From an uncultured Ectothiorhodospiraceae bacterium (lineage in GTDB: Bacteria > Pseudomonadota > Gammaproteobacteria > UBA6429 > Thiohalophilaceae): a stretch of 57,454 nucleotides of DNA. The stretch is taken from NCBI GenBank assembly GCA_947258695.1, contig CAMYJG010000018.1, positions 1-57,454 on the forward strand, in the 5' to 3' direction. Below the pieces are notes generated by a model. It was not told where the DNA came from. It worked only from the letters and a program-made list of their open reading frames with translations, and did not search any database. A program made the translations under genes and the position numbers. Of the stretch, positions 1 through 57,454 are shown in pieces; positions within the stretch are counted from its first letter, which is position 1; every line of letters begins with the position of its first letter.

Positions 1-83
1 GAGATGATGATAGCGGGACAAATACAAATTCAAAAATAGAAAACAGACTAATAAATGGTAGAACTTATTACTTAAGATTAAGG

Positions 84-683
84 TTATATTATGCAAATAT
101 TACTAAAAATTGTATCCTCATCCCAGTTGTTTGGTGGACCACTAAAATAGCTATTCACTGCATCTTCATCCCAAATAATCCCGGCATTTGGGTTTTGATG
201 TTCATGAGGAAAACCCATCGCATGTCCTATCTCATGTAATGATGTATCTTTTCCATGCGGTGTGGTTAAATCCCAGCCAAAATTCATCGTTCTTTCGGTA
301 ATCGGGATATCAAAATCAATAACATCACGTCCAATATAAGACCATGATGATCCGGTTTTAAAACCTATTCTAATTTCAGCGGCAGCAGGATCAGTAACTT
401 CTTCAAACTCAAGACCAATTCCCACTTGTTTCCATTTTTTAAATGCTTTTCGTACTTCTTCTCTTTGAACTTCAGAACCTTTCCAGCTTGTTGGCGAATC
501 AAAGAAATAATAATGTAACACCGTATTATTAACCCACTTCTTCTCGATATGTCGAATAAGAAAGGCTCTGCCAGCATCTAAATCGCTATCAAGTTTTCGA
601 ACAGGAACATTAGGTAACCCACATTGTGGAAATTCATTTACTTTGTTTTTGATTTTTTTTATTGCTTTTTTCTTTGCTGACAT
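84..683 (-). CDS. Astacin-like (M12A) zinc metalloprotease, C-terminally truncated
   Basis: The protein carries the extended zinc-binding signature HExxHxxGxxHE (His150, His154 and His160 of 199 residues), which defines astacin/M12A peptidases. A catalytic-domain N-terminal half precedes it. Astacins need a downstream Met-turn (S-x-M-H-Y type) some 40-60 residues after the zinc motif. Here the frame stops only about 38 residues after it and no Met-turn is present. No signal peptide is seen; the N-terminus is lysine-rich. The sequence beyond the stop (positions 1-83) shows no astacin-like continuation in any frame I checked. It is probably a decaying or broken gene, less likely a naturally short protein. 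The family call is firm; activity is doubtful. Confidence 0.7.
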   Translation of the reverse strand: MSAKKKAIKKIKNKVNEFPQCGLPNVPVRKLDSDLDAGRAFLIRHIEKKWVNNTVLHYYFFDSPTSWKGSEVQREEVRKAFKKWKQVGIGLEFEEVTDPAAAEIRIGFKTGSSWSYIGRDVIDFDIPITERTMNFGWDLTTPHGKDTSLHEIGHAMGFPHEHQNPNAGIIWDEDAVNSYFSGPPNNWDEDTIFSNICII

Positions 684-807
684 TTCTCTCTCCCTGAAAA
701 ATTATTAACACAGATATAACATTATTTATTAATATAAACTGTTATGCAGTTCCGTTGCTAGTTCACAATCATTACATAGCGAATTAATTTGAGAGGCATA
801 AAAAGAA

Positions 808-840
808 AAAGCCTGTAACTAATATTTAGCTACAGGCTTT
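808..840 (-). terminator. Intrinsic terminator of the tRNA operon
   Basis: A perfect 10-bp stem (808-817 pairs with 831-840) encloses a 13-nt loop. Read on the minus strand it is followed by a T-rich run (T5-C-T4, 801-810). It lies directly downstream of tRNA-His, so it ends the Pro-Arg-His tRNA transcript. Confidence 0.8.
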
Positions 841-845
841 ATTAA

Positions 846-922
846 TGGGGTGGCTGACGGGGCTCGAACCCGCGACGACCGGAATCACAATCCGGGACTC
901 TACCAGCTGAGCTACAGCCACC
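846..922 (-). tRNA. tRNA-His (GTG)
   Basis: On the minus strand the 77-nt sequence folds as a cloverleaf with anticodon GTG, the extra 5' G typical of tRNA-His, a T-loop GTTCGAG and an encoded 3' CCA. It is the last tRNA of a three-gene minus-strand operon, 33 nt after tRNA-Arg and 5 nt before the terminator. Confidence 0.95.
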
Positions 923-955
923 ATTGAACCTTTGCGGCAGCACCGTAACTGAATA

Positions 956-1032
956 TGGCACGCCTGGCAGGACTCGAACCTGCTACCCTCGGCTTAGAAG
1001 GCCGATGCTCTATCCGGATGAGCTACAGGCGC
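956..1032 (-). tRNA. tRNA-Arg (TCT)
   Basis: Minus-strand cloverleaf with anticodon TCT in the loop CTTCTAA, a 7-bp acceptor stem closed by a G-T pair, T-loop GTTCGAG and encoded CCA. It is the middle gene of the tRNA operon and is separated from tRNA-Pro by an unusually long structured spacer of about 210 nt. Confidence 0.95.
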
Positions 1033-1242
1033 AGAAACTGTTGTATCTATCCTACCAACTTAATAATGGTCGGGGCAGAGAGATTACTCGGACCTTCATA
1101 AATTCAGGTCCTCATGCAGCAATTTTCAATTGCTGTCGAACTTCCCATTATATTATGTCGGGAGTTCTTGCTCTCTTTCCTGACTCAGTACCAATGTCAG
1201 ATTGCTTCGCTTCGCTCGCAATGACACGAGATACTTTCAAAT
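1033..1242 (-). other. Structured spacer between tRNA-Pro and tRNA-Arg
   Basis: This 210-nt spacer should be part of the precursor tRNA transcript. It contains an exact 19-nt copy of the 3' end of tRNA-Pro (1067-1085 equals 1243-1261). It also has a GGACCT/AGGTCC hairpin (1090-1111), a perfect 8-bp hairpin CAGCAATT/AATTGCTG (1117-1135), and one copy of the GTCATTGCGAG dispersed repeat (1198-1225). No convincing protein gene is present. Confidence 0.6.
1198..1225 (-). repeat. Dispersed repeat, GTCATTGCGAG family, copy 1
   Basis: Read on the minus strand it begins GTCATTGCGAGCGAAGCGAA and ends in GCAATCTG. The same core motifs (GTCATTGCGAG and GAAGCAATCT) form both arms of the palindromic element at 37097-37172. 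Elements with this core are scattered in intergenic DNA of many bacteria. Here it lies in the tRNA spacer. Confidence 0.65.
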
Positions 1243-1319
<77 letters not shown>

Positions 1320-1362
1320 ACTTTGCTACAAACTTATCCTGGGTGCTGTAACAAGGAGCGCG

Positions 1363-1391
1363 ATAATACTAGTGATAAGGGACAACGTCAA
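1363..1391 (-). promoter_or_regulatory. Sigma-70 promoter of the tRNA operon
   Basis: On the minus strand there is a -35 box TTGACG (1386-1391), a 17-nt spacer and a -10 box TATTAT (1363-1368). It is followed by a GC-rich discriminator CGCGCTCC, the arrangement typical of stringently controlled stable-RNA promoters. Confidence 0.85.
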
Positions 1392-1477
1392 TCCTGATTA
1401 ATTATTCTTTAGAACATGGCGAAAACCCTACAGACATGAGATTATAGCGCCCTAAATTCACCCACGAGAGTAACCGA

Positions 1478-2332
1478 ATGACCGCCAAAATTATTGATGG
1501 CAAACAAATTGCTGCAGAACTCCGGAAAAGTCTTAAAAAGCGTGTTGAGGCCCGTCTAGCAAAGGGTTTACGTCGTCCCGGATTAGCCGTTATTTTGGTT
1601 GGTGAAGACCCTGCATCTGAGGTTTATGTCCGAAATAAACGTAAAGGCTGTGAAGAAGCAGGAATTGAATCGACTGCTTATGATTTAGATAGTAATACCT
1701 CTGAGGAAAAACTCCTCTCAATTATTGACGAGCTTAACGAAAATGACGCAATTGATGGCATCCTGGTGCAATTCCCGGTCCCAGCTCATATTGATACCAC
1801 CACCGTCATCGAACGCATTCGTCCAGACAAGGATGTCGATGGTTTTCACCCCTATAATGTCGGTCGACTGGTAACTCGGATGCCGGTGCTGCGCTCATGT
1901 ACGCCTCGTGGCGTTATAACCCTGCTTGAAAGCACGGGTGAACCTGTCAAAGGCCAGGATGCCGTGATTATCGGTGCCTCAAATCATGTTGGACGCCCCA
2001 TGGCGATGGAGCTATTACTTGCTGGCAGCACTGTCACAGTCTGTCATCGGTTTACAAAAAATCTCGAATCAAAAGTTAAACAAGCCGATATTATCGTCGT
2101 TGCTGTTGGCAAACCGGGTATCGTCCGTGGTGAATGGATCAAGCCTGGAGCCGTTGTAATTGATGTTGGGATTAACCGTACCGATGATGGAAAACTGATC
2201 GGTGATGTTGATTTTGATATTGCAAAAGAAAAAGCGGGCTGGATTACCCCGGTACCAGGTGGTGTTGGCCCGATGACTGTCGCTACACTACTTCAAAATA
2301 CAATCGATGCAGCTGAAAACTTTCACGACTAG
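1478..2332 (+). CDS. folD: Bifunctional methylenetetrahydrofolate dehydrogenase/cyclohydrolase FolD
   Basis: FolD oxidises 5,10-methylene-THF to methenyl-THF with NADP+ and hydrolyses that to 10-formyl-THF in the cytoplasm, supplying one-carbon units for purines and fMet-tRNA. The 284-residue length is typical. The catalytic lysine sits in YVRNKRKGC (Lys54), the motif VQFPVPAH follows near residue 95, and the Rossmann part carries [19 protein letters not shown]. The C-terminal [13 protein letters not shown] motif is intact. The ATG start is the first in frame. It is transcribed away from the tRNA operon. Its nearness to cysS and lpxH matches gammaproteobacterial synteny. Confidence 0.97.
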
Positions 2333-2355
2333 TCATTAATAACTAGTCATTAATA
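2328..2355 (+). repeat. Tandem 14-bp duplication at the folD stop codon
   Basis: The 14-mer ACTAGTCATTAATA occurs twice head to tail (2328-2341 and 2342-2355). The first copy contains the folD stop codon TAG. It looks like a replication-slippage duplication. Confidence 0.85.
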
Positions 2356-2414
2356 AATAGCGTACACAAGATTGTGATGTTTTTCAGTAATATTTTTTTA
2401 ACCTTATTATCATG

Positions 2415-3827
2415 TTACTGAATAGAGAATCTCTCCTGCCAGCCACCTTCCGGTAAAAACTCTGCCTTGTCCAGAATGATCTTCGCTTCCTTAGCCATAC
2501 CCAGCTTTAACATAGTTTCACCTTTAAGTAGCAATGCGTTTTTATCATTAGGCTGCAGCTCAAGTGCTTTATTAATATTAATGAGTGATTTACTAAGGTC
2601 ATTTAAAATGTAATATGTCATTGCGAGGTTATGAAATCCTTTGCTATAGCTAGAGTCTATCTCCACGACTTTTTTAAATTGTTCCTGAGCTTTTTTATAT
2701 TTACCTTTTCTCGCATACATCACACCCAAATCGTCATATGCTTCAGCATTATTAGGATCAATAAAAATTGCGGTTTTCAAATCTTCTTCTGCCAGACTAT
2801 ATTTTCCAGCCCAAATTCTCCTTACTCCTCGCTTGGTGTAAGCAACTGAACTTTCAGGATTTCGTTTTATATAAACAGATAAATCTCTAATACCTTCGTC
2901 AAACATACGTAACCGACCATAAGCTAAACCTCTGCTAAAGTAGGCATCGTCCATCGAATCATCCAGTTCAATTGATTGACTAAAGTCATCAACAGCCAGA
3001 TCAAATACGCGCTTTTTCAGGTAAGCCATTCCACGCTGATAATAAAGTGTTGATGATAGTTTTTTCTTTTCAATGGCTTTGGTTAAATTTTTGATTTTTA
3101 GTTCTATTGATTCAAAAGTATCAACTTCGTCCATTCCGGCTTTTTTCATCAAATCAGCCGATAAAGGCAAACCGAAAAGAGGGTTAACATAATCCCCAAG
3201 TGTTGCCCTCGTTTTGCCAAAACAGGCCAGGTATTCTTCACTTTCCATTGCCTTCATTGTTTCCTGGCTATACTCAACAAAATCATTATCATCGAAAGAA
3301 ATATTCAGCGGCTCACCAAAAAACTTCCCTTCACAGTATTCATATATTTTCTGACCAGAAACTTCAAACTGCCTAAAACTTTTAAGTTCATCATTCTGAT
3401 GGTGAAGATTAATTAATGCCTGGACAGGCGCGTTTCGATGTACCGGCAGAAATGCAGCAAGATAGTCTCGTTTTAGCTTGTCTTCGTCATCATATACAAA
3501 CACTTCAATTTCATGGATTTGTTCTGGCTTATCAATTTCCCACATCACTCTACTGAGCAGATTCCCGGATTTCTTATCGTAATATTTAACTTCTCGATAA
3601 AAATCATCACCGCCCCTATATCCGCCAGAAGATTCTTTCTGAAAGATTTCATTTTGAGTAGTTTGATGCTGATGCAAAACATATAACCGTTCCGCAAACA
3701 GATTTAATGTATTCACATGCTTTTCATTCGACGTGTTTATTGAAGCAGTGTCTGCGGTATGACCTACGACAGGATATATCAGGTATATCCATCCCAGAAT
3801 CATCGTAACACTACTCGTTATTTTCAT
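2415..3827 (-). CDS. Exported tetratricopeptide-repeat protein
   Basis: The protein (470 aa) begins with a Sec-type signal peptide (about residues 1-24, cleavage near GHTA) and is expected in the periplasm. Residues 60-225 form a domain that is clearly paralogous to the product of 4695-5339; shared landmarks include RDY/RDF, FLP/YLP, the HAP/NAP tract, FRxF and ECF/ACFG. Residues 245-460 hold about six TPR units, for example AYFSRGLAYGRLRMFDEGIR. TPR domains are protein-protein scaffolds; the N-terminal domain is not one I recognise. It lies between folD and cysS, in a stretch of accessory genes. The exact function is unknown. Confidence 0.75.
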   Translation of the reverse strand: MKITSSVTMILGWIYLIYPVVGHTADTASINTSNEKHVNTLNLFAERLYVLHQHQTTQNEIFQKESSGGYRGGDDFYREVKYYDKKSGNLLSRVMWEIDKPEQIHEIEVFVYDDEDKLKRDYLAAFLPVHRNAPVQALINLHHQNDELKSFRQFEVSGQKIYEYCEGKFFGEPLNISFDDNDFVEYSQETMKAMESEEYLACFGKTRATLGDYVNPLFGLPLSADLMKKAGMDEVDTFESIELKIKNLTKAIEKKKLSSTLYYQRGMAYLKKRVFDLAVDDFSQSIELDDSMDDAYFSRGLAYGRLRMFDEGIRDLSVYIKRNPESSVAYTKRGVRRIWAGKYSLAEEDLKTAIFIDPNNAEAYDDLGVMYARKGKYKKAQEQFKKVVEIDSSYSKGFHNLAMTYYILNDLSKSLININKALELQPNDKNALLLKGETMLKLGMAKEAKIILDKAEFLPEGGWQERFSIQ

Positions 3828-4175
3828 TTTTCATCTCCTAAAATATCAAGAATACCCATTACATTGCCATGAACTCAATAATTATATTAGCAATACAATC
3901 ATCTTTTTCCTTATGTATATCTATATAAGACAAGATTATTGTCAATATGTTCAAAAATATCATTATTTTAACCTAGACCACACCGCATGCTTATGCGGCA
4001 TAAAATCGAGTAGAATGCACTAATGCATATGATTTTCCTGTACATTTCAGATAATCAGATAGTTAATATTTAATGATTTTTATTGATTTGAATCAAATAA
4101 TATTATGCTTATATGGATTATATTAATCACACTGAATGGGAAATTGTTGCTTAAATTATTAACGGGAGTATTGAT
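3828..4175. other. AT-rich intergenic region with an FNR-type promoter
   Basis: This 348-bp divergent region separates the TPR gene (minus) from the Sel1 gene (plus). Apart from the FNR-like site and -10 element near 4083-4124, I see no gene, tRNA or repeat in it. Confidence 0.6.
4083..4124 (+). promoter_or_regulatory. FNR box and -10 element (class II layout)
   Basis: TTGATttgaATCAA (4083-4096) matches the FNR consensus TTGAT-N4-ATCAA exactly. A -10-like TATATT lies at 4119-4124. This puts the FNR dyad about 41.5 bp ahead of the predicted start near 4131, the spacing of classical FNR-activated promoters. The downstream gene starts at 4176. Anaerobic induction is inferred. Confidence 0.6.
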
Positions 4176-4688
4176 ATGACAAGCAAAGACAGGTTTCACT
4201 CCCTGAAAGCTGGTGCATTTGTTGTGACCAGTTTAACTGCTTACTCATCCACTGTAGTTCCTGAAAATGAAATTTTTTCCATGAAAGAAACTTTTACCAT
4301 GCAGCCATGTTATTGGCTTAGTAGAGAAATGCCCGGTGAAGGCCTTTGTGGTGCAAAGATGCAACCAGATACAAACGTACTGATTCAGGAAGCGAATAAA
4401 GGAAATTACATTGCTTCCATGCGTCTTGGACAACTGTATAGATCAGGTGACTGGGGAGTGAAACAGGATTTGTCTAAAGCAGTAAAGTGGTTTACTCGTG
4501 CAGCAAATCAGGGCGACCGTTATTCCCAAAGACAGTTGGCACTTGCGTATGAGTTTGCGCGCATGGGTTTAGAAGAGAATATTCCACTAGCAATACGATA
4601 TTATAAAATGGCAACAGAGAACGGAATTTACCCGGATCTTGAAGAACGAATCGAAAACCTGGAAAAAATATTAGCTCATAGCGATTAA
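4176..4688 (+). CDS. Sel1-repeat protein
   Basis: The protein has 170 residues. The C-terminal two thirds contain two or three Sel1-type repeats (ASMRLGQLYRSGDWGVKQDL then AVKWFTRAANQGDRYSQRQL and a third LAIRYYKMATENG). Sel1 repeats are alpha-helical solenoids used for protein-protein contacts, often in signalling or envelope proteins. The N-terminus holds a short hydrophobic stretch (about residues 11-28) that could be a weak export signal; this is uncertain. An AACGGGAG ribosome-binding site precedes the ATG. A perfect FNR box lies about 80 bp upstream. It is convergent with the next gene, with six bases between the stop codons. Function unknown. Confidence 0.7.
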   Translation: MTSKDRFHSLKAGAFVVTSLTAYSSTVVPENEIFSMKETFTMQPCYWLSREMPGEGLCGAKMQPDTNVLIQEANKGNYIASMRLGQLYRSGDWGVKQDLSKAVKWFTRAANQGDRYSQRQLALAYEFARMGLEENIPLAIRYYKMATENGIYPDLEERIENLEKILAHSD

Positions 4689-4694
4689 AATTGA

Positions 4695-5339
4695 TTACTG
4701 CGGAACTATATACTTACCTAAGCGGGTCTGTTGGAGCCCAGAAAAACACTCAATATAGTCAACAGACTCCATAATATTGTCATAGTCATTATAAAGATCA
4801 TCTTCATCTAAAATAAAATTTATAGACTCACCTTTCTTATTTTTACCGGTGCAACGTTCAAGCACAGTATCGCCTGAAGCATCAAAAGTCCTAAAAGAAT
4901 GTAAGTCTCCATGATAATGGTGGAAGCTAATTAATGTTTGAGTTGGTGCGTGATGGTAAGATGGAAGATAAGCCGATATAAAATCACGAATGACACGTCC
5001 TTTATTATCATGTATATAAATTTCAATAGTATGCAGTAGTTCTTGATCGCCATTTTCCCATTGCACTTGACTGATTAATCTTCCATCATCAAGATAACGA
5101 TGTTCAGTATAAAAACCATCCATGTTTATATATGTACCCTTGCTGCTTTTAACCTGGAGATCTTTTCCATCAGTTAATTTCTTATGTAGCTTTAAACAGT
5201 CATTTGCAAATTTATTCCAGACTCGAGCATGTTCATTCTCTTCTTTTGATTCCTCTGTTGCAGAAGCAATAGAAAATACAAAGAGTATAAGTGAAATAAA
5301 AAAAGCTATTTTATACAACTCTAGAAGCCTGAACATATA
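4695..5339 (-). CDS. Exported protein, stand-alone paralogue of the TPR protein's N-terminal domain
   Basis: The most likely start is the ATG at 5339: GGAAG lies five bases upstream, and it begins directly with a hydrophobic signal peptide ([19 protein letters not shown]). A longer frame from 5366 has no better site. This start lies inside the 3' end of cysS, so the two genes overlap by 29 bp and are probably co-transcribed. The mature domain of about 190 residues aligns along its whole length with residues 60-230 of the TPR protein at 2415-3827 but has no TPR units. The family is unknown to me. Periplasmic location is inferred. Confidence 0.7.
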
Positions 5340-6711
5340 AACTTCCATCTTTATCTTCAAGAACAATGCCCTGCTCTTTCAATACATCCCTGATACGATC
5401 ACTCTCAGCCCAGTCTTTATTGACTCGAGCCAGGTTACGTTGTTCAATTAAGGCATTAATTTCATCAGCTGCACTATCTTGTTCACCCTGGCCTCCATGC
5501 AAGAAAGCTTCAGGTTCCTGGTTAAGTAAACCAATCGAACCAGCGAGTTGACGTAAAAGACTCGCAAAATAAACTGCCTTGTCAGACTCTTTTTCCTTAT
5601 GGCGGTTCACTTCTTTAGCCAAATCAAATAGCACTGGTAATACTTCAGGCGTATTAAAATCATCGTTCATAGCTGAACGCACACGTTGATGGTATTCGGT
5701 ATCAGTTGATTCAACAGCAGAAATTTCCACACCACGCAATGCCGTATACAAAGTGGTAAGTGCCGCTTTAGCACTATCAAGCTGTTTATCTGAATAGTTT
5801 AAAGGACTACGGTAATGACTGGTTAAAATAAAGTAACGTAACACTTCAGGATTATATTTTTCTGTTACATCACGAATAGTAAAGAAATTCCCCAGCGACT
5901 TGGACATTTTTTCATCATCGATACGGACAAACCCATTGTGCATCCAGACATTGGCAAATTTCTCACCGGTAGCTGCTTCAGACTGGGCAATTTCATTTTC
6001 ATGGTGTGGAAACTGTAAATCCATACCACCACCATGAATATCAAAATTGTGTCCGAGGCAATCCGTCGACATGGCAGAACATTCTATATGCCAGCCTGGA
6101 CGTCCTTTGCCCCAGGGTGAATCCCAGCTTGGTTCACCGGGTTTAGCCGCTTTCCATAACACGAAGTCCAAAGGGTCTTTTTTTGCATCATCAACAGCAA
6201 CACGTTCACCCGCTCTTAAGTCTTCAATATTTTTACCGGATAATTGACCATAGCTCTTAAACTTACTAACCGCGTAGTAAACATCACCATTGTCAGCTGC
6301 ATAGGCAAAACCTTTATCAACCAGTGTTTGCACCATGGCGATAATTTGCTTCATATATAAGGTCGCACGTGGTTCCTGGTTAGGCGGTATAACTGAGAGC
6401 GCTTCAGAATCCTGATGCATTTCGTCAATAAAACGCCCCGTGAGCTGATTGAAGTCTTCTGCATTTTCATTGGCGCGCTCGATAATCTTGTCATCAATAT
6501 CCGTAATATTTCGCACATATGTCACATGCTCTTTGCCGTAAACCTCACACAAATAACGGTAAATAACATCAAACACCACCAAAACACGCGCATGGCCAAT
6601 ATGACACATATCGTAAACCGTCATCCCGCAGACATACATCCGAATATTGTTATTATCGAGAGGCTTAAATTCTTCTTTTTGGCGTGTCAGGTTATTGTAT
6701 ATTTGCAACAT
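5311..6711 (-). CDS. cysS: Cysteinyl-tRNA synthetase
   Basis: CysS charges tRNA-Cys with cysteine using ATP. The class I signatures are intact: the HIGH motif appears as CHIGHARV near residue 37 and KMSKS as [10 protein letters not shown] near residue 270. The zinc ligands are in [18 protein letters not shown] and [10 protein letters not shown]. The 466-residue length is normal. The C-terminal domain ends in [10 protein letters not shown]. It is divergent from the ppiA-ppiB-lpxH run, as in other gammaproteobacteria. A small exported-protein gene overlaps its 3' end on the same strand. Confidence 0.97.
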
Positions 6712-6929
6712 CTATATGTTCTTCTTAATCTTTATCTGCTGGATTATCAAAATGACTCAAATTTCTGTCAGTTCGTTAGAATAACGGAATTATTGCCAGA
6801 CTGAAATAGGCGTTGAAAATAACAAATCCTAGAGACAAATTAGCTCAAACCCATTATGATTCACCGTTAACTTAATGAAAAAATATATTTAAATCCCTTT
6901 TTTACACATAACTATAAAGAGCCTGAAAT

Positions 6930-7547
6930 ATGCGTTACTTACTCATTAGCTTTACCAGCCTTTTCCTCTTATTCTCCAATGCTCACGCGGCAAAAGATAT
7001 CACCACTAAACGTGTCCAACTTGAAACCACTGAGGGAAACATCGTGCTCGAACTTGACATTACTCGTGCCCCACTCAGTGTTCTGAATTTTATGAATTAT
7101 GTACGTGATGGTTTTTATGATGGCACCATTTTTCACCGTGTGATTAAAGACTTCATGATTCAAGGTGGTGGATTTACGCCTGAATTGGAACGAAAACAGA
7201 CCAAGGCCCCTATACTAAATGAAGCTGATAATGGACTGAAAAATGTACGGGGTAGCATCGCGATGGCCAGAACACAAGACCCTCACTCAGCGACGGCGCA
7301 ATTCTTTATCAATACGGTTGATAATCCCTTCCTTAACCACTCCAGTAAAACACCTCGTGGCTGGGGTTACGCAGTTTTTGGGCGTGTTGTTAAAGGCATG
7401 AATGTCGTCGACAAAATTCGTAATCAACGTACCGGACCAAATGGCCCATTTCGAAGTGATGTACCTTTAAAAATGATGTTGATCCAAAAAGCCACGATCA
7501 TTGGTGAAAAGAAGGCCGCAACCCCAACTAAAGATATTAAGAAGTAA
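6930..7547 (+). CDS. ppiA: Periplasmic cyclophilin-type peptidyl-prolyl isomerase
   Basis: Cyclophilins catalyse cis-trans isomerisation of Xaa-Pro bonds. A signal peptide ending in SNAHA (about residue 20) directs this 205-residue protein to the periplasm. Active-site segments [30 protein letters not shown] and GYAVFGRV are present. It lies 23 bp upstream of a second cyclophilin that lacks the signal, so the pair serves two compartments. A short lysine-rich tail follows the domain. Confidence 0.93.
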
Positions 7548-7570
7548 CTTTTAAACCGAAGGATTTTATT

Positions 7571-8065
7571 ATGATTAAAATAAACACAAGCAAAGGCACT
7601 ATTGTTTTAGAGCTGGATGCAGCAAAAGCACCAGAAACAGTTGCCAATTTTGAGCAATATGTCAAAGATGGTTTTTACAATGGTACTATCTTTCACCGTG
7701 TCATCGATGGTTTTATGATTCAGGGCGGTGGCATGGAACCAGGCATGAAAGAAAAAGCCACTCGTGACAGCATAAAAAATGAAGCTGACAATGGTTTAAA
7801 AAATGACCGTGGTACCATCGCTATGGCTCGTACACCTGACCCACACTCTGCATCGTCACAGTTTTTCATTAACGTTAATGACAACCACTTCCTTAACTTT
7901 ACTTCAGCTGACGCACAAGGCTACGGTTATTGTGTATTTGGCAAAGTTGTTGAAGGCATGGATGTAGTTGATGAAATTAAAAACGTGGCAACCGGTTCAA
8001 GTGGTCATCATCAGGATGTACCAACTGAAGATGTTGTTATCGAAAGTGTTGAAATCGAAGACTGA
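7571..8065 (+). CDS. ppiB: Cytoplasmic cyclophilin-type peptidyl-prolyl isomerase
   Basis: This 164-residue protein is the cyclophilin domain alone, without a signal peptide. The catalytic segments [15 protein letters not shown] and [17 protein letters not shown] and the GYCVFGKV turn are conserved. It is a close paralogue of the preceding gene and matches the ppiB–lpxH neighbourhood known in E. coli. An AAGGATTTT ribosome site precedes the ATG. It is co-directional with lpxH, 20 bp away. Confidence 0.95.
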
Positions 8066-8085
8066 AATTTAATAATAGATTTATC

Positions 8086-8802
8086 GTGAGTACTTTATTT
8101 ATTTCTGATCTTCATCTTAGTGCTGAACGTCAAAATATCACAGATCTATTTTTAAACTTTTTAGATCAAAGGGCGTCTCAGGCAGACGCCCTTTATATTT
8201 TAGGCGACTTGTTTGAGGTCTGGCTAGGCGACGACATGATTATGCCAGAATACCAGGCAAGCCTCTCTAAAATAAAACAACTCGGCGATAAAGGAATACC
8301 GGTATATGTTATGTATGGTAACCGTGATTTCCTGATGACAAACCAGTTTGAAACGTTAACCGGTGCGAGCATTATTAAAGATCCTACTATTATCGATCTT
8401 TATGGCGTGGAAACATTATTAATGCATGGTGATACATTATGCACTGATGACATTGACTACATGAAGTTTCGCAGCATGGTACGCAACCCGGAATTTATCG
8501 CTGATTTTTTAGCAAAATCACCAGAAGAACGTTTAGCCGTGGCTGCAAAATTTCGTCAGGCCAGCAAAACTGAAATGGCTTCTAAAACGATGGAAATAAT
8601 GGATGTAAACCAGCAATCAGTCGAAGCCACCATGTTAAAGCATAATGTGAAGCAGCTGATACATGGCCATACTCATCGCCCAGCAATTCATGACTTTTCC
8701 GTTGAGGATAAAGCGATGAAACGCATTGTATTAGGCGACTGGTATGAAAGTGGTAGTGTCCTGGTATGCAATGAAACTGGCTGTCAATTAGAGCCGGTTT
8801 AA
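8086..8802 (+). CDS. lpxH: UDP-2,3-diacylglucosamine hydrolase LpxH
   Basis: LpxH cleaves UDP-2,3-diacylglucosamine to lipid X and UMP in lipid A synthesis at the cytoplasmic face of the inner membrane. The calcineurin-like phosphoesterase metal motifs are complete: FISDLHLS, GDLFEVWLGDD, GNRDF, MHGDTLCTDD and GHTHRPA. The start is GTG at 8086, placed so that translation begins STLFISDLHLS as in the family. Length 238 residues is normal. Its stop is one base from the stop of the convergent lipoprotein gene. Confidence 0.95.
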   Translation: MSTLFISDLHLSAERQNITDLFLNFLDQRASQADALYILGDLFEVWLGDDMIMPEYQASLSKIKQLGDKGIPVYVMYGNRDFLMTNQFETLTGASIIKDPTIIDLYGVETLLMHGDTLCTDDIDYMKFRSMVRNPEFIADFLAKSPEERLAVAAKFRQASKTEMASKTMEIMDVNQQSVEATMLKHNVKQLIHGHTHRPAIHDFSVEDKAMKRIVLGDWYESGSVLVCNETGCQLEPV

Positions 8803-8803
8803 G

Positions 8804-9532
8804 TTACTTAGCAAAACTTACTTTACCTTCGCGTAACTCCTGAACTGTATAGTGTTTGTAATCCTGAGGCAGAACAAACAACTCAGGCTTCGCTTTATAA
8901 TCAACATTATAATCAACTAAAGAACGCGTATACTCACGGTTACCCCACTCCTGGATAGGAAATCCAAACTGGTACTGCCGTGCTGGTTTAAATGTCGTTG
9001 ATGTCATATCACATGCTTCATGCATATCTGCCGGCATATTATTAAAAGTAACAACACTATCTGTTGCCATGTGATTATGAAATTCGGTTAGTGCTTTTAC
9101 CACGTGAGGCATCAACCCTTTTATGGCAACCACGTCATGACATACTTTATCGTTAGTAATTAACTGGTAATGTTTTGCACTTTCACCATTTATTTTTGGT
9201 GAATCTTTCAATTCGGGCATATTTTTGACGGAATGAGTTAATTTAAAGGGTGGTTCAAAAACCTGGCCTTTTTTTAGTTTTTTCTCATGAATTGCCATCA
9301 CTGACTTCTCATCAGGATTAACACTGTAAACGACTTTATGTTTGCGGTCGTATAGCACAAATGTTTTCGAGCCTTCTCCGTCATCGACCCTTACAAATTC
9401 TTTATTTACAATCATGCGAGTTTGATATGGTTCAACCCCGCTTTCCTGCTCCATAAATAACACCAGGGTATCGCCTTGTTGCTTGCATGAAAATAAAACA
9501 CTTAACATCAATAAAAATACTAACTTTTTCAT
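8804..9532 (-). CDS. Conserved hypothetical lipoprotein
   Basis: The protein (242 aa) starts with a lipoprotein signal peptide with the lipobox LFSC (Cys16), so it should be lipid-anchored in the envelope. The mature part contains segments such as MIVNKEFVRVDDG, FVLYDRKHKVVYSV and a pair of cysteines (near residues 131 and 175). I recognise it only as an uncharacterised gammaproteobacterial type. It lies 16 bp downstream of the DUF455 gene on the same strand, so the two may be co-transcribed. Confidence 0.75.
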   Translation of the reverse strand: MKKLVFLLMLSVLFSCKQQGDTLVLFMEQESGVEPYQTRMIVNKEFVRVDDGEGSKTFVLYDRKHKVVYSVNPDEKSVMAIHEKKLKKGQVFEPPFKLTHSVKNMPELKDSPKINGESAKHYQLITNDKVCHDVVAIKGLMPHVVKALTEFHNHMATDSVVTFNNMPADMHEACDMTSTTFKPARQYQFGFPIQEWGNREYTRSLVDYNVDYKAKPELFVLPQDYKHYTVQELREGKVSFAK

Positions 9533-9548
9533 AATCTCTTATAACTTC

Positions 9549-10352
9549 CTAATTTGCAGATTCTAAAAACAATAATTCTTCTTCGGTAAAACCAGCACGC
9601 TTACGCACAGCATGATCAAAGGGTCCCCGTAGTGTACCTTTCATATACTTATTAATTAACTCTTTGAACACCTCTTCAGAGTTTAGTTCGCGTTCATCAC
9701 ATAAATAGCGAAACCACCTTGTACCAATTTCGACATGACCAATTTCATCCCGGTGAATAATAGCCAGTATTTCTACTGCTTTATTATCACCTATATTTTC
9801 AAGTTTTGTTACTATTCCCGGGGTCACATCCAGACCACGTGCTTCCAACACTCTTGGCACCAATGCCATACGGACCATGGGATCATAGGCTGTTACTAAG
9901 GCGCTTTCCCATAAACCGTTGTGTGCGGTAAAATCGCCATAACTATAACCCAATGAACTTAAATGCTCATTAAGCAGCTCAAAATGGTAAGCCTCTTCTC
10001 TAGCCACCTTGATCCAGTCTGAATAAAATGCCTCAGGCATATCCTGAAAACGATAAACTGCATCCCAGGCCAGGTTAATCGCGTTAAATTCTATATGACA
10101 AATGGAATGAATTAACGCGGCATGGCCAAGCTGACTGGTTATTTTGCGTCTATTTAACTCACGTGGTGGCACTAATTCTGGTTTTTCAGGTCGCCCGGGA
10201 TCTTCAAAAGTTAAAATTGGTGTAATTTTATCCAATGATAATTGTTGTTGTTGCCACGCATCGGCAATTATGTAGCTTAAGCTGACTTTTTCAGTTGGCA
10301 AGCAAGCTTGTAAGCACGCTTCTGCCTTGCTAAATAATGAAGGATTCGACAT
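9549..10352 (-). CDS. DUF455 family ferritin-like protein
   Basis: The protein (267 aa) matches the DUF455 layout. It has a short N-terminal helical region, the segment EDPGRPEKPELVPPREL, and a four-helix ferritin-like body with carboxylate/His pairs HIEFNAINLAWDA, REEAYHFELL and HRDEIGHVEIG, spaced as metal ligands. Ferritin-like proteins bind di-iron; the substrate of DUF455 proteins is not known. The metal-ligand reading is inference from spacing. Confidence 0.85.
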   Translation of the reverse strand: MSNPSLFSKAEACLQACLPTEKVSLSYIIADAWQQQQLSLDKITPILTFEDPGRPEKPELVPPRELNRRKITSQLGHAALIHSICHIEFNAINLAWDAVYRFQDMPEAFYSDWIKVAREEAYHFELLNEHLSSLGYSYGDFTAHNGLWESALVTAYDPMVRMALVPRVLEARGLDVTPGIVTKLENIGDNKAVEILAIIHRDEIGHVEIGTRWFRYLCDERELNSEEVFKELINKYMKGTLRGPFDHAVRKRAGFTEEELLFLESAN

Positions 10353-10747
10353 TCCTTCATTTTATCAAAAAGGCATAGATTAAACAGGTTCATATAAGAT
10401 CATAATCAAGCCTATTACATTCACAATCGCCGTTATTGCCGTATTTCAACTCTCAAAACATTTAAGCAGTATCTGTCATGCTCAGTAATTGAACGTTTTG
10501 TTCAATAACAATATTCTAGATTTAGCTTCAACAGATATTCATTAAGTAAATCAGGGAGATAGGGTCCAAAACAGCAGTTTTAACCCTATTTTCGTAATAA
10601 ATCTATGGTTAATTGTGTCCAGATTTAACATTTGTTTCGTTGATCTAAATATACCCGACTGCTATACAAGGTATCTAGGCGTGTACATTACTTTTAATTA
10701 CACAGAGATTGTATGGAAATAATCTACCAACTTCAGGAGGTTGCTTT
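10353..10747. other. Intergenic region with one promoter
   Basis: This 395-bp stretch holds a good sigma-70 promoter for the downstream small gene (10640-10668). It also holds a hairpin whose outer AGGGT/ACCCT and inner AAAAC/GTTTT arms lie at 10561-10587. No other gene or RNA is evident. Confidence 0.5.
10640..10668 (+). promoter_or_regulatory. Sigma-70 promoter of the small membrane protein gene
   Basis: TTGATC (10640-10645) and TATACA (10663-10668) are separated by exactly 17 bp. The predicted start near 10675 gives a leader of about 70 nt before the AGGAGG site. Confidence 0.6.
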
Positions 10748-10924
10748 ATGACTATGCCAAAGCCCATTTATGAAAGTTTACCAATTCTATACGTCATAGG
10801 TGGTGTTGCCGCCATTTCTACGGTTGATTCTTTCATGTCCTTCATATCTGGAATATTGCTTGGATGCTCAGGCGTTATGATTATGTGTTTAAGACGCGAA
10901 TACAGACGTACTGATAAAGTGTAA
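10748..10924 (+). CDS. Small two-helix membrane protein
   Basis: The start is set at the ATG at 10748 because a full AGGAGG site lies seven bases upstream (10735-10740); a longer frame from 10709 would place that site inside the gene. The 58-residue product has two hydrophobic segments (about residues 9-27 and 29-48) followed by a basic tail RREYRR, which by the positive-inside rule should be cytoplasmic. It is a single-gene unit with its own promoter and terminator. Function unknown. Confidence 0.7.
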   Translation: MTMPKPIYESLPILYVIGGVAAISTVDSFMSFISGILLGCSGVMIMCLRREYRRTDKV

Positions 10925-10948
10925 CGTCAAAAAAATCAGGATTAATTT

Positions 10949-10976
10949 AACGCCCCTTTATTGGGGCGTTATTTTT
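10949..10976 (+). terminator. Intrinsic terminator after the small membrane protein gene
   Basis: Perfect 8-bp stem AACGCCCC/GGGGCGTT (10949-10956 with 10963-10970), 6-nt loop, then ATTTTTT. It closes the single-gene unit. Confidence 0.9.
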
Positions 10977-11051
10977 TATGTGAAATTTAAATAGTAGCCG
11001 CGTAAGAATTACCTTAATATCTCATTATCGCTATATAATAATTAATACTGT

Positions 11052-11933
11052 ATGAAAATATTTTCTCTACTTAAAAATGCATATTTAAAAGCGGGTAATA
11101 AAAACCTGGCATTATCTGTATTATTTTTAACGGCTATCGCTTTAAACCTAAGCCAGACCTTCGACACATCAAGCAAACATTTTATTGATAAAGCCTTTAA
11201 CCGTGCTCTTATTACCTTTGGTATTGCAAAAACATTAAATGGTGTGATCTCCGTAGCACAAGGTACTGAAGTGGCTATTCAGCCTGCTGGAATTGGTGTC
11301 AACCTTACTCCCGGACAAATTCTTGACCCAGTGAATGATTTAGTTGAACGCTTTTCATGGATTATGCTCGCAAGCACAACATCACTGGGAATTCAGAAAA
11401 TGTTTCTGACCATGAGTATATGGCAACACTTTAGTTACTTTTTTATTGCGATACTTTTTCTTGGACTGGTACTGGTATTTATAAAATCAAAAAAATATCA
11501 GCAAATGCGTATTTTTATGTTACGCATAACATTAATACTTCTTGTTCTGCGTTTTGCCGTACCTATAACTGGGTTAGCCAATGAGTTTGTATACCAGGTA
11601 TTTCTTGAAAATGAATACATCACATCAACACAGCAACTTGAAACAACTAGCGAGGTAATTGGAGAACTAAATAAAAATGAGCAATTAAACCAACCAGATA
11701 TCAAGAAAAAATCTGTATGGGAAAGCGCCAAGGCTTTTTATAACTCAACTTCAGAAATGCTGGATATCAATATAAAAATTGAAAAATACAAACAGGCTGC
11801 TACTGAAACAACGCATCATATTATTAATCTGATCGTTGTTTTTTTATTTCAGACTATTATTATCCCATTGGGCTTTATTTTTATAATTTTTGCGTTATTT
11901 AAATATATAGTCAAACTTAACTTTAATCACTAA
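11052..11933 (+). CDS. Integral membrane protein of unknown function
   Basis: This 293-residue protein has about five hydrophobic segments, near residues 18-36, 100-118, 124-145, 153-177 and 257-286. A hydrophilic, lysine/glutamate-rich helical stretch (about 190-255) lies before the last one. No enzyme motif was seen. No clear Shine-Dalgarno sequence precedes the ATG at 11052, so expression may be weak. The strand and frame are supported by length and the membrane pattern. It is convergent with the GGDEF-EAL gene, two bases away. Confidence 0.6.
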   Translation: MKIFSLLKNAYLKAGNKNLALSVLFLTAIALNLSQTFDTSSKHFIDKAFNRALITFGIAKTLNGVISVAQGTEVAIQPAGIGVNLTPGQILDPVNDLVERFSWIMLASTTSLGIQKMFLTMSIWQHFSYFFIAILFLGLVLVFIKSKKYQQMRIFMLRITLILLVLRFAVPITGLANEFVYQVFLENEYITSTQQLETTSEVIGELNKNEQLNQPDIKKKSVWESAKAFYNSTSEMLDINIKIEKYKQAATETTHHIINLIVVFLFQTIIIPLGFIFIIFALFKYIVKLNFNH

Positions 11934-11935
11934 TT

Positions 11936-14455
11936 TTATGCAATATCAGCGGCTTTATGGTCGCTTAGCCAGTCGCCAATCTGTATTGCCGGCATAGGTT
12001 TTGCCATGTAAAAACCTTGAGCATAATCACACCCCAGCTCTCTTAATTTGACTAATGTTTCCTGAGTTTCAACACCTTCCGCTACAACAGCTAAACCGAG
12101 GTTATGTGCTAACTCTATTGTTGAATGTACAATAATCGCATCATTTTCATCTTCCAGCATATCTACTACAAATGATTTATCAACTTTTAGATATTTAACC
12201 GGCAATAATTTCAAGTAAGCCAATGAAGAGAACCCGGTACCATAATCGTCAATCGCTAGCTGAATGCCCATTTCATTTAGTGATTTAAGAACTTCTCGTG
12301 CCCGAACCGGATCATTCATAACCGCACTTTCAGTAATTTCGAATGTGATTTTTTTAGGGTTAACTTTTGTTTCATGGAGAGCCATACTGACAAAGGGGAT
12401 CAACTCTGCATCCTGAAGATTCCATACTGACAAATTAATAGCAAGAGAAATACTATCATTACCCCAGTTCGAATATTCAACTAAAGATTGTTTTAAAACC
12501 CAGTAAGTAAGTTCTGCAATAAGCCCGGTCTGTTCAGCCATTCTTATAATTTGTTCTGCGGGTAAATACCCCTGTACTGGATGGTTCCAGCGAATCAATG
12601 ATTCCACACTAATTATATCCCCACTCATCACATCTATTTGAGGCTGAAAATAAAGTTGTATTTTGTTGGTCGGTTTTTTTAGTTCCGCTTTTAAATCTGC
12701 TAACAAAGTTAAATTATCTGCGCTGTAATAATCTTTTTCTGTTTTATAGAACTCTTGGTTTTTATTTTCACGTTTTGCACTATACATTGCGATATCTGCA
12801 TGCTGAATTAAGGTATCTGCATCACAACCATCTTTCGGATAGGCAGCAACACCAACGCTTAAACCGACGTACAGTTTTTGCTCTTCAATAATTATCACTC
12901 TTTCTACATCTTTTACAATTCGATTTATAAAAGATTCAACTTGAGGACGGCTGCTATAGCTGGTAATAATTGCAAACTCGTCGCCGCCTAACCGGGCAAC
13001 AGTATCGGTTGCCCTTAAACATCCTTCAAGTCTTTTTGATATTTTACGCAAAACCATATCTCCGACAGGATGCCCCAAAGTATCATTAATATCTTTAAAC
13101 CTGTCCAGATCTAATAAAAGTAATGCCATTTCACTACTGTTTCTTTCGGCCTGATTGATAGCTTGTTCCAGCCTGTCTTGTAATAACGCGCGGTTTGGTA
13201 AACCGGTTAACGAATCATGCATAGCCTGAAACTCAAGTACCATTTGTCGATGATGAACTTGTTTTCGCATATTATTGAAGGCATTGACTAAAACATGTAT
13301 TTCTTTACTTCCCTGATCCGGAAAATGAATTTTTTCTGATTTCATGGTGTCAACCAGTATTGACTCGGTAATCTTTTCTACTGGTAATAAAAGAGATTTA
13401 TTCAACTTAAAGTAAACAAAGATAACGAATAAAATAGCAATAGAGCTAAGAAACCATAGTTCGACATGTACTTTTTGCAATGCATTATCAACATGTTTTG
13501 TATTTTCTGACGACCATGCACTTAGTTTCCTTTCAAGCACACCTAGTTCATCGTAAATTGCATTTTGTAGTGGTTGAACTTGAGTGCGGATATAATTGAT
13601 ATCTGAACGCCAAACATTTGCTTCTCTTACCTTTAATAATCGAAGATAATCTTTATACCATTGAGCTGATTTTTCTTGCATTGTCTCCAACGCAACTTCT
13701 GTTTCAAATCCTAATTCACCTCTTCTTCCAATAGCAGCTAACTCTTCCAATTTTTTAGTTATTACTACATGGTAATTCTGTATGTTTTTTACCTGAGAAA
13801 CACTTCTGTTATTTAAACCAGCATAGCGGATTATGATACTTCTAAAATCAAGAACTTTAAGTCTCCATAAATTTCTTAATTCATCTAGCACTCTATATGT
13901 TTTTTCAAAATAATTTTTATTGCCATCAAATGATTCTTTAATAGCTATACCAAGTGCTGTTTCAAATTCATTATTGGATTCCAGCAAGGTATTATTTATA
14001 AAATGTAACATTGGGTATAACCAGTTAATATCTTTTCTCAAACTTAATAACTTAGTAACCTTATCGTTTAGTTTTTTATGTTTCGCTATGAGGTTGTTAA
14101 TAATAACCAACAGCCCTGTTTTTTCTAAACCTTCTATTTTAGAAATATATTGAAGTTTAGCGCCTATAGAATTAAAGCTTACTTCAATCCTATTCATTTG
14201 TACCTTTTCAGAATCACTTAACAACACATACAAAGAATGATCCGCTTTCCACATCAGATTACGTAAATCATCTACATGAACGGTAATATTGTCATTAAGT
14301 TTAAGTAAAGTGGTGTTTTCTTTTGTTACAGAAGTAAAATAAAAACTGGCCATGATCGAGCCAAATACCAACACAGACACAACCACTACAGCAGCAATAA
14401 TGTACTGAAAACGGAGACTGGTATACTGTCTTTCGTGTGAGTAAGAATTTGTCAT
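11936..14455 (-). CDS. Membrane-bound GGDEF-EAL cyclic-di-GMP protein
   Basis: The protein (839 aa) has a transmembrane helix near residues 17-38, a long periplasmic helical sensor, a second helix near 335-352, a HAMP-like linker, a GGDEF domain and an EAL domain. The GGDEF motif (RLGGDEFAI, near residue 488) is intact, with an inhibitory RxxD site five residues before it (RATD). The EAL motif reads ESLIRW. The other catalytic EAL residues are present: EITES, DDYGTGFSS, LKVDKSF, VVAEGVET and the C-terminal GCDYAQGFYMAKPMP. Both synthesis and breakdown of c-di-GMP are therefore possible. It is a monocistronic gene. Confidence 0.95.
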   Translation of the reverse strand: MTNSYSHERQYTSLRFQYIIAAVVVVSVLVFGSIMASFYFTSVTKENTTLLKLNDNITVHVDDLRNLMWKADHSLYVLLSDSEKVQMNRIEVSFNSIGAKLQYISKIEGLEKTGLLVIINNLIAKHKKLNDKVTKLLSLRKDINWLYPMLHFINNTLLESNNEFETALGIAIKESFDGNKNYFEKTYRVLDELRNLWRLKVLDFRSIIIRYAGLNNRSVSQVKNIQNYHVVITKKLEELAAIGRRGELGFETEVALETMQEKSAQWYKDYLRLLKVREANVWRSDINYIRTQVQPLQNAIYDELGVLERKLSAWSSENTKHVDNALQKVHVELWFLSSIAILFVIFVYFKLNKSLLLPVEKITESILVDTMKSEKIHFPDQGSKEIHVLVNAFNNMRKQVHHRQMVLEFQAMHDSLTGLPNRALLQDRLEQAINQAERNSSEMALLLLDLDRFKDINDTLGHPVGDMVLRKISKRLEGCLRATDTVARLGGDEFAIITSYSSRPQVESFINRIVKDVERVIIIEEQKLYVGLSVGVAAYPKDGCDADTLIQHADIAMYSAKRENKNQEFYKTEKDYYSADNLTLLADLKAELKKPTNKIQLYFQPQIDVMSGDIISVESLIRWNHPVQGYLPAEQIIRMAEQTGLIAELTYWVLKQSLVEYSNWGNDSISLAINLSVWNLQDAELIPFVSMALHETKVNPKKITFEITESAVMNDPVRAREVLKSLNEMGIQLAIDDYGTGFSSLAYLKLLPVKYLKVDKSFVVDMLEDENDAIIVHSTIELAHNLGLAVVAEGVETQETLVKLRELGCDYAQGFYMAKPMPAIQIGDWLSDHKAADIA

Positions 14456-14633
14456 GTTTTATGATTTATCTGGTTTAAACTGAAGTCCCGCGAATACTTG
14501 TTATAAAAGCTAAATGCTTGAATTTATTATAAATAGTATCGGCCAGCGGCACTCAATGTTTAATGATAATTACAATAAAACATAACTTTATTGTGTAAAT
14601 AGATCACACATTTAAGTTGTTGAAATTTCTGGA

Positions 14634-17294
14634 TTATTTAGTGATCTTATGGATAATTTCTGTTATTTCAGGGATACAGGAACCACAATTAGTCCCTGCT
14701 TTACAAATTTCACCAACTTGTTCTGGGGTGGTTAAATCCTGCGATGTAATAAGTTCAGTTATGGTGTTGCTGCCAACATTAAAGCAGGCACAAACTATTC
14801 TTCCGGTATCAACCTGCTTTTCAGCCGGCTTTCCAATTAAAATACTTTGCCTGTCTTTATCATCCAGTTTCTCATCTTTGAATAAATTCACCAGCCAATC
14901 ACGCTCTGGTAGCAAAAAGTCTGGACCAATAAAGATACAACTTTCTAACCTGTCATTTTCAATGCGAGCAGCACGATACCGATTAAACGCTGAGTCATGA
15001 TACTCGGTCCATTCAACTTTATCTGCATTCTGGCATAGCAAGCTACGTGCACATTCAGCCCAGCTTTGTGGTGCCTGGTCACCCGCAATTTCATAGCGCC
15101 ACAGTCCCTGCCCTCGACTGCATACCCAGTAACTTGCATTAAATATATCCAGTTTACGTCTTGATAATATAAAACCATACCATTGAGTAGTGTATGGTTT
15201 AATGTTAACTGCCGTTGCTTTATATTCTGGCTGACCTGAAAATGGATCAACCACGGCATCAATTAATCTATCGACAACAGCATTGCTTGAATACTGGTCA
15301 TTCCAATGTATCGGAATAAATGCATTACCTTTTTTCTGCGAGTCAGAAATTTTTACACGACATATAATCTTACCTAAGTCACTTGAAACTTCGGCTAACT
15401 CGTTGTCCTGCAGCAAAATAGCTTTAGCATCTAAAGGATGAATCTCTACATAAGGCTCATAGATATGTCCTGATAGCCTTGCTGATTTACCCGTTCGTGT
15501 CATGGTATGCCATTGATCACGAATCCGCCCGGTATTTAATCGTAAAGGAAATTGATCTGATAATTTTGATACTGGTTCGTGATTTTTAACTGCAATAAAT
15601 TGCGCTTTATTATTTTCAGTATAAAAATGTCCATCGGAAAACAATCGCGATGTACCTTTTATTGAATCAACAGTTACCGGCCATTGTACAGGCTCAAGCT
15701 CATCATACTCGGTATAACTTAAATTTTGTAAAGCTGAAATATTAAAAGCACGCTCACCTTCATTTTTTAAACCTGAAAGCGATGCATACTCTTTAAAAAT
15801 ATCGGCTGGCTCAGTATATGAAAACTGTTTTGCATAACCTAAACGTTTTGCCACTTCGGATATTATCCACCAATCTGCTCGTGCTTTACCTGGGGAAGGC
15901 AAAAAGGCACGTTGTCGCGATATTCTCCTTTCAGAATTTGTCACTGTACCATCACGTTCACCCCAGGTTTGAGCAGGAAGTAAAACATCAGCGTAGCGTG
16001 TTGTATCTGTGTTACGTATGCAATCAGATACCACGACAAACTCACACTTCTCTAACGCCGCTTTTACCCTATGACTATCAGGCAAACTAACTGCCGGATT
16101 TGTCGCCATAATCCATACCGCTTTTATTTTACCATCACGAATAGCATCAAACAGATCAATGGCTTTTAAACCTGCATTTTCAGGGATTTTGGGGGAATTC
16201 CAGAATTCTTTTACTAATGCTCGATGTTGTTCATTTTCTATTGCCATATGAGTCGTAAGTTGGTTGGCTAACCCTCCCACTTCACGACCACCCATTGCAT
16301 TAGGTTGACCAGTAAATGAAAACGGCCCCATCCCAGGACGACCAATTCGTCCCGTATACAAATGGCAATTGATAATACTATTAACCCGATCCGTCCCATA
16401 TGACCATTGATTAATACCTTGTGAATAAACTGTCACAACCCGTTCAGTGCGCGCAAACAAACGATAGAACTTTTCTACATCCTCAGCTTGTAATTCACAT
16501 TGAATAGCGACTTCTTCAACCGATGAAGCGTATGACTTGGCTTGTTCTAAAGCCGAATCTAAACCTTGCGTAAAATTATTGACAAACAGTTCATTCTTTT
16601 CATTTATTTTGTCCAGCTCTACCAGCAAACCATTAAATAAAACATGGTCTGTTCCCGATTTAATAGCAAGATGAAAGTCCGCAATATCACAAGTTGCAGT
16701 CTCCCTTGGATCAATGACCACCACCATCATATCGGGGTTATCTTGTTTTGCTTTTTTAATACGTTGAAATAAAACCGGGTGACACCAGGCAGCATTTGAA
16801 CCTGTCAGGATAACAAGCTTTGCACGTTCCAGATCTTCATAACTACAAGGAACAACATCCGCACCAAATGCGCGTTTTTGCGCGGCAACAACGGAAGACA
16901 TACACAGCCGGGAATTGGTATCAATATTTGCACTACCGATAAATCCCTTCATCAGTTTATTCGCTACATAATAATCTTCCGTTAGCAGTTGTCCCGAAAC
17001 ATAAAAAGCAACTGACTCAGGACCATGTTTATCGATTATTTCCTGAAACCGGTATGCCACAGTATTTAACGCGGTATCCCAACTTTGCGTATTTCCTTCA
17101 ATTTCTGGATAGAGCAAGCGCTCCTCCATTGTTAAAGTATCGCCTAAAGCGGCTCCTTTAGAACATAAGCGTCCATAGTTTGCCGGGTGTTGAGGATCGG
17201 CGGTAATTGTTACTTCTCCCCCTTCATCCAGTTGTGCAATAACCCCACAACCAACACCACAATAAGGACATGTTGTTTTTACTTTTGAAAACAT
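14634..17294 (-). CDS. nasA: Assimilatory nitrate reductase catalytic subunit
   Basis: NasA reduces nitrate to nitrite for nitrogen assimilation in the cytoplasm with a bis-MGD molybdenum cofactor. The N-terminal [4Fe-4S] ligands are C9, C12, C16 and C44 (CPYCGVGC ... GRLCSKG). MGD-binding blocks such as GQPNAMGGREVGG and the C-terminal molydopterin dinucleotide-binding domain (RLNTGRIRDQWHTMTRTGK) follow. The last 60 residues form a BFD-like [2Fe-2S] domain (VCACFNVG ... CKAGTNCGSC), as in the NAD(P)H-dependent NasA type. At 886 aa it is full length. No nitrite reductase, transporter or NasB gene is nearby, so this is an isolated nasA. Confidence 0.95.
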   Translation of the reverse strand: MFSKVKTTCPYCGVGCGVIAQLDEGGEVTITADPQHPANYGRLCSKGAALGDTLTMEERLLYPEIEGNTQSWDTALNTVAYRFQEIIDKHGPESVAFYVSGQLLTEDYYVANKLMKGFIGSANIDTNSRLCMSSVVAAQKRAFGADVVPCSYEDLERAKLVILTGSNAAWCHPVLFQRIKKAKQDNPDMMVVVIDPRETATCDIADFHLAIKSGTDHVLFNGLLVELDKINEKNELFVNNFTQGLDSALEQAKSYASSVEEVAIQCELQAEDVEKFYRLFARTERVVTVYSQGINQWSYGTDRVNSIINCHLYTGRIGRPGMGPFSFTGQPNAMGGREVGGLANQLTTHMAIENEQHRALVKEFWNSPKIPENAGLKAIDLFDAIRDGKIKAVWIMATNPAVSLPDSHRVKAALEKCEFVVVSDCIRNTDTTRYADVLLPAQTWGERDGTVTNSERRISRQRAFLPSPGKARADWWIISEVAKRLGYAKQFSYTEPADIFKEYASLSGLKNEGERAFNISALQNLSYTEYDELEPVQWPVTVDSIKGTSRLFSDGHFYTENNKAQFIAVKNHEPVSKLSDQFPLRLNTGRIRDQWHTMTRTGKSARLSGHIYEPYVEIHPLDAKAILLQDNELAEVSSDLGKIICRVKISDSQKKGNAFIPIHWNDQYSSNAVVDRLIDAVVDPFSGQPEYKATAVNIKPYTTQWYGFILSRRKLDIFNASYWVCSRGQGLWRYEIAGDQAPQSWAECARSLLCQNADKVEWTEYHDSAFNRYRAARIENDRLESCIFIGPDFLLPERDWLVNLFKDEKLDDKDRQSILIGKPAEKQVDTGRIVCACFNVGSNTITELITSQDLTTPEQVGEICKAGTNCGSCIPEITEIIHKITK

Positions 17295-17387
17295 TGATAC
17301 CGATACCTAGCTAAAATACACACTAATCTTAGCATGAAGAACTCAAAGGTTTCGATTGAAAAGTCGCTTGGCAAAACACATAAATAA

Positions 17388-17423
17388 AAAAACGGCATAG
17401 AGTTTTCACTCTATGCCGTTTTT
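17388..17423 (-). terminator. Intrinsic terminator of ihfB
   Basis: A 16-bp perfect stem (17388-17403 with 17408-17423) has a tetraloop and, on the minus strand, a run of seven T. It stands 25 bp beyond the ihfB stop and ends the aro/rpsA supercluster. The symmetry of the A/T tracts means it could also act in the other direction. Confidence 0.92.
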
Positions 17424-17447
17424 ATGTGTATTAGCGTTGTATTGGAA

Positions 17448-17753
17448 TTAAGGGGAAATTTCTACCCTGCTCATACTTTCATTGACCCGTTCCCGCATTT
17501 CCTTACCGGGTTTGAAGTGAGGAACATACTTGGCAGTCAAATCCACCGAATCACCTGTTTTAGGGTTACGACCCACACGAGGTGGGCGGTAATGTAATGA
17601 GAAACTACCAAAACCACGAATTTCGATACGATCACCGTTAGCCAAAGTTGTCGCCATATGCTCCAACATGTTTTTAACGGCCAACTCAACATCTTTATAA
17701 GCCAATTGAGTCTGTTTTTGCGCAAGAATCTCTATTAGTTCTGATTTCGTCAT
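17448..17753 (-). CDS. ihfB: Integration host factor beta subunit
   Basis: IHF is a heterodimeric nucleoid protein that bends DNA at specific sites; this is the beta subunit (101 aa). The HU/IHF fold is clear: the helices at the N-terminus, [30 protein letters not shown], and the C-terminal [15 protein letters not shown]. The proline at the tip of the DNA-binding arm is in place. The gene lies 91 bp downstream of rpsA, the usual gammaproteobacterial arrangement. Confidence 0.96.
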
Positions 17754-17844
17754 TATTATTCCTAAACGGTTATTCTTGTAATATGCCTACTATAGTACAA
17801 GTCACGCCAGTATGGAATCCAATTTTTACACTAATATCAGGAAC

Positions 17845-19521
17845 TTACTCGTCCCCATTACCCATTTGCTCTTTCATCAGGTCGCCTAAAGTACCGCCTG
17901 CTGGAGTTGCAGCACTCTTATAATCGCTGATTGTCGCTTTTTCTTCCGCAGTATCTTTCGCTTTGATAGATAAGCTGATGTTACGACTCTTACGATCAAT
18001 GCCTGTGAATTTCGCTTCGATTTCTTCGCCAGTAGTTAACACTGTACGAGCATCTTCAACTCGATCACGTGACAATTCTGACGCACGAAGATAACCTTCA
18101 ACACCATTACCTAAATCGATAACAGCACCTTTGGCATCAACTTCACCGATAACACCCTTAACAATCGCGCCTTTTGGATTAGCGGCTACGAAATCAGAGT
18201 ATGGGTCTTTATCTAATTGTTTAATACCTAAAGAGATACGCTCACGTTCTGGGTCAACAGAAAGAACAACCGCTTCAATCTCATCGCCTTTCTTATAGCT
18301 ACGAACAGCTTCTTCACCAGTATCGTTCCAAGAAATATCCGATAAGTGAACCAGGCCATCAATACCACCGTCCATACCAATGAAGATACCGAAGTCAGTA
18401 ATTGATTTAATAGTACCAGTAACTTTATCACCTTTAGTGAAGTTACCTGCGAAGTCATCCCAAGGGTTAGCCTGGCATTGTTTCATACCTAATGAAATAC
18501 GACGACGTTCTTCGTCAATATCAAGTACAACAACTTCAACTTCATCACCTAAAGAAACAACTTTGCTTGGGTGAATGTTCTTGTTAGTCCAGTCCATTTC
18601 AGATACGTGAACAAGACCTTCAACACCTTCTTCAAGTTCAATGAAACAACCGTAATCAGCAATATTGCTTACTTTACCGAATAAACGTGTATGTTCTGGG
18701 TAACGGCGTGCGATATCAACCCAAGGATCTTCACCCATTTGTTTTAAACCAAGGCTTACGCGCATACGTTCTTTATCAAACTTAAGTACTTTAACGTCGA
18801 TTTCAGTACCCACTTCAACGATTTCACTTGGGTGTTTAACACGTTTCCAGGCCATATCCGTGATGTGTAATAAACCATCTACACCACCTAAATCTACGAA
18901 TGCACCGTATTCAGTTAAGTTTTTCACTACACCTTTAACGATAGCGCCTTCTTGCATGCTTTCTAATAATGCATCACGGTCTGCACCGCCTTCTAATTCA
19001 ACCACTGCGCGACGAGAAACAACAACGTTGTTACGACGACGATCAAGTTTGATAACTTTGAATTCTAATTCTTTATTTTCTAAATAGCTGGTATCACGTA
19101 CTGGACGAACATCAACTAATGAACCGGGTAAGAATGCACGAATATCACCAAGGTCGACAGTGAAACCACCTTTCACTTTGTCAGCAATCGTACCGACAAC
19201 AGTTTCTTGTGCTTCGTGAGCACCTTCAAGTCGAGTCCATGCTTCAGCTCGTTTTGCTTTTTCACGAGATAAACGTGTTTCACCGAAGCCATCGTCCATC
19301 ATGTCCATCGCAACGTCAACAACGTCACCAACGACTACTTCAATTTCACCTTTATCATTATAAAACTGGGATACTGGAATGACGCCTTCTGACTTAAGAC
19401 CGGCGTTAACTACAACAAAATCATTGTCAATTTGAACCACGGTACCGGGAATAATTGCGCCTGGACGCATTTGCGTCTTAACTAAACTTTCTTCAAATAG
19501 ATCTGCAAAACTTTCGCTCAT
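17845..19521 (-). CDS. rpsA: 30S ribosomal protein S1
   Basis: S1 binds mRNA leaders and helps start translation on the small subunit. The start is placed at the ATG at 19521, giving [12 protein letters not shown] as in other S1 proteins, rather than at an in-frame ATG eight codons upstream; the resulting 558 residues match the E. coli length. Six S1 repeats are visible, the later ones with the typical [19 protein letters not shown] and [20 protein letters not shown] cores. It sits between cmk and ihfB. Confidence 0.97.
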
Positions 19522-19678
19522 TTTCGATATGCCTTTCATGATCAATTTATTTCAGCTCAATAAATTAATCTGGGTTATGCCATAGCTGGTCTCTGGCGAG
19601 TCAAACACTATGAACTGTTAATAAATCAACTTAATACCTTGCGTTATTAAGCCAGTTAATTTTCCTATTTACAGCACA
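19522..19678 (-). promoter_or_regulatory. rpsA leader region
   Basis: The 157-bp gap between cmk and rpsA is the largest in the supercluster apart from ihfB and serA flanks. It contains a perfect 7-bp hairpin CTTAATA/TATTAAG (19630-19651) just after cmk. It also contains a TTGACT element with a weak TGGCATAAC extended -10. S1 is autoregulated through its leader in E. coli; a similar role here is inference. Confidence 0.4.
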
Positions 19679-20383
19679 TCAAAATTTCTGTTCACAAATT
19701 GCTAAAACTTGTTCCACAACCTGTTCAATACTTAGATTAGAAGTGTCAATAATGACAGCATCTTCAGCCGGTTTGAGTGGTGAAGCCGTTCGTTGACTAT
19801 CTCGCTCATCCCGCTCATTGATGTCCTTTAAAAGGGCGGCAAGGTTACCACTAATTCCCTTGTCTTTCAACTGTTTATAGCGCCTTTGTGCCCGCTCTTC
19901 GGCACTGGCGGTGAGGTATATCTTGGCCCCGGCATCTGGAAATATCGTGGTGCCCATATCTCGCCCATCAGCGACTAATCCCGGCGCCTGGCGAAAATCA
20001 CGTTGCCGTTGAAGTAATGCTTCGCGCACAGCCGGCATGGCTGCCACAATGGATGCAGCATTTCCGGTGGTTTCAGTGCGTAATTCCGGGCCAACGACCT
20101 GCCCTTCAAGGATAATCTGTAGTTCTTTAGCATCGGCCATCCCAGGCTGTGCAGAATCACTACCGACCAGTTTGAATTCAACATCGAGATTCGCCGCATA
20201 ATCAGCAATGCTGGCCTCATCGTCGAAAGATAAATGATTATTTTGCGAGCCAAATGCCACTAAACGGTATAAAGCGCCGCTATCTAGCAAATGCCAACCG
20301 AGTTTTTGCGCAACATGCTGCACAATGGTGCCCTTGCCAGAGCCACTTGGGCCGTCGACCGTTAAAACAGGAATATCTTGCAT
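19679..20383 (-). CDS. cmk: Cytidylate kinase
   Basis: Cmk phosphorylates CMP and dCMP with ATP. The P-loop GPSGSGKGT lies at residues 10-18, followed by LDSGALYRLVA. The CMP-binding GRDMGTTIFPDA and the lid region RAQRRYKQLKDKG are present. The 234-residue length is normal. It is co-directional with manC (12 bp) and rpsA. Confidence 0.96.
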   Translation of the reverse strand: MQDIPVLTVDGPSGSGKGTIVQHVAQKLGWHLLDSGALYRLVAFGSQNNHLSFDDEASIADYAANLDVEFKLVGSDSAQPGMADAKELQIILEGQVVGPELRTETTGNAASIVAAMPAVREALLQRQRDFRQAPGLVADGRDMGTTIFPDAGAKIYLTASAEERAQRRYKQLKDKGISGNLAALLKDINERDERDSQRTASPLKPAEDAVIIDTSNLSIEQVVEQVLAICEQKF

Positions 20384-20395
20384 ATTTGACCTAAC

Positions 20396-21841
20396 TTAGC
20401 GCCCGTAGATGTCTTCATAGCGAATAATGTCATCTTCGCCAAAATAACTGCCAGATTGGACTTCGATCATTTCCAGGGGAATAGAACCCGAGTTCTCTAA
20501 ACGGTGCTTAGTTCCAACAGGTATATATGTGGATTGATTTTCAGTAACCATAAAAGTTTCACCATCACGTGTTACTTTAGCCGTGCCGCTCACTACAATC
20601 CAGTGCTCTGCACGATGCTGATGCATTTGTAAGGACAACACACCACCGGGAACGACGGTAATGCGCTTTACATGGTAACGCTCTCCCATATCGATACTGT
20701 CATAATTACCCCAGGGACGAAAAACGCAACGATGATTTAAATGTTCTTCTCTGCCTTCAGATTTTATCCAGTCAACGACTCTTTTTACATCCTGAACTTT
20801 GTCCTTATCCGCAACAAGAATAGCATCCGCTGTCTCTATAACGACAGTATCTTTAACGCCAACGGCAGCAATTAAGCGTTGCTGGCTAAACAACATGGAG
20901 TTTTCACTATCCAGTGCAACCACATCACCCTGAATAACATTGCCCGCTTCATCTTTATCGCCAATATTCCATAACTCGGCCCAGGCACCGATATCAGACC
21001 AGCCAGCATCCAGAGGGATAACAGCAGCCTTTATAGAATCATCGGTATTTGAGCCAATTATTTTTTCTGCAACGGCATAATCTATTGAATCAGAAGGACA
21101 TTGTTCAAAAGTATCTTTATCAATACGATAAAAATCCATTTCTGATTTTCCCTCTTTGTAGGCTTTCTCACACATCTCAAGAATTTTTGGGGCATGCAGT
21201 CCAATTTGAGCTAACCAAACAGAGGATTTCACCATAAACTTACCGCTGTTCCATAAAAAATTCCCTGAATCGAGATACTCTTTTGCAACTTCAAGTTGTG
21301 GCTTTTCGACAAACCGATCTATGTTATAACTTTTATCTTTATCGATTTCATTACCTTGTTGAATGTAGCCATAACCTGTTTCGGGCCGGTCAGGAACAAT
21401 TCCAAAAGTCACCAGGTAATTTTTATCTGCTAATAATGCGCCTTCTTCTAAGGCACTTTGAAAAGATTTATTATCGCGTATGACATGATCGGCAGGCATG
21501 ACAAGCAAAACATCATCGTGACCTAACTCACGATTCGCTATCGCCGCTAATGTTAATGCGGGGGCGGTATTTCGTCCCACTGGCTCAAGTAATAATGCAT
21601 CGGCTTTCACTTCAATTTCACGTAGTTGCTCCGCGACTAAAAAGCGGTGTGCATCATTACAGATAACCGTAACGGTATCGGAAATATTCGGAAAATGTTC
21701 AAGACGAGTAATGGTATCTTGCAGTAATGTTTGCTCACCCACTAGCGGTAATAATTGTTTAGGGTAAAGCTGGCGAGATAAAGGCCACAAACGTGTACCG
21801 GAACCACCGGATAAAATAACAGGCTTTACTGTGACGCTCAT
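20396..21841 (-). CDS. manC: Mannose-1-phosphate guanylyltransferase / mannose-6-phosphate isomerase
   Basis: This two-domain enzyme supplies GDP-mannose for polysaccharides. The N-terminal nucleotidyltransferase has the pyrophosphorylase signature GGSGTRLWPLSRQLYPKQ (from about residue 12) and the FVEKP motif. The C-terminal cupin-type isomerase domain starts near PWGNYDSIDMGERYHVK (about residue 374) and contains QMHQHRAEHW. Length 481 matches the ManC/CpsB family. It is inserted between aroA and cmk, which are normally adjacent; spacings of 23 and 12 bp show it is part of the operon. Confidence 0.95.
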   Translation of the reverse strand: MSVTVKPVILSGGSGTRLWPLSRQLYPKQLLPLVGEQTLLQDTITRLEHFPNISDTVTVICNDAHRFLVAEQLREIEVKADALLLEPVGRNTAPALTLAAIANRELGHDDVLLVMPADHVIRDNKSFQSALEEGALLADKNYLVTFGIVPDRPETGYGYIQQGNEIDKDKSYNIDRFVEKPQLEVAKEYLDSGNFLWNSGKFMVKSSVWLAQIGLHAPKILEMCEKAYKEGKSEMDFYRIDKDTFEQCPSDSIDYAVAEKIIGSNTDDSIKAAVIPLDAGWSDIGAWAELWNIGDKDEAGNVIQGDVVALDSENSMLFSQQRLIAAVGVKDTVVIETADAILVADKDKVQDVKRVVDWIKSEGREEHLNHRCVFRPWGNYDSIDMGERYHVKRITVVPGGVLSLQMHQHRAEHWIVVSGTAKVTRDGETFMVTENQSTYIPVGTKHRLENSGSIPLEMIEVQSGSYFGEDDIIRYEDIYGR

Positions 21842-21864
21842 AATTTACATATATCCTTTGTTAT

Positions 21865-23157
21865 TTAACTTATATCCAGTCCAGCTTGCCTGGCTAAACC
21901 AACAAATCCTGGAAAAGAGGTATTTACATTAGCACAATCTGTAATCGTAATCGTATCATTTGCAATTAAAGCAGCCATTGAGAACGACATTGCAATTCGA
22001 TGGTCACCATGACTATCTACCGTACCTCCCGTTATCTGACCCGGCTGAATAACTATACCATCTTCAGTGGGGTTAGCATCAATCCCAAGAGTATTCAGGC
22101 CATCTGCCATCACCTGGATACGATCACTTTCTTTAACCCGTAACTCTTTCGCCCCGGTCAGAATTGTTTCACCTTCAGCACAAGTCGCGGCAATAAAAAT
22201 GGCTGGAAACTCATCAATCGCTAATGGAACCTGGTCTTCAGGGATTTTAATGCCTTTTAATGTTGCAGAACGCACACGAATATCCGCTACCGGCTCTCCG
22301 CCAATTTCTCGCTCATTGCTCACGCTGATATCAGCCCCCATTAAGCGCAAGATATTAATAACGCCAATACGGGTTGGATTTATACCAACATGTTCCAAAG
22401 TAATATCTGAGTCTTCTGCAATGGTTGCACCGACCATAAAGAAAGTTGCCGATGATATATCTGCTGGCACATCAATATTTGTTGCCATTAACTTTCCACC
22501 ACCGGTTAAACAAATTTTATTTCCATCTGTTCTAACGTCGTAACCTAAGCCACGTAACATACGTTCGGTATGATCACGTGTCGGTGCCGGTTCGGTAACA
22601 CAAGTCTCACCGGACGCATATAAACCAGCCAATAAAATACAGGATTTCACCTGCGCACTGGCAACTGGCATCTCATAATGAAAACCTGTTAATTTATTTC
22701 CACCTTTAATTTTTAATGGTGGTGTACCATCATCGTTTGTTTCTACAACAGTATTCATTTGAGCAAGAGGAACAGTAACACGACGCATCGGACGTTTACT
22801 CAAAGATGCATCACCCACCATGGTGACATCAAAATTCTGAGCAGAAAGTAATCCAGCCAGTAAACGAATCGAGGTTCCTGAGTTACCTACATCAAGTTCT
22901 TTTGCTGGTTTTTTTAAGCCATGTAAACCAACGCCGTGGATAGTTACCTTGCCATTATCAGGACCTTCAATATCAACACCCATGGCACGAAATGCATTTA
23001 AAGTTGCCAGGCTATCTTCACCTTCGAGAAAACCAGTTACCTCGGTAATGCCTTCAGCAAGCGAACCTAACATAATGCTTCGATGTGAAATCGATTTATC
23101 GCCAGGAACCCGAAAGGTCCCGTTTAGTTTACCACCTGCTTTTACTTCAAATTTCAA
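21865..23157 (-). CDS. aroA: 3-phosphoshikimate 1-carboxyvinyltransferase (EPSP synthase)
   Basis: AroA joins phosphoenolpyruvate to shikimate-3-phosphate in the shikimate pathway. Key segments are PGDKSISHRSIMLGSLAEG near residue 18, LDVGNSGTSIRLL, SKRPMRRV, QVKSCILLAG, and the C-terminal KESDRI and DHRIAMSFS. The 430-residue length is typical. Unlike Pseudomonas, where tyrA and aroA are fused, they are separate here with a gap of 15 bp. Confidence 0.97.
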   Translation of the reverse strand: MKFEVKAGGKLNGTFRVPGDKSISHRSIMLGSLAEGITEVTGFLEGEDSLATLNAFRAMGVDIEGPDNGKVTIHGVGLHGLKKPAKELDVGNSGTSIRLLAGLLSAQNFDVTMVGDASLSKRPMRRVTVPLAQMNTVVETNDDGTPPLKIKGGNKLTGFHYEMPVASAQVKSCILLAGLYASGETCVTEPAPTRDHTERMLRGLGYDVRTDGNKICLTGGGKLMATNIDVPADISSATFFMVGATIAEDSDITLEHVGINPTRIGVINILRLMGADISVSNEREIGGEPVADIRVRSATLKGIKIPEDQVPLAIDEFPAIFIAATCAEGETILTGAKELRVKESDRIQVMADGLNTLGIDANPTEDGIVIQPGQITGGTVDSHGDHRIAMSFSMAALIANDTITITDCANVNTSFPGFVGLARQAGLDIS

Positions 23158-23172
23158 TTTAGATACCTGCGT

Positions 23173-24069
23173 TTATTCCAAACTATCATTGATATTTTTA
23201 CTGTCACAATATTTATCACGCGCTTGTTTAGCACGGGTAAACGTTTCTTTTATATAATCACTATCATTGCTTTCAATCGCTTTAGATAGCTGTTGTAAAT
23301 CATGACTAAATTTATTAATCATTTTCACCAGTGCCTCCCGATTGGCAAGACAGATGTCATGCCACATGCCTGGATCACTCGATGCGATACGAGTAAAATC
23401 ACGGAACCCACCCGCAGCAAAATCAAAAATCTCGTTCTTCTCATCCATTTTAGCTAAAGTGTCAACGAGTGAATAAGCTAACATATGCGGAAGATGGCTG
23501 GTTGCAGCTAACACTTCATCATGATGTTCAATACTTGTTTCAACAACTTCAGCTCCACAGGCTTGCCACATGGAACGCACTTTATTAACTGCACTATCAG
23601 AACTTGTATCAAGGGGTGTTAAAATAATACGACGGTTGTTATATAACTCGGCAAAAGAAGCTTCAACACCACTTTTTTCAGTGCCGGCAATGGGATGACC
23701 TGGGACTAACGTATCTGGCAACATATCAAATGCGGCCTGCGCTGCCCTCACCACGCTACCCTTCGCGCTACCTACATCGGTAATAACCATGTCATCGTTT
23801 AATTCTGGTGCAATTTTTTCAAATACCGTTTGCATTGCACCTAAAGGCACAGCCAACACAACCATGTCACAACCTTTTACTGCAAGTGAGATATCTGTTT
23901 CAAAGCGATCAATAACACCCAGTTCTTTTGCTTTTTGCAAATGACTGGTAGCCCGGCCAGCCCCAACAACCTCAGCTACCGCTCCTGCTTTTTTTAATGC
24001 GCGCGCAAGTGAACCACCTATCAGGCCGACACCGATAACACAAAGTCGTTGAATTAGTTTTTCACTCAT
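23173..24069 (-). CDS. tyrA: Prephenate dehydrogenase
   Basis: TyrA oxidatively decarboxylates prephenate (or arogenate) towards tyrosine. An N-terminal Rossmann motif GVGLIGGSLARALKKAG (residues 13-29) and the prephenate-binding segments PGHPIAGTEKSG and SHLPHMLAYSLVD are present. It is a monofunctional form of 298 residues without chorismate mutase or AroA fusion. The neighbours hisC and aroA are 17 and 15 bp away. Confidence 0.93.
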   Translation of the reverse strand: MSEKLIQRLCVIGVGLIGGSLARALKKAGAVAEVVGAGRATSHLQKAKELGVIDRFETDISLAVKGCDMVVLAVPLGAMQTVFEKIAPELNDDMVITDVGSAKGSVVRAAQAAFDMLPDTLVPGHPIAGTEKSGVEASFAELYNNRRIILTPLDTSSDSAVNKVRSMWQACGAEVVETSIEHHDEVLAATSHLPHMLAYSLVDTLAKMDEKNEIFDFAAGGFRDFTRIASSDPGMWHDICLANREALVKMINKFSHDLQQLSKAIESNDSDYIKETFTRAKQARDKYCDSKNINDSLE

Positions 24070-24086
24070 TTTGAACTTAATACTTT

Positions 24087-25205
24087 TTACTTATTTAATA
24101 CTTTCTTCAGCGCATCAATAAAACGCGTATTTTCTTCTTTAGTGCCTATGGTAATTCGCAAATATTCCGGCATTTCATAATTAGCAACAGGACGAACAAT
24201 AACCCCCTGATACAACAAGTCATCATACACGTTCATAGCATTTTCACCGACATTTACACAGATAAAATTCCCAACTGAAGGAATATAACTTAAAGACATA
24301 TCATCAAATGCACTTATTAGCTGTTGCATACCCATAGCATTGAGTTTTATTCCTTCTTCAAGATAGCTTTGATCCGCTAATGCAACTTCTGCTGCCTTTA
24401 AAGCCAGGCTATTAGCATTAAAGGGTTGTCTAACACGGTTTAATATATCGGCAACTTGTGAATGTGATACAGAATAACCTACTCTCAACCCGGCCAGCCC
24501 ATATGCTTTAGAAAAAGTTCGTGTCACAATAAGATTCGGATATTGATTTAAATATTCCAGGCCACTTGGGTAATTTTCAGCAGCCGGATCAAAACTGGCG
24601 AATTCAAAGTAAGCTTCATCCAGAACAACCAGTACATTCTTTGGCACTGCCTGTAAAAATGCAGACAAGCTATTGCCATCTACCCATGTTCCGGTAGGAT
24701 TGTTTGGATTAGCAATAAAAATCACTTTTGTTTTATCACTGATCGCTTTTTGCATGGCATTTAAATCATGCCCCCAGTCTTTAGCTGGAACAACGACTGC
24801 CGTTGCTCCTACCGCCTGGGTAACAATGGGATAAACAGCAAATGCATGCTGAGAAAAAATCACTTCATGTTCCGGGGTAACAAATGCACGCGTTAAGATC
24901 TCAAGAATATCGTTAGAACCATTACCGATAGTTATCTGGTTAATATTCACTGAATGCTTATTTGCCAATGCTTTTTTTAGTTCAAAAGCATTGCCATCAG
25001 GATAACGAGAAAGTTCAGCCAATTCAGACTGAATAGCAGAGATCACCTTATCACTTGGCCCTAGCGGATTTTCATTTGAGGCGAGCTTGATAATATCAGA
25101 CACACCGTATTCACGTTGAAGTTCATCGATCGGTTTCCCTGCCTGGTAAGGTGATAATGTTTGCACACCTTTAGTAGCCAGGCTTAGTAAGTCACATTCA
25201 GACAT
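24087..25205 (-). CDS. hisC: Histidinol-phosphate aminotransferase
   Basis: This fold type I PLP enzyme has 372 residues. The motif NENPLGPS is near residue 43, ANPNNPTGTW near 165, and the PLP lysine in TRTFSKAYGLAGLRVGY near 230. It acts in histidine synthesis; members located in aromatic operons like this one often also transaminate phenylpyruvate and hydroxyphenylpyruvate, which fits its place between pheA and tyrA. Confidence 0.94.
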   Translation of the reverse strand: MSECDLLSLATKGVQTLSPYQAGKPIDELQREYGVSDIIKLASNENPLGPSDKVISAIQSELAELSRYPDGNAFELKKALANKHSVNINQITIGNGSNDILEILTRAFVTPEHEVIFSQHAFAVYPIVTQAVGATAVVVPAKDWGHDLNAMQKAISDKTKVIFIANPNNPTGTWVDGNSLSAFLQAVPKNVLVVLDEAYFEFASFDPAAENYPSGLEYLNQYPNLIVTRTFSKAYGLAGLRVGYSVSHSQVADILNRVRQPFNANSLALKAAEVALADQSYLEEGIKLNAMGMQQLISAFDDMSLSYIPSVGNFICVNVGENAMNVYDDLLYQGVIVRPVANYEMPEYLRITIGTKEENTRFIDALKKVLNK

Positions 25206-25226
25206 GAAATAATCTCAAGTATAAAT

Positions 25227-26303
25227 TTATAAAACAGCTTTTGGGTATGAGCCAAGAACTTTCACAACGCTTGCGGCATCTTCTAAATCACTAATAGCTT
25301 TAGCAACGTTATCATCATCAATATGGCCTTCTATATCGATAAAGAAAACATAATTCCACATTCCCTGGCGTGAAGGACGCGACTCTATACGGGTCATAGA
25401 AATTTTATTTTTTGCCAAAGGTTCTAGCATAGCGTGCAGAGAACCTGACTTATTATTTGCCGATACCAGCATAGACGTTTTATCAACACCACTTGCCGGA
25501 ACAACGCGTTCACCAATAATCAGAAAACGAGTCGTATTATCTGGCTCATCTTCAATATTACCCGCGATTGTTTTCAGGTTATAAATTTCTGCCGCAGTCT
25601 CACCTGCAATCGCAGCCGCACCTTTTTCTTCTGACGCAAGTCTTGCCGCTTCTGCATTACTGCTAACATCAATTTGTTCAACGTTTAATAAATTCGTATC
25701 TAACCATTTTCTGCATTGTGCTAAAGACTGACGATGAGAATAGACTTTTTTGACTTCATTAATATCCTCAACATTACCAAGCAAATTATGATGAATCCGT
25801 AAATCAACCTCACCACATATATTTAATGATGATCGCATGAACTCATCTAAGGTATGGTTAACAACACCTTCGGTCGAGTTTTCAACCGGTACTACACCAT
25901 AGGAAGATGTACCAGATTCAACCTCACGAAAAACATCACCAATTGTTGTCATTGGCAAAGTCTGAACGGAATGACCAAAATGCTTCAAAGCTGCTGCCTG
26001 GGTAAATGTGCCTTCAGGACCAAGAAATGCAATTTTCATTACACGTTCTAACGCGAGGCAAGCTGACATAATCTCACGGAATAAACGCGCCATCTCTTCA
26101 TTTGATAGCGGCCCTTGATTTCGTTCCATCACTTTACGCAAAACTTGCGCTTCACGTTCGGCACGATAGAACACAGTATTACCTGATTGTTGTTTAGCAA
26201 CAGCCACTTCTTCAGCAACTTTCGCACGCTCAGTAATTAACGACTGAATTTTTTCATCCAGCGCATCAATTTTATCGCGTAATTGTATTAATTTATCAGA
26301 CAT
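25227..26303 (-). CDS. pheA: Chorismate mutase / prephenate dehydratase (P-protein)
   Basis: The 358-residue protein makes phenylpyruvate from chorismate in two steps. Residues 1-88 form an AroQ-type chorismate mutase (LRDKIDALDEKIQ, YRAEREAQVL). Residues 90-270 form the dehydratase, opening with KIAFLGPEGTFTQAA and containing VPVENSTEGVV and the catalytic TTRFLIIG. The C-terminal ACT domain (LHAMLEPLAKNKISMTRIESRP) should bind phenylalanine for feedback inhibition. It starts six bp after serA. Confidence 0.97.
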   Translation of the reverse strand: MSDKLIQLRDKIDALDEKIQSLITERAKVAEEVAVAKQQSGNTVFYRAEREAQVLRKVMERNQGPLSNEEMARLFREIMSACLALERVMKIAFLGPEGTFTQAAALKHFGHSVQTLPMTTIGDVFREVESGTSSYGVVPVENSTEGVVNHTLDEFMRSSLNICGEVDLRIHHNLLGNVEDINEVKKVYSHRQSLAQCRKWLDTNLLNVEQIDVSSNAEAARLASEEKGAAAIAGETAAEIYNLKTIAGNIEDEPDNTTRFLIIGERVVPASGVDKTSMLVSANNKSGSLHAMLEPLAKNKISMTRIESRPSRQGMWNYVFFIDIEGHIDDDNVAKAISDLEDAASVVKVLGSYPKAVL

Positions 26304-26309
26304 AAATGC

Positions 26310-27473
26310 TTAGATCGCTCTTACGTTTAATACACCTTTTATATTTTTCAGATCACTGATTAAGTTACCATCAGCTGGCTTATCGATATCAATAATCGTG
26401 TAGGCAATATCGCCTTTAGATTTGTTTAACATATCGATAATATTCATACCCTTATTTGCCATCGCAGAAGATATCTGGCCAATCATATCCGGTACGTTAT
26501 TATTCACAACTGTAACCCGGTGGCCCTCTGTACGAGGCAACTTAACTTCAGGAAAATTTACAGAGTTTTTAATGTTACCATTTTCCAGATAGTCTTTAAC
26601 TTGTTGCGCAACCATAATCGCACAATTATCTTCTGCTTCACCGGTTGAAGCCCCAAGATGTGGTAAGGTAATCACTCGTTCATGATTTTTTAATAAATTA
26701 CTTGGAAAGTCACATACATAGGCATAGACCTTACCAGACTTTATAGCAGCCGCTACCGCTTCATCATCAATAATACCATTACGTGCAAAGTTCAAAATAA
26801 CAACGTTATCTTTCATTAATTTTAAACGATCCGCATTAATCATATTTGCAGTCGCTTCAATTAATGGTACATGGAAGGTAATAAAATCCACTTTACCAAT
26901 CATTTCATCAATACTGCTGGCTTGTTCAACTTCTGAAGATAATTGCCACGCGCCTTCAACCGTGATGCCCGGATCAAAACCTATCACATTCATACCAAGA
27001 TCAATCGCCGCATTCGCCACGTAACGGCCAATCGCACCTAAGCCAACAACCCCTAGTGTACGCCCAGGTAACTCAAAACCGCCAAAGTTTTTCTTTCCCG
27101 CTTCAACTTCTTTGTTTATTACCTCGTCTGTCCCTTCAAGGTTACGAGCAAAATCCCAGGCTTGTCCCAGGTTACGACAGCCCATTAACATGCCTGCAAT
27201 CACTAACTCTTTTACGGCATTAGCATTAGCACCGGGGGCATTAAAAACCACCACGCCTTTTTCTGACATTTTATCAACCGGGATATTATTAACCCCTGCA
27301 CCGGCACGCCCTACTGCTTTAAGGCTCTCAGGAATTTCCATGTCGTGCATTTTATAAGAGCGTAACAGAATCGCATCGGGGTGCTGAATTTCAGATGCAA
27401 TCTCATAGTTATCTCGCGGCAACTTTTCTAAACCCGCTACCGATATATTATTTAATGTTAAAATCTTATTCAT
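26310..27473 (-). CDS. serA: D-3-phosphoglycerate dehydrogenase, short ACT type
   Basis: SerA oxidises 3-phosphoglycerate to 3-phosphohydroxypyruvate, the first step of serine synthesis. The Rossmann signature GVVGLGAIGRYVANAA is near residue 140. The catalytic Arg is in NFARNGIIDDEAV and the catalytic His in LPHLGASTGEAE. A C-terminal ACT domain (VPDMIGQISSAMANKGMNI) suggests serine regulation. At 387 residues it is the short type lacking the intervening domain. It lies between serC and pheA, placing the first two serine enzymes together. Confidence 0.95.
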   Translation of the reverse strand: MNKILTLNNISVAGLEKLPRDNYEIASEIQHPDAILLRSYKMHDMEIPESLKAVGRAGAGVNNIPVDKMSEKGVVVFNAPGANANAVKELVIAGMLMGCRNLGQAWDFARNLEGTDEVINKEVEAGKKNFGGFELPGRTLGVVGLGAIGRYVANAAIDLGMNVIGFDPGITVEGAWQLSSEVEQASSIDEMIGKVDFITFHVPLIEATANMINADRLKLMKDNVVILNFARNGIIDDEAVAAAIKSGKVYAYVCDFPSNLLKNHERVITLPHLGASTGEAEDNCAIMVAQQVKDYLENGNIKNSVNFPEVKLPRTEGHRVTVVNNNVPDMIGQISSAMANKGMNIIDMLNKSKGDIAYTIIDIDKPADGNLISDLKNIKGVLNVRAI

Positions 27474-27500
27474 TTTTTGACTCTTTATTTTATTTTTTAT

Positions 27501-27597
27501 TAGCCACCAAGTACACTAAGAACACCAAGAAAAAACTTTTATAAAAGCACAAACAAACAAATCATTAACCCTTCGTGCACTTTGTGTTCTTCGTGGC
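27501..27597. repeat. Palindromic repeat with 9-bp period, copy A
   Basis: Both arms are built from the 9-bp period CACNAAGNN in inverted orientation. The left arm (27501-27530) reads CACCAAGTACACTAAGAA CA; the right arm (27571-27597) is its imperfect reverse complement. It fills the serC–serA gap and ends eight bases before the serC stop. A related copy lies at 33067-33179. Confidence 0.75.
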
Positions 27598-27604
27598 AAA
27601 AGTA

Positions 27605-28687
27605 TTAACCATGTTTAGCAGCAAACTCACCCATAAACTTAACCAAAGCATCAACGCCGGCTTCGGGCATTGCATTATAAATACTTGCTCGCATTCCACC
27701 GACTGAGCGGTGACCTTTCAATGTAACCAGGTTTTGTTTTGCCGCTTCTTCAAGAAACAACTTATCTAACTCAGCATCTTTTAAAGTAAAAGGCACATTC
27801 ATCCACGAGCGATTATTAACAGCAACCGGGCTGGCATAAAAATCTGAACCATCAATGGCTGCATAGAGCTTATTCGCCTTACGTTCATTAATTTCAGCCA
27901 TAGCTTTAACACCACCCTGTTCTTTCAACCAGGCAAACACTAAACCAGCTAAGTACCATGCATACGTTGGTGGTGTATTTGACATCGAACCATTATCAGC
28001 ATGAGTTTTGTAATCAAACATACCTGGTGTACCGTCAATCGTTTCACCAATTAAATCTTTACGGACAATAACAACGGTTAATCCTGCGGGGCCAATATTT
28101 TTTTGTGCGCCAGCATAAATCACGGCAAACTTTGATACATCAATTGGACGAGACAAAATTGTCGATGACATATCAGCGACCAGTGGCACACCGTTTGTTT
28201 CCGGAATGTAATCAAATTCGACACCGCCAATGGTTTCATTTGGGGTATAGTGTACGTACGCAGCATCAGGGTTGAGTTTTAACTCTTGCTGAGTTGGAGC
28301 GCTAGAAAAATTATTATCTTCTGTTGTTGCTGCAATATTTACATCGCAATATTTTTTCGCTTCCGCAATCGCTTTTTTCGACCAGGCACCGGTATTAATG
28401 TAATCCGCTGTCTTTTTACCACGCAATAAATTCATTGGCACCATAGCAAACTGGCTGCTGGCTCCACCCTGTAAAAACAAAATCTCGTGAGTGTCAGGTA
28501 TCGCCATCACTTCACGTAGATCAGCCATCGCTTTATCAGCAATAGACATATATTCTTTACCGCGATGACTCATCTCCATCGTCGACATACCAGTGCCATT
28601 CCAATCTAACATTTCAGATTGTGCTTTTTCCAAAACAGCTTGCGGAATCATTGCTGGACCAGCACTAAAATTAAAAACTCGAGACAT
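27605..28687 (-). CDS. serC: Phosphoserine aminotransferase
   Basis: SerC converts 3-phosphohydroxypyruvate to phosphoserine with glutamate, and also acts in pyridoxal phosphate synthesis. The protein begins RVFNFSAGPAMIP, has GGASSQFAMVPMNLL near residue 75, the PLP lysine in GAQKNIGPAGLTV (about residue 196), and a C-terminal HRSVGGMRASIYNA. The 360-residue length is normal. It is the first gene after gyrA, as in other gammaproteobacteria. Confidence 0.97.
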   Translation of the reverse strand: MSRVFNFSAGPAMIPQAVLEKAQSEMLDWNGTGMSTMEMSHRGKEYMSIADKAMADLREVMAIPDTHEILFLQGGASSQFAMVPMNLLRGKKTADYINTGAWSKKAIAEAKKYCDVNIAATTEDNNFSSAPTQQELKLNPDAAYVHYTPNETIGGVEFDYIPETNGVPLVADMSSTILSRPIDVSKFAVIYAGAQKNIGPAGLTVVIVRKDLIGETIDGTPGMFDYKTHADNGSMSNTPPTYAWYLAGLVFAWLKEQGGVKAMAEINERKANKLYAAIDGSDFYASPVAVNNRSWMNVPFTLKDAELDKLFLEEAAKQNLVTLKGHRSVGGMRASIYNAMPEAGVDALVKFMGEFAAKHG

Positions 28688-28729
28688 TATCTACTCCAAA
28701 CTTTTTATTTATTATATTTACTTCCCTAT

Positions 28730-28775
28730 TTTCACCGTGCTCTCCCCTTTAAATGGAGGGCTTGGCAGGGCTTAA
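28730..28775. repeat. Degenerate CTCTCCCC-type hairpin
   Basis: Between gyrA and serC lies an imperfect hairpin CTCCCC...GGAGGG around 28742-28760, embedded in a tract rich in CTCTCCC and GCAGGGC. It resembles the degenerate CCCTCTCCC repeats found between genes in many proteobacteria. Assignment is tentative. Confidence 0.35.
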
Positions 28776-28788
28776 ATTAAAACCATTG

Positions 28789-31371
28789 TTATTCTTCCGG
28801 CTCAGCCGTATCTGTTTCACTATTATCAGTCTCAGACTCGGTCTCTGTCTGAATATTAGGAATACATTCTATTCCGGTCAGCTGCTCATCTTCACCAAGA
28901 CGAATTAAACGCACACCTTGCGTATTTCGACCCATGACGGAAATCTCATCAACCTTGGTACGAACCAATGTACCACCACTGGTAATCAGCATCATTTCAT
29001 CATCATCCTGAACCAATTCAGCACCGGTAACATCACCATTACGATCAGATGTTTGAACAGAGATAACGCCCTGACCACCACGGCCATGACGAGGATAATC
29101 ATCGATGGCGGTACGCTTGCCGAAACCATTTGTGGTTGCGGTCAATACATAACCGCCTGTTGCAATAATCAATGAAATAACTTTTTGCTCATCTTTAAGC
29201 TTAATACCACGAACACCACCTGCACTACGTCCCATGGCACGAACATCACTTTCATTAAAGCAAATGGCTTTACCACTCGAACTACTTAGTAATACGTCCT
29301 GGTTACCATCAGTAAGCTCAACACCAACTAATTTATCGCCGTCTTTTAAATCAACCGCGATAATTCCCGAAGCACGTGGACGCGAGAATTCTTTTAGTGA
29401 TGTTTTCTTAACAATCCCGTTTGCTGTAGCGAAGAAAATAAACTTATCTTCTTCATATTCACGAATAGGTAAAATAGCATTAATACGTTCACCGGATTCT
29501 AACGGCAATAAATTTATAATCGGTCGTCCACGTGCGGTACGATTTGCTTGTGGCACCTCAAACACTTTTAACCAGTAAACCTTACCTTTACTAGAGAAAC
29601 AAAGAATCGTGTCATGCGTGCTCGCTACCAGTAACTTATCAACAAAATCTTCATCTTTAACAGAGGTTGCCGCTTTACCTCTGCCACCACGACGTTGTGC
29701 AGTATAAGTCGTGATCGGTTGTGACTTGGCATAACCTTCATGTGAAAGTGTCACAACCACATCTTCTTCAGTGATTAAATCTTCAATAGTCAGATCTTCT
29801 TGTGAAGAAACAATTTCAGTTCGACGTTCATCACCATACTGATCTTTAATTTCATTGAGCTCTTCGACGATGACTTCCATTAAACGATCTGCGCTGCCTA
29901 AAATTTCCAGCAACTCACCAATGAGTTTTAATAACTCTTCAAACTCGTTGATAATCTTATCTTGTTCAAGACCCGTTAAACGGTGCAAGCGCATATCAAG
30001 TATGGCTTGTGCCTGAGTTTCAGATAAACGATATTGCCCATCAACCAGGCCACATTCATCAGACAAACCATCAGGGCGTGAAGATTCTGCTCCAGTGCGT
30101 TCCAGCATTTTTGTTACAACACCAGGTTGCCATGAAGTTGATACCAGCTGAACTTTTGCTTCTGCAGGATTTTTTGCCGATTTAATTAACGCAATAATAG
30201 GATCAATGTTTTCTAAGGCAACCGCCAGACCTTCACGGATATGTGCTTTTTCACGTGCTTTGCGTAATTCGTAAACCGTACGGCGAGTTACAATCTCACG
30301 ACGATGACGAACAAACGCTTCCAGTATTTGTTTTAAGTTTAGTAAACGCGGCTGGTTATCAACAAGAGCAACCATGTTAATACCAAAAACATTTTGCATT
30401 TGAGTTTGCTGATAAAGATTGTTCAACATGACATCTGCAACTTCACCACGACGAAGCTCAATCACCATCCGCATACCGTCTTTATCCGACTCGTCACGTA
30501 AACCTGTGATGCCTTCGATTTTTTTATCTTTAACCAGCTCGGCAATTTTTTCTAATAAGCGTGCTTTATTAACCTGGTAAGGTAACTCGGTAACAATAAT
30601 GCTTTCTTTATCTTTTGCTCGTTCTTCAACATGAGTAAGAGCACGCACATAGATACGTCCCTTTCCTGTTGCATAAGCTTCCGCAATACCGCGGGCACCG
30701 TTAATAATACCGGCCGTTGGGAAATCAGGGCCAGGCATGATTTCCATCAACTCCTGAATACTGATACTTTCATTTTCAATAACGGCAAGGCATGCATTAA
30801 TCACTTCAGTTAAATTATGTGGTGGGATATTAGTTGCCATGCCCACCGCAATACCTGCAGAACCATTTACCAGTAAATTAGGTAAACGTGCCGGAAGAAT
30901 TTCTGGCTCATGTTCAGACTCATCGTAGTTAGGAATGAAATCGACTGTTTCTTTATCGAGATCAGCGAGTAACTCATGTGCAATCTTTGCCATGCGCACT
31001 TCGGTATAACGCATCGCTGCTGGTGAATCGCCATCAACTGAACCAAAGTTACCCTGGCCATCGACCAGCATGTAGCGTAAAGAGAACGGTTGCGCCATAC
31101 GAACGATGGTATCGTAAACCGCGGTGTCGCCATGCGGGTGATACTTACCAATGACATCACCAACAACACGCGCAGATTTTTTATAAGGCTTGTTGTAATC
31201 ATTACCTAGCTCACGCATCGCAAAAAGAACACGACGGTGAACAGGTTTTAAACCATCTCGAACATCAGGGAGTGCACGACCTACAATTACGCTCATCGCG
31301 TAATCCAGGTAAGACTGCTTCATTTCGTCTTCTATATTAATAGGAAGGACTTCTTTGGCGAACTCAACCAT
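28789..31371 (-). CDS. gyrA: DNA gyrase subunit A
   Basis: GyrA is the DNA-breaking subunit of gyrase. The catalytic tyrosine is in [10 protein letters not shown] near residue 121. The quinolone region reads [10 protein letters not shown], with threonine at the position of E. coli Ser83, a natural variant in many species. The C-terminal beta-pinwheel carries the GyrA box QRRGGRGK and ends in an acidic tail. The 860-residue length is normal. It heads the minus-strand supercluster. Confidence 0.98.
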
Positions 31372-31462
31372 GTATAAATGGCTCCTTAATATTCAATGTG
31401 CGAGAGTTGATTTTTATAATTTTTTCACTTGGCTGCCCTTTTCAGAGCATTTTAAAGGCGAG

Positions 31463-31471
31463 ATTATACCA
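31463..31471 (-). promoter_or_regulatory. Extended -10 promoter of gyrA
   Basis: On the minus strand TGGTATAAT (TGn plus a perfect TATAAT) lies about 92 bp upstream of the gyrA ATG. No strong -35 box is seen at 17 bp, consistent with an extended -10 promoter. Confidence 0.55.
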
Positions 31472-31528
31472 TACTGTTGCTGACTACTGCATCTTTGAGA
31501 AGTTACGTGAAATCGGCGCTTAGGAGCG

Positions 31529-31544
31529 TGTGATAAAAATCACC
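31529..31544. promoter_or_regulatory. CRP-type binding site
   Basis: TGTGA-TAAAAA-TCACC matches the CRP consensus TGTGA-N6-TCACA at nine of ten positions. The inner GTGAT/ATCAC dyad is perfect. It lies between the divergent gyrA and mtaD genes, about 60 bp upstream of the gyrA -10. A CRP-type regulator with the matching recognition helix is encoded at 56602-57315. Confidence 0.5.
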
Positions 31545-31738
31545 TGAACAAAAAGTCTGCAATTTGACTTTTCCAGAGAGTAAAACCGCATAAAAACGCC
31601 ATTTTTAACAAATAGTCTCATCCAGCCTGATTTTGGACATGATTTGAATGTGGAATTTGAACTATTTAGCGTGAAATAAACGCCAATAAAGCCAAAATTT
31701 CTTGTTATTTTGCGTCATTTACAGGTATCGTTTTCGCC

Positions 31739-33064
31739 ATGACAACAAATACAACAAAAATAGACACGATAATCCACTCAAGCTGGATTGCCACTGTCGA
31801 CCCGGAAAATACGCTGCAACAGGACTATTCCATTGCGATTCATAAAGGTCGAATCCATGACTTATTACCCAGGCAAGAATTGCTCAGTAAGTACAGCACA
31901 GATGTTGAAATTGACCTGGATAACCATTTACTGATCCCCGGCTTGGTCAACACGCATACACATTCAGCTATGACGTTAATGCGTGGCTTGGCCGATGACT
32001 TACCACTCATGGACTGGTTAAATCATCACATCTGGCCAACGGAACAAAAACATGTCTCCGCCGAATTTGTCTATGATGGTTCGCTATTAGCCTGTGCCGA
32101 AATGATACGCGGTGGTACAACCTGCTTTAATGATATGTACTTCTTCCCTGAAGAAACCGCACGTGCCGTTGAACATGCCGGTATGCGAGCTAAACTTGGC
32201 TTAATTCTGATCGATTTTCCCTCCGCCTGGGCAAAAGATGCCGATGAATACCTGGCTAAGGGTATCGAATTACATGACCAACTCCACAGCAACAGTCTTA
32301 TTAGCACCGCGTTTGCCCCTCATGCACCCTACACCGTATCTGATGAACCTTTAAAACGTGTTGCGACCTATGCCGAGGAACTGGATATCCCGATACATAT
32401 CCATCTGCATGAAACCGCCCATGAAGTAGAGCAAGCTATCTCCGATTCAGGTAAGCGACCAATTGAAAGACTCAATGATTTAGGCTTGCTCTCTCCGCGC
32501 TTGCTTGCGGTGCATATGACTCAGCTAACTGATGACGAGGTTCAACTTATCGCGGAAACCGGCGCACACGTACTCCATTGTCCTGAATCGAATTTAAAAT
32601 TGGCCAGTGGATTCTGCCCAAGTTATAAATTGCAGCAAGCTGGTGTCAACATCACATTAGGTACCGATGGCACCGCCAGTAACAATGATTTAGATATGAT
32701 CGCAGAAATGCGAACCGCGGCTTTAATAGCTAAAGCGGTTGCAAGTAATGCCAGCGCACTACCTGCTGAAGAAACATTACGCATGGCGACAATTAATGCC
32801 GCAAAAGCACTGGGGCTTGATTCAGATATCGGTTCACTGGAGATTGGTAAATCTGCAGATATCACCGCGGTAGATTTAAGCGCTATTGAAAACCAACCTG
32901 TTTACCATCCTGTCTCACACCTTGTTTATTCCGCAGGGCGAGAAAATGTCTCCAATGTCTGGGTAGCAGGTAACCACCTATTGAAAGATCGACAACTCAC
33001 AACGCTCGATGTAAATAGCATTTTAGAAAAAACGAGTGATTGGCAAGCAAAAATCAAAACATAA
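31739..33064 (+). CDS. mtaD: 5-methylthioadenosine / S-adenosylhomocysteine deaminase
   Basis: The protein (441 aa) belongs to the TRZ/ATZ amidohydrolases that deaminate methylthioadenosine or S-adenosylhomocysteine. The metal ligands are in NTHTHSAMTLMRG (HxH near residue 74), HIHLHETAHEV and the Asp of GTDGTASNNDLDM; HCPESNLKLASG is also present. In Pseudomonas mtaD is followed by ubiG and mupP and is divergent from gyrA, exactly as here. The start at 31739 follows the divergent promoter region. Confidence 0.92.
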   Translation: MTTNTTKIDTIIHSSWIATVDPENTLQQDYSIAIHKGRIHDLLPRQELLSKYSTDVEIDLDNHLLIPGLVNTHTHSAMTLMRGLADDLPLMDWLNHHIWPTEQKHVSAEFVYDGSLLACAEMIRGGTTCFNDMYFFPEETARAVEHAGMRAKLGLILIDFPSAWAKDADEYLAKGIELHDQLHSNSLISTAFAPHAPYTVSDEPLKRVATYAEELDIPIHIHLHETAHEVEQAISDSGKRPIERLNDLGLLSPRLLAVHMTQLTDDEVQLIAETGAHVLHCPESNLKLASGFCPSYKLQQAGVNITLGTDGTASNNDLDMIAEMRTAALIAKAVASNASALPAEETLRMATINAAKALGLDSDIGSLEIGKSADITAVDLSAIENQPVYHPVSHLVYSAGRENVSNVWVAGNHLLKDRQLTTLDVNSILEKTSDWQAKIKT

Positions 33065-33066
33065 TA

Positions 33067-33228
33067 TAGCCACGAAGGGCACCAAGAACTCGAAGCAAAA
33101 GATTTAAAAAAACTGGAGCACAGAGAAAACGAATTTTTTATTTTATTTACCTTTGTGCTCTTCGTGTCCTTCGTGGCTAATAGCTTTTAAATATGTATCC
33201 CCGTGTACTCAGTGTTCCCAGTGGTTAA
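33067..33228. repeat. Palindromic repeat with 9-bp period, copy B plus extra arm
   Basis: An inverted repeat runs from TAGCCACGAAGG at 33067 to CCTTCGTGGCTA ending at 33179. Each arm is built on the 9-bp period CACNAAGNN. A further degenerate arm with the same period (CACTGGGAA, CACTGAGTA, CACGGGG on the minus strand) follows at 33199-33228. The element fills the mtaD–ubiG gap. Confidence 0.75.
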
Positions 33229-33279
33229 ATTCTTAAAATGTTTTAGGCATTTTTCTTTAAATCACGTTAGAATTACATT

Positions 33280-33984
33280 ATGACAGAACATACATTAAAT
33301 TTTGATCCACAAGAAATTGCAAAATTCGAACAGCTCGCCTCGCGATGGTGGGACCCGAACAGTGAATTTAAACCCCTGCATGAAATCAACCCGTTGAGAC
33401 TTGAATACATTGATCGACGCAGTTCGCTCAAAGGTAAAACCGTTGTCGATATCGGTTGTGGTGGTGGCATTCTTGCTGAAAGCATGGCGTTACGAGGTGC
33501 CAATGTACTTGGAATTGATATGGGCAAAGCACCACTGAGTGTGGCTCAGTTGCACAAGTTAGAGTCTGGCGCTGAACTTGAATATCAACAAATAACCGCA
33601 GAAGAACTCGCTGAACAAGAACCACAACAGTATGATGTTGTCACTTGCATGGAAATGTTGGAACACGTGCCTGATCCATCTTCTGTTATCGCAGCTTGCA
33701 GTAAACTGGTTAAGCCCGATGGACATGTTTTTTTCTCAACCATTAATCGTAATCCGAAATCTTATTTATTCGCGATTGTCGGTGCCGAATACATTTTACA
33801 AATGTTGCCAAAAGGTACCCATGAATACAGCAAATTCATTAAGCCTTCAGAACTAGAAAGCTGGTCACGCGATGCCGATCTTCATTTACGTGAATTAACC
33901 GGCATGACTTATAACCTGTTGAGTAAAAAATATTCATTAGGTCATGATGTTGATGTTAACTACCTGATGCACTACCAAAAATAA
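33280..33984 (+). CDS. ubiG: Ubiquinone biosynthesis O-methyltransferase
   Basis: UbiG carries out both O-methylation steps of ubiquinone synthesis with SAM. Class I methyltransferase motif I is [16 protein letters not shown] near residue 56, followed by ANVLGIDMG and [15 protein letters not shown]. The N-terminus has [19 protein letters not shown] and the C-terminus [10 protein letters not shown], both typical for UbiG. At 234 residues it is full length. It is followed after ten bases by mupP. Confidence 0.97.
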
Positions 33985-33994
33985 AACCGAAGTT

Positions 33995-34654
33995 TTGAAA
34001 AATATAAAAACGGTATTATTTGATCTTGATGGAACACTGGCGGATACAGCGCCCGATCTTGCCGCGGCGCTCAACCATGTTCTGACAAAACATAATTGTT
34101 CCCCACTTCCCTACGAAAAAATTCGCCCGGTTGTTTCACATGGTGGCATGGCTTTAGTAACGCTCGGTTTTGGAAAAGAACATCCTCAATTTGATACGTT
34201 CTATGAAGAATTACTCGATCACTACCAGGCCAATATCGCCAATGAAACCACACTGTTTCCAGGTATGAGTGAATTACTGCTACAACTAGAGAACGATAAT
34301 ATTAACTGGGGGGTTGTGACCAATAAACCCGCCTGGTTAACCGATCCTTTAATGGACGCGTTAAACCTTACCTCACGTGCAGCTACCATTGTTAGTGGTG
34401 ATACACTCGAACAACGTAAACCTCATCCTGCTCCACTACTACATGCTTGTCATCAAGCCGGTAGTCGGGCTGAAGAATGTCTTTATATCGGCGATGCCGA
34501 GCGTGATATTGAAGCAGGTAACCGCGCTGGTATGACATCGATAGTTGCTTGCTTCGGCTACATAGCAGAGACAGACTCACCTGAAAACTGGGGAGCACAC
34601 TCTTTAATCGATTCACCACAAGCAATAATACCGATTATCCAGTCGCTAAGCTGA
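33995..34654 (+). CDS. mupP: HAD phosphatase, probable N-acetylmuramic acid 6-phosphate phosphatase (MupP/Gph family)
   Basis: The protein (219 aa) is a HAD-like hydrolase with the nucleophile motif FDLDGTLADTAPDL, a downstream VVTNKPAW (motif II), KPHPAPLL with the motif III lysine, and YIGDAERDIEAG (motif IV). It starts with TTG at 33995, ten bases after ubiG. Sequence alone fits phosphoglycolate phosphatase (Gph); its position right after ubiG corresponds to Pseudomonas mupP, which works in cell-wall recycling. The symbol rests on synteny. Confidence 0.8.
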   Translation: MKNIKTVLFDLDGTLADTAPDLAAALNHVLTKHNCSPLPYEKIRPVVSHGGMALVTLGFGKEHPQFDTFYEELLDHYQANIANETTLFPGMSELLLQLENDNINWGVVTNKPAWLTDPLMDALNLTSRAATIVSGDTLEQRKPHPAPLLHACHQAGSRAEECLYIGDAERDIEAGNRAGMTSIVACFGYIAETDSPENWGAHSLIDSPQAIIPIIQSLS

Positions 34655-34687
34655 TCTAAAGACACAATATAGAGTACACTCATTACT

Positions 34688-35959
34688 ATGAACGAAATAC
34701 TAATGAACAAAGCGTTACTCCTACCCGTTTTAATTGCTGCTTTATTCGGTGGTCTCATTACCTATATTGTTTTTCAACGCAAACTCTCTCAGTTACGTGA
34801 AAAAAACTCAGCATTAACCACCCGCCTGGAACTAGAGCAACAAAACAATAGTAAAAATATAGAATCATTAGAAAAAGAACGGCAACAATTAAAAGACTCG
34901 TTCACTGCACTTTCCAGTGAGGCCTTAAAAAATAATAACGAAGAATTTTTAAAACTCGCGCGAGAAAATTTAAAACAATACCAGTCGCAAGCGGTTAATG
35001 AACTTGATAAAAAAGAAAAAGCCATCGAGCATTTATTAACGCCGATTAAAGAAACACTTTCTAAAACCGAAGAACAAATTCGTAATATCGAAAAAGATCG
35101 TAAAGAATCTTATGGTGCACTACATAAACACCTTGAATCCATGGCACATACCCAATCGAGCTTACAGGATGAAACACGAAAGCTCGTTACCGCCCTGCGC
35201 CGCCCGGAAGTACGGGGCCAATGGGGAGAAATGACCTTAAAACGCCTGGCTGAATTAGCTGGTATGGTCGAACATTGTGACTTTTTTGAACAAGAACAAG
35301 TACGGACTGATGAAGGTGCATTACGCCCCGATATGATCGTGCGTATGCCAGATGGTCGCGAGATTGTGGTTGATGTTAAAACTCCGCTGGATGCCTATAT
35401 CAGTGCCATTGAAGCCGTGGAAGATAATGAACGACAGGTGCACTTAAAACGTCATACACAAAATGTAAAACAGCGAGTAGCTGAGCTGGCAGACAAAGCC
35501 TATTGGGACCAGTTTAAAAACGCACCCGACTTTGTTGTTTTATTTATACCTGGTGATCAATTTTTAAGTGCCGCGCTTGATCAAGAGCCGGCTATTTTAG
35601 AAAACGCACTGGCTAAACAAGTCATACTTGCTACACCCACCAGCTTTGTCGCATTACTAAGGGCTGTTGGCTATGGCTGGCGTCAGGAGCAGCTTGCTGA
35701 AAATGCAGAACACATAAAAACCGTCGGTGAAGAACTCTATGGCCGCTTGCAAACCTTCACCGATCACTTACAAAAGCTCGGAAAAAGTCTTGATAGCGGT
35801 ATGAAACATTACAATAATGCCGTCGGTTCATTTGATAGCCGTGTATTACCCAGTGCACGTAAGTTTAATGAAATGGGAATTTCAGCGGATAAGAAAATAA
35901 AACAGCCGAATCAGGTTGAAACGGCTGTCAGGCAAATTGAATCGGAAAAAAGCGAGTAA
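34688..35959 (+). CDS. rmuC: DNA recombination protein RmuC
   Basis: RmuC homologues limit inversions at short inverted repeats. The 423-residue protein has an N-terminal membrane helix (about residues 9-27), a long coiled coil (30-150), and the RmuC domain. That domain contains RRPEVRGQWGEMTLKRLAEL and a PD-(D/E)xK-like core RPDMIVRMPDGREIVVDVKTP. Its presence next to palindromic repeats is only circumstantial. Confidence 0.93.
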   Translation: MNEILMNKALLLPVLIAALFGGLITYIVFQRKLSQLREKNSALTTRLELEQQNNSKNIESLEKERQQLKDSFTALSSEALKNNNEEFLKLARENLKQYQSQAVNELDKKEKAIEHLLTPIKETLSKTEEQIRNIEKDRKESYGALHKHLESMAHTQSSLQDETRKLVTALRRPEVRGQWGEMTLKRLAELAGMVEHCDFFEQEQVRTDEGALRPDMIVRMPDGREIVVDVKTPLDAYISAIEAVEDNERQVHLKRHTQNVKQRVAELADKAYWDQFKNAPDFVVLFIPGDQFLSAALDQEPAILENALAKQVILATPTSFVALLRAVGYGWRQEQLAENAEHIKTVGEELYGRLQTFTDHLQKLGKSLDSGMKHYNNAVGSFDSRVLPSARKFNEMGISADKKIKQPNQVETAVRQIESEKSE

Positions 35960-35963
35960 GCCG

Positions 35964-36170
35964 TTATTGCTTCTCTTTAACCTTTCCTTTTATATCTTCA
36001 CCCAATTGCTCAATACTTGAACCTACTTTTTCTTTCAATTTTTTCGACAGGTTTTCTTCAGCAAATGGGTTACCAAAAACAGGGTTGCCCTTGCCAATAT
36101 TAACCCCTAACCACAAGCCAATTAACAGCCCGAATAAAAGTCCCATAAAAAGCATTTTTATCGTTTTCAT
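35964..36170 (-). CDS. Small membrane-anchored protein
   Basis: A 68-residue product with one N-terminal membrane helix rich in glycine (GLLFGLLIGLWLGVNIGKG) and a lysine/glutamate-rich amphipathic tail. It is convergent with rmuC (four bases) and divergent from hpnC. The membrane helix and charge pattern support coding, but no family is recognised. Confidence 0.5.
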   Translation of the reverse strand: MKTIKMLFMGLLFGLLIGLWLGVNIGKGNPVFGNPFAEENLSKKLKEKVGSSIEQLGEDIKGKVKEKQ

Positions 36171-36227
36171 AAACTACTACCATTTAAATTTGTATGACCC
36201 AATTTGTCTACGTAGAATACATGAGTT

Positions 36228-37085
36228 ATGGATAAAGAAACACTACAAAATGCCTACAAAGAATGCCTGAACATGGCAATGTCTCATTATGAGAACTTTC
36301 CTGTCGCCTCACGCCTGTTGCCTAAACATTTACGTATGCCGATTGCCGTCATCTATGCCTTTGCCCGCCGCGCAGATGATTTTGCGGATGAAGGCAACTT
36401 AAGCCAAGAAGAACGCATGGCGGCACTTGATGATTTTTCAAACAAACTTCATCAACTCGAAAAAAATGAAGCTGTCGATGACTTTACCTTCATTGCACTG
36501 GCAGATGTCATTAAACAGCATCAATTACCAATTTCTTTATTTCATGATTTATTGACGGCATTTAAAATGGATGTCACAAAAACACGTTATGCTAATTTCG
36601 GCGAAGTCATAGAATACTGCCGCTATTCAGCCAACCCGGTTGGCCGTTTATTGCTTCACTTAAATAAAAAAACCGATGAAAAGAGTCTCGGCTATTCCGA
36701 TGCCATCTGTAGTGCGTTGCAATTAACCAACTTTTTACAAGATATCAGCCAGGATATTGAAGAAAGTAACCGTATTTATATTCCACAAGATGAAATGGAA
36801 CACTGCGGCGTGTCCGAAGACGACATCCGCAATAAAGTCACGAATTCGGCTACCCGCAAACTCATAGAATTCCAGATTCGACGGACATTAAAACTGATGC
36901 AGGCCGGCGCACCATTAGGCAAAGTGTTAAAAGGTCGTATGGGACTGGAATTACGCATGACAATTATGGGGGGATCACGTGTGTTATATAAACTTAACCA
37001 GCAATATGATGATGTCTTTAGCCGCCCACGTCTGAATAAATGGGATATCGTGTGGATAATATACAAAGCAATAAGGGCGAAATAA
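36228..37085 (+). CDS. hpnC: Squalene synthase HpnC (hydroxysqualene synthase)
   Basis: HpnC converts presqualene diphosphate to hydroxysqualene, the second step of the HpnCDE route to squalene. The trans-isoprenyl diphosphate synthase fold shows both aspartate-rich motifs: RRADDFADE near residue 48 and LQDISQDIEE near residue 172. The conserved NPVGRLLLHL helix is present. It is divergent from a small membrane gene and followed by hpnD after a palindromic repeat. Confidence 0.93.
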   Translation: MDKETLQNAYKECLNMAMSHYENFPVASRLLPKHLRMPIAVIYAFARRADDFADEGNLSQEERMAALDDFSNKLHQLEKNEAVDDFTFIALADVIKQHQLPISLFHDLLTAFKMDVTKTRYANFGEVIEYCRYSANPVGRLLLHLNKKTDEKSLGYSDAICSALQLTNFLQDISQDIEESNRIYIPQDEMEHCGVSEDDIRNKVTNSATRKLIEFQIRRTLKLMQAGAPLGKVLKGRMGLELRMTIMGGSRVLYKLNQQYDDVFSRPRLNKWDIVWIIYKAIRAK

Positions 37086-37096
37086 AGCAATTCCCT

Positions 37097-37172
37097 GTCA
37101 TTACGAGGGAATAAAATGACCGAAGTAATCTCCATGAGATTGCTTCGTCAACAAAACATGACTCGCAATGAC
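37097..37172. repeat. Palindromic dispersed repeat, GTCATTGCGAG family, copy 2
   Basis: The two arms are imperfect reverse complements: GTCATTACGAG...CGAAGTAATCTC on the left and GAGATTGCTTCG...CTCGCAATGAC on the right. Total length is 76 bp. It occupies the hpnC–hpnD gap and would form a long hairpin in the transcript. It shares its core with 1198-1225. Confidence 0.8.
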
Positions 37173-37220
37173 AAGCTTTTATCAGTAAAATAATTACAAC
37201 AATACAACTAAAAAAACCAA

Positions 37221-38084
37221 ATGACACCCGAACAATATTGCCAGGACAAAACAGCCAAAAGCGGTTCCAGCTTTTATTATAGTTTCTTGTTTTTACCCAA
37301 AACAAAACGTCTCGCTATCACAGCGCTCTATGCTTTTTGCCGCGAAGTAGATGATATTGCTGATTCTGAAATGGATAACAAAATTAAACTGGTTAAACTC
37401 GAATGGTGGCGCTCTGAAATTGAATCGTTATTTACCGGTAAAGCGAATCATCCAGTATCACATGCGCTCGAGCCTGCTATTAAAACCTTTGGCTTAAAGA
37501 AAGAGTACTTTTTAGAAATTATCGATGGCATGGAAATGGATCTTAACGAAGTACGCTTTGCGAACTTCGAAGAACTAAATCTGTATTGTTATCGTGTTGC
37601 CGGTGTAGTCGGTTTACTCTCAGCCACAATTTTTGGTTATAAAGATCCACAAACTCTCGAATATGCAAAAAAACTTGGGCTCGCGTTACAACTCACCAAT
37701 ATTATCCGCGATGTTCATGAAGACTCGTTACGTAATCGACTCTATTTACCGTTAGATGAGCTGGAAAAATTTGGTGTCACTGAGCAACAAATTTTTAACC
37801 GTGATAATTCAGATGAGTTTCATCAATTAATGTTGTTTCATGCAGAACGTGCCCATCAATGTTACCGTGATGCATATAAAACATTACCAAAACAAGACCG
37901 CTACGATCAGAAAACCGGTATTATTATGGCGGCTATTTATGAAAACACCTTAAATGAAATGGAAGATGACCAGCTGCAAGTATTAAAACACAAGGTCATG
38001 ATTCCTCCACTGAGAAAAATCATCATCGCTTTAAAAACACTGTTTAAAGAATGGTGGTTTTACCGGAAATATAAAACCGCATGA
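37221..38084 (+). CDS. hpnD: Presqualene diphosphate synthase HpnD
   Basis: HpnD condenses two farnesyl diphosphates to presqualene diphosphate. The 287-residue protein opens with the family signature KSGSSFYYSFLFLPKTKR, then has the aspartate-rich CREVDDIAD near residue 51 and LTNIIRDVHEDSLRNRLYLP. Its stop overlaps the start of hpnE by four bases, indicating translational coupling. Confidence 0.95.
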   Translation: MTPEQYCQDKTAKSGSSFYYSFLFLPKTKRLAITALYAFCREVDDIADSEMDNKIKLVKLEWWRSEIESLFTGKANHPVSHALEPAIKTFGLKKEYFLEIIDGMEMDLNEVRFANFEELNLYCYRVAGVVGLLSATIFGYKDPQTLEYAKKLGLALQLTNIIRDVHEDSLRNRLYLPLDELEKFGVTEQQIFNRDNSDEFHQLMLFHAERAHQCYRDAYKTLPKQDRYDQKTGIIMAAIYENTLNEMEDDQLQVLKHKVMIPPLRKIIIALKTLFKEWWFYRKYKTA

Positions 38085-39403
38085 ATAACGAACCTGTCGT
38101 TATTATCGGTGCAGGTTGGGCGGGTTTAGCCGCTGCCGTAAAACTCACCCAACAGGGTCATAAAGTAACTGTCCTTGAATCGGCAAAACAAGCCGGCGGC
38201 CGCGCCCGTTCTGTGAAGTTTGATGATATGACGGTTGATAATGGCCAACATATTTTAATTGGCGCTTACCACGAATGCCTAAACCTGATGCAAGTTGTTG
38301 GTGTTGATGTAAAGCAAAATTTGAAACGCCTGCCTTTGTTACTCACCGTTATAGACAAACAAGCCGACTTAATCTTACAAGCCCCTGCTCTACCAGCCCC
38401 ATTACATTTACTTTACGCCTTGGTCACTGCTAAAGGGCTTAAATTAAAAGATAAGTTTGCTGCGGTTAAATTTGGTTTAATTCTTAAAAAGCACAACTAC
38501 GAGTTTAAACAAGACACCTCGGTTGCTGAACTGTTTAAACTCACTGCTCAGACTGAAATATTGATCCGACAATTATGGGAACCACTGTGTCTTGCTACCA
38601 TGAACACCCCCATCGACTCAGCATCCGCCAATGTATTTATGAAAGTGTTTAAAGACGCCTTCACCAATAAAACTAAAGATGCCGATATGTTACTACCCAG
38701 AGTTGACTTGTCTCAGCTATTTCCAGATGCCGCCGTAGACTATATCGAAAAGCACGGCGGCAAAGTCCACTTAAAGGCCCGTGTGGAAAAATTAAATATT
38801 GAAAATAATAAACTTGTATCGGTTACAGCTAAAATTAATGATGCACTTGAAACAATTACAACATCAAAGGCCATTATTGCAACAGCACCACAGAACCTGA
38901 ACAAACTGATCACAACGAATACCGAGCTCGAAGCTATAAAAAAACAAGTTGCACAATACCAGTACGAACCCATCGTTACTGTCTATTTACACTATGCAGA
39001 TGATGTACAACTTACTTTGCCTATGACCGGCATGAGCAGCACGTTAAGCCAATGGGTATTTGATCGCGATTTACTCTGCCAGCAAGCAGGCCTGGTCAGC
39101 GTGGTAATTAGTAGCAGCGGTCAACATATGACACTTGATGATGATACACTGGCGCAAACGGTACACGATGAAATATCAACACTCTTTTCAAATAAAGCTG
39201 AATTACTAAAAAGCTTTGTTATTCGTGAAAAAAGAGCTACGTTTGCTTGCACTAAAAACATCAACGCTGTTCGGCCAAAAAGTGAAACTAACATACGAGG
39301 ACTAACCCTCGCAGGCGACTATACTGATACACACTACCCGGCCACCTTAGAAGGTGCTGTGCGCAGTGGATTAAATGCCGCCAACTTAACAATAAAACAT
39401 TAA
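38081..39403 (+). CDS. hpnE: Hydroxysqualene dehydroxylase HpnE
   Basis: HpnE is the FAD enzyme that reduces hydroxysqualene to squalene. The N-terminal dinucleotide motif VIIGAGWAGLAAAVKLTQQG is followed by ESAKQAGGRARSVKF and VDNGQHILIGAY. The C-terminal LAGDYTDTHYPATLEGAVRSG is the usual FAD-contacting end. Length 440 is normal. It starts inside the hpnD stop and lies 14 bp before yciK. Confidence 0.95.
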   Translation: MNNEPVVIIGAGWAGLAAAVKLTQQGHKVTVLESAKQAGGRARSVKFDDMTVDNGQHILIGAYHECLNLMQVVGVDVKQNLKRLPLLLTVIDKQADLILQAPALPAPLHLLYALVTAKGLKLKDKFAAVKFGLILKKHNYEFKQDTSVAELFKLTAQTEILIRQLWEPLCLATMNTPIDSASANVFMKVFKDAFTNKTKDADMLLPRVDLSQLFPDAAVDYIEKHGGKVHLKARVEKLNIENNKLVSVTAKINDALETITTSKAIIATAPQNLNKLITTNTELEAIKKQVAQYQYEPIVTVYLHYADDVQLTLPMTGMSSTLSQWVFDRDLLCQQAGLVSVVISSSGQHMTLDDDTLAQTVHDEISTLFSNKAELLKSFVIREKRATFACTKNINAVRPKSETNIRGLTLAGDYTDTHYPATLEGAVRSGLNAANLTIKH

Positions 39404-39417
39404 AGATAGAACAAATA

Positions 39418-40197
39418 ATGATGAATGAAATAATCCAACTCCCTGCAGACTTTAAAGCCAAAGAAAACTGCCTTAAAGACAAAGTCATCCTGGTAACCGG
39501 TACCGGTGATGGTATTGGAAAGTGTGCCGCTAAAACCTACGCCAGTTATGGTGCAACGGTTATCCTGCTAAGTAAAACAGAGAAAAAAATTATCGATGTC
39601 TATGATGAAATTGTTGAAGCCGGTCATCCACAACCGGCCATCATTACCATGAACCTCGAAAAAGCTAGCGCCGATGACTACGCCGGTCTAGCACAGACTA
39701 TCGAAAATGAATTTGGTCAACTGGATGGATTATTACACAATGTCGCGATGTTTGAAGGTTTAAGCCCAATAGCACAGTTTGATCCAGAAATATGGGAACG
39801 CACTGTAAAGATTAACCTGCACGCCCCTTTCTTATTAACGCAAGCTATGTTGCCGTTACTTAACAAAGCAAAAGATGCCTCGCTTATCTTTACCAGCTCA
39901 GGTGTCGCTCACAAAGGCCGTGCTTACTGGGGTGCCTATGGTGTAACCAAAGCTGCCGGTGATAACTTAATGGGTATCCTTGCCGATGAGTTAGAAGTCG
40001 AAACAAATATTAGAGTGAATAGTATTGACCCTGGTCGAGTTAGAACCCGCATGCGAGCACTGGCCTACCCCGGCGAAGACCCAATGACCGTGCCAGCACC
40101 GGAAGAAATTATGGATAGTTATGTGTATTTAATGAGTAAAGACAGTAAAGATGTGAATGGAAAAATACTATCATGCAAAATCAATAAAAATAAATAA
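39418..40197 (+). CDS. yciK: YciK-family short-chain dehydrogenase
   Basis: The protein is a classical SDR (259 aa) with the cofactor motif VTGTGDGIGKCAA near residue 26, LHNVAMFEG in place of NNAG, and the catalytic segment TSSGVAHKGRAYWGAYGVTKAA (Ser/Tyr/Lys). It matches the YciK group. In Pseudomonas a yciK gene follows mupP directly; here rmuC and the hpn genes lie between. The physiological substrate of YciK is unknown. A second ATG follows immediately, so the start could be one codon later. Confidence 0.88.
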   Translation: MMNEIIQLPADFKAKENCLKDKVILVTGTGDGIGKCAAKTYASYGATVILLSKTEKKIIDVYDEIVEAGHPQPAIITMNLEKASADDYAGLAQTIENEFGQLDGLLHNVAMFEGLSPIAQFDPEIWERTVKINLHAPFLLTQAMLPLLNKAKDASLIFTSSGVAHKGRAYWGAYGVTKAAGDNLMGILADELEVETNIRVNSIDPGRVRTRMRALAYPGEDPMTVPAPEEIMDSYVYLMSKDSKDVNGKILSCKINKNK

Positions 40198-40233
40198 TCA
40201 CAAAAACTTTATAAACAGTTTTAAACTAGTTTC

Positions 40234-40659
40234 CTATAAACATCTAAGTGTACCAGATTGATATTTCATATTTTTAGCATTAATGCCAAACGCAATCATA
40301 GATGCAGATATGAACTCACCGCTAACTTTTGTTTCATTTACTTCTAACTTACAATCCCATATAGCGACAATATTTTTATTTGCATCTTCATGCTTTGATA
40401 ATAAACAGGAAGACTTAATCGTATTTTTTGCGGTTGAATTATAAGAAGTTGATAAAATTGTAGATAAGTGTTCTCCAAGTGTGATTTTTGAATTTTTTCT
40501 AGTAACCGATATCACATTACACAACGGCTCTTTACTTAAATCTAAATTCTGAATACTAAATAAGATATCGTAGAATATTTCACCATTCGGAATAAATTTA
40601 TCACTAGCAATACTAGTACAGCTAAATAAAAAAGGTAATATTATGATTATTATTTTCAT
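40234..40659 (-). CDS. Exported cysteine-rich small protein, candidate immunity protein
   Basis: The 141-residue product has a hydrophobic signal (MKIIIIILPFLFSCTSIAS) that could be cut at the lipobox-like LFSC or after IAS, so it should be periplasmic or lipid-anchored. The mature part has four cysteines, able to form disulphides. Its ATG overlaps the stop of the upstream gene (ATGA), so translation is coupled. Base composition is about 30-35% GC, well below the neighbours. I do not recognise the family; the immunity role is inferred from layout. Confidence 0.55.
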   Translation of the reverse strand: MKIIIIILPFLFSCTSIASDKFIPNGEIFYDILFSIQNLDLSKEPLCNVISVTRKNSKITLGEHLSTILSTSYNSTAKNTIKSSCLLSKHEDANKNIVAIWDCKLEVNETKVSGEFISASMIAFGINAKNMKYQSGTLRCL

Positions 40660-41162
40660 ATAAATTTTCCGTAGTAGAACTCTACACTTGAACCAGGGCT
40701 ATTATATGCATTAGTGAATTTAGTTTTAAATGTAGCTAATAAATCTGATACTACTTTATTATTTGTATTACTATAGTTCCACACCTTACCTTGGGTAAAC
40801 ACTCCAATATGTTTTCTCGGGTGATTCCCCATAGTTAGTTTATTACCAACAGTATTTATATTTGAATCAAGTGTTACAAATATTAGGCACTCAGTCATCG
40901 CAGCAGGTTTATTAGCTAAAAGACCTACTTCAGGAGAACGCTTAAATAAATCATCCACTCGGATAGTAGCACCTTTAGCAGCTTGTTGTTTGTCAGCCCA
41001 AGTAAAATTTTTACATGTGGGCCCAGCAAATTCATACCCCATAATATGAGATACGTAATGTGCACAATGATTTTGAGAGCTATTTTTACCGATACTAAAT
41101 GGACATAAAGCATCAATTTTTTTATTTAGACTACGACCAATATCCGTAGGTACTTTCGACAT
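40656..41162 (-). CDS. Putative NlpC/P60- or papain-like cysteine hydrolase, candidate toxic effector
   Basis: The 168-residue protein has no signal peptide. The segment NHCAHYVSHIMGY (Cys33) and, about 85 residues later, KHIGVF (His118) followed by VWNYSN have the order and spacing of the Cys-His(-Asn) triad of NlpC/P60-like amidases. AAGGAG lies eight bases before the ATG. The following gene overlaps by four bases and encodes an exported protein, an arrangement typical of secreted amidase effectors and immunity proteins. No secretion system is in the window. The active-site reading is inference; the family is not confirmed. Confidence 0.5.
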   Translation of the reverse strand: MSKVPTDIGRSLNKKIDALCPFSIGKNSSQNHCAHYVSHIMGYEFAGPTCKNFTWADKQQAAKGATIRVDDLFKRSPEVGLLANKPAAMTECLIFVTLDSNINTVGNKLTMGNHPRKHIGVFTQGKVWNYSNTNNKVVSDLLATFKTKFTNAYNSPGSSVEFYYGKFI

Positions 41163-41244
41163 ATGTTCACTCCTTAAACAATTGATTCAAAACTTTATAT
41201 CATAAAATCAGTTTTTTATTCAACGTAACATGTAAAATAATAAC

Positions 41245-41613
41245 TCAATCTTCACTATTCATCATCGATTTTAAATCCGCAAATGGGTTCTGTGTTGCAG
41301 ATTTACCTTTTGACTCTGAACCACCACTGTTCCCCATATGTGCTTCTAACTGGCGTTGATGCTCATTATCATGACAATAAATACAAAGTAGTTCCCAATT
41401 GCTGCCATCGGCTGGGTTGTTATCATGATCGTGATCACGGTGATGTACGGTAAGTTCACTAAGGTTGGTATGATCAAATTCGCGACTACAGCGACCACAG
41501 ACATGCGGGTACATTTTTAGTGCTTGCTCACGATAGCCTTTCGCTCGCTCATCCATATCGCGTCTTGCAGCGGCAATAACTTTATCAAGTTTTTCTGTAT
41601 CAATTTTCGCCAT
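41245..41613 (-). CDS. yajD: YajD-type HNH nuclease
   Basis: The 122-residue protein contains an HNH domain with zinc-binding cysteine pairs CGRC (39-42) and CIYC (77-80), the HNH core LTVHHRDHDHDNNPADGSNW and a trailing HDNEHQRQ. It follows the YajD family layout, including the N-terminal helical RRDMDERAKGYREQAL. An AAGGAG ribosome site precedes the ATG. It is the last gene of a co-directional cluster of small genes. Confidence 0.88.
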   Translation of the reverse strand: MAKIDTEKLDKVIAAARRDMDERAKGYREQALKMYPHVCGRCSREFDHTNLSELTVHHRDHDHDNNPADGSNWELLCIYCHDNEHQRQLEAHMGNSGGSESKGKSATQNPFADLKSMMNSED

Positions 41614-41640
41614 TTCAATCTCCTTTTACTCAGTATAGCG

Positions 41641-42081
41641 CTAAATTGTTTCAAACCAAATACGGCTAAATTCTAGTGATACCGCTTTATCTGCCTCAAA
41701 CCAGACATAGGCATTTTGTTCAAACTGAAACGCAAGTTGTTCTGCTTGTTCTTTACTTAGTCCGATAATAAAAAAACTCTCTTCGGCAGGCCAATTATTA
41801 TCAGTTCCCTGTCCTAAAGCATTTAAAACAGAGTAATTGTTTTGTAGTTCGCTTAGTAATTGTTTGTTTCTATTATTATTTTCTTCACTATCTAGAACCT
41901 GGCTTCTGGGATTCCAGGCCGTTAAAATAGCCGCCGTTTGTTCTTTTTCTAGTAGCTTTTTCACTGCTGCAGGTATAGCTTCACCGATTCTGCAGTCATA
42001 TTTTACTTTGCCGATAAATACCGAGTACGTGGTATCTAAATAACTCGCTTCGAGTTCGGTCTTATTCATCAGTTCCACCAC
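41641..42081 (-). CDS. DUF3293-family protein
   Basis: This small soluble protein (142-146 aa) has the features I associate with DUF3293: an N-terminal YLDTTYSVF, the central TAWNPRSQ, NRNKQLLSEL, and a C-terminal ENAYVWFE. The start may be the ATG at 42081 or the one at 42069, which overlaps the upstream stop as TGATG and suggests coupling. Function unknown; it is sandwiched between two nuclease genes. Confidence 0.75.
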   Translation of the reverse strand: MVELMNKTELEASYLDTTYSVFIGKVKYDCRIGEAIPAAVKKLLEKEQTAAILTAWNPRSQVLDSEENNNRNKQLLSELQNNYSVLNALGQGTDNNWPAEESFFIIGLSKEQAEQLAFQFEQNAYVWFEADKAVSLEFSRIWFETI

Positions 42082-42401
42082 ACAGCAAAACCACGTTTTC
42101 TCAGGTGTTCACCGAGAAGCTCTTCTTTATATTCCGCTTCTTTGCGTGTTGCGATGGGGTTATATTGCTCAAATAATTTATAACGGAGTCGAAGACCGTA
42201 TTTCTTGGCGTAGCGATTGGCCTTGATACCGGCTTTGTGTTGATCGAAGCGATCATCCGGGGATTTAGCGGTTTGCCCTACGTAAACACAGGGATAGTCT
42301 TCTATATAATCAGGGTTGGCTTCTCGAAATTTTTTAACAGAAAGAACGTCTTTGTCTAAATCAATCACATACAAACTGTAAACTGTTTTCTTTCGTTTCA
42401 T
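42069..42401 (-). CDS. GIY-YIG domain nuclease
   Basis: The 110-residue protein is a single GIY-YIG domain: the first strand YSLYVIDL (Tyr11), the YVGQT strand (Tyr40), the catalytic DDRFDQH (Arg51, His55) and the metal-binding glutamate in RKEAEYKEELL. The family cuts DNA, but substrates of such small stand-alone members are unknown. It lies between DUF3293 and a DnaT-like gene with gaps of a few bases. Confidence 0.85.
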   Translation of the reverse strand: MKRKKTVYSLYVIDLDKDVLSVKKFREANPDYIEDYPCVYVGQTAKSPDDRFDQHKAGIKANRYAKKYGLRLRYKLFEQYNPIATRKEAEYKEELLGEHLRKRGFAVWWN

Positions 42402-42406
42402 CTACT

Positions 42407-42628
42407 TTAAGAATCAGAAGCACTCACATTCTTATGGGCTTTAATACAAAATATAATAAAGAATGAATTCCAGTTATCGTAGCCACTTAAATCATCAATA
42501 TTATTGAGATCGGTTTCATTATGTAAATAATCAACCGTTTTTTGTATATGTTCATCATCGATGCCATTTAACTTAATGACATCAATGCTAGCTTGCGATG
42601 GCGTCCAGTCTTTTAATAATTTAGACAT
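42407..42628 (-). CDS. Small protein with DnaT-like DNA-binding domain
   Basis: The 73-residue product matches the pattern of the DnaT C-terminal domain: a leading DWTPS, then NGIDDEHI, a YLHNE helix, and NWNSFFIIF where the DnaT family has a W-x-S/N-x-F core. DnaT binds single-stranded DNA during primosome loading. This short protein may bind nucleic acid next to the nuclease genes; that is inference. Confidence 0.55.
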   Translation of the reverse strand: MSKLLKDWTPSQASIDVIKLNGIDDEHIQKTVDYLHNETDLNNIDDLSGYDNWNSFFIIFCIKAHKNVSASDS

Positions 42629-42640
42629 AAGCAGTTATAA

Positions 42641-43360
42641 TTATATATCCACGTTATGGTAAACATTCTGCACGTCATCATTATCATTTAGCATATCAAT
42701 GAACTTTTCAAACATTTCCTTATCATCCTCAGGAATACTCATGGTCGTTTGCGGAATAAAAGTAATCGCATCTACTTCGAACTCAATATCATCACCCAGT
42801 AACGCGGTTAATGCATTACGGGTTTTGCTGTACTCGGTATGCGGGGATAAAACAGTGATCATGCCGTCTTCTGATTCAACATCTGTTACATCAACATCGG
42901 CTTCTAACATCGCTTCGAGCACCTGATCCTCATCATCACCTTTAAATACGAACACAGAACAATGATCAAACATATGTGACACAGTACCCTGGGTACCAAT
43001 TTTCGCCTTGCACTTGGTAAAACATAAACGAACATCATTAAAGGTTCGGGTATTATTATCGGTTAAGCAATCAACAATGACGTTACCACCACCTGGGGTA
43101 AAACCTTCATAGCGTGCGGGTACAAAGTCTTCTCCGCCACCACCTTCTGCTTTTTTAATCGCTTTATCGATGACATGAGCAGGCACCTGGTCTTTTTTAG
43201 CGTTATCAATGATACGACGCAAAGACAAGTTACCGTTTGGATCGGTGCCGCCATTTTTTGCGATCACATAAATTTCACGACCATACTTAGAATAGACTTT
43301 TGCCTTGGCGTCTGACGTCTTGGCCATTGACTCTTTACGGTTTTGGTATGCTCTTCCCAT
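42641..43360 (-). CDS. yeeN: YebC/PmpR-family protein, YeeN type
   Basis: The YebC/PmpR family comprises transcription regulators or translation factors. The 239-residue protein has the [12 protein letters not shown] start and [15 protein letters not shown] typical of the YeeN subgroup, [36 protein letters not shown], and a C-terminal [12 protein letters not shown]. It lies 24 bp downstream of icd and heads the cluster of small nuclease genes. Confidence 0.92.
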
Positions 43361-43384
43361 GATGACTCTCTATTTGATACTGGT

Positions 43385-45622
<2,238 letters not shown>

Positions 45623-45705
45623 CTAATATTGGGTGATTGCGGGCCCTTCCCGCAAAGCCAATATTATATTTCAGAATGGCATCTGGTTCACGTATTAAGA
45701 CGTGC

Positions 45706-46017
45706 TTATTCTCTTTTAGCAGAAACTGGAGCGCCTTCTTGTTTATTTACTTTTAGCTTGCGATCGAGGATAAAACAGGCAAACGGAATAACTGACGCGA
45801 GAAGGACGACGAACCAAAACATCACAGACCAGTTTTGCTGGTGACTGACAGTGAGTGATACCAGAAAATAGGCTAACCACAGGACCCCATGAGTCATCCC
45901 CATTATCCATATACTATCAACAACGCCAAAGTGGTACTTGGCAGGCATGGCAATCAGTAATAAACCAATCAACGACAAGCCTTCAATCAGGCTCAATTTT
46001 CTAAAAAATGATAACAT
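45706..46017 (-). CDS. DUF3817 integral membrane protein
   Basis: The 103-residue protein has three membrane helices and the DUF3817 motif pattern: LSLIEGLSLIGLLLIAMPAKY, a MGMTHGVLWLAYF helix, and a final helix near ASVIPFACFILDRKL. Function unknown. It is monocistronic, upstream of and divergent from the GDSL gene. Confidence 0.85.
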   Translation of the reverse strand: MLSFFRKLSLIEGLSLIGLLLIAMPAKYHFGVVDSIWIMGMTHGVLWLAYFLVSLTVSHQQNWSVMFWFVVLLASVIPFACFILDRKLKVNKQEGAPVSAKRE

Positions 46018-46160
46018 ACAACCTCATCTTGAGTTACTTGGACTCAGGACAGTATAGTGGAAAAGCACAATGCAGAATTAAACAGATTGTATATTTATGT
46101 TACTAATTTCACGGTACGTAAAAATATGTCGATTCATGCACAGAGAACAGCGAAACAAGG

Positions 46161-46188
46161 TTAAGTGACAAATATTACGTACTATAAT
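46161..46188 (+). promoter_or_regulatory. Sigma-70 promoter of the GDSL hydrolase gene
   Basis: TTAAGT (46161-46166), a 16-bp spacer and a perfect -10 box TATAAT (46183-46188) lie about 50 bp before the ATG. Confidence 0.55.
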
Positions 46189-46240
46189 AAGCTGTAACTG
46201 AACATATTTTAAATAGACTTATATTATGGAGGATATATCT

Positions 46241-47173
46241 ATGCAAAATACCATCTTAGCAAAACTATTGCTCTTACCTTTACTACTTTGCCTGTCACTA
46301 TTAGCCCATGCCGATAATGATTATAGTAATATTTATATTTTTGGTGATAGCTTATCGGATACTGGGAATCTCGCAGCGGTATATGGGGATTTACCACCAC
46401 CCTACTATCAAAATAGAATTACTAATGGTCCAGTCGCCGTTGATACTTTGACAGCTAAACTGGAGCAGACTGCCCTGGCTTCGTTATTAGGCGGCAATAA
46501 TTATTCTGTCGCCGGTGCTAAAGCATCCGGTGTTGAACAACAGGATCTTCAAACACAATTATATTTTTTTAATGAACGGAACAATTACATCGCACCAGCT
46601 GATGCACTATATATAATATTTTTAGGTGGCAATGATATTCGTTCAGCCAGCTACCAGCCTAACCCAGTTATAGCAGAATCTATCATTGAAACAGCAATAG
46701 CAAAAATCCAATACTCGATTAAAAACCTATACCAAAATGGTGCACGATCATTTTATGTGATTAATGCGCCGAATATAGGGCTAATACCTGAGACACGTTT
46801 AAATGCAGAAGCATTAAATAATCCGGCGTTAATTACTCAAGCAGAAGAATTCACAAAAAAATATAATTTAAAGCTACGTCAACTTGTAGAAAGTTTAGAA
46901 GAAAAGTTTGATATGGATATTGAAGAATTTAACCTTTTCAAACTTTTTAATAAAATTGTTCGTAAAGCGAAAAAATATGGATTTACAAACAGTACTGATG
47001 CTTGCTTTAGTTCAGTCACTTATTTACCTAGGGCTGATTGTGATTTTGAACAATTTATTTTCTTTGATGAAATACATCCCTCTGCCCGAGTTCATAAACT
47101 CTTTGCAGAAGCATTTTATAAAAAATTAGCTGAAGAAGATGGTGACAATGACAACGAAAATGATGATGACTAG
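46241..47173 (+). CDS. Exported SGNH/GDSL-family esterase
   Basis: The start is the ATG at 46241, eight bases after a GGAGG site; an in-frame ATG at 46226 lies before that site. A signal peptide ends near LLAHA. The GDSL block is FGDSLSDTGNLA, with the catalytic Ser. Block III GGNDI and block V DEIHPSARVH (Asp and His of the triad) complete the active site. Such secreted lipases/esterases hydrolyse lipids or acylated polymers. The C-terminus ends in a very acidic tail. Substrate is unknown. Confidence 0.9.
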   Translation: MQNTILAKLLLLPLLLCLSLLAHADNDYSNIYIFGDSLSDTGNLAAVYGDLPPPYYQNRITNGPVAVDTLTAKLEQTALASLLGGNNYSVAGAKASGVEQQDLQTQLYFFNERNNYIAPADALYIIFLGGNDIRSASYQPNPVIAESIIETAIAKIQYSIKNLYQNGARSFYVINAPNIGLIPETRLNAEALNNPALITQAEEFTKKYNLKLRQLVESLEEKFDMDIEEFNLFKLFNKIVRKAKKYGFTNSTDACFSSVTYLPRADCDFEQFIFFDEIHPSARVHKLFAEAFYKKLAEEDGDNDNENDDD

Positions 47174-47184
47174 TTAAATATAAA

Positions 47185-47214
47185 ATGTACCGGGCAATTC
47201 TTTGTCGGGTACAT
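47185..47214. terminator. Bidirectional terminator-like hairpin
   Basis: A hairpin with outer ATGTACC/GGTACAT arms and a further part-paired inner stem lies between the convergent GDSL and Mrr-like genes. The minus-strand side is followed by a T-rich ATTTTATATTT. It probably stops transcription from both sides. Confidence 0.65.
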
Positions 47215-47218
47215 TAAC

Positions 47219-47881
47219 TTAACTTGATATGACACCCCGACAACTCGGGAATTTAGAACAGCCCCAAAAAGTATTACCTGCATTTCTGCCTTTCTTGGCT
47301 GTTCTTTTAATCATTTTTTGACTACAGATTGGGCAAAGGGGTTCTAACTCAGGCATTTCTTGTTGCTCAGATTCAGCGGCTTCATTTGAAAGCTGTTCTT
47401 TATCATCTTCATCAGTTTCAGCTGGCAAGGCTTCTATCATTTGAGTTAAATCAATACCGTTTATGAGCATTAGTGATTTACCTAAGGAAAAGTCAAGCGC
47501 TTCAGCGGTAAACTCACCCGAAGTTATAACAATGCCATGTTTAACGGCTTCCATTTCCATCGCAACATAAAACTCACCTAACCAATGTTGGTGTTGCACA
47601 TAGGTTGACTCATTATTGCGTTGTAAAATGAGATCAACACCATCGAATGCCCCATCACGTTTATCCGCAACAGAATAACCACGCTGTATGAATAGCCTAT
47701 GAACCAGCTTTTCAAATTCTTGCTCATTTAAATCTTGTAGCGATGCTGTTGCTGTTTGAAGAGAAACTTGTTTAAAAAATTTTTCTTTCTTAAGCTCAGG
47801 CTCGTCACTCCCTTTCAACCACGGTAACCTGGAAACCGTGCTTATCATTTTTTCAAACAGTGATTTTTTCTTTTTTGACAT
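47219..47881 (-). CDS. Mrr-like PD-(D/E)xK protein with C-terminal zinc ribbon
   Basis: Residues 48-155 match the Mrr catalytic domain: LNEQEFEKLVHRLFIQRGYSV, FDGVDLIL (Asp83) and HGIVITSGEFTAEA. Where active Mrr proteins have QxK (usually QCK), this protein has Gln96-His-Gln98, so the catalytic lysine is missing. Residues 183-214 form a topoisomerase-type C4 zinc ribbon (CPIC ... CSKFPSC). The N-terminus is lysine-rich. It may bind rather than cut DNA. It is convergent with the GDSL gene. Confidence 0.82.
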   Translation of the reverse strand: MSKKKKSLFEKMISTVSRLPWLKGSDEPELKKEKFFKQVSLQTATASLQDLNEQEFEKLVHRLFIQRGYSVADKRDGAFDGVDLILQRNNESTYVQHQHWLGEFYVAMEMEAVKHGIVITSGEFTAEALDFSLGKSLMLINGIDLTQMIEALPAETDEDDKEQLSNEAAESEQQEMPELEPLCPICSQKMIKRTAKKGRNAGNTFWGCSKFPSCRGVISS

Positions 47882-47998
47882 TATTGTTTTTATAACTGTG
47901 CAAATATGAGGTTATTATGATCTGAGTATAATGTATCTACAACCAGAATTTGACTAAATTATCTGAATCAAATCAAATATATATTAAATTTCTAATAT

Positions 47999-48925
47999 AT
48001 GTATTTCTCCTTTGAAGTCTTTAATACCTATAATGCTGTTATTTTAGTTGGTTTTGTATTCTTAACCATTTTTAAAGGTATCCGAATGATACCGCAGGGC
48101 TATATGTGGACTGTAGAACGCTTTGGGCGATATACCCGCACACTAACACCCGGTTTAAGATTTTTAATTCCTTTTATCGATAGCGTCGGTGCTAAACAAA
48201 ATATGATGGAGCAGGTACTCGATGTCCAGCCACAAGAAGTCATTAGCTCAGACAACGCGATGGTCACTACCGATGCAGTCTGTTTCTTCCAGATCATGGA
48301 TCCGGTGAAAGCGTCCTATGAAGTGAATGACCTGCCCCGTGCATTACAAAACCTGATTATGACCAATATACGTGCCGTATTAGGTTCAATGGAACTTGAC
48401 CAAATGTTATCGAACCGGGATAAAATAAACGTCGACTTATTAGACAAGATTGATGAAGCAACAAATCCCTGGGGCTTAAAAATCACCCGGGTTGAAATTA
48501 AAGATATTACACCACCACGTGACCTGGTTGAGTCTATGGCAAACCAGATGAAAGCCGAACGTGATAAGCGTGCACAAATTCTTAATGCCGAGGGTGAAAA
48601 ACAGGCCGCCATTGAAGTGGCAGAAGGTGAAAAACGTGCGCAAATTTTAAAAGCCGAAGGTGAAAAAGAAGCCGCTTTCCGACTTGCTGAGGCGCGTGAG
48701 CGTGAAGCAGAAGCGGAAGCAAAAGCCACACACATGGTATCTCAAGCCATTAGCCAGGGAGATCCGCAGGCGTTAAATTACTTTATTGCACAAAAGTACA
48801 CCGAAACGCTGGGTAAAATTGCAAGCAGTGAAAATGAAAAACTGGTGCTAATGCCGCTAGAAGCATCAAATGTTATTGGCTCCCTTGCAGGAATGAGTGA
48901 ACTATTAAACTCAGTTAAAAAATAA
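47999..48925 (+). CDS. qmcA: SPFH/stomatin-family membrane protein
   Basis: The 308-residue protein has an N-terminal membrane helix (about residues 11-27), an SPFH domain (VERFGRYTRTLTPGLRFLIP, DNAMVTTDAVCFFQI) and a long Ala/Glu-rich coiled coil (repeated AEGEK units, residues 190-245). It belongs to the QmcA/paraslipin-like group that scaffolds inner-membrane microdomains. The next gene encodes its usual partner NfeD, 11 bp downstream. Confidence 0.92.
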   Translation: MYFSFEVFNTYNAVILVGFVFLTIFKGIRMIPQGYMWTVERFGRYTRTLTPGLRFLIPFIDSVGAKQNMMEQVLDVQPQEVISSDNAMVTTDAVCFFQIMDPVKASYEVNDLPRALQNLIMTNIRAVLGSMELDQMLSNRDKINVDLLDKIDEATNPWGLKITRVEIKDITPPRDLVESMANQMKAERDKRAQILNAEGEKQAAIEVAEGEKRAQILKAEGEKEAAFRLAEAREREAEAEAKATHMVSQAISQGDPQALNYFIAQKYTETLGKIASSENEKLVLMPLEASNVIGSLAGMSELLNSVKK

Positions 48926-48936
48926 AAGGATTTAAT

Positions 48937-49389
48937 ATGGAATGGTTAACAGAAATATCACCCTGGCATTGGGCATCACTCGGCATTATTTTATTAATTC
49001 TTGAGATTTTAGGTACCGCGGGATTTTTAATCGGTTCCGCTATCGCTGCATTTCTTATGTCGGCCATAATTAGTTTTGCACCTGGATTAGATTGGAAATG
49101 GCAACTGGCTATCTTTAGTACGACAGCGGCTATTTTTAGTATCATTTATTTAAAACGTTTTGCTAAATTTAATGAAAAATCCGATCAACCTAATCTCAAT
49201 AACCGGGCAGCGCAACATATTGGTAAACGCTACATATTAAGTGAGAGCATTGTTAATGGTCAGGGAAGAATTCAGGTCGGTGATACATTTTGGAAAATCA
49301 GTTGTGATAATGACCTACAAGCATCAACAAATATTGAAGTCACCGGTATTGATGGAATGACACTGATTGTTAAAGCAGCTGAAGATTAA
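48937..49389 (+). CDS. NfeD-family membrane protein
   Basis: The 150-residue protein has three or four membrane helices followed by an OB-fold NfeD domain (RAAQHIGKRYILSESIVNGQG and GDTFWKIS). It is the short type without the ClpP-like protease part. NfeD proteins work with stomatins; the paired gene order here is the standard one. AAGGAT precedes the ATG. Confidence 0.9.
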   Translation: MEWLTEISPWHWASLGIILLILEILGTAGFLIGSAIAAFLMSAIISFAPGLDWKWQLAIFSTTAAIFSIIYLKRFAKFNEKSDQPNLNNRAAQHIGKRYILSESIVNGQGRIQVGDTFWKISCDNDLQASTNIEVTGIDGMTLIVKAAED

Positions 49390-49419
49390 AGTATATATTG
49401 TTTAACCGGTTATTGTTGG

Positions 49420-49635
49420 TTATTGTTGCAAACTCATACATTCACGAATATATTTTTGATTCGCTTCGTAAGCATGTAGTCGACTATCAAATGGCCCCTG
49501 GGTTACCCCTTCGCGTGTACAGAAAAACCATTCGGAACCTGTCGAAAAAAACCGGTTTCGTCGGTTAGAAACAGGCACATTGTTTTCACCAGTGCGACGA
49601 GCAGTGCTGAAGTCGGCATAATCATAAGCAGCCAT
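49420..49635 (-). CDS. DUF6316-like small protein (paralogue 1)
   Basis: Start is taken at the ATG at 49635, after a strong GGGAGGT site. The product of 71 residues has the pattern R..RFF..G..WFFCTREG..QGPFDS, matching the gene at 56025-56288. I associate this with DUF6316, a short domain with no known role. It is single, divergent from the mutarotase promoter side and facing nfeD. Confidence 0.7.
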   Translation of the reverse strand: MAAYDYADFSTARRTGENNVPVSNRRNRFFSTGSEWFFCTREGVTQGPFDSRLHAYEANQKYIRECMSLQQ

Positions 49636-49929
49636 CCTATTACCTCCCTGCATATTTATGTTGTTAACACCTTGCTAACATAAAACATAAATAACATTTT
49701 GACTTCGGTAATAATTATTACCGCTCCTTGTCAACTCAATTGAGCCACTACAAAACACATTGTTCTGCCCCTCTGTTAATTTAAGATTACGAAGGAATTG
49801 CCAAAACAACAATAAGCCGAATTATTCTGGCAAGATAAGTGCTAGCCAGATCACAAAAATAAAAGGGGTAAAAATTGGTTATAAACAATCAACCGGATAT
49901 TGAGGCTTTGAGCTAAAGGTATTATTACT

Positions 49930-50850
49930 TTAATCTAAAATTTCATAATTCACTAATAAATAATGACTGCTACCAGGCTCGATAATTACCACATCATCTG
50001 CTGCATTAGCAGATTCAACGCACAACATTTCTTTATAGCCATCGCGCCCTAAATCGCCCATCTTATTAGCTACTTGCTTCCATGGATTCCATACAACCGT
50101 GGAGTGACTACCCTGTTTGCTAACTTTAATTTTTCTATGATTATCATTGATAATAACGTCATCAGCCGTATCTAAATACACACGATCAACTTCATCGCTA
50201 AATGTAATTACCCCATGTTGCATCATAGAATTAAAATCTTTAGTTTTGTCCAGGTATGTTTTATCTTCCAGGCCTGAAACAGTCGTGTTTGATATATCCT
50301 TAACTTTAAAATATGTGTGTAATGCCTGGCCAATCACCATATCTTCATTACTGTTATTGCTGGTTACGAGCTCAAGTGTTAATTTTTCTGAAATCGTAAT
50401 ACGATATTCAAGCACAGTGTCTTGTGGCCACATTGATGTTAATTTTTTATCCAGTTTAACTGTTTCCAATTTAAAGCTAACTTGCGTCTTACCTGGGGAT
50501 AAATTATTAATATCAGTTACCTGCCACATGACGGTACGTGCAAAACCATGGGCAGGGTAAGATGCCTCATTTTCATGTGCACCAAACCATGGCCAGCAAA
50601 CAGGAATCCCGCCACGTACTGACTTACCAGCAGAAAAGCTTGCCTCTTTTGACAACCAGATCACATCATCCTTAGCTAATGGTTTCCACTTAAGGATATG
50701 CGCACCTTGTAAACTAATAATTGCCGATGCTTTCTCATTTTTAACTTCAAGCACGGGGATATCGCCCTCACCAACTTTAAATTGGGCATAACAGCCATTA
50801 GTATCAAATGAGAATTTTTTATTTAAACTATTAATATTTTTATCATTCAT
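49930..50850 (-). CDS. D-hexose-6-phosphate mutarotase (YeaD family)
   Basis: The 306-residue protein is a galactose-mutarotase-like beta-sandwich of the YeaD group, which interconverts the anomers of glucose-6-phosphate and related sugars. Family segments include QGAHILKWKP, GGIPVCWPWFG, YPAHGFAR, the catalytic-region QALHTYFKV and VVWNPW with MLCVESAN near the end. It lies ten bp downstream of the DUF2235 gene on the same strand. Confidence 0.9.
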   Translation of the reverse strand: MNDKNINSLNKKFSFDTNGCYAQFKVGEGDIPVLEVKNEKASAIISLQGAHILKWKPLAKDDVIWLSKEASFSAGKSVRGGIPVCWPWFGAHENEASYPAHGFARTVMWQVTDINNLSPGKTQVSFKLETVKLDKKLTSMWPQDTVLEYRITISEKLTLELVTSNNSNEDMVIGQALHTYFKVKDISNTTVSGLEDKTYLDKTKDFNSMMQHGVITFSDEVDRVYLDTADDVIINDNHRKIKVSKQGSHSTVVWNPWKQVANKMGDLGRDGYKEMLCVESANAADDVVIIEPGSSHYLLVNYEILD

Positions 50851-50860
50851 AATAAATAAC

Positions 50861-52450
50861 TCAGTCTTTTAATATTTGCTTAACATCATTAATATCTTTT
50901 CCAATTAATTCATGACGAAGTGTTTCACTGACAGATTCTATTTTCTTCTTTGTGATTTTAGATACAAAAAATAAAGCAAAAAATATCATCAATGCTAAAA
51001 AAACCGCCCTGTTTTGTACAACAACAAACTCAAAGACACCTTTAATCATATCTGGCATGTAACTATCCATTTTAACTGCCAGTTCCATCCACAAACCTTC
51101 GTTTTTAACATTTTCAGATGGCGTATCCCAAAAATAAAACATATAAACAATAACAGCCAGCAAATATGTCATCTGAAGGTCATATAAGATTTTGCGGAAG
51201 CCAACAATTTTTTTAATTTTATTTCTGGCTGCATCCCAGACAGTTGAGTGGCTCAGATCCACTCTTTTGCGATTAGCAGGTATTGCATTATCAACAATAT
51301 CAAAATCGTCAGGAATATGATTAGGCTTGTAATTTTCGGTTCGATAATTGATTCGTTCAATGACACTATGATGAATTTTAATTCTGCCATCAATCATTCT
51401 ATCTTTACATCGTTGCCCGATATTTCTCGGATGATAACGATATATCGTTTTAATACCCGCGCGCGAGTCATACATCGTTCCATGTACGTGGCTATTACTA
51501 AATGCAGCTTGCAGCGCACCGGGTTTATAAACTAAACCATGATGTTGCGCACGAGTCATCATCCAGTATAGCGGTACCCCGGACATTCCGGAACGTTCAT
51601 AGCCACCCCCTACATTTGCATGCATCCCGGCAAACCACACCTGCTCAACATTTTCAGCTGTTCGATCTATTGCTCCTTCAATATTTTTTTCCCGCCATAC
51701 ATAGGGCCAAAAGGCTGTTCTTTCATCATCAATTGCCAGCGCCTGACATGCATGTAACACATTGTCTGTTAATTTATAATGATAAAATGAATGCTTGAAG
51801 AGGATATCAAATATGGGTTCAAGTGTTGCAAAGGCAGCTTTCAAAAATAGTGTTAATAATCCAGCAGCATCAGTATTTTTGGGAAATCCAAGTGCGACAA
51901 CCGTATCCCAAACTCCTAGAAACTTAATAGGAATTGCACCCAGTGATTTACCTGAATCATTCTTAAATTTAATAGCTTCTTCAGGATGTTTTTTATGATT
52001 TCGATAAGCCTTGTAAGCTTCGGTAACAAGATCATCGAGTTCTTTATTGCGTAAAGTATGGCCATTAACAAGGCCAACTTTACTGATCATTCCGTTACAT
52101 GCTCTTATCGTTGATGCACCACGACTAAAACCAAAAAAGAACACACGATCGCCTTTACGATAATGACGAGCCAAAAACTTATAGGCGTCACAAACATTTT
52201 TTCGAAAACCCAAACCAACAGCGCCGGTAACTGCGCGCCAGTATTTGTTATCTGAGGTCCCTACACCATTGTCATAGAAAACCAGTTGTTTTTCTATTTC
52301 AACCCCATCCTGGCATTCACCACTAAATTTATTTGCAACAGCTTTGTACATCGAATAAACATTTGAATCAGGAGAATAGCCACCTTTATTTCCTGTTCCA
52401 TCAGCACATATAACAATATTTCTTGGTGTTATCATCTCTTCCGTCGCCAT
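50861..52450 (-). CDS. DUF2235 alpha/beta hydrolase with C-terminal membrane helices
   Basis: The 529-residue protein has the DUF2235 domain: NIVICADGTGNKGG at the start, the nucleophile elbow GFSRGAS (Ser109) and a late AGMHANVGGGYE with the His/Asp region. Related proteins include T6SS phospholipase effectors (Tle1). Here the C-terminus has two hydrophobic segments (about residues 424-443 and 480-500), so it is likely membrane-bound. GGGAG lies about eight bases before the ATG. No T6SS gene or VgrG is nearby, so an effector role is unproven. Confidence 0.85.
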   Translation of the reverse strand: MATEEMITPRNIVICADGTGNKGGYSPDSNVYSMYKAVANKFSGECQDGVEIEKQLVFYDNGVGTSDNKYWRAVTGAVGLGFRKNVCDAYKFLARHYRKGDRVFFFGFSRGASTIRACNGMISKVGLVNGHTLRNKELDDLVTEAYKAYRNHKKHPEEAIKFKNDSGKSLGAIPIKFLGVWDTVVALGFPKNTDAAGLLTLFLKAAFATLEPIFDILFKHSFYHYKLTDNVLHACQALAIDDERTAFWPYVWREKNIEGAIDRTAENVEQVWFAGMHANVGGGYERSGMSGVPLYWMMTRAQHHGLVYKPGALQAAFSNSHVHGTMYDSRAGIKTIYRYHPRNIGQRCKDRMIDGRIKIHHSVIERINYRTENYKPNHIPDDFDIVDNAIPANRKRVDLSHSTVWDAARNKIKKIVGFRKILYDLQMTYLLAVIVYMFYFWDTPSENVKNEGLWMELAVKMDSYMPDMIKGVFEFVVVQNRAVFLALMIFFALFFVSKITKKKIESVSETLRHELIGKDINDVKQILKD

Positions 52451-52473
52451 AAAGATTCTCCCTGTATCCCTGT

Positions 52474-53328
52474 TTATTTAAATTTCTTTACGTTATATCC
52501 CTTATTTCTTAACTGTTGTAACAACCCATCTTCACCCACCAGGTGTAATGCCCCCACCAATATTATTTCAACCTGTTTATCTCGCAACATCTTTTCGATA
52601 CGAGGTATCCATTTGTTATTCCTGTTCACCAGCAACGATTGATATGTTTCAGGGTAGTCGCGCATCATATCTGTCAAGCCAATCGATACTAATTTATCTT
52701 CATCGCCATTTAACCATGCTGTTTTAAGTGTATCTATCATGCTTTGCATACGTTGCATATCTCTCATTGTACTCAATAGCATGGCATCTTCACTGCCCTG
52801 GCCCATAGTACGAATAAATTCCAATTGCTCATCTATCGTCTCAAAGTATTCCCTGGCCTTACCTTTTTTCTTTGCTTTTTGATAAAAGTACTCATCAACC
52901 CCGATATCTACCATACCTATCTTTTTAAGTTCCATAACGGTAACAATAAGTACGATCATCTGCGGTGTATATTGCTCAAATGATTCAATCGGAATGTTTC
53001 TATCTGCCAGGTATTTTTTTAATGCATAGTAGGTCTCTTTTTTTAAAGTGTTTTTTAATGATTTTCCAGGCGGGTAACTCAGCATGCTGGTCATTTTTTT
53101 GCTGTATTCAGGCGTTTTTGCCAGTTCAACGTTTGCTTCCAGAACAAGTTTGTCTGCCTTCTTAAATGCCCGGGTATATTCAGGTGGAAGTGGGTAATCT
53201 TCTTTTTTTAAAATATGGATCGTACCGCCTAAATATAATTCATTACCCTTGTTAGAAATTTTCCAGAGTGATGTTTCTGAAATACATATCGCGGGAAAAA
53301 ACATGATGAAAACAAAAAAATAACGCAT
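52474..53328 (-). CDS. TraB/GumN-family exported protein
   Basis: The start is placed at the ATG at 53328, seven bases after AAGGAGTT. A signal peptide ends near CISET. The TraB/GumN domain is visible: LWKISNKGNELYLGGTIHIL (the GTxH motif), KADKLVLEANVE, EYFYQKAKKKGK, and the C-terminal EIILVGALHLVGEDGLLQQL. Such proteins are putative metal-dependent hydrolases; function in bacteria is unclear. About 285 residues. Confidence 0.87.
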   Translation of the reverse strand: MRYFFVFIMFFPAICISETSLWKISNKGNELYLGGTIHILKKEDYPLPPEYTRAFKKADKLVLEANVELAKTPEYSKKMTSMLSYPPGKSLKNTLKKETYYALKKYLADRNIPIESFEQYTPQMIVLIVTVMELKKIGMVDIGVDEYFYQKAKKKGKAREYFETIDEQLEFIRTMGQGSEDAMLLSTMRDMQRMQSMIDTLKTAWLNGDEDKLVSIGLTDMMRDYPETYQSLLVNRNNKWIPRIEKMLRDKQVEIILVGALHLVGEDGLLQQLRNKGYNVKKFK

Positions 53329-53347
53329 AACAACTCCTTGTTTATTC

Positions 53348-53379
53348 TTATAGTGAAACATTGTTATAGTGAAACATTG
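53348..53379 (+). repeat. Tandem 16-bp duplication
   Basis: TTATAGTGAAACATTG occurs twice head to tail (53348-53363 and 53364-53379) just upstream of the TraB/GumN gene, in the gap before the DUF2452-like gene. It is a slippage-type duplication. Confidence 0.85.
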
Positions 53380-53396
53380 TTCTACTAATTCTTAGT

Positions 53397-53957
53397 TTAT
53401 GATGTAGCCGGCAAATTATTCAGCGCCTGCGAATAACTTAATCCCTCTATCCCGCTTTTAACCATCGAATTTTTCAATGAATTGGCCAGCGCTGATGCAT
53501 ACACTCGCTGGTAGAAAGGCAATTCACCCAGGTAAAAAGGTAAAAGTGTATCAATAGTTGCTGCCGAATTCATCGCTTGTTCAAATTCATCACGCTTTGT
53601 TTCTATATAATTCATTAATGACTCATCTTTTGCGGCATCATCATCAAGCAGTAATGACCATGTAATGTCCTGCTGCATAACACACTCACCGACATATAAG
53701 CCAAAACCATTCACTCCCCATTCCGCTGGTGAAATAAGTGATAATTGAAACTGTTGTCCACGTTGATATAACCAGTATTTTTTACCCACCACGGGTTTAA
53801 ATTGAAACTGGCTGTGTAACACAAACATTGAAGTAAACAACTCACTGCTGATTTGTTGAATATGTTTTGGCGCAACAGGTATTAGTGCACGACTTTGAGC
53901 CAAACTTTCTAAAACGGGTACTAAGCCTTTGCCTTGTGGATTTGCTTGTTTTTTCAT
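53397..53957 (-). CDS. DUF2452-like protein
   Basis: The 186-residue soluble protein begins with NPQGKGLVPVLE, the segment I associate with DUF2452, and continues with an all-alpha/beta body including KKYWLYQRG, SLISPAEWG and ITWSLLLDDD. No catalytic motif stands out. It lies about 68 bp upstream of the TraB/GumN gene on the same strand. Confidence 0.65.
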   Translation of the reverse strand: MKKQANPQGKGLVPVLESLAQSRALIPVAPKHIQQISSELFTSMFVLHSQFQFKPVVGKKYWLYQRGQQFQLSLISPAEWGVNGFGLYVGECVMQQDITWSLLLDDDAAKDESLMNYIETKRDEFEQAMNSAATIDTLLPFYLGELPFYQRVYASALANSLKNSMVKSGIEGLSYSQALNNLPATS

Positions 53958-54157
53958 TTATTCATTAAAAATTAAATTTAAACTTAATGGTAAATCACCC
54001 GGTTGCTGATGGATAGCCTGCTAAAAATATAAAAGCACAATAAACCTCTACGCAATTCAGTCGCTTTCCCTGAGGCTAAATTATACTGGTTAATTACTGT
54101 GCAACAGGGCCTATTCACAGCAGTTTAAACTTGCGCAATGACAGAATCTGCTCTATC

Positions 54158-54196
54158 CTAAAGAGAACTTTTAGAGAACATCTAAAGCGCTCTAAA
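54158..54196 (+). promoter_or_regulatory. Candidate operator upstream of the Y-family polymerase
   Basis: Repeated half-sites are packed here: CTAAA at 54158, TTTAGA at 54170-54175, TCTAAA at 54181-54186 and again at 54191-54196. The first pair is inverted (CTAAA-N7-TTTAG), the second too (TTTAGA-N5-TCTAAA), and the last two are direct. Overlapping them is GAAC-N7-GAAC (54165-54179). No gammaproteobacterial LexA box (CTGT-N8-ACAG) was found. A regulatory role is inferred. Confidence 0.45.
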
Positions 54197-54227
54197 TCCC
54201 GTAAAACCTTTAAAAAACGTTGCCCTT

Positions 54228-55529
54228 ATGCCAGAAACTACTGCGTCATACTGCTCTCCTATTCCCCCTGATTTGCCCTCAGAGCCGTGGCCACGTGCCA
54301 TTATCCTGGTGGATATGAATGCATTTTTTGCCTCGGTAGAGCAACACGACAAGCCGGAATGGCGTGGACGTCCCGTGGCTATCACAAATGGCTTGCAAGG
54401 CACCTGCATCATCACCTGCTCGTATGAAGCGCGTGCTATGGGCGTAAAAACAGGAATGCGCCTGAAGCAAGCTTATGAAAAATGCCCAACATTAATTCAA
54501 TGCCCTGCCCATCCTGAACGTTATGCCGAAGTTTCAACTTCAATCATGTCCGCGCTTTACACCATCACACCCGATGTTGAAGTTTTTTCTGTTGATGAAG
54601 CCTTTCTTGACGTCACTCGTTGTCAAAAAATTCTGGGAACCCCGCAAGAAATTGCGCAGCTGATTAAACAAACGGTTTATGAAGCATCTGGTTTACTTTG
54701 TTCAGTTGGTATGAGCGGAGACAAAACCACCGCAAAGCATGCTGCAAAACAAAACAAGCCAGATGGTTTAACCATTGTTCCACCTTCACAGGCTAAACAC
54801 TATTTACACAATGTACCGGTAACTGAACTATGTGGGATAAATAAAGGTATTGGTGGTTACCTGGCCGATCGTGGTGTTTTCACTTGTGGTGATATGGCGC
54901 AGTTACCGATTAGTGAACTAGGACGTCGCTTTGGCAATATCGGCCGACGTATCTGGAAAATGTGTTCGGGTGAAGATCCAGATAAAGTCACTACCGAAGT
55001 TAACACACCAAAGTCAGTTGGTCATGGCAAAGTGATGCCACCTGCTACAGTTGATGAAGATACTCTGCTCATGTATTTATTACACATGAGTGAAAAAGTC
55101 GCCGCACGTTTACGTCGCTATAATTTACAAGCAAACCATTTCTTTATTGGCTTAAATACAGCACAAGGCTGGATAAGCACAAAGCCACGCCTGGCAAATC
55201 CAACCCAGGATGAGCGCTTGATTTATGGACTGTGTAAAAACTTCCTCAAAGATAATTGGTCTGGTGCCGGAGCGCACCAGGTACAGGTAACGGCGCTTAA
55301 CCCTCATTCGGTTACCGGGCAACTCTTATTGTTTGATAGTGATAACGACTTAAGCTCAGGTAAAACCCACCATCATGTCATGGATAACATTAACGCGCGT
55401 TATGGAGAGTTAAGTTTAGCCCCTGCTCGCTTGCTCAACCGTTCCAGTATGCCAAACGTGATTGCACCTGCATGGAAACCGTTTGGTCTGCGGCAAACCA
55501 TCGAAAAAACAAAAGACGGTAAGAACTAA
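54228..55529 (+). CDS. Y-family DNA polymerase (DinB/ImuC-like)
   Basis: Y-family polymerases copy damaged templates. The catalytic carboxylates are in ILVDMNAFFASVE (near residue 27) and FSVDEAFLDV (near 125). The palm, fingers (EARAMGVKTGMRLKQA), helix-hairpin-helix region and little finger follow. Gln365-Leu-Leu-Leu-Phe fits the beta-clamp-binding consensus QLxLF. At 433 residues it is full length. It differs from DinB in detail and is best called DinB-like. Its stop overlaps the start of an SRAP gene by one base (TAATG), so the two are co-translated. Confidence 0.9.
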   Translation: MPETTASYCSPIPPDLPSEPWPRAIILVDMNAFFASVEQHDKPEWRGRPVAITNGLQGTCIITCSYEARAMGVKTGMRLKQAYEKCPTLIQCPAHPERYAEVSTSIMSALYTITPDVEVFSVDEAFLDVTRCQKILGTPQEIAQLIKQTVYEASGLLCSVGMSGDKTTAKHAAKQNKPDGLTIVPPSQAKHYLHNVPVTELCGINKGIGGYLADRGVFTCGDMAQLPISELGRRFGNIGRRIWKMCSGEDPDKVTTEVNTPKSVGHGKVMPPATVDEDTLLMYLLHMSEKVAARLRRYNLQANHFFIGLNTAQGWISTKPRLANPTQDERLIYGLCKNFLKDNWSGAGAHQVQVTALNPHSVTGQLLLFDSDNDLSSGKTHHHVMDNINARYGELSLAPARLLNRSSMPNVIAPAWKPFGLRQTIEKTKDGKN

Positions 55530-55942
55530 TGTGCGGCGGTGTTTATTACAATCATGATGGCCAGGATGTGCGTATTTATTTCCCTAATCCAAAAGCAATG
55601 CTGCCTGTGATGACTAAAGATAAAAAAATTGATTTATTACCGTGGGGACGACGAAAAGAACAACACGGACATTTGCCCCTGGGTGGATGGGCCAGGCTTG
55701 ATTCAATATATGCCGGACGTTGGGATAAATGGTTTCCAGTACCGGTTAAATTGCCGGTTAAACAATTTATGGAAAAAGATATTCAGGGTACAAGCCATTG
55801 GTTTGATATTACCAAAGGACAGTTTATTCAGGGTTTAATTGCACGCGACAAATATGAACAACGTGTTTATGTTGTCACCATCACACCTGAATTTGAGGAT
55901 GCAATACACCATCGCTGGCCACGCATTTTATCGGGTTGTTAA
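55529..55942 (+). CDS. Short SRAP (SOS response-associated peptidase) family protein
   Basis: SRAP proteins (YedK/HMCES) cap abasic sites in single-stranded DNA through Cys2. The protein begins MCGG, so Cys2 is present after removal of Met. The C-terminal ITPEFEDAIHHRWPRIL matches the SRAP IHDRMPVIL block (His127). The family's NARAET and GFYEW blocks, with the Asn and Glu of the active site, are not recognisable; the protein has GGWARLDS and HWFDI at those places. At 137 residues it is far shorter than YedK (about 220). It is coupled to the polymerase. Confidence 0.78.
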   Translation: MCGGVYYNHDGQDVRIYFPNPKAMLPVMTKDKKIDLLPWGRRKEQHGHLPLGGWARLDSIYAGRWDKWFPVPVKLPVKQFMEKDIQGTSHWFDITKGQFIQGLIARDKYEQRVYVVTITPEFEDAIHHRWPRILSGC

Positions 55943-55947
55943 GGGTG

Positions 55948-55996
55948 GCAACGTTGCAGCGGGGGGAGATCAGCTAGCTAATTTTGCAACGTTGCA
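55948..55996. repeat. Two copies of the palindrome GCAACGTTGCA
   Basis: GCAACGTTGCA occurs at 55948-55958 and 55986-55996. Each core is itself a perfect palindrome and the two can also pair as an 11-bp stem around a G-rich spacer that holds AGCTAGCT. It sits between the convergent SRAP and DUF6316 genes, so it could be a terminator or a protein-binding site. Confidence 0.6.
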
Positions 55997-56024
55997 CTTA
56001 CTACAAGGACAAATTATTAATTTT

Positions 56025-56288
56025 CTATGCTTGAAATTCTTTAATGTAATTTGTAATGGCTGCTTTAGCATTTTCTTTGCTTTGATATGGCCCCTGGTCT
56101 AATCCTTCCCGGGTACTAAAATACCAGCGAGTGCCAATCGCAAATAAACGGTCTACACGAAATCTAACCTGCATTATATCTTCGCCTTTACGTGCTAAGC
56201 CTGTATTGCCCTGTTCTTTCATATCTAAACCACTTTGGTTATGTTCAGATTGAATTTCCGTTTCCAATGCAAGATGAGTTAAATTCAT
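56025..56288 (-). CDS. DUF6316-like small protein (paralogue 2)
   Basis: Start is taken at the ATG at 56288, eight bases after AGGAG, instead of an ATG 19 codons upstream. The 87-residue product ends with VDRLFAIGTRWYFSTREG and DQGPYQSKENA, the same pattern as the gene at 49420-49635. The N-terminal 45 residues are extra. A CRP-type site lies about 135 bp upstream. Confidence 0.7.
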   Translation of the reverse strand: MNLTHLALETEIQSEHNQSGLDMKEQGNTGLARKGEDIMQVRFRVDRLFAIGTRWYFSTREGLDQGPYQSKENAKAAITNYIKEFQA

Positions 56289-56601
56289 ATGCTCTACTCC
56301 TAGAACTTTTGTAGCGTTACAACAACTTGATTCATATTGAATCATTGCAGAGCAATCAAAGAGCTGCTTCCCAGCCAGTCATCATGCATATAGGTAAACT
56401 TTAGAGCGCGAGAAGAAACTTTTATGTGAGAATTATCACTTTTCTTAGAAAAAAAACTGACAATTACTGTGAGTAATTTATAATTTCTGTATATTAGGGC
56501 CAACCCGTGGAATAACGGGTAAGTGTATAATTTTTTTAAATATTTTATACGCAACCATAATATACACATACAAATACTAAGATATAAGATGATAATGAAT
56601 T
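56289..56601. other. Intergenic region with CRP-type site and hairpin
   Basis: This 313-bp divergent region holds a CRP-type dyad (56425-56440), a TTACT/AGTAA inverted repeat (56464-56476) and a 6-bp hairpin ACCCGT/ACGGGT (56503-56520). I see no convincing gene; an open frame here lacks any family signal. Confidence 0.5.
56425..56440. promoter_or_regulatory. CRP-type binding site upstream of the CRP-like gene
   Basis: TGTGA-GAATTA-TCACT matches TGTGA-N6-TCACA at nine of ten positions. It lies between the divergent DUF6316 gene and the CRP-type regulator, so autoregulation or control of DUF6316 is possible. Confidence 0.5.
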
Positions 56602-57315
56602 ATGACTGAAACCACGAAGATTACGCCCACTGTTATTAGTGGAATTGATGTTTTTCGCGACCTTTCACTCAGTGATTACGAATCATTATCACATATTCTT
56701 AAAGCGCATAATTACCAACCTGAACAACACATCATTACACTCGGTGAGGATACTCAGGATGTATATTTTATTATCAGCGGCAAAGTTCGTATAACTACTT
56801 TCACCTCTGGCGGCAAAGAAGTCACTTTTCAGGATATGAAAGCTGGCCAAATGTTTGGAGAACTTTCAGCAATAGATAGTCAGTCACGTTCAACAAATGT
56901 AGTCGCCTTATCTCAAACATTACTCGCCAAAGTATCATCAAAAGCTTTTTTCAATATTTTACGTGACTACCCCAAGGTGAACGAACATATATTACATCAA
57001 CTAACAGGTTTAATTCGCAAATTGGGAGACCGCATTGTTGAATTCAGCACCCACTCGGTAAAAAATCGTATCCATGCAGAACTATTAAGACTAGCTACTA
57101 ATAGTGGTATTGAAAATAACACTGCTGAAATAACACCTGCCCCTGCTCACCTGGATATCGCCAATCGAATTAGCACTCATCGCGAAGCCGTCTCACGTGA
57201 ACTTAGCGAATTAAACAAAAACGGTATTATAAAACGCGGAGAAAGAAAACTATTGATACAGGACATAGCCAAACTTAAAAGCCTGCTCAACCCACAAAAC
57301 CAGGAAATATTATAA
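56602..57315 (+). CDS. CRP/FNR-family transcriptional regulator (CRP type)
   Basis: The 237-residue protein has an N-terminal cyclic-nucleotide-binding domain with the phosphate-binding cassette FGELSAIDSQSRSTNVVA (Glu and Arg-Ser as in CRP). It ends in a winged helix-turn-helix DIANRISTHREAVSRELSELNKNGI. The recognition helix has R-E-x-x-x-R, as in CRP, and the N-terminus lacks the FNR iron-sulphur cysteines. It should therefore read TGTGA-type sites; two such sites are in this window. cAMP binding is likely but not proven. Confidence 0.9.
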   Translation: MTETTKITPTVISGIDVFRDLSLSDYESLSHILKAHNYQPEQHIITLGEDTQDVYFIISGKVRITTFTSGGKEVTFQDMKAGQMFGELSAIDSQSRSTNVVALSQTLLAKVSSKAFFNILRDYPKVNEHILHQLTGLIRKLGDRIVEFSTHSVKNRIHAELLRLATNSGIENNTAEITPAPAHLDIANRISTHREAVSRELSELNKNGIIKRGERKLLIQDIAKLKSLLNPQNQEIL

Positions 57316-57454
57316 CTGACAAAAATAGTTTATTGTCTAATATATAACGGATGTAGTAATCCCACTACTGCTAAAAAGCAATATCAAGAATTAGCTACCA
57401 GTTAAACTATTAGCTATATAACTAAAAGCAATAAATTTTTCCGCTAATAATCAC

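What the first reader, a model, noticed from the sequence alone, without database searches (positions are those of the whole stretch)
54228..55942. Y-family polymerase translationally coupled to a minimal SRAP protein
The polymerase keeps its catalytic residues and a clamp-binding QLLLF. Its stop overlaps the start of a 137-residue SRAP protein that keeps Cys2 and the IHxR block but lacks recognisable NARAET and GFYEW blocks. Lesion bypass and abasic-site capping would thus be produced in fixed ratio, and the short SRAP may have altered or lost cross-link chemistry, perhaps serving as a polymerase accessory.
Basis: partly seen in the sequence, partly recalled or inferred. Interest (0 to 1): 0.63.

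Follow-up and report, generated by a model that had tools for sequence, protein, structure and literature searches.

The report
SOS polymerase with mini-SRAP partner
A bacterial emergency DNA-copying enzyme is encoded together with a small relative of a protein that caps base-less sites in DNA, and both appear to be switched on by DNA damage; a paper of 2026 already reports such a link in outline, but this small form still keeps the residues needed for the capping chemistry.

Summary
A Y-family polymerase with intact catalytic residues (54228-55529) overlaps by one base (TAATG) a 137-residue protein (55529-55942). That protein has no Pfam or NCBIfam match, but its predicted structure (pLDDT 93) is clearly SRAP (Z 8.8-10.2 to 11 SRAP entries, next unrelated fold 2.4). 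It is a trimmed SRAP, ending after the H-x-R-x-P block. Among 60 relatives Cys2 is kept in 60, the catalytic Glu in 56, the His in 45; the Asn is Trp in 57. Lost chemistry is not the default reading.

The pair is real: the small gene follows this polymerase in 28 of 41 genomes that have it. One-base coupling is not conserved (14 of 52 loci), so "fixed ratio" fails. New here: LexA control. Of 40 loci examined, 31 have lexA directly upstream or a LexA box; in the window's genome the same box precedes lexA and, with one mismatch, a UmuD-like peptidase gene.

Best reading: an SOS translesion polymerase with a RecA-binding-like tail and a SRAP partner that recognises, perhaps cross-links, abasic sites. 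A PolY-SRAP association was published in outline in February 2026.

The parts
54165..54179 (-). probable LexA box, read GTTCTCTAAAAGTTC on the - strand, 48 bases before the polymerase start
   Evidence: Pattern GTTCTCWNNNNGTTC occurs 3 times in the 3.2 Mb genome (reversed control 1); another copy ends 3 bases before lexA. Box of this type before the polymerase in 7 of 40 linked loci examined, against 6 of 820 control windows.
54228..55529 (+). Y-family (DinB-like) translesion DNA polymerase, 433 aa
   Evidence: PF00817 3.1e-44, PF11799 1e-11; D29, D123, E124 conserved; best PDB sequence match a DNA polymerase IV, 4.3e-55
55320..55334 (+). sliding-clamp motif QLLLF (residues 365-369)
   Evidence: read from the sequence; the motif's meaning is recalled
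55377..55427 (+). RecA-N-terminus-like motif VMDNINARYGELSLAPA in the polymerase tail (residues 384-400)
   Evidence: Weak match to the start of DUF4113 in 4 of 4 tails scanned, E 0.008-0.085; in 48 of 67 polymerases this is the 18-mer most like the genome's own RecA N-terminus; motif described in PMC6511836
55529..55942 (+). mini-SRAP protein, 137 aa
   Evidence: AlphaFold2 pLDDT 93.1; 11 SRAP structures Z 8.8-10.2; profile-profile E 1.8e-4, probability 48%, to 31 canonical SRAPs
55532..55534 (+). Cys2, cross-linking residue of SRAP proteins
   Evidence: 60 of 60 in alignment A1, whose selection favours it
55688..55705 (+). WARLDS (54-59), counterpart of NARAET; Asn replaced by Trp
55772..55774 (+). 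Glu82, counterpart of YedK Glu105
   Evidence: 56 of 60 Glu, 1 Asp; mapping
55907..55909 (+). His127, counterpart of YedK His160
   Evidence: 45 of 60 His, 11 Tyr, 2 Phe, 2 Cys

Best explanation
This is a LexA-controlled, damage-inducible operon for a translesion polymerase module. The polymerase keeps its catalytic residues and has a clamp motif and a RecA-N-terminus-like tail, so it probably acts as a PolY-RecA type mutasome (inferred from PMC6511836 and PMC12926913). The second gene makes a SRAP protein cut back to the catalytic core. After removal of Met1 its free Cys2, helped by Glu82 and His127, recognises abasic sites in single-stranded template and probably still forms a (possibly more reversible) thiazolidine link with them. 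Bound to or near the polymerase, it would shield an abasic site from breakage and hand it to the polymerase, or hold the polymerase there. Shown here: the genes, the fold (predicted), residue conservation, the linkage and the SOS signals. Inferred: binding to the polymerase, DNA binding, cross-linking and the hand-over.
For: SRAP fold and profile match. Cys2 60/60, Glu82 56/60, R56 55/60; in the 29 of 45 relatives from viral contigs that could be scored Cys2 28/29 and Glu82 28/29. Directly behind the polymerase in 28 of 41 genomes, against 3 with both genes apart and 10 with no such polymerase found at E 1e-100. SOS signals at 31 of 40 loci: lexA gene upstream 16, CTGTN8ACAG 8 (0 of 820 control windows), GTTCTCN5GTTC 7 (6 of 820). 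In the window's genome the same box precedes the only gene with a LexA DNA-binding domain and, with one mismatch, a lone S24 (UmuD-like) peptidase. Distant relatives lie near umuC with a UmuD-like ORF (L139, L142, L144) or behind umuC (L140). A Methylophaga plasmid has lexA - DNA polymerase IV - this gene, annotated 'hypothetical protein'. PMC9436759 (passages): Glu105 matters most after Cys2, Asn75 little. PMC12926913 (sections 21, 22): PolY-SRAP link and complex models.
Against: 39 of 68 genomes with this polymerase group have no mini-SRAP, so the polymerase does not need it. The polymerase tail looks equally conserved with and without it, so the tail is not obviously its docking site. 13 of 41 genomes have the mini-SRAP away from, or without, a detected polymerase of this group. 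9 of 40 loci show no SOS signal. His127 is replaced in 15 of 60, Glu82 in 4 of 60; the 30%-identity relatives L072 and L073 lack both, and a Nitrosomonas plasmid copy has Tyr for Cys2. N75A slowed YedK on one kind of broken abasic end (PMC9436759). My one model of the pair as a single chain was uninformative: pTM 0.52, block pLDDT 24-60 in the mini part. The box before the window's polymerase is not found before its recA, and with two mismatches allowed the pattern is near background (77 against 69 in the control).
Confidence: 0.55

Rival explanations
1. The mini-SRAP is a structural subunit only, like UmuD' or YolD for other Y-family polymerases: it binds and regulates the polymerase, and the abasic-site chemistry is lost.
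For: Asn replaced by Trp in 57 of 60, His by Tyr/Phe/Cys in 15 of 60, C-terminal segment absent. PMC12926913 (Discussion passage) calls SRAP-like proteins putative PolY-binding regulatory subunits. Residues invariant here but not canonical (R41, R42, Q101 in A1) could form a new interface; in the viral-contig copies position 101 is mostly Asp.
Against: Cys2 has no obvious need to be kept in 60 of 60 (with the bias that rows had to match from residue 1) and Glu82 in 56 of 60 if only structure counted.
Confidence: 0.25
2. The mini-SRAP is an independent abasic-site shield, merely co-regulated with the polymerase by LexA, without contact.
For: Copies without this polymerase next to them exist (for example L024, L029, L042, L069, L070), one on a plasmid with ssb two genes on. 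26 of 41 genomes have no canonical SRAP, so it could replace it. Spacing to the polymerase is variable.
Against: 28 of 41 genomes place it behind this one polymerase group. In G360 only 17 bases separate it from a canonical SRAP match, so the two are hardly redundant there.
Confidence: 0.15
3. It is a proteolytic or regulatory switch of the SOS response, as proposed for SRAP proteins in 2013.
For: PMC3765255 proposed SRAP as thiol autopeptidase and found SRAP genes in operons with dinB, umuDC and lexA.
Against: Later biochemistry (PMC9436759, passages) shows abasic-site chemistry with the same residues; nothing seen here suggests a processing site.
Confidence: 0.04

Closest known systems
Canonical SRAP proteins: E. 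coli YedK, human HMCES, Pfam PF02586
   Same: Same fold over 123-134 residues; Cys2, catalytic Glu and (in the window) His at matching places; R56 matches the Arg of NARAET
   Different: 137 instead of 217-238 residues, ending after H-x-R-x-P; Asn to Trp; no Pfam match for this protein and for only 2 of 60 relatives, best E 5e-4; WGRR and QGL where canonical SRAPs have WGL and AGL
PolY-SRAP association module (Timinskas et al., NAR 2026, PMC12926913)
   Same: A Y-family polymerase with RecA-NT motif linked to 'a group of proteins related to' SRAP; probably this pair or its umuC-linked cousin
   Different: It speaks of UmuC-like polymerases, whereas this one is nearest to polymerase IV models. 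In the parts of its main text that I saw, SRAP is named twice, without active-site analysis or LexA control; its supplement could not be read here, so identity with this family is unproven
dinB-SRAP and umuDC-SRAP operons (PMC3765255, 2013)
   Same: SRAP gene in an operon with a Y-family polymerase, sometimes with lexA
   Different: That paper gives the SRAP domain as about 220-260 residues; a short form is not mentioned in the passages I saw
E. [quoted passage not shown] subtilis YqjW-YqjX
   Same: Y-family polymerase with RecA-like tail motif plus a small SOS-induced partner, usually encoded next to it
   Different: The partner here is a SRAP fold, not a UmuD or YolD fold; the UmuD-like peptidase is unlinked in this genome

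Membership tests
SRAP superfamily (fold) | SRAP fold over the whole protein | tested here: met
   Z 8.8-10.2 to 11 entries, 123-134 of 137 residues aligned; next row 2.4; the 11 entries match the canonical SRAP profile
Canonical SRAP (YedK/HMCES) | Cys at position 2 | tested here: met
   window Cys2; 60 of 60
Canonical SRAP (YedK/HMCES) | catalytic Glu (YedK Glu105) | tested here: met
   window Glu82; 56 of 60
Canonical SRAP (YedK/HMCES) | catalytic His (YedK His160) | tested here: inconclusive
   present in the window (His127), 45 of 60 in the family
Canonical SRAP (YedK/HMCES) | Asn of NARAET (invariant in the 31 canonical sequences) | tested here: not met
   Trp54; Asn in 0 of 60, Trp in 57. 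Hence filed as a divergent SRAP branch, not as a canonical SRAP.
Canonical SRAP (YedK/HMCES) | match to Pfam PF02586 / NCBIfam model | tested here: not met
   no match for the window protein; 2 of 60 relatives, best 5e-4
Canonical SRAP (YedK/HMCES) | cross-link to abasic single-stranded DNA | not testable with these tools
   needs purified protein
Active Y-family DNA polymerase | IMS domains and the catalytic Asp, Asp, Glu | tested here: met
   activity itself not tested
UmuC / Pol V | complete DUF4113 tail | tested here: not met
   only its first ~23 positions, E 0.008-0.085, below the gathering score; the three UmuC proteins near distant mini-SRAPs score 71-77 bits
PolY-RecA type mutasome | RecA-NT motif in the polymerase tail | tested here: inconclusive
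   consistent, weak statistically
SOS (LexA) regulon | LexA box before the operon, shared with lexA | tested here: met
   LexA binding and induction not tested
PolY-SRAP complex | physical complex of the two proteins | tested here: inconclusive
   single-chain read-through model pTM 0.52, uninformative

The most novel reading that the evidence does not exclude
A translesion polymerase with its own covalent abasic-site sensor: the mini-SRAP subunit cross-links the abasic template site through Cys2, with Trp54 in place of the usual Asn making the link quickly reversible, and releases it to the polymerase's active site. That would turn abasic-site capping, elsewhere described as restraining mutagenic bypass, into a step of bypass, in an operon of a small LexA regulon.
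Probability: 0.25. Interest if true: 0.78.

Novelty: new variant of a known kind. Interest (0 to 1): 0.5.

Why it matters
HMCES capping is described as inhibiting mutagenic translesion synthesis (abstract of PMC9436759, seen in the listing). A SRAP core that evolution has linked to translesion polymerases of two kinds (dinB-like and umuC), under SOS control, suggests that the two processes can be coupled. It gives a small two-protein system in which that can be tested directly, and it points to a protein family that the public plasmid records seen here list as hypothetical.

Tried and rejected
Sequence searches of the small protein in the PDB gave only chance hits (single sequence: toxic shock toxin, E 0.0025; profile: BLIP-II, 2.3e-4). 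Neither appears in the fold results and they were not followed. Pfam and NCBIfam gave nothing for the window protein; PHROGs gave one weak hit (E 0.033). Human HMCES entries, SRAPs by profile, are not among the rows listed.

Avoidance or dependence between mini-SRAP and canonical SRAP: none seen; 15 of 41 genomes have both against 123 of 369 overall, Fisher p 0.73.

Single origin of the pairing: not shown. On a tree of 67 polymerases the mini-SRAP label needs 10 changes, 6 forced by well-supported branches, against 17.4 in shuffles; the bootstrap had not settled. The rows without label are 16 of the 39 polymerases that lack it, 3 that have it elsewhere in the genome, and L028, whose mini-SRAP is frameshifted, so its label adds a change. 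Two labelled rows (L005, L044) are from one genome. L126, a 10-residue fragment from a wrong start in my script, was dropped.

Polymerase residues that differ with and without mini-SRAP (W45, I52, L157) were not corrected for kinship and are only a lead.

Complex modelling: alignment A3 put polymerase rows onto the mini part and was discarded. A4 gave an uninformative fold, because only 6 of 27 rows cover the mini part.

Row selection: A1 (60 rows) took tblastn hits that start at query residue 1 and give at least 125 residues; 4 duplicates were dropped. Left out: truncated or frameshifted copies (L027, L028/L063, L064, L066, L071, L074, L075) and distant ones (L072, L073). This favours Cys2; one search checks several left-out copies. 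One search scored 29 of 45 viral-contig copies; 16 were lost by my ORF picker. In one search, 53 loci went in and 40 could be examined: 7 had under 150 bases upstream and in 6 the start of the polymerase was missing. The anchor differs from that: L060 counts as without signal but shows a CTGTN8ACAG box, as does L053, not examined; some control windows may hold true boxes before lexA. The 28 of 41 linked genomes add to 26 full-length pairs two (G131, G186) whose polymerase is cut by the contig end; several of the 41 matches are remnants (for example G103, G227). One search scored at most 10 candidates a genome. Duplicates among the 52 spacings were removed by hand.

Full report
WHAT IS THERE. 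The window encodes a 433-residue Y-family polymerase at 54228-55529 and a 137-residue protein at 55529-55942; the TAA of the first and the ATG of the second share one base. The polymerase has both Pfam domains of its family, the catalytic Asp29, Asp123 and Glu124, and a QLLLF clamp motif. The second protein has no Pfam or NCBIfam match up to E 1.

IT IS A SRAP. From 60 relatives (alignment A1) AlphaFold2 gives a model of mean pLDDT 93.1, pTM 0.88. Foldseek's best three PDB hits are YedK, YedK and BB2244. The second aligner puts 11 entries at Z 8.8-10.2 over 123-134 of 137 residues and the next, unrelated, row at 2.4. Seven of the 11 are YedK; the other four are structural-genomics entries, and all 11 match a profile of canonical SRAPs. 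In 6 of the 7 YedK rows the match ends at YedK residue 170: the small protein stops after the H-x-R-x-P block and lacks the canonical C-terminal part. A profile comparison with 31 canonical SRAPs gives E 1.8e-4, probability 48%, and 2 of 60 relatives touch PF02586 (best E 5e-4). The fold, not the sequence, carries the case.

ACTIVE SITE. The alignment places Cys2 on Cys2, Trp54 on the Asn of NARAET, Arg56 on its Arg, Glu82 on the Glu of GFYEW and His127 on the catalytic His. Among 60 relatives: Cys2 60; Glu82 56 (Asp 1); His127 45 (Tyr 11, Phe 2, Cys 2); Trp54 57, Asn 0. In YedK, Glu105 is the most important residue after Cys2, His160 changes to Ala or Gln cost about tenfold, and Asn75 to Ala has a very modest effect on internal abasic sites, though it hinders reaction with one kind of cleaved end (PMC9436759, passages seen). 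So the pattern fits kept chemistry with a changed pocket better than loss. A1 was built from hits that start at residue 1, which favours Cys2. Checks outside it: the viral-contig copies have Cys2 in 28 of 29 scored, of 45 found. A Nitrosomonas plasmid copy has Tyr instead and has lost its C-terminus; a Methylophaga pinxianii plasmid copy lacks the N-terminus as annotated; and two 30%-identity relatives have a Val-Cys near the start but lack Glu and His (read by eye).

THE PAIR. The mini-SRAP was found in 41 of 369 sampled genomes of the class. In 398 genomes sampled from the phylum, the 7 with a match are the window's own and 6 of the same class, though one plasmid copy is in Nitrosomonas, a betaproteobacterium. 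This polymerase group was found in 68 of 369 at E 1e-100. Both occur in 29 genomes; odds ratio 17.9, p 2.6e-15, without correction for kinship. In 26 of these 29 they are adjacent and in 3 apart. Two further genomes have them adjacent with the polymerase cut by the contig end, making 28 of 41 linked. In the other 10 no polymerase of this group was found at that threshold. Conversely, 39 of 68 polymerase genomes lack the mini-SRAP. On a tree of 67 polymerases its presence changes 10 times: it is an optional partner, gained or lost several times.

COUPLING IS NOT CONSERVED. In 52 distinct linked loci the one-base overlap occurs in 14, a spacing of 1-18 nt in 22, 29-31 nt in 2, and 101-755 nt in 14. 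Fixed-ratio production is not the conserved feature; lying behind a LexA-controlled polymerase gene is the commoner one.

SOS CONTROL. Of 40 linked loci with enough upstream sequence (of 53 put in), 16 have a lexA gene directly upstream, 8 a CTGTN8ACAG box and 7 a GTTCTCN5GTTC box; 9 have none of these. Control windows from the same loci: 0 of 820 and 6 of 820. The window has the third kind at 54165-54179, 48 bases before the polymerase. In its genome the pattern GTTCTCWNNNNGTTC occurs 3 times (1 for the reversed control). One copy ends 3 bases before the only gene with a LexA DNA-binding domain, one is before this operon, and one lies inside an unrelated ORF (L151). Of two one-mismatch copies, one lies 62 bases before a gene for a lone S24 peptidase of 161 residues that resembles UmuD, the other inside an unrelated ORF. 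With two mismatches the pattern is near background. The recA gene has no such box in the stretch held. That GTTCN7GTTC is the usual LexA box of Alphaproteobacteria is recalled, not taken from a call.

RECA. The polymerase tail V-M-D-x-I-N-x-R-Y-G-E-F resembles the start of DUF4113, which PMC6511836 (section 12 and passages seen) equates with the RecA N-terminal interaction motif. Four of 4 tails give DUF4113 as best Pfam hit, at E 0.008-0.085; in 48 of 67 polymerases this 18-mer is the one most like the genome's own RecA N-terminus. The tail looks as conserved in polymerases without mini-SRAP, so it is probably for RecA, not for the mini-SRAP.

OTHER CONTEXTS. In distant relatives (35-45% identity) the mini-SRAP lies near a UmuD-like ORF (recognised by eye) and umuC (L139, L142, L144), or is the second gene behind umuC (L140) (umuC confirmed by Pfam in L140, L142 and L144). 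A Methylophaga thalassica plasmid carries lexA, 'DNA polymerase IV' and this gene, with ssb the second gene after it. The public annotation calls the gene 'hypothetical protein' in all five plasmid hits. The window's genome also has one full-length SRAP and one further Y-family polymerase.

MECHANISM. I think it most likely that this is a damage-induced translesion module in which a SRAP core recognises abasic template sites for a RecA-assisted polymerase. Shown: genes, predicted fold, residues, linkage, SOS signals. Inferred: contact with the polymerase, DNA binding, cross-linking. My own complex model was uninformative. PMC12926913 (outline, abstract, sections 21-23 and passages seen) reports that representatives of all 11 of its association types gave complex models above its thresholds.

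NOVELTY. SRAP genes in operons with dinB were described in 2013 (PMC3765255, passages seen) and a specific link of UmuC-like polymerases with SRAP-related proteins in February 2026 (PMC12926913). What I did not find in the listings, or in the parts of those papers I saw, is the short form's active-site pattern, its C-terminal trimming, or the LexA linkage of this pair. Hence: new variant of a known kind.

Noticed in passing
L145 (G360:C11), canonical SRAP match at 37783-38406 and mini-SRAP match at 38424-38831, both - strand: A full-length SRAP gene follows the mini-SRAP with 17 bases between the matches, so one locus has both forms.
   Followed up: partly
G000:C15:57141-57155 and the gene after it (L153 953-1438): A lone UmuD-like S24 peptidase behind a one-mismatch copy of the same LexA box; possible trans-acting partner of the window's polymerase.
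   Followed up: partly
L189, 4001-4429: In Pseudomonas sp. XWY-1 the annotated start lies 18 bases inside the ORF and hides the Met-Cys start; public annotation may miss Cys2 elsewhere too.
   Followed up: no
L191-L235: 45 IMG/VR viral contigs, 20 of them 33-39 kb long, encode mini-SRAP relatives (best segments 41-56% identity), 11 with a umuC-like ORF in the piece held, yet a search of 50,697 phage records found none.
   Followed up: partly
window 56025-56345 (-) and L150 1636-1857 (-): A DUF6316 protein sits next to the operon, and a similar-looking short protein sits next to lexA in the same genome (by eye).
   Followed up: no
L011, 2916-3200 (+): A fragment with RCLVSMSEFHEW, like the GFYEW block of canonical SRAP, is divergent from the polymerase at a contig end.
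   Followed up: no
polymerase residues 45, 48, 52, 157 (window 54360-54383, 54696-54698): W45, R48, I52 and L157 are commoner in polymerases with mini-SRAP than in those without (for example W45 83% against 30%); not corrected for kinship.
   Followed up: no
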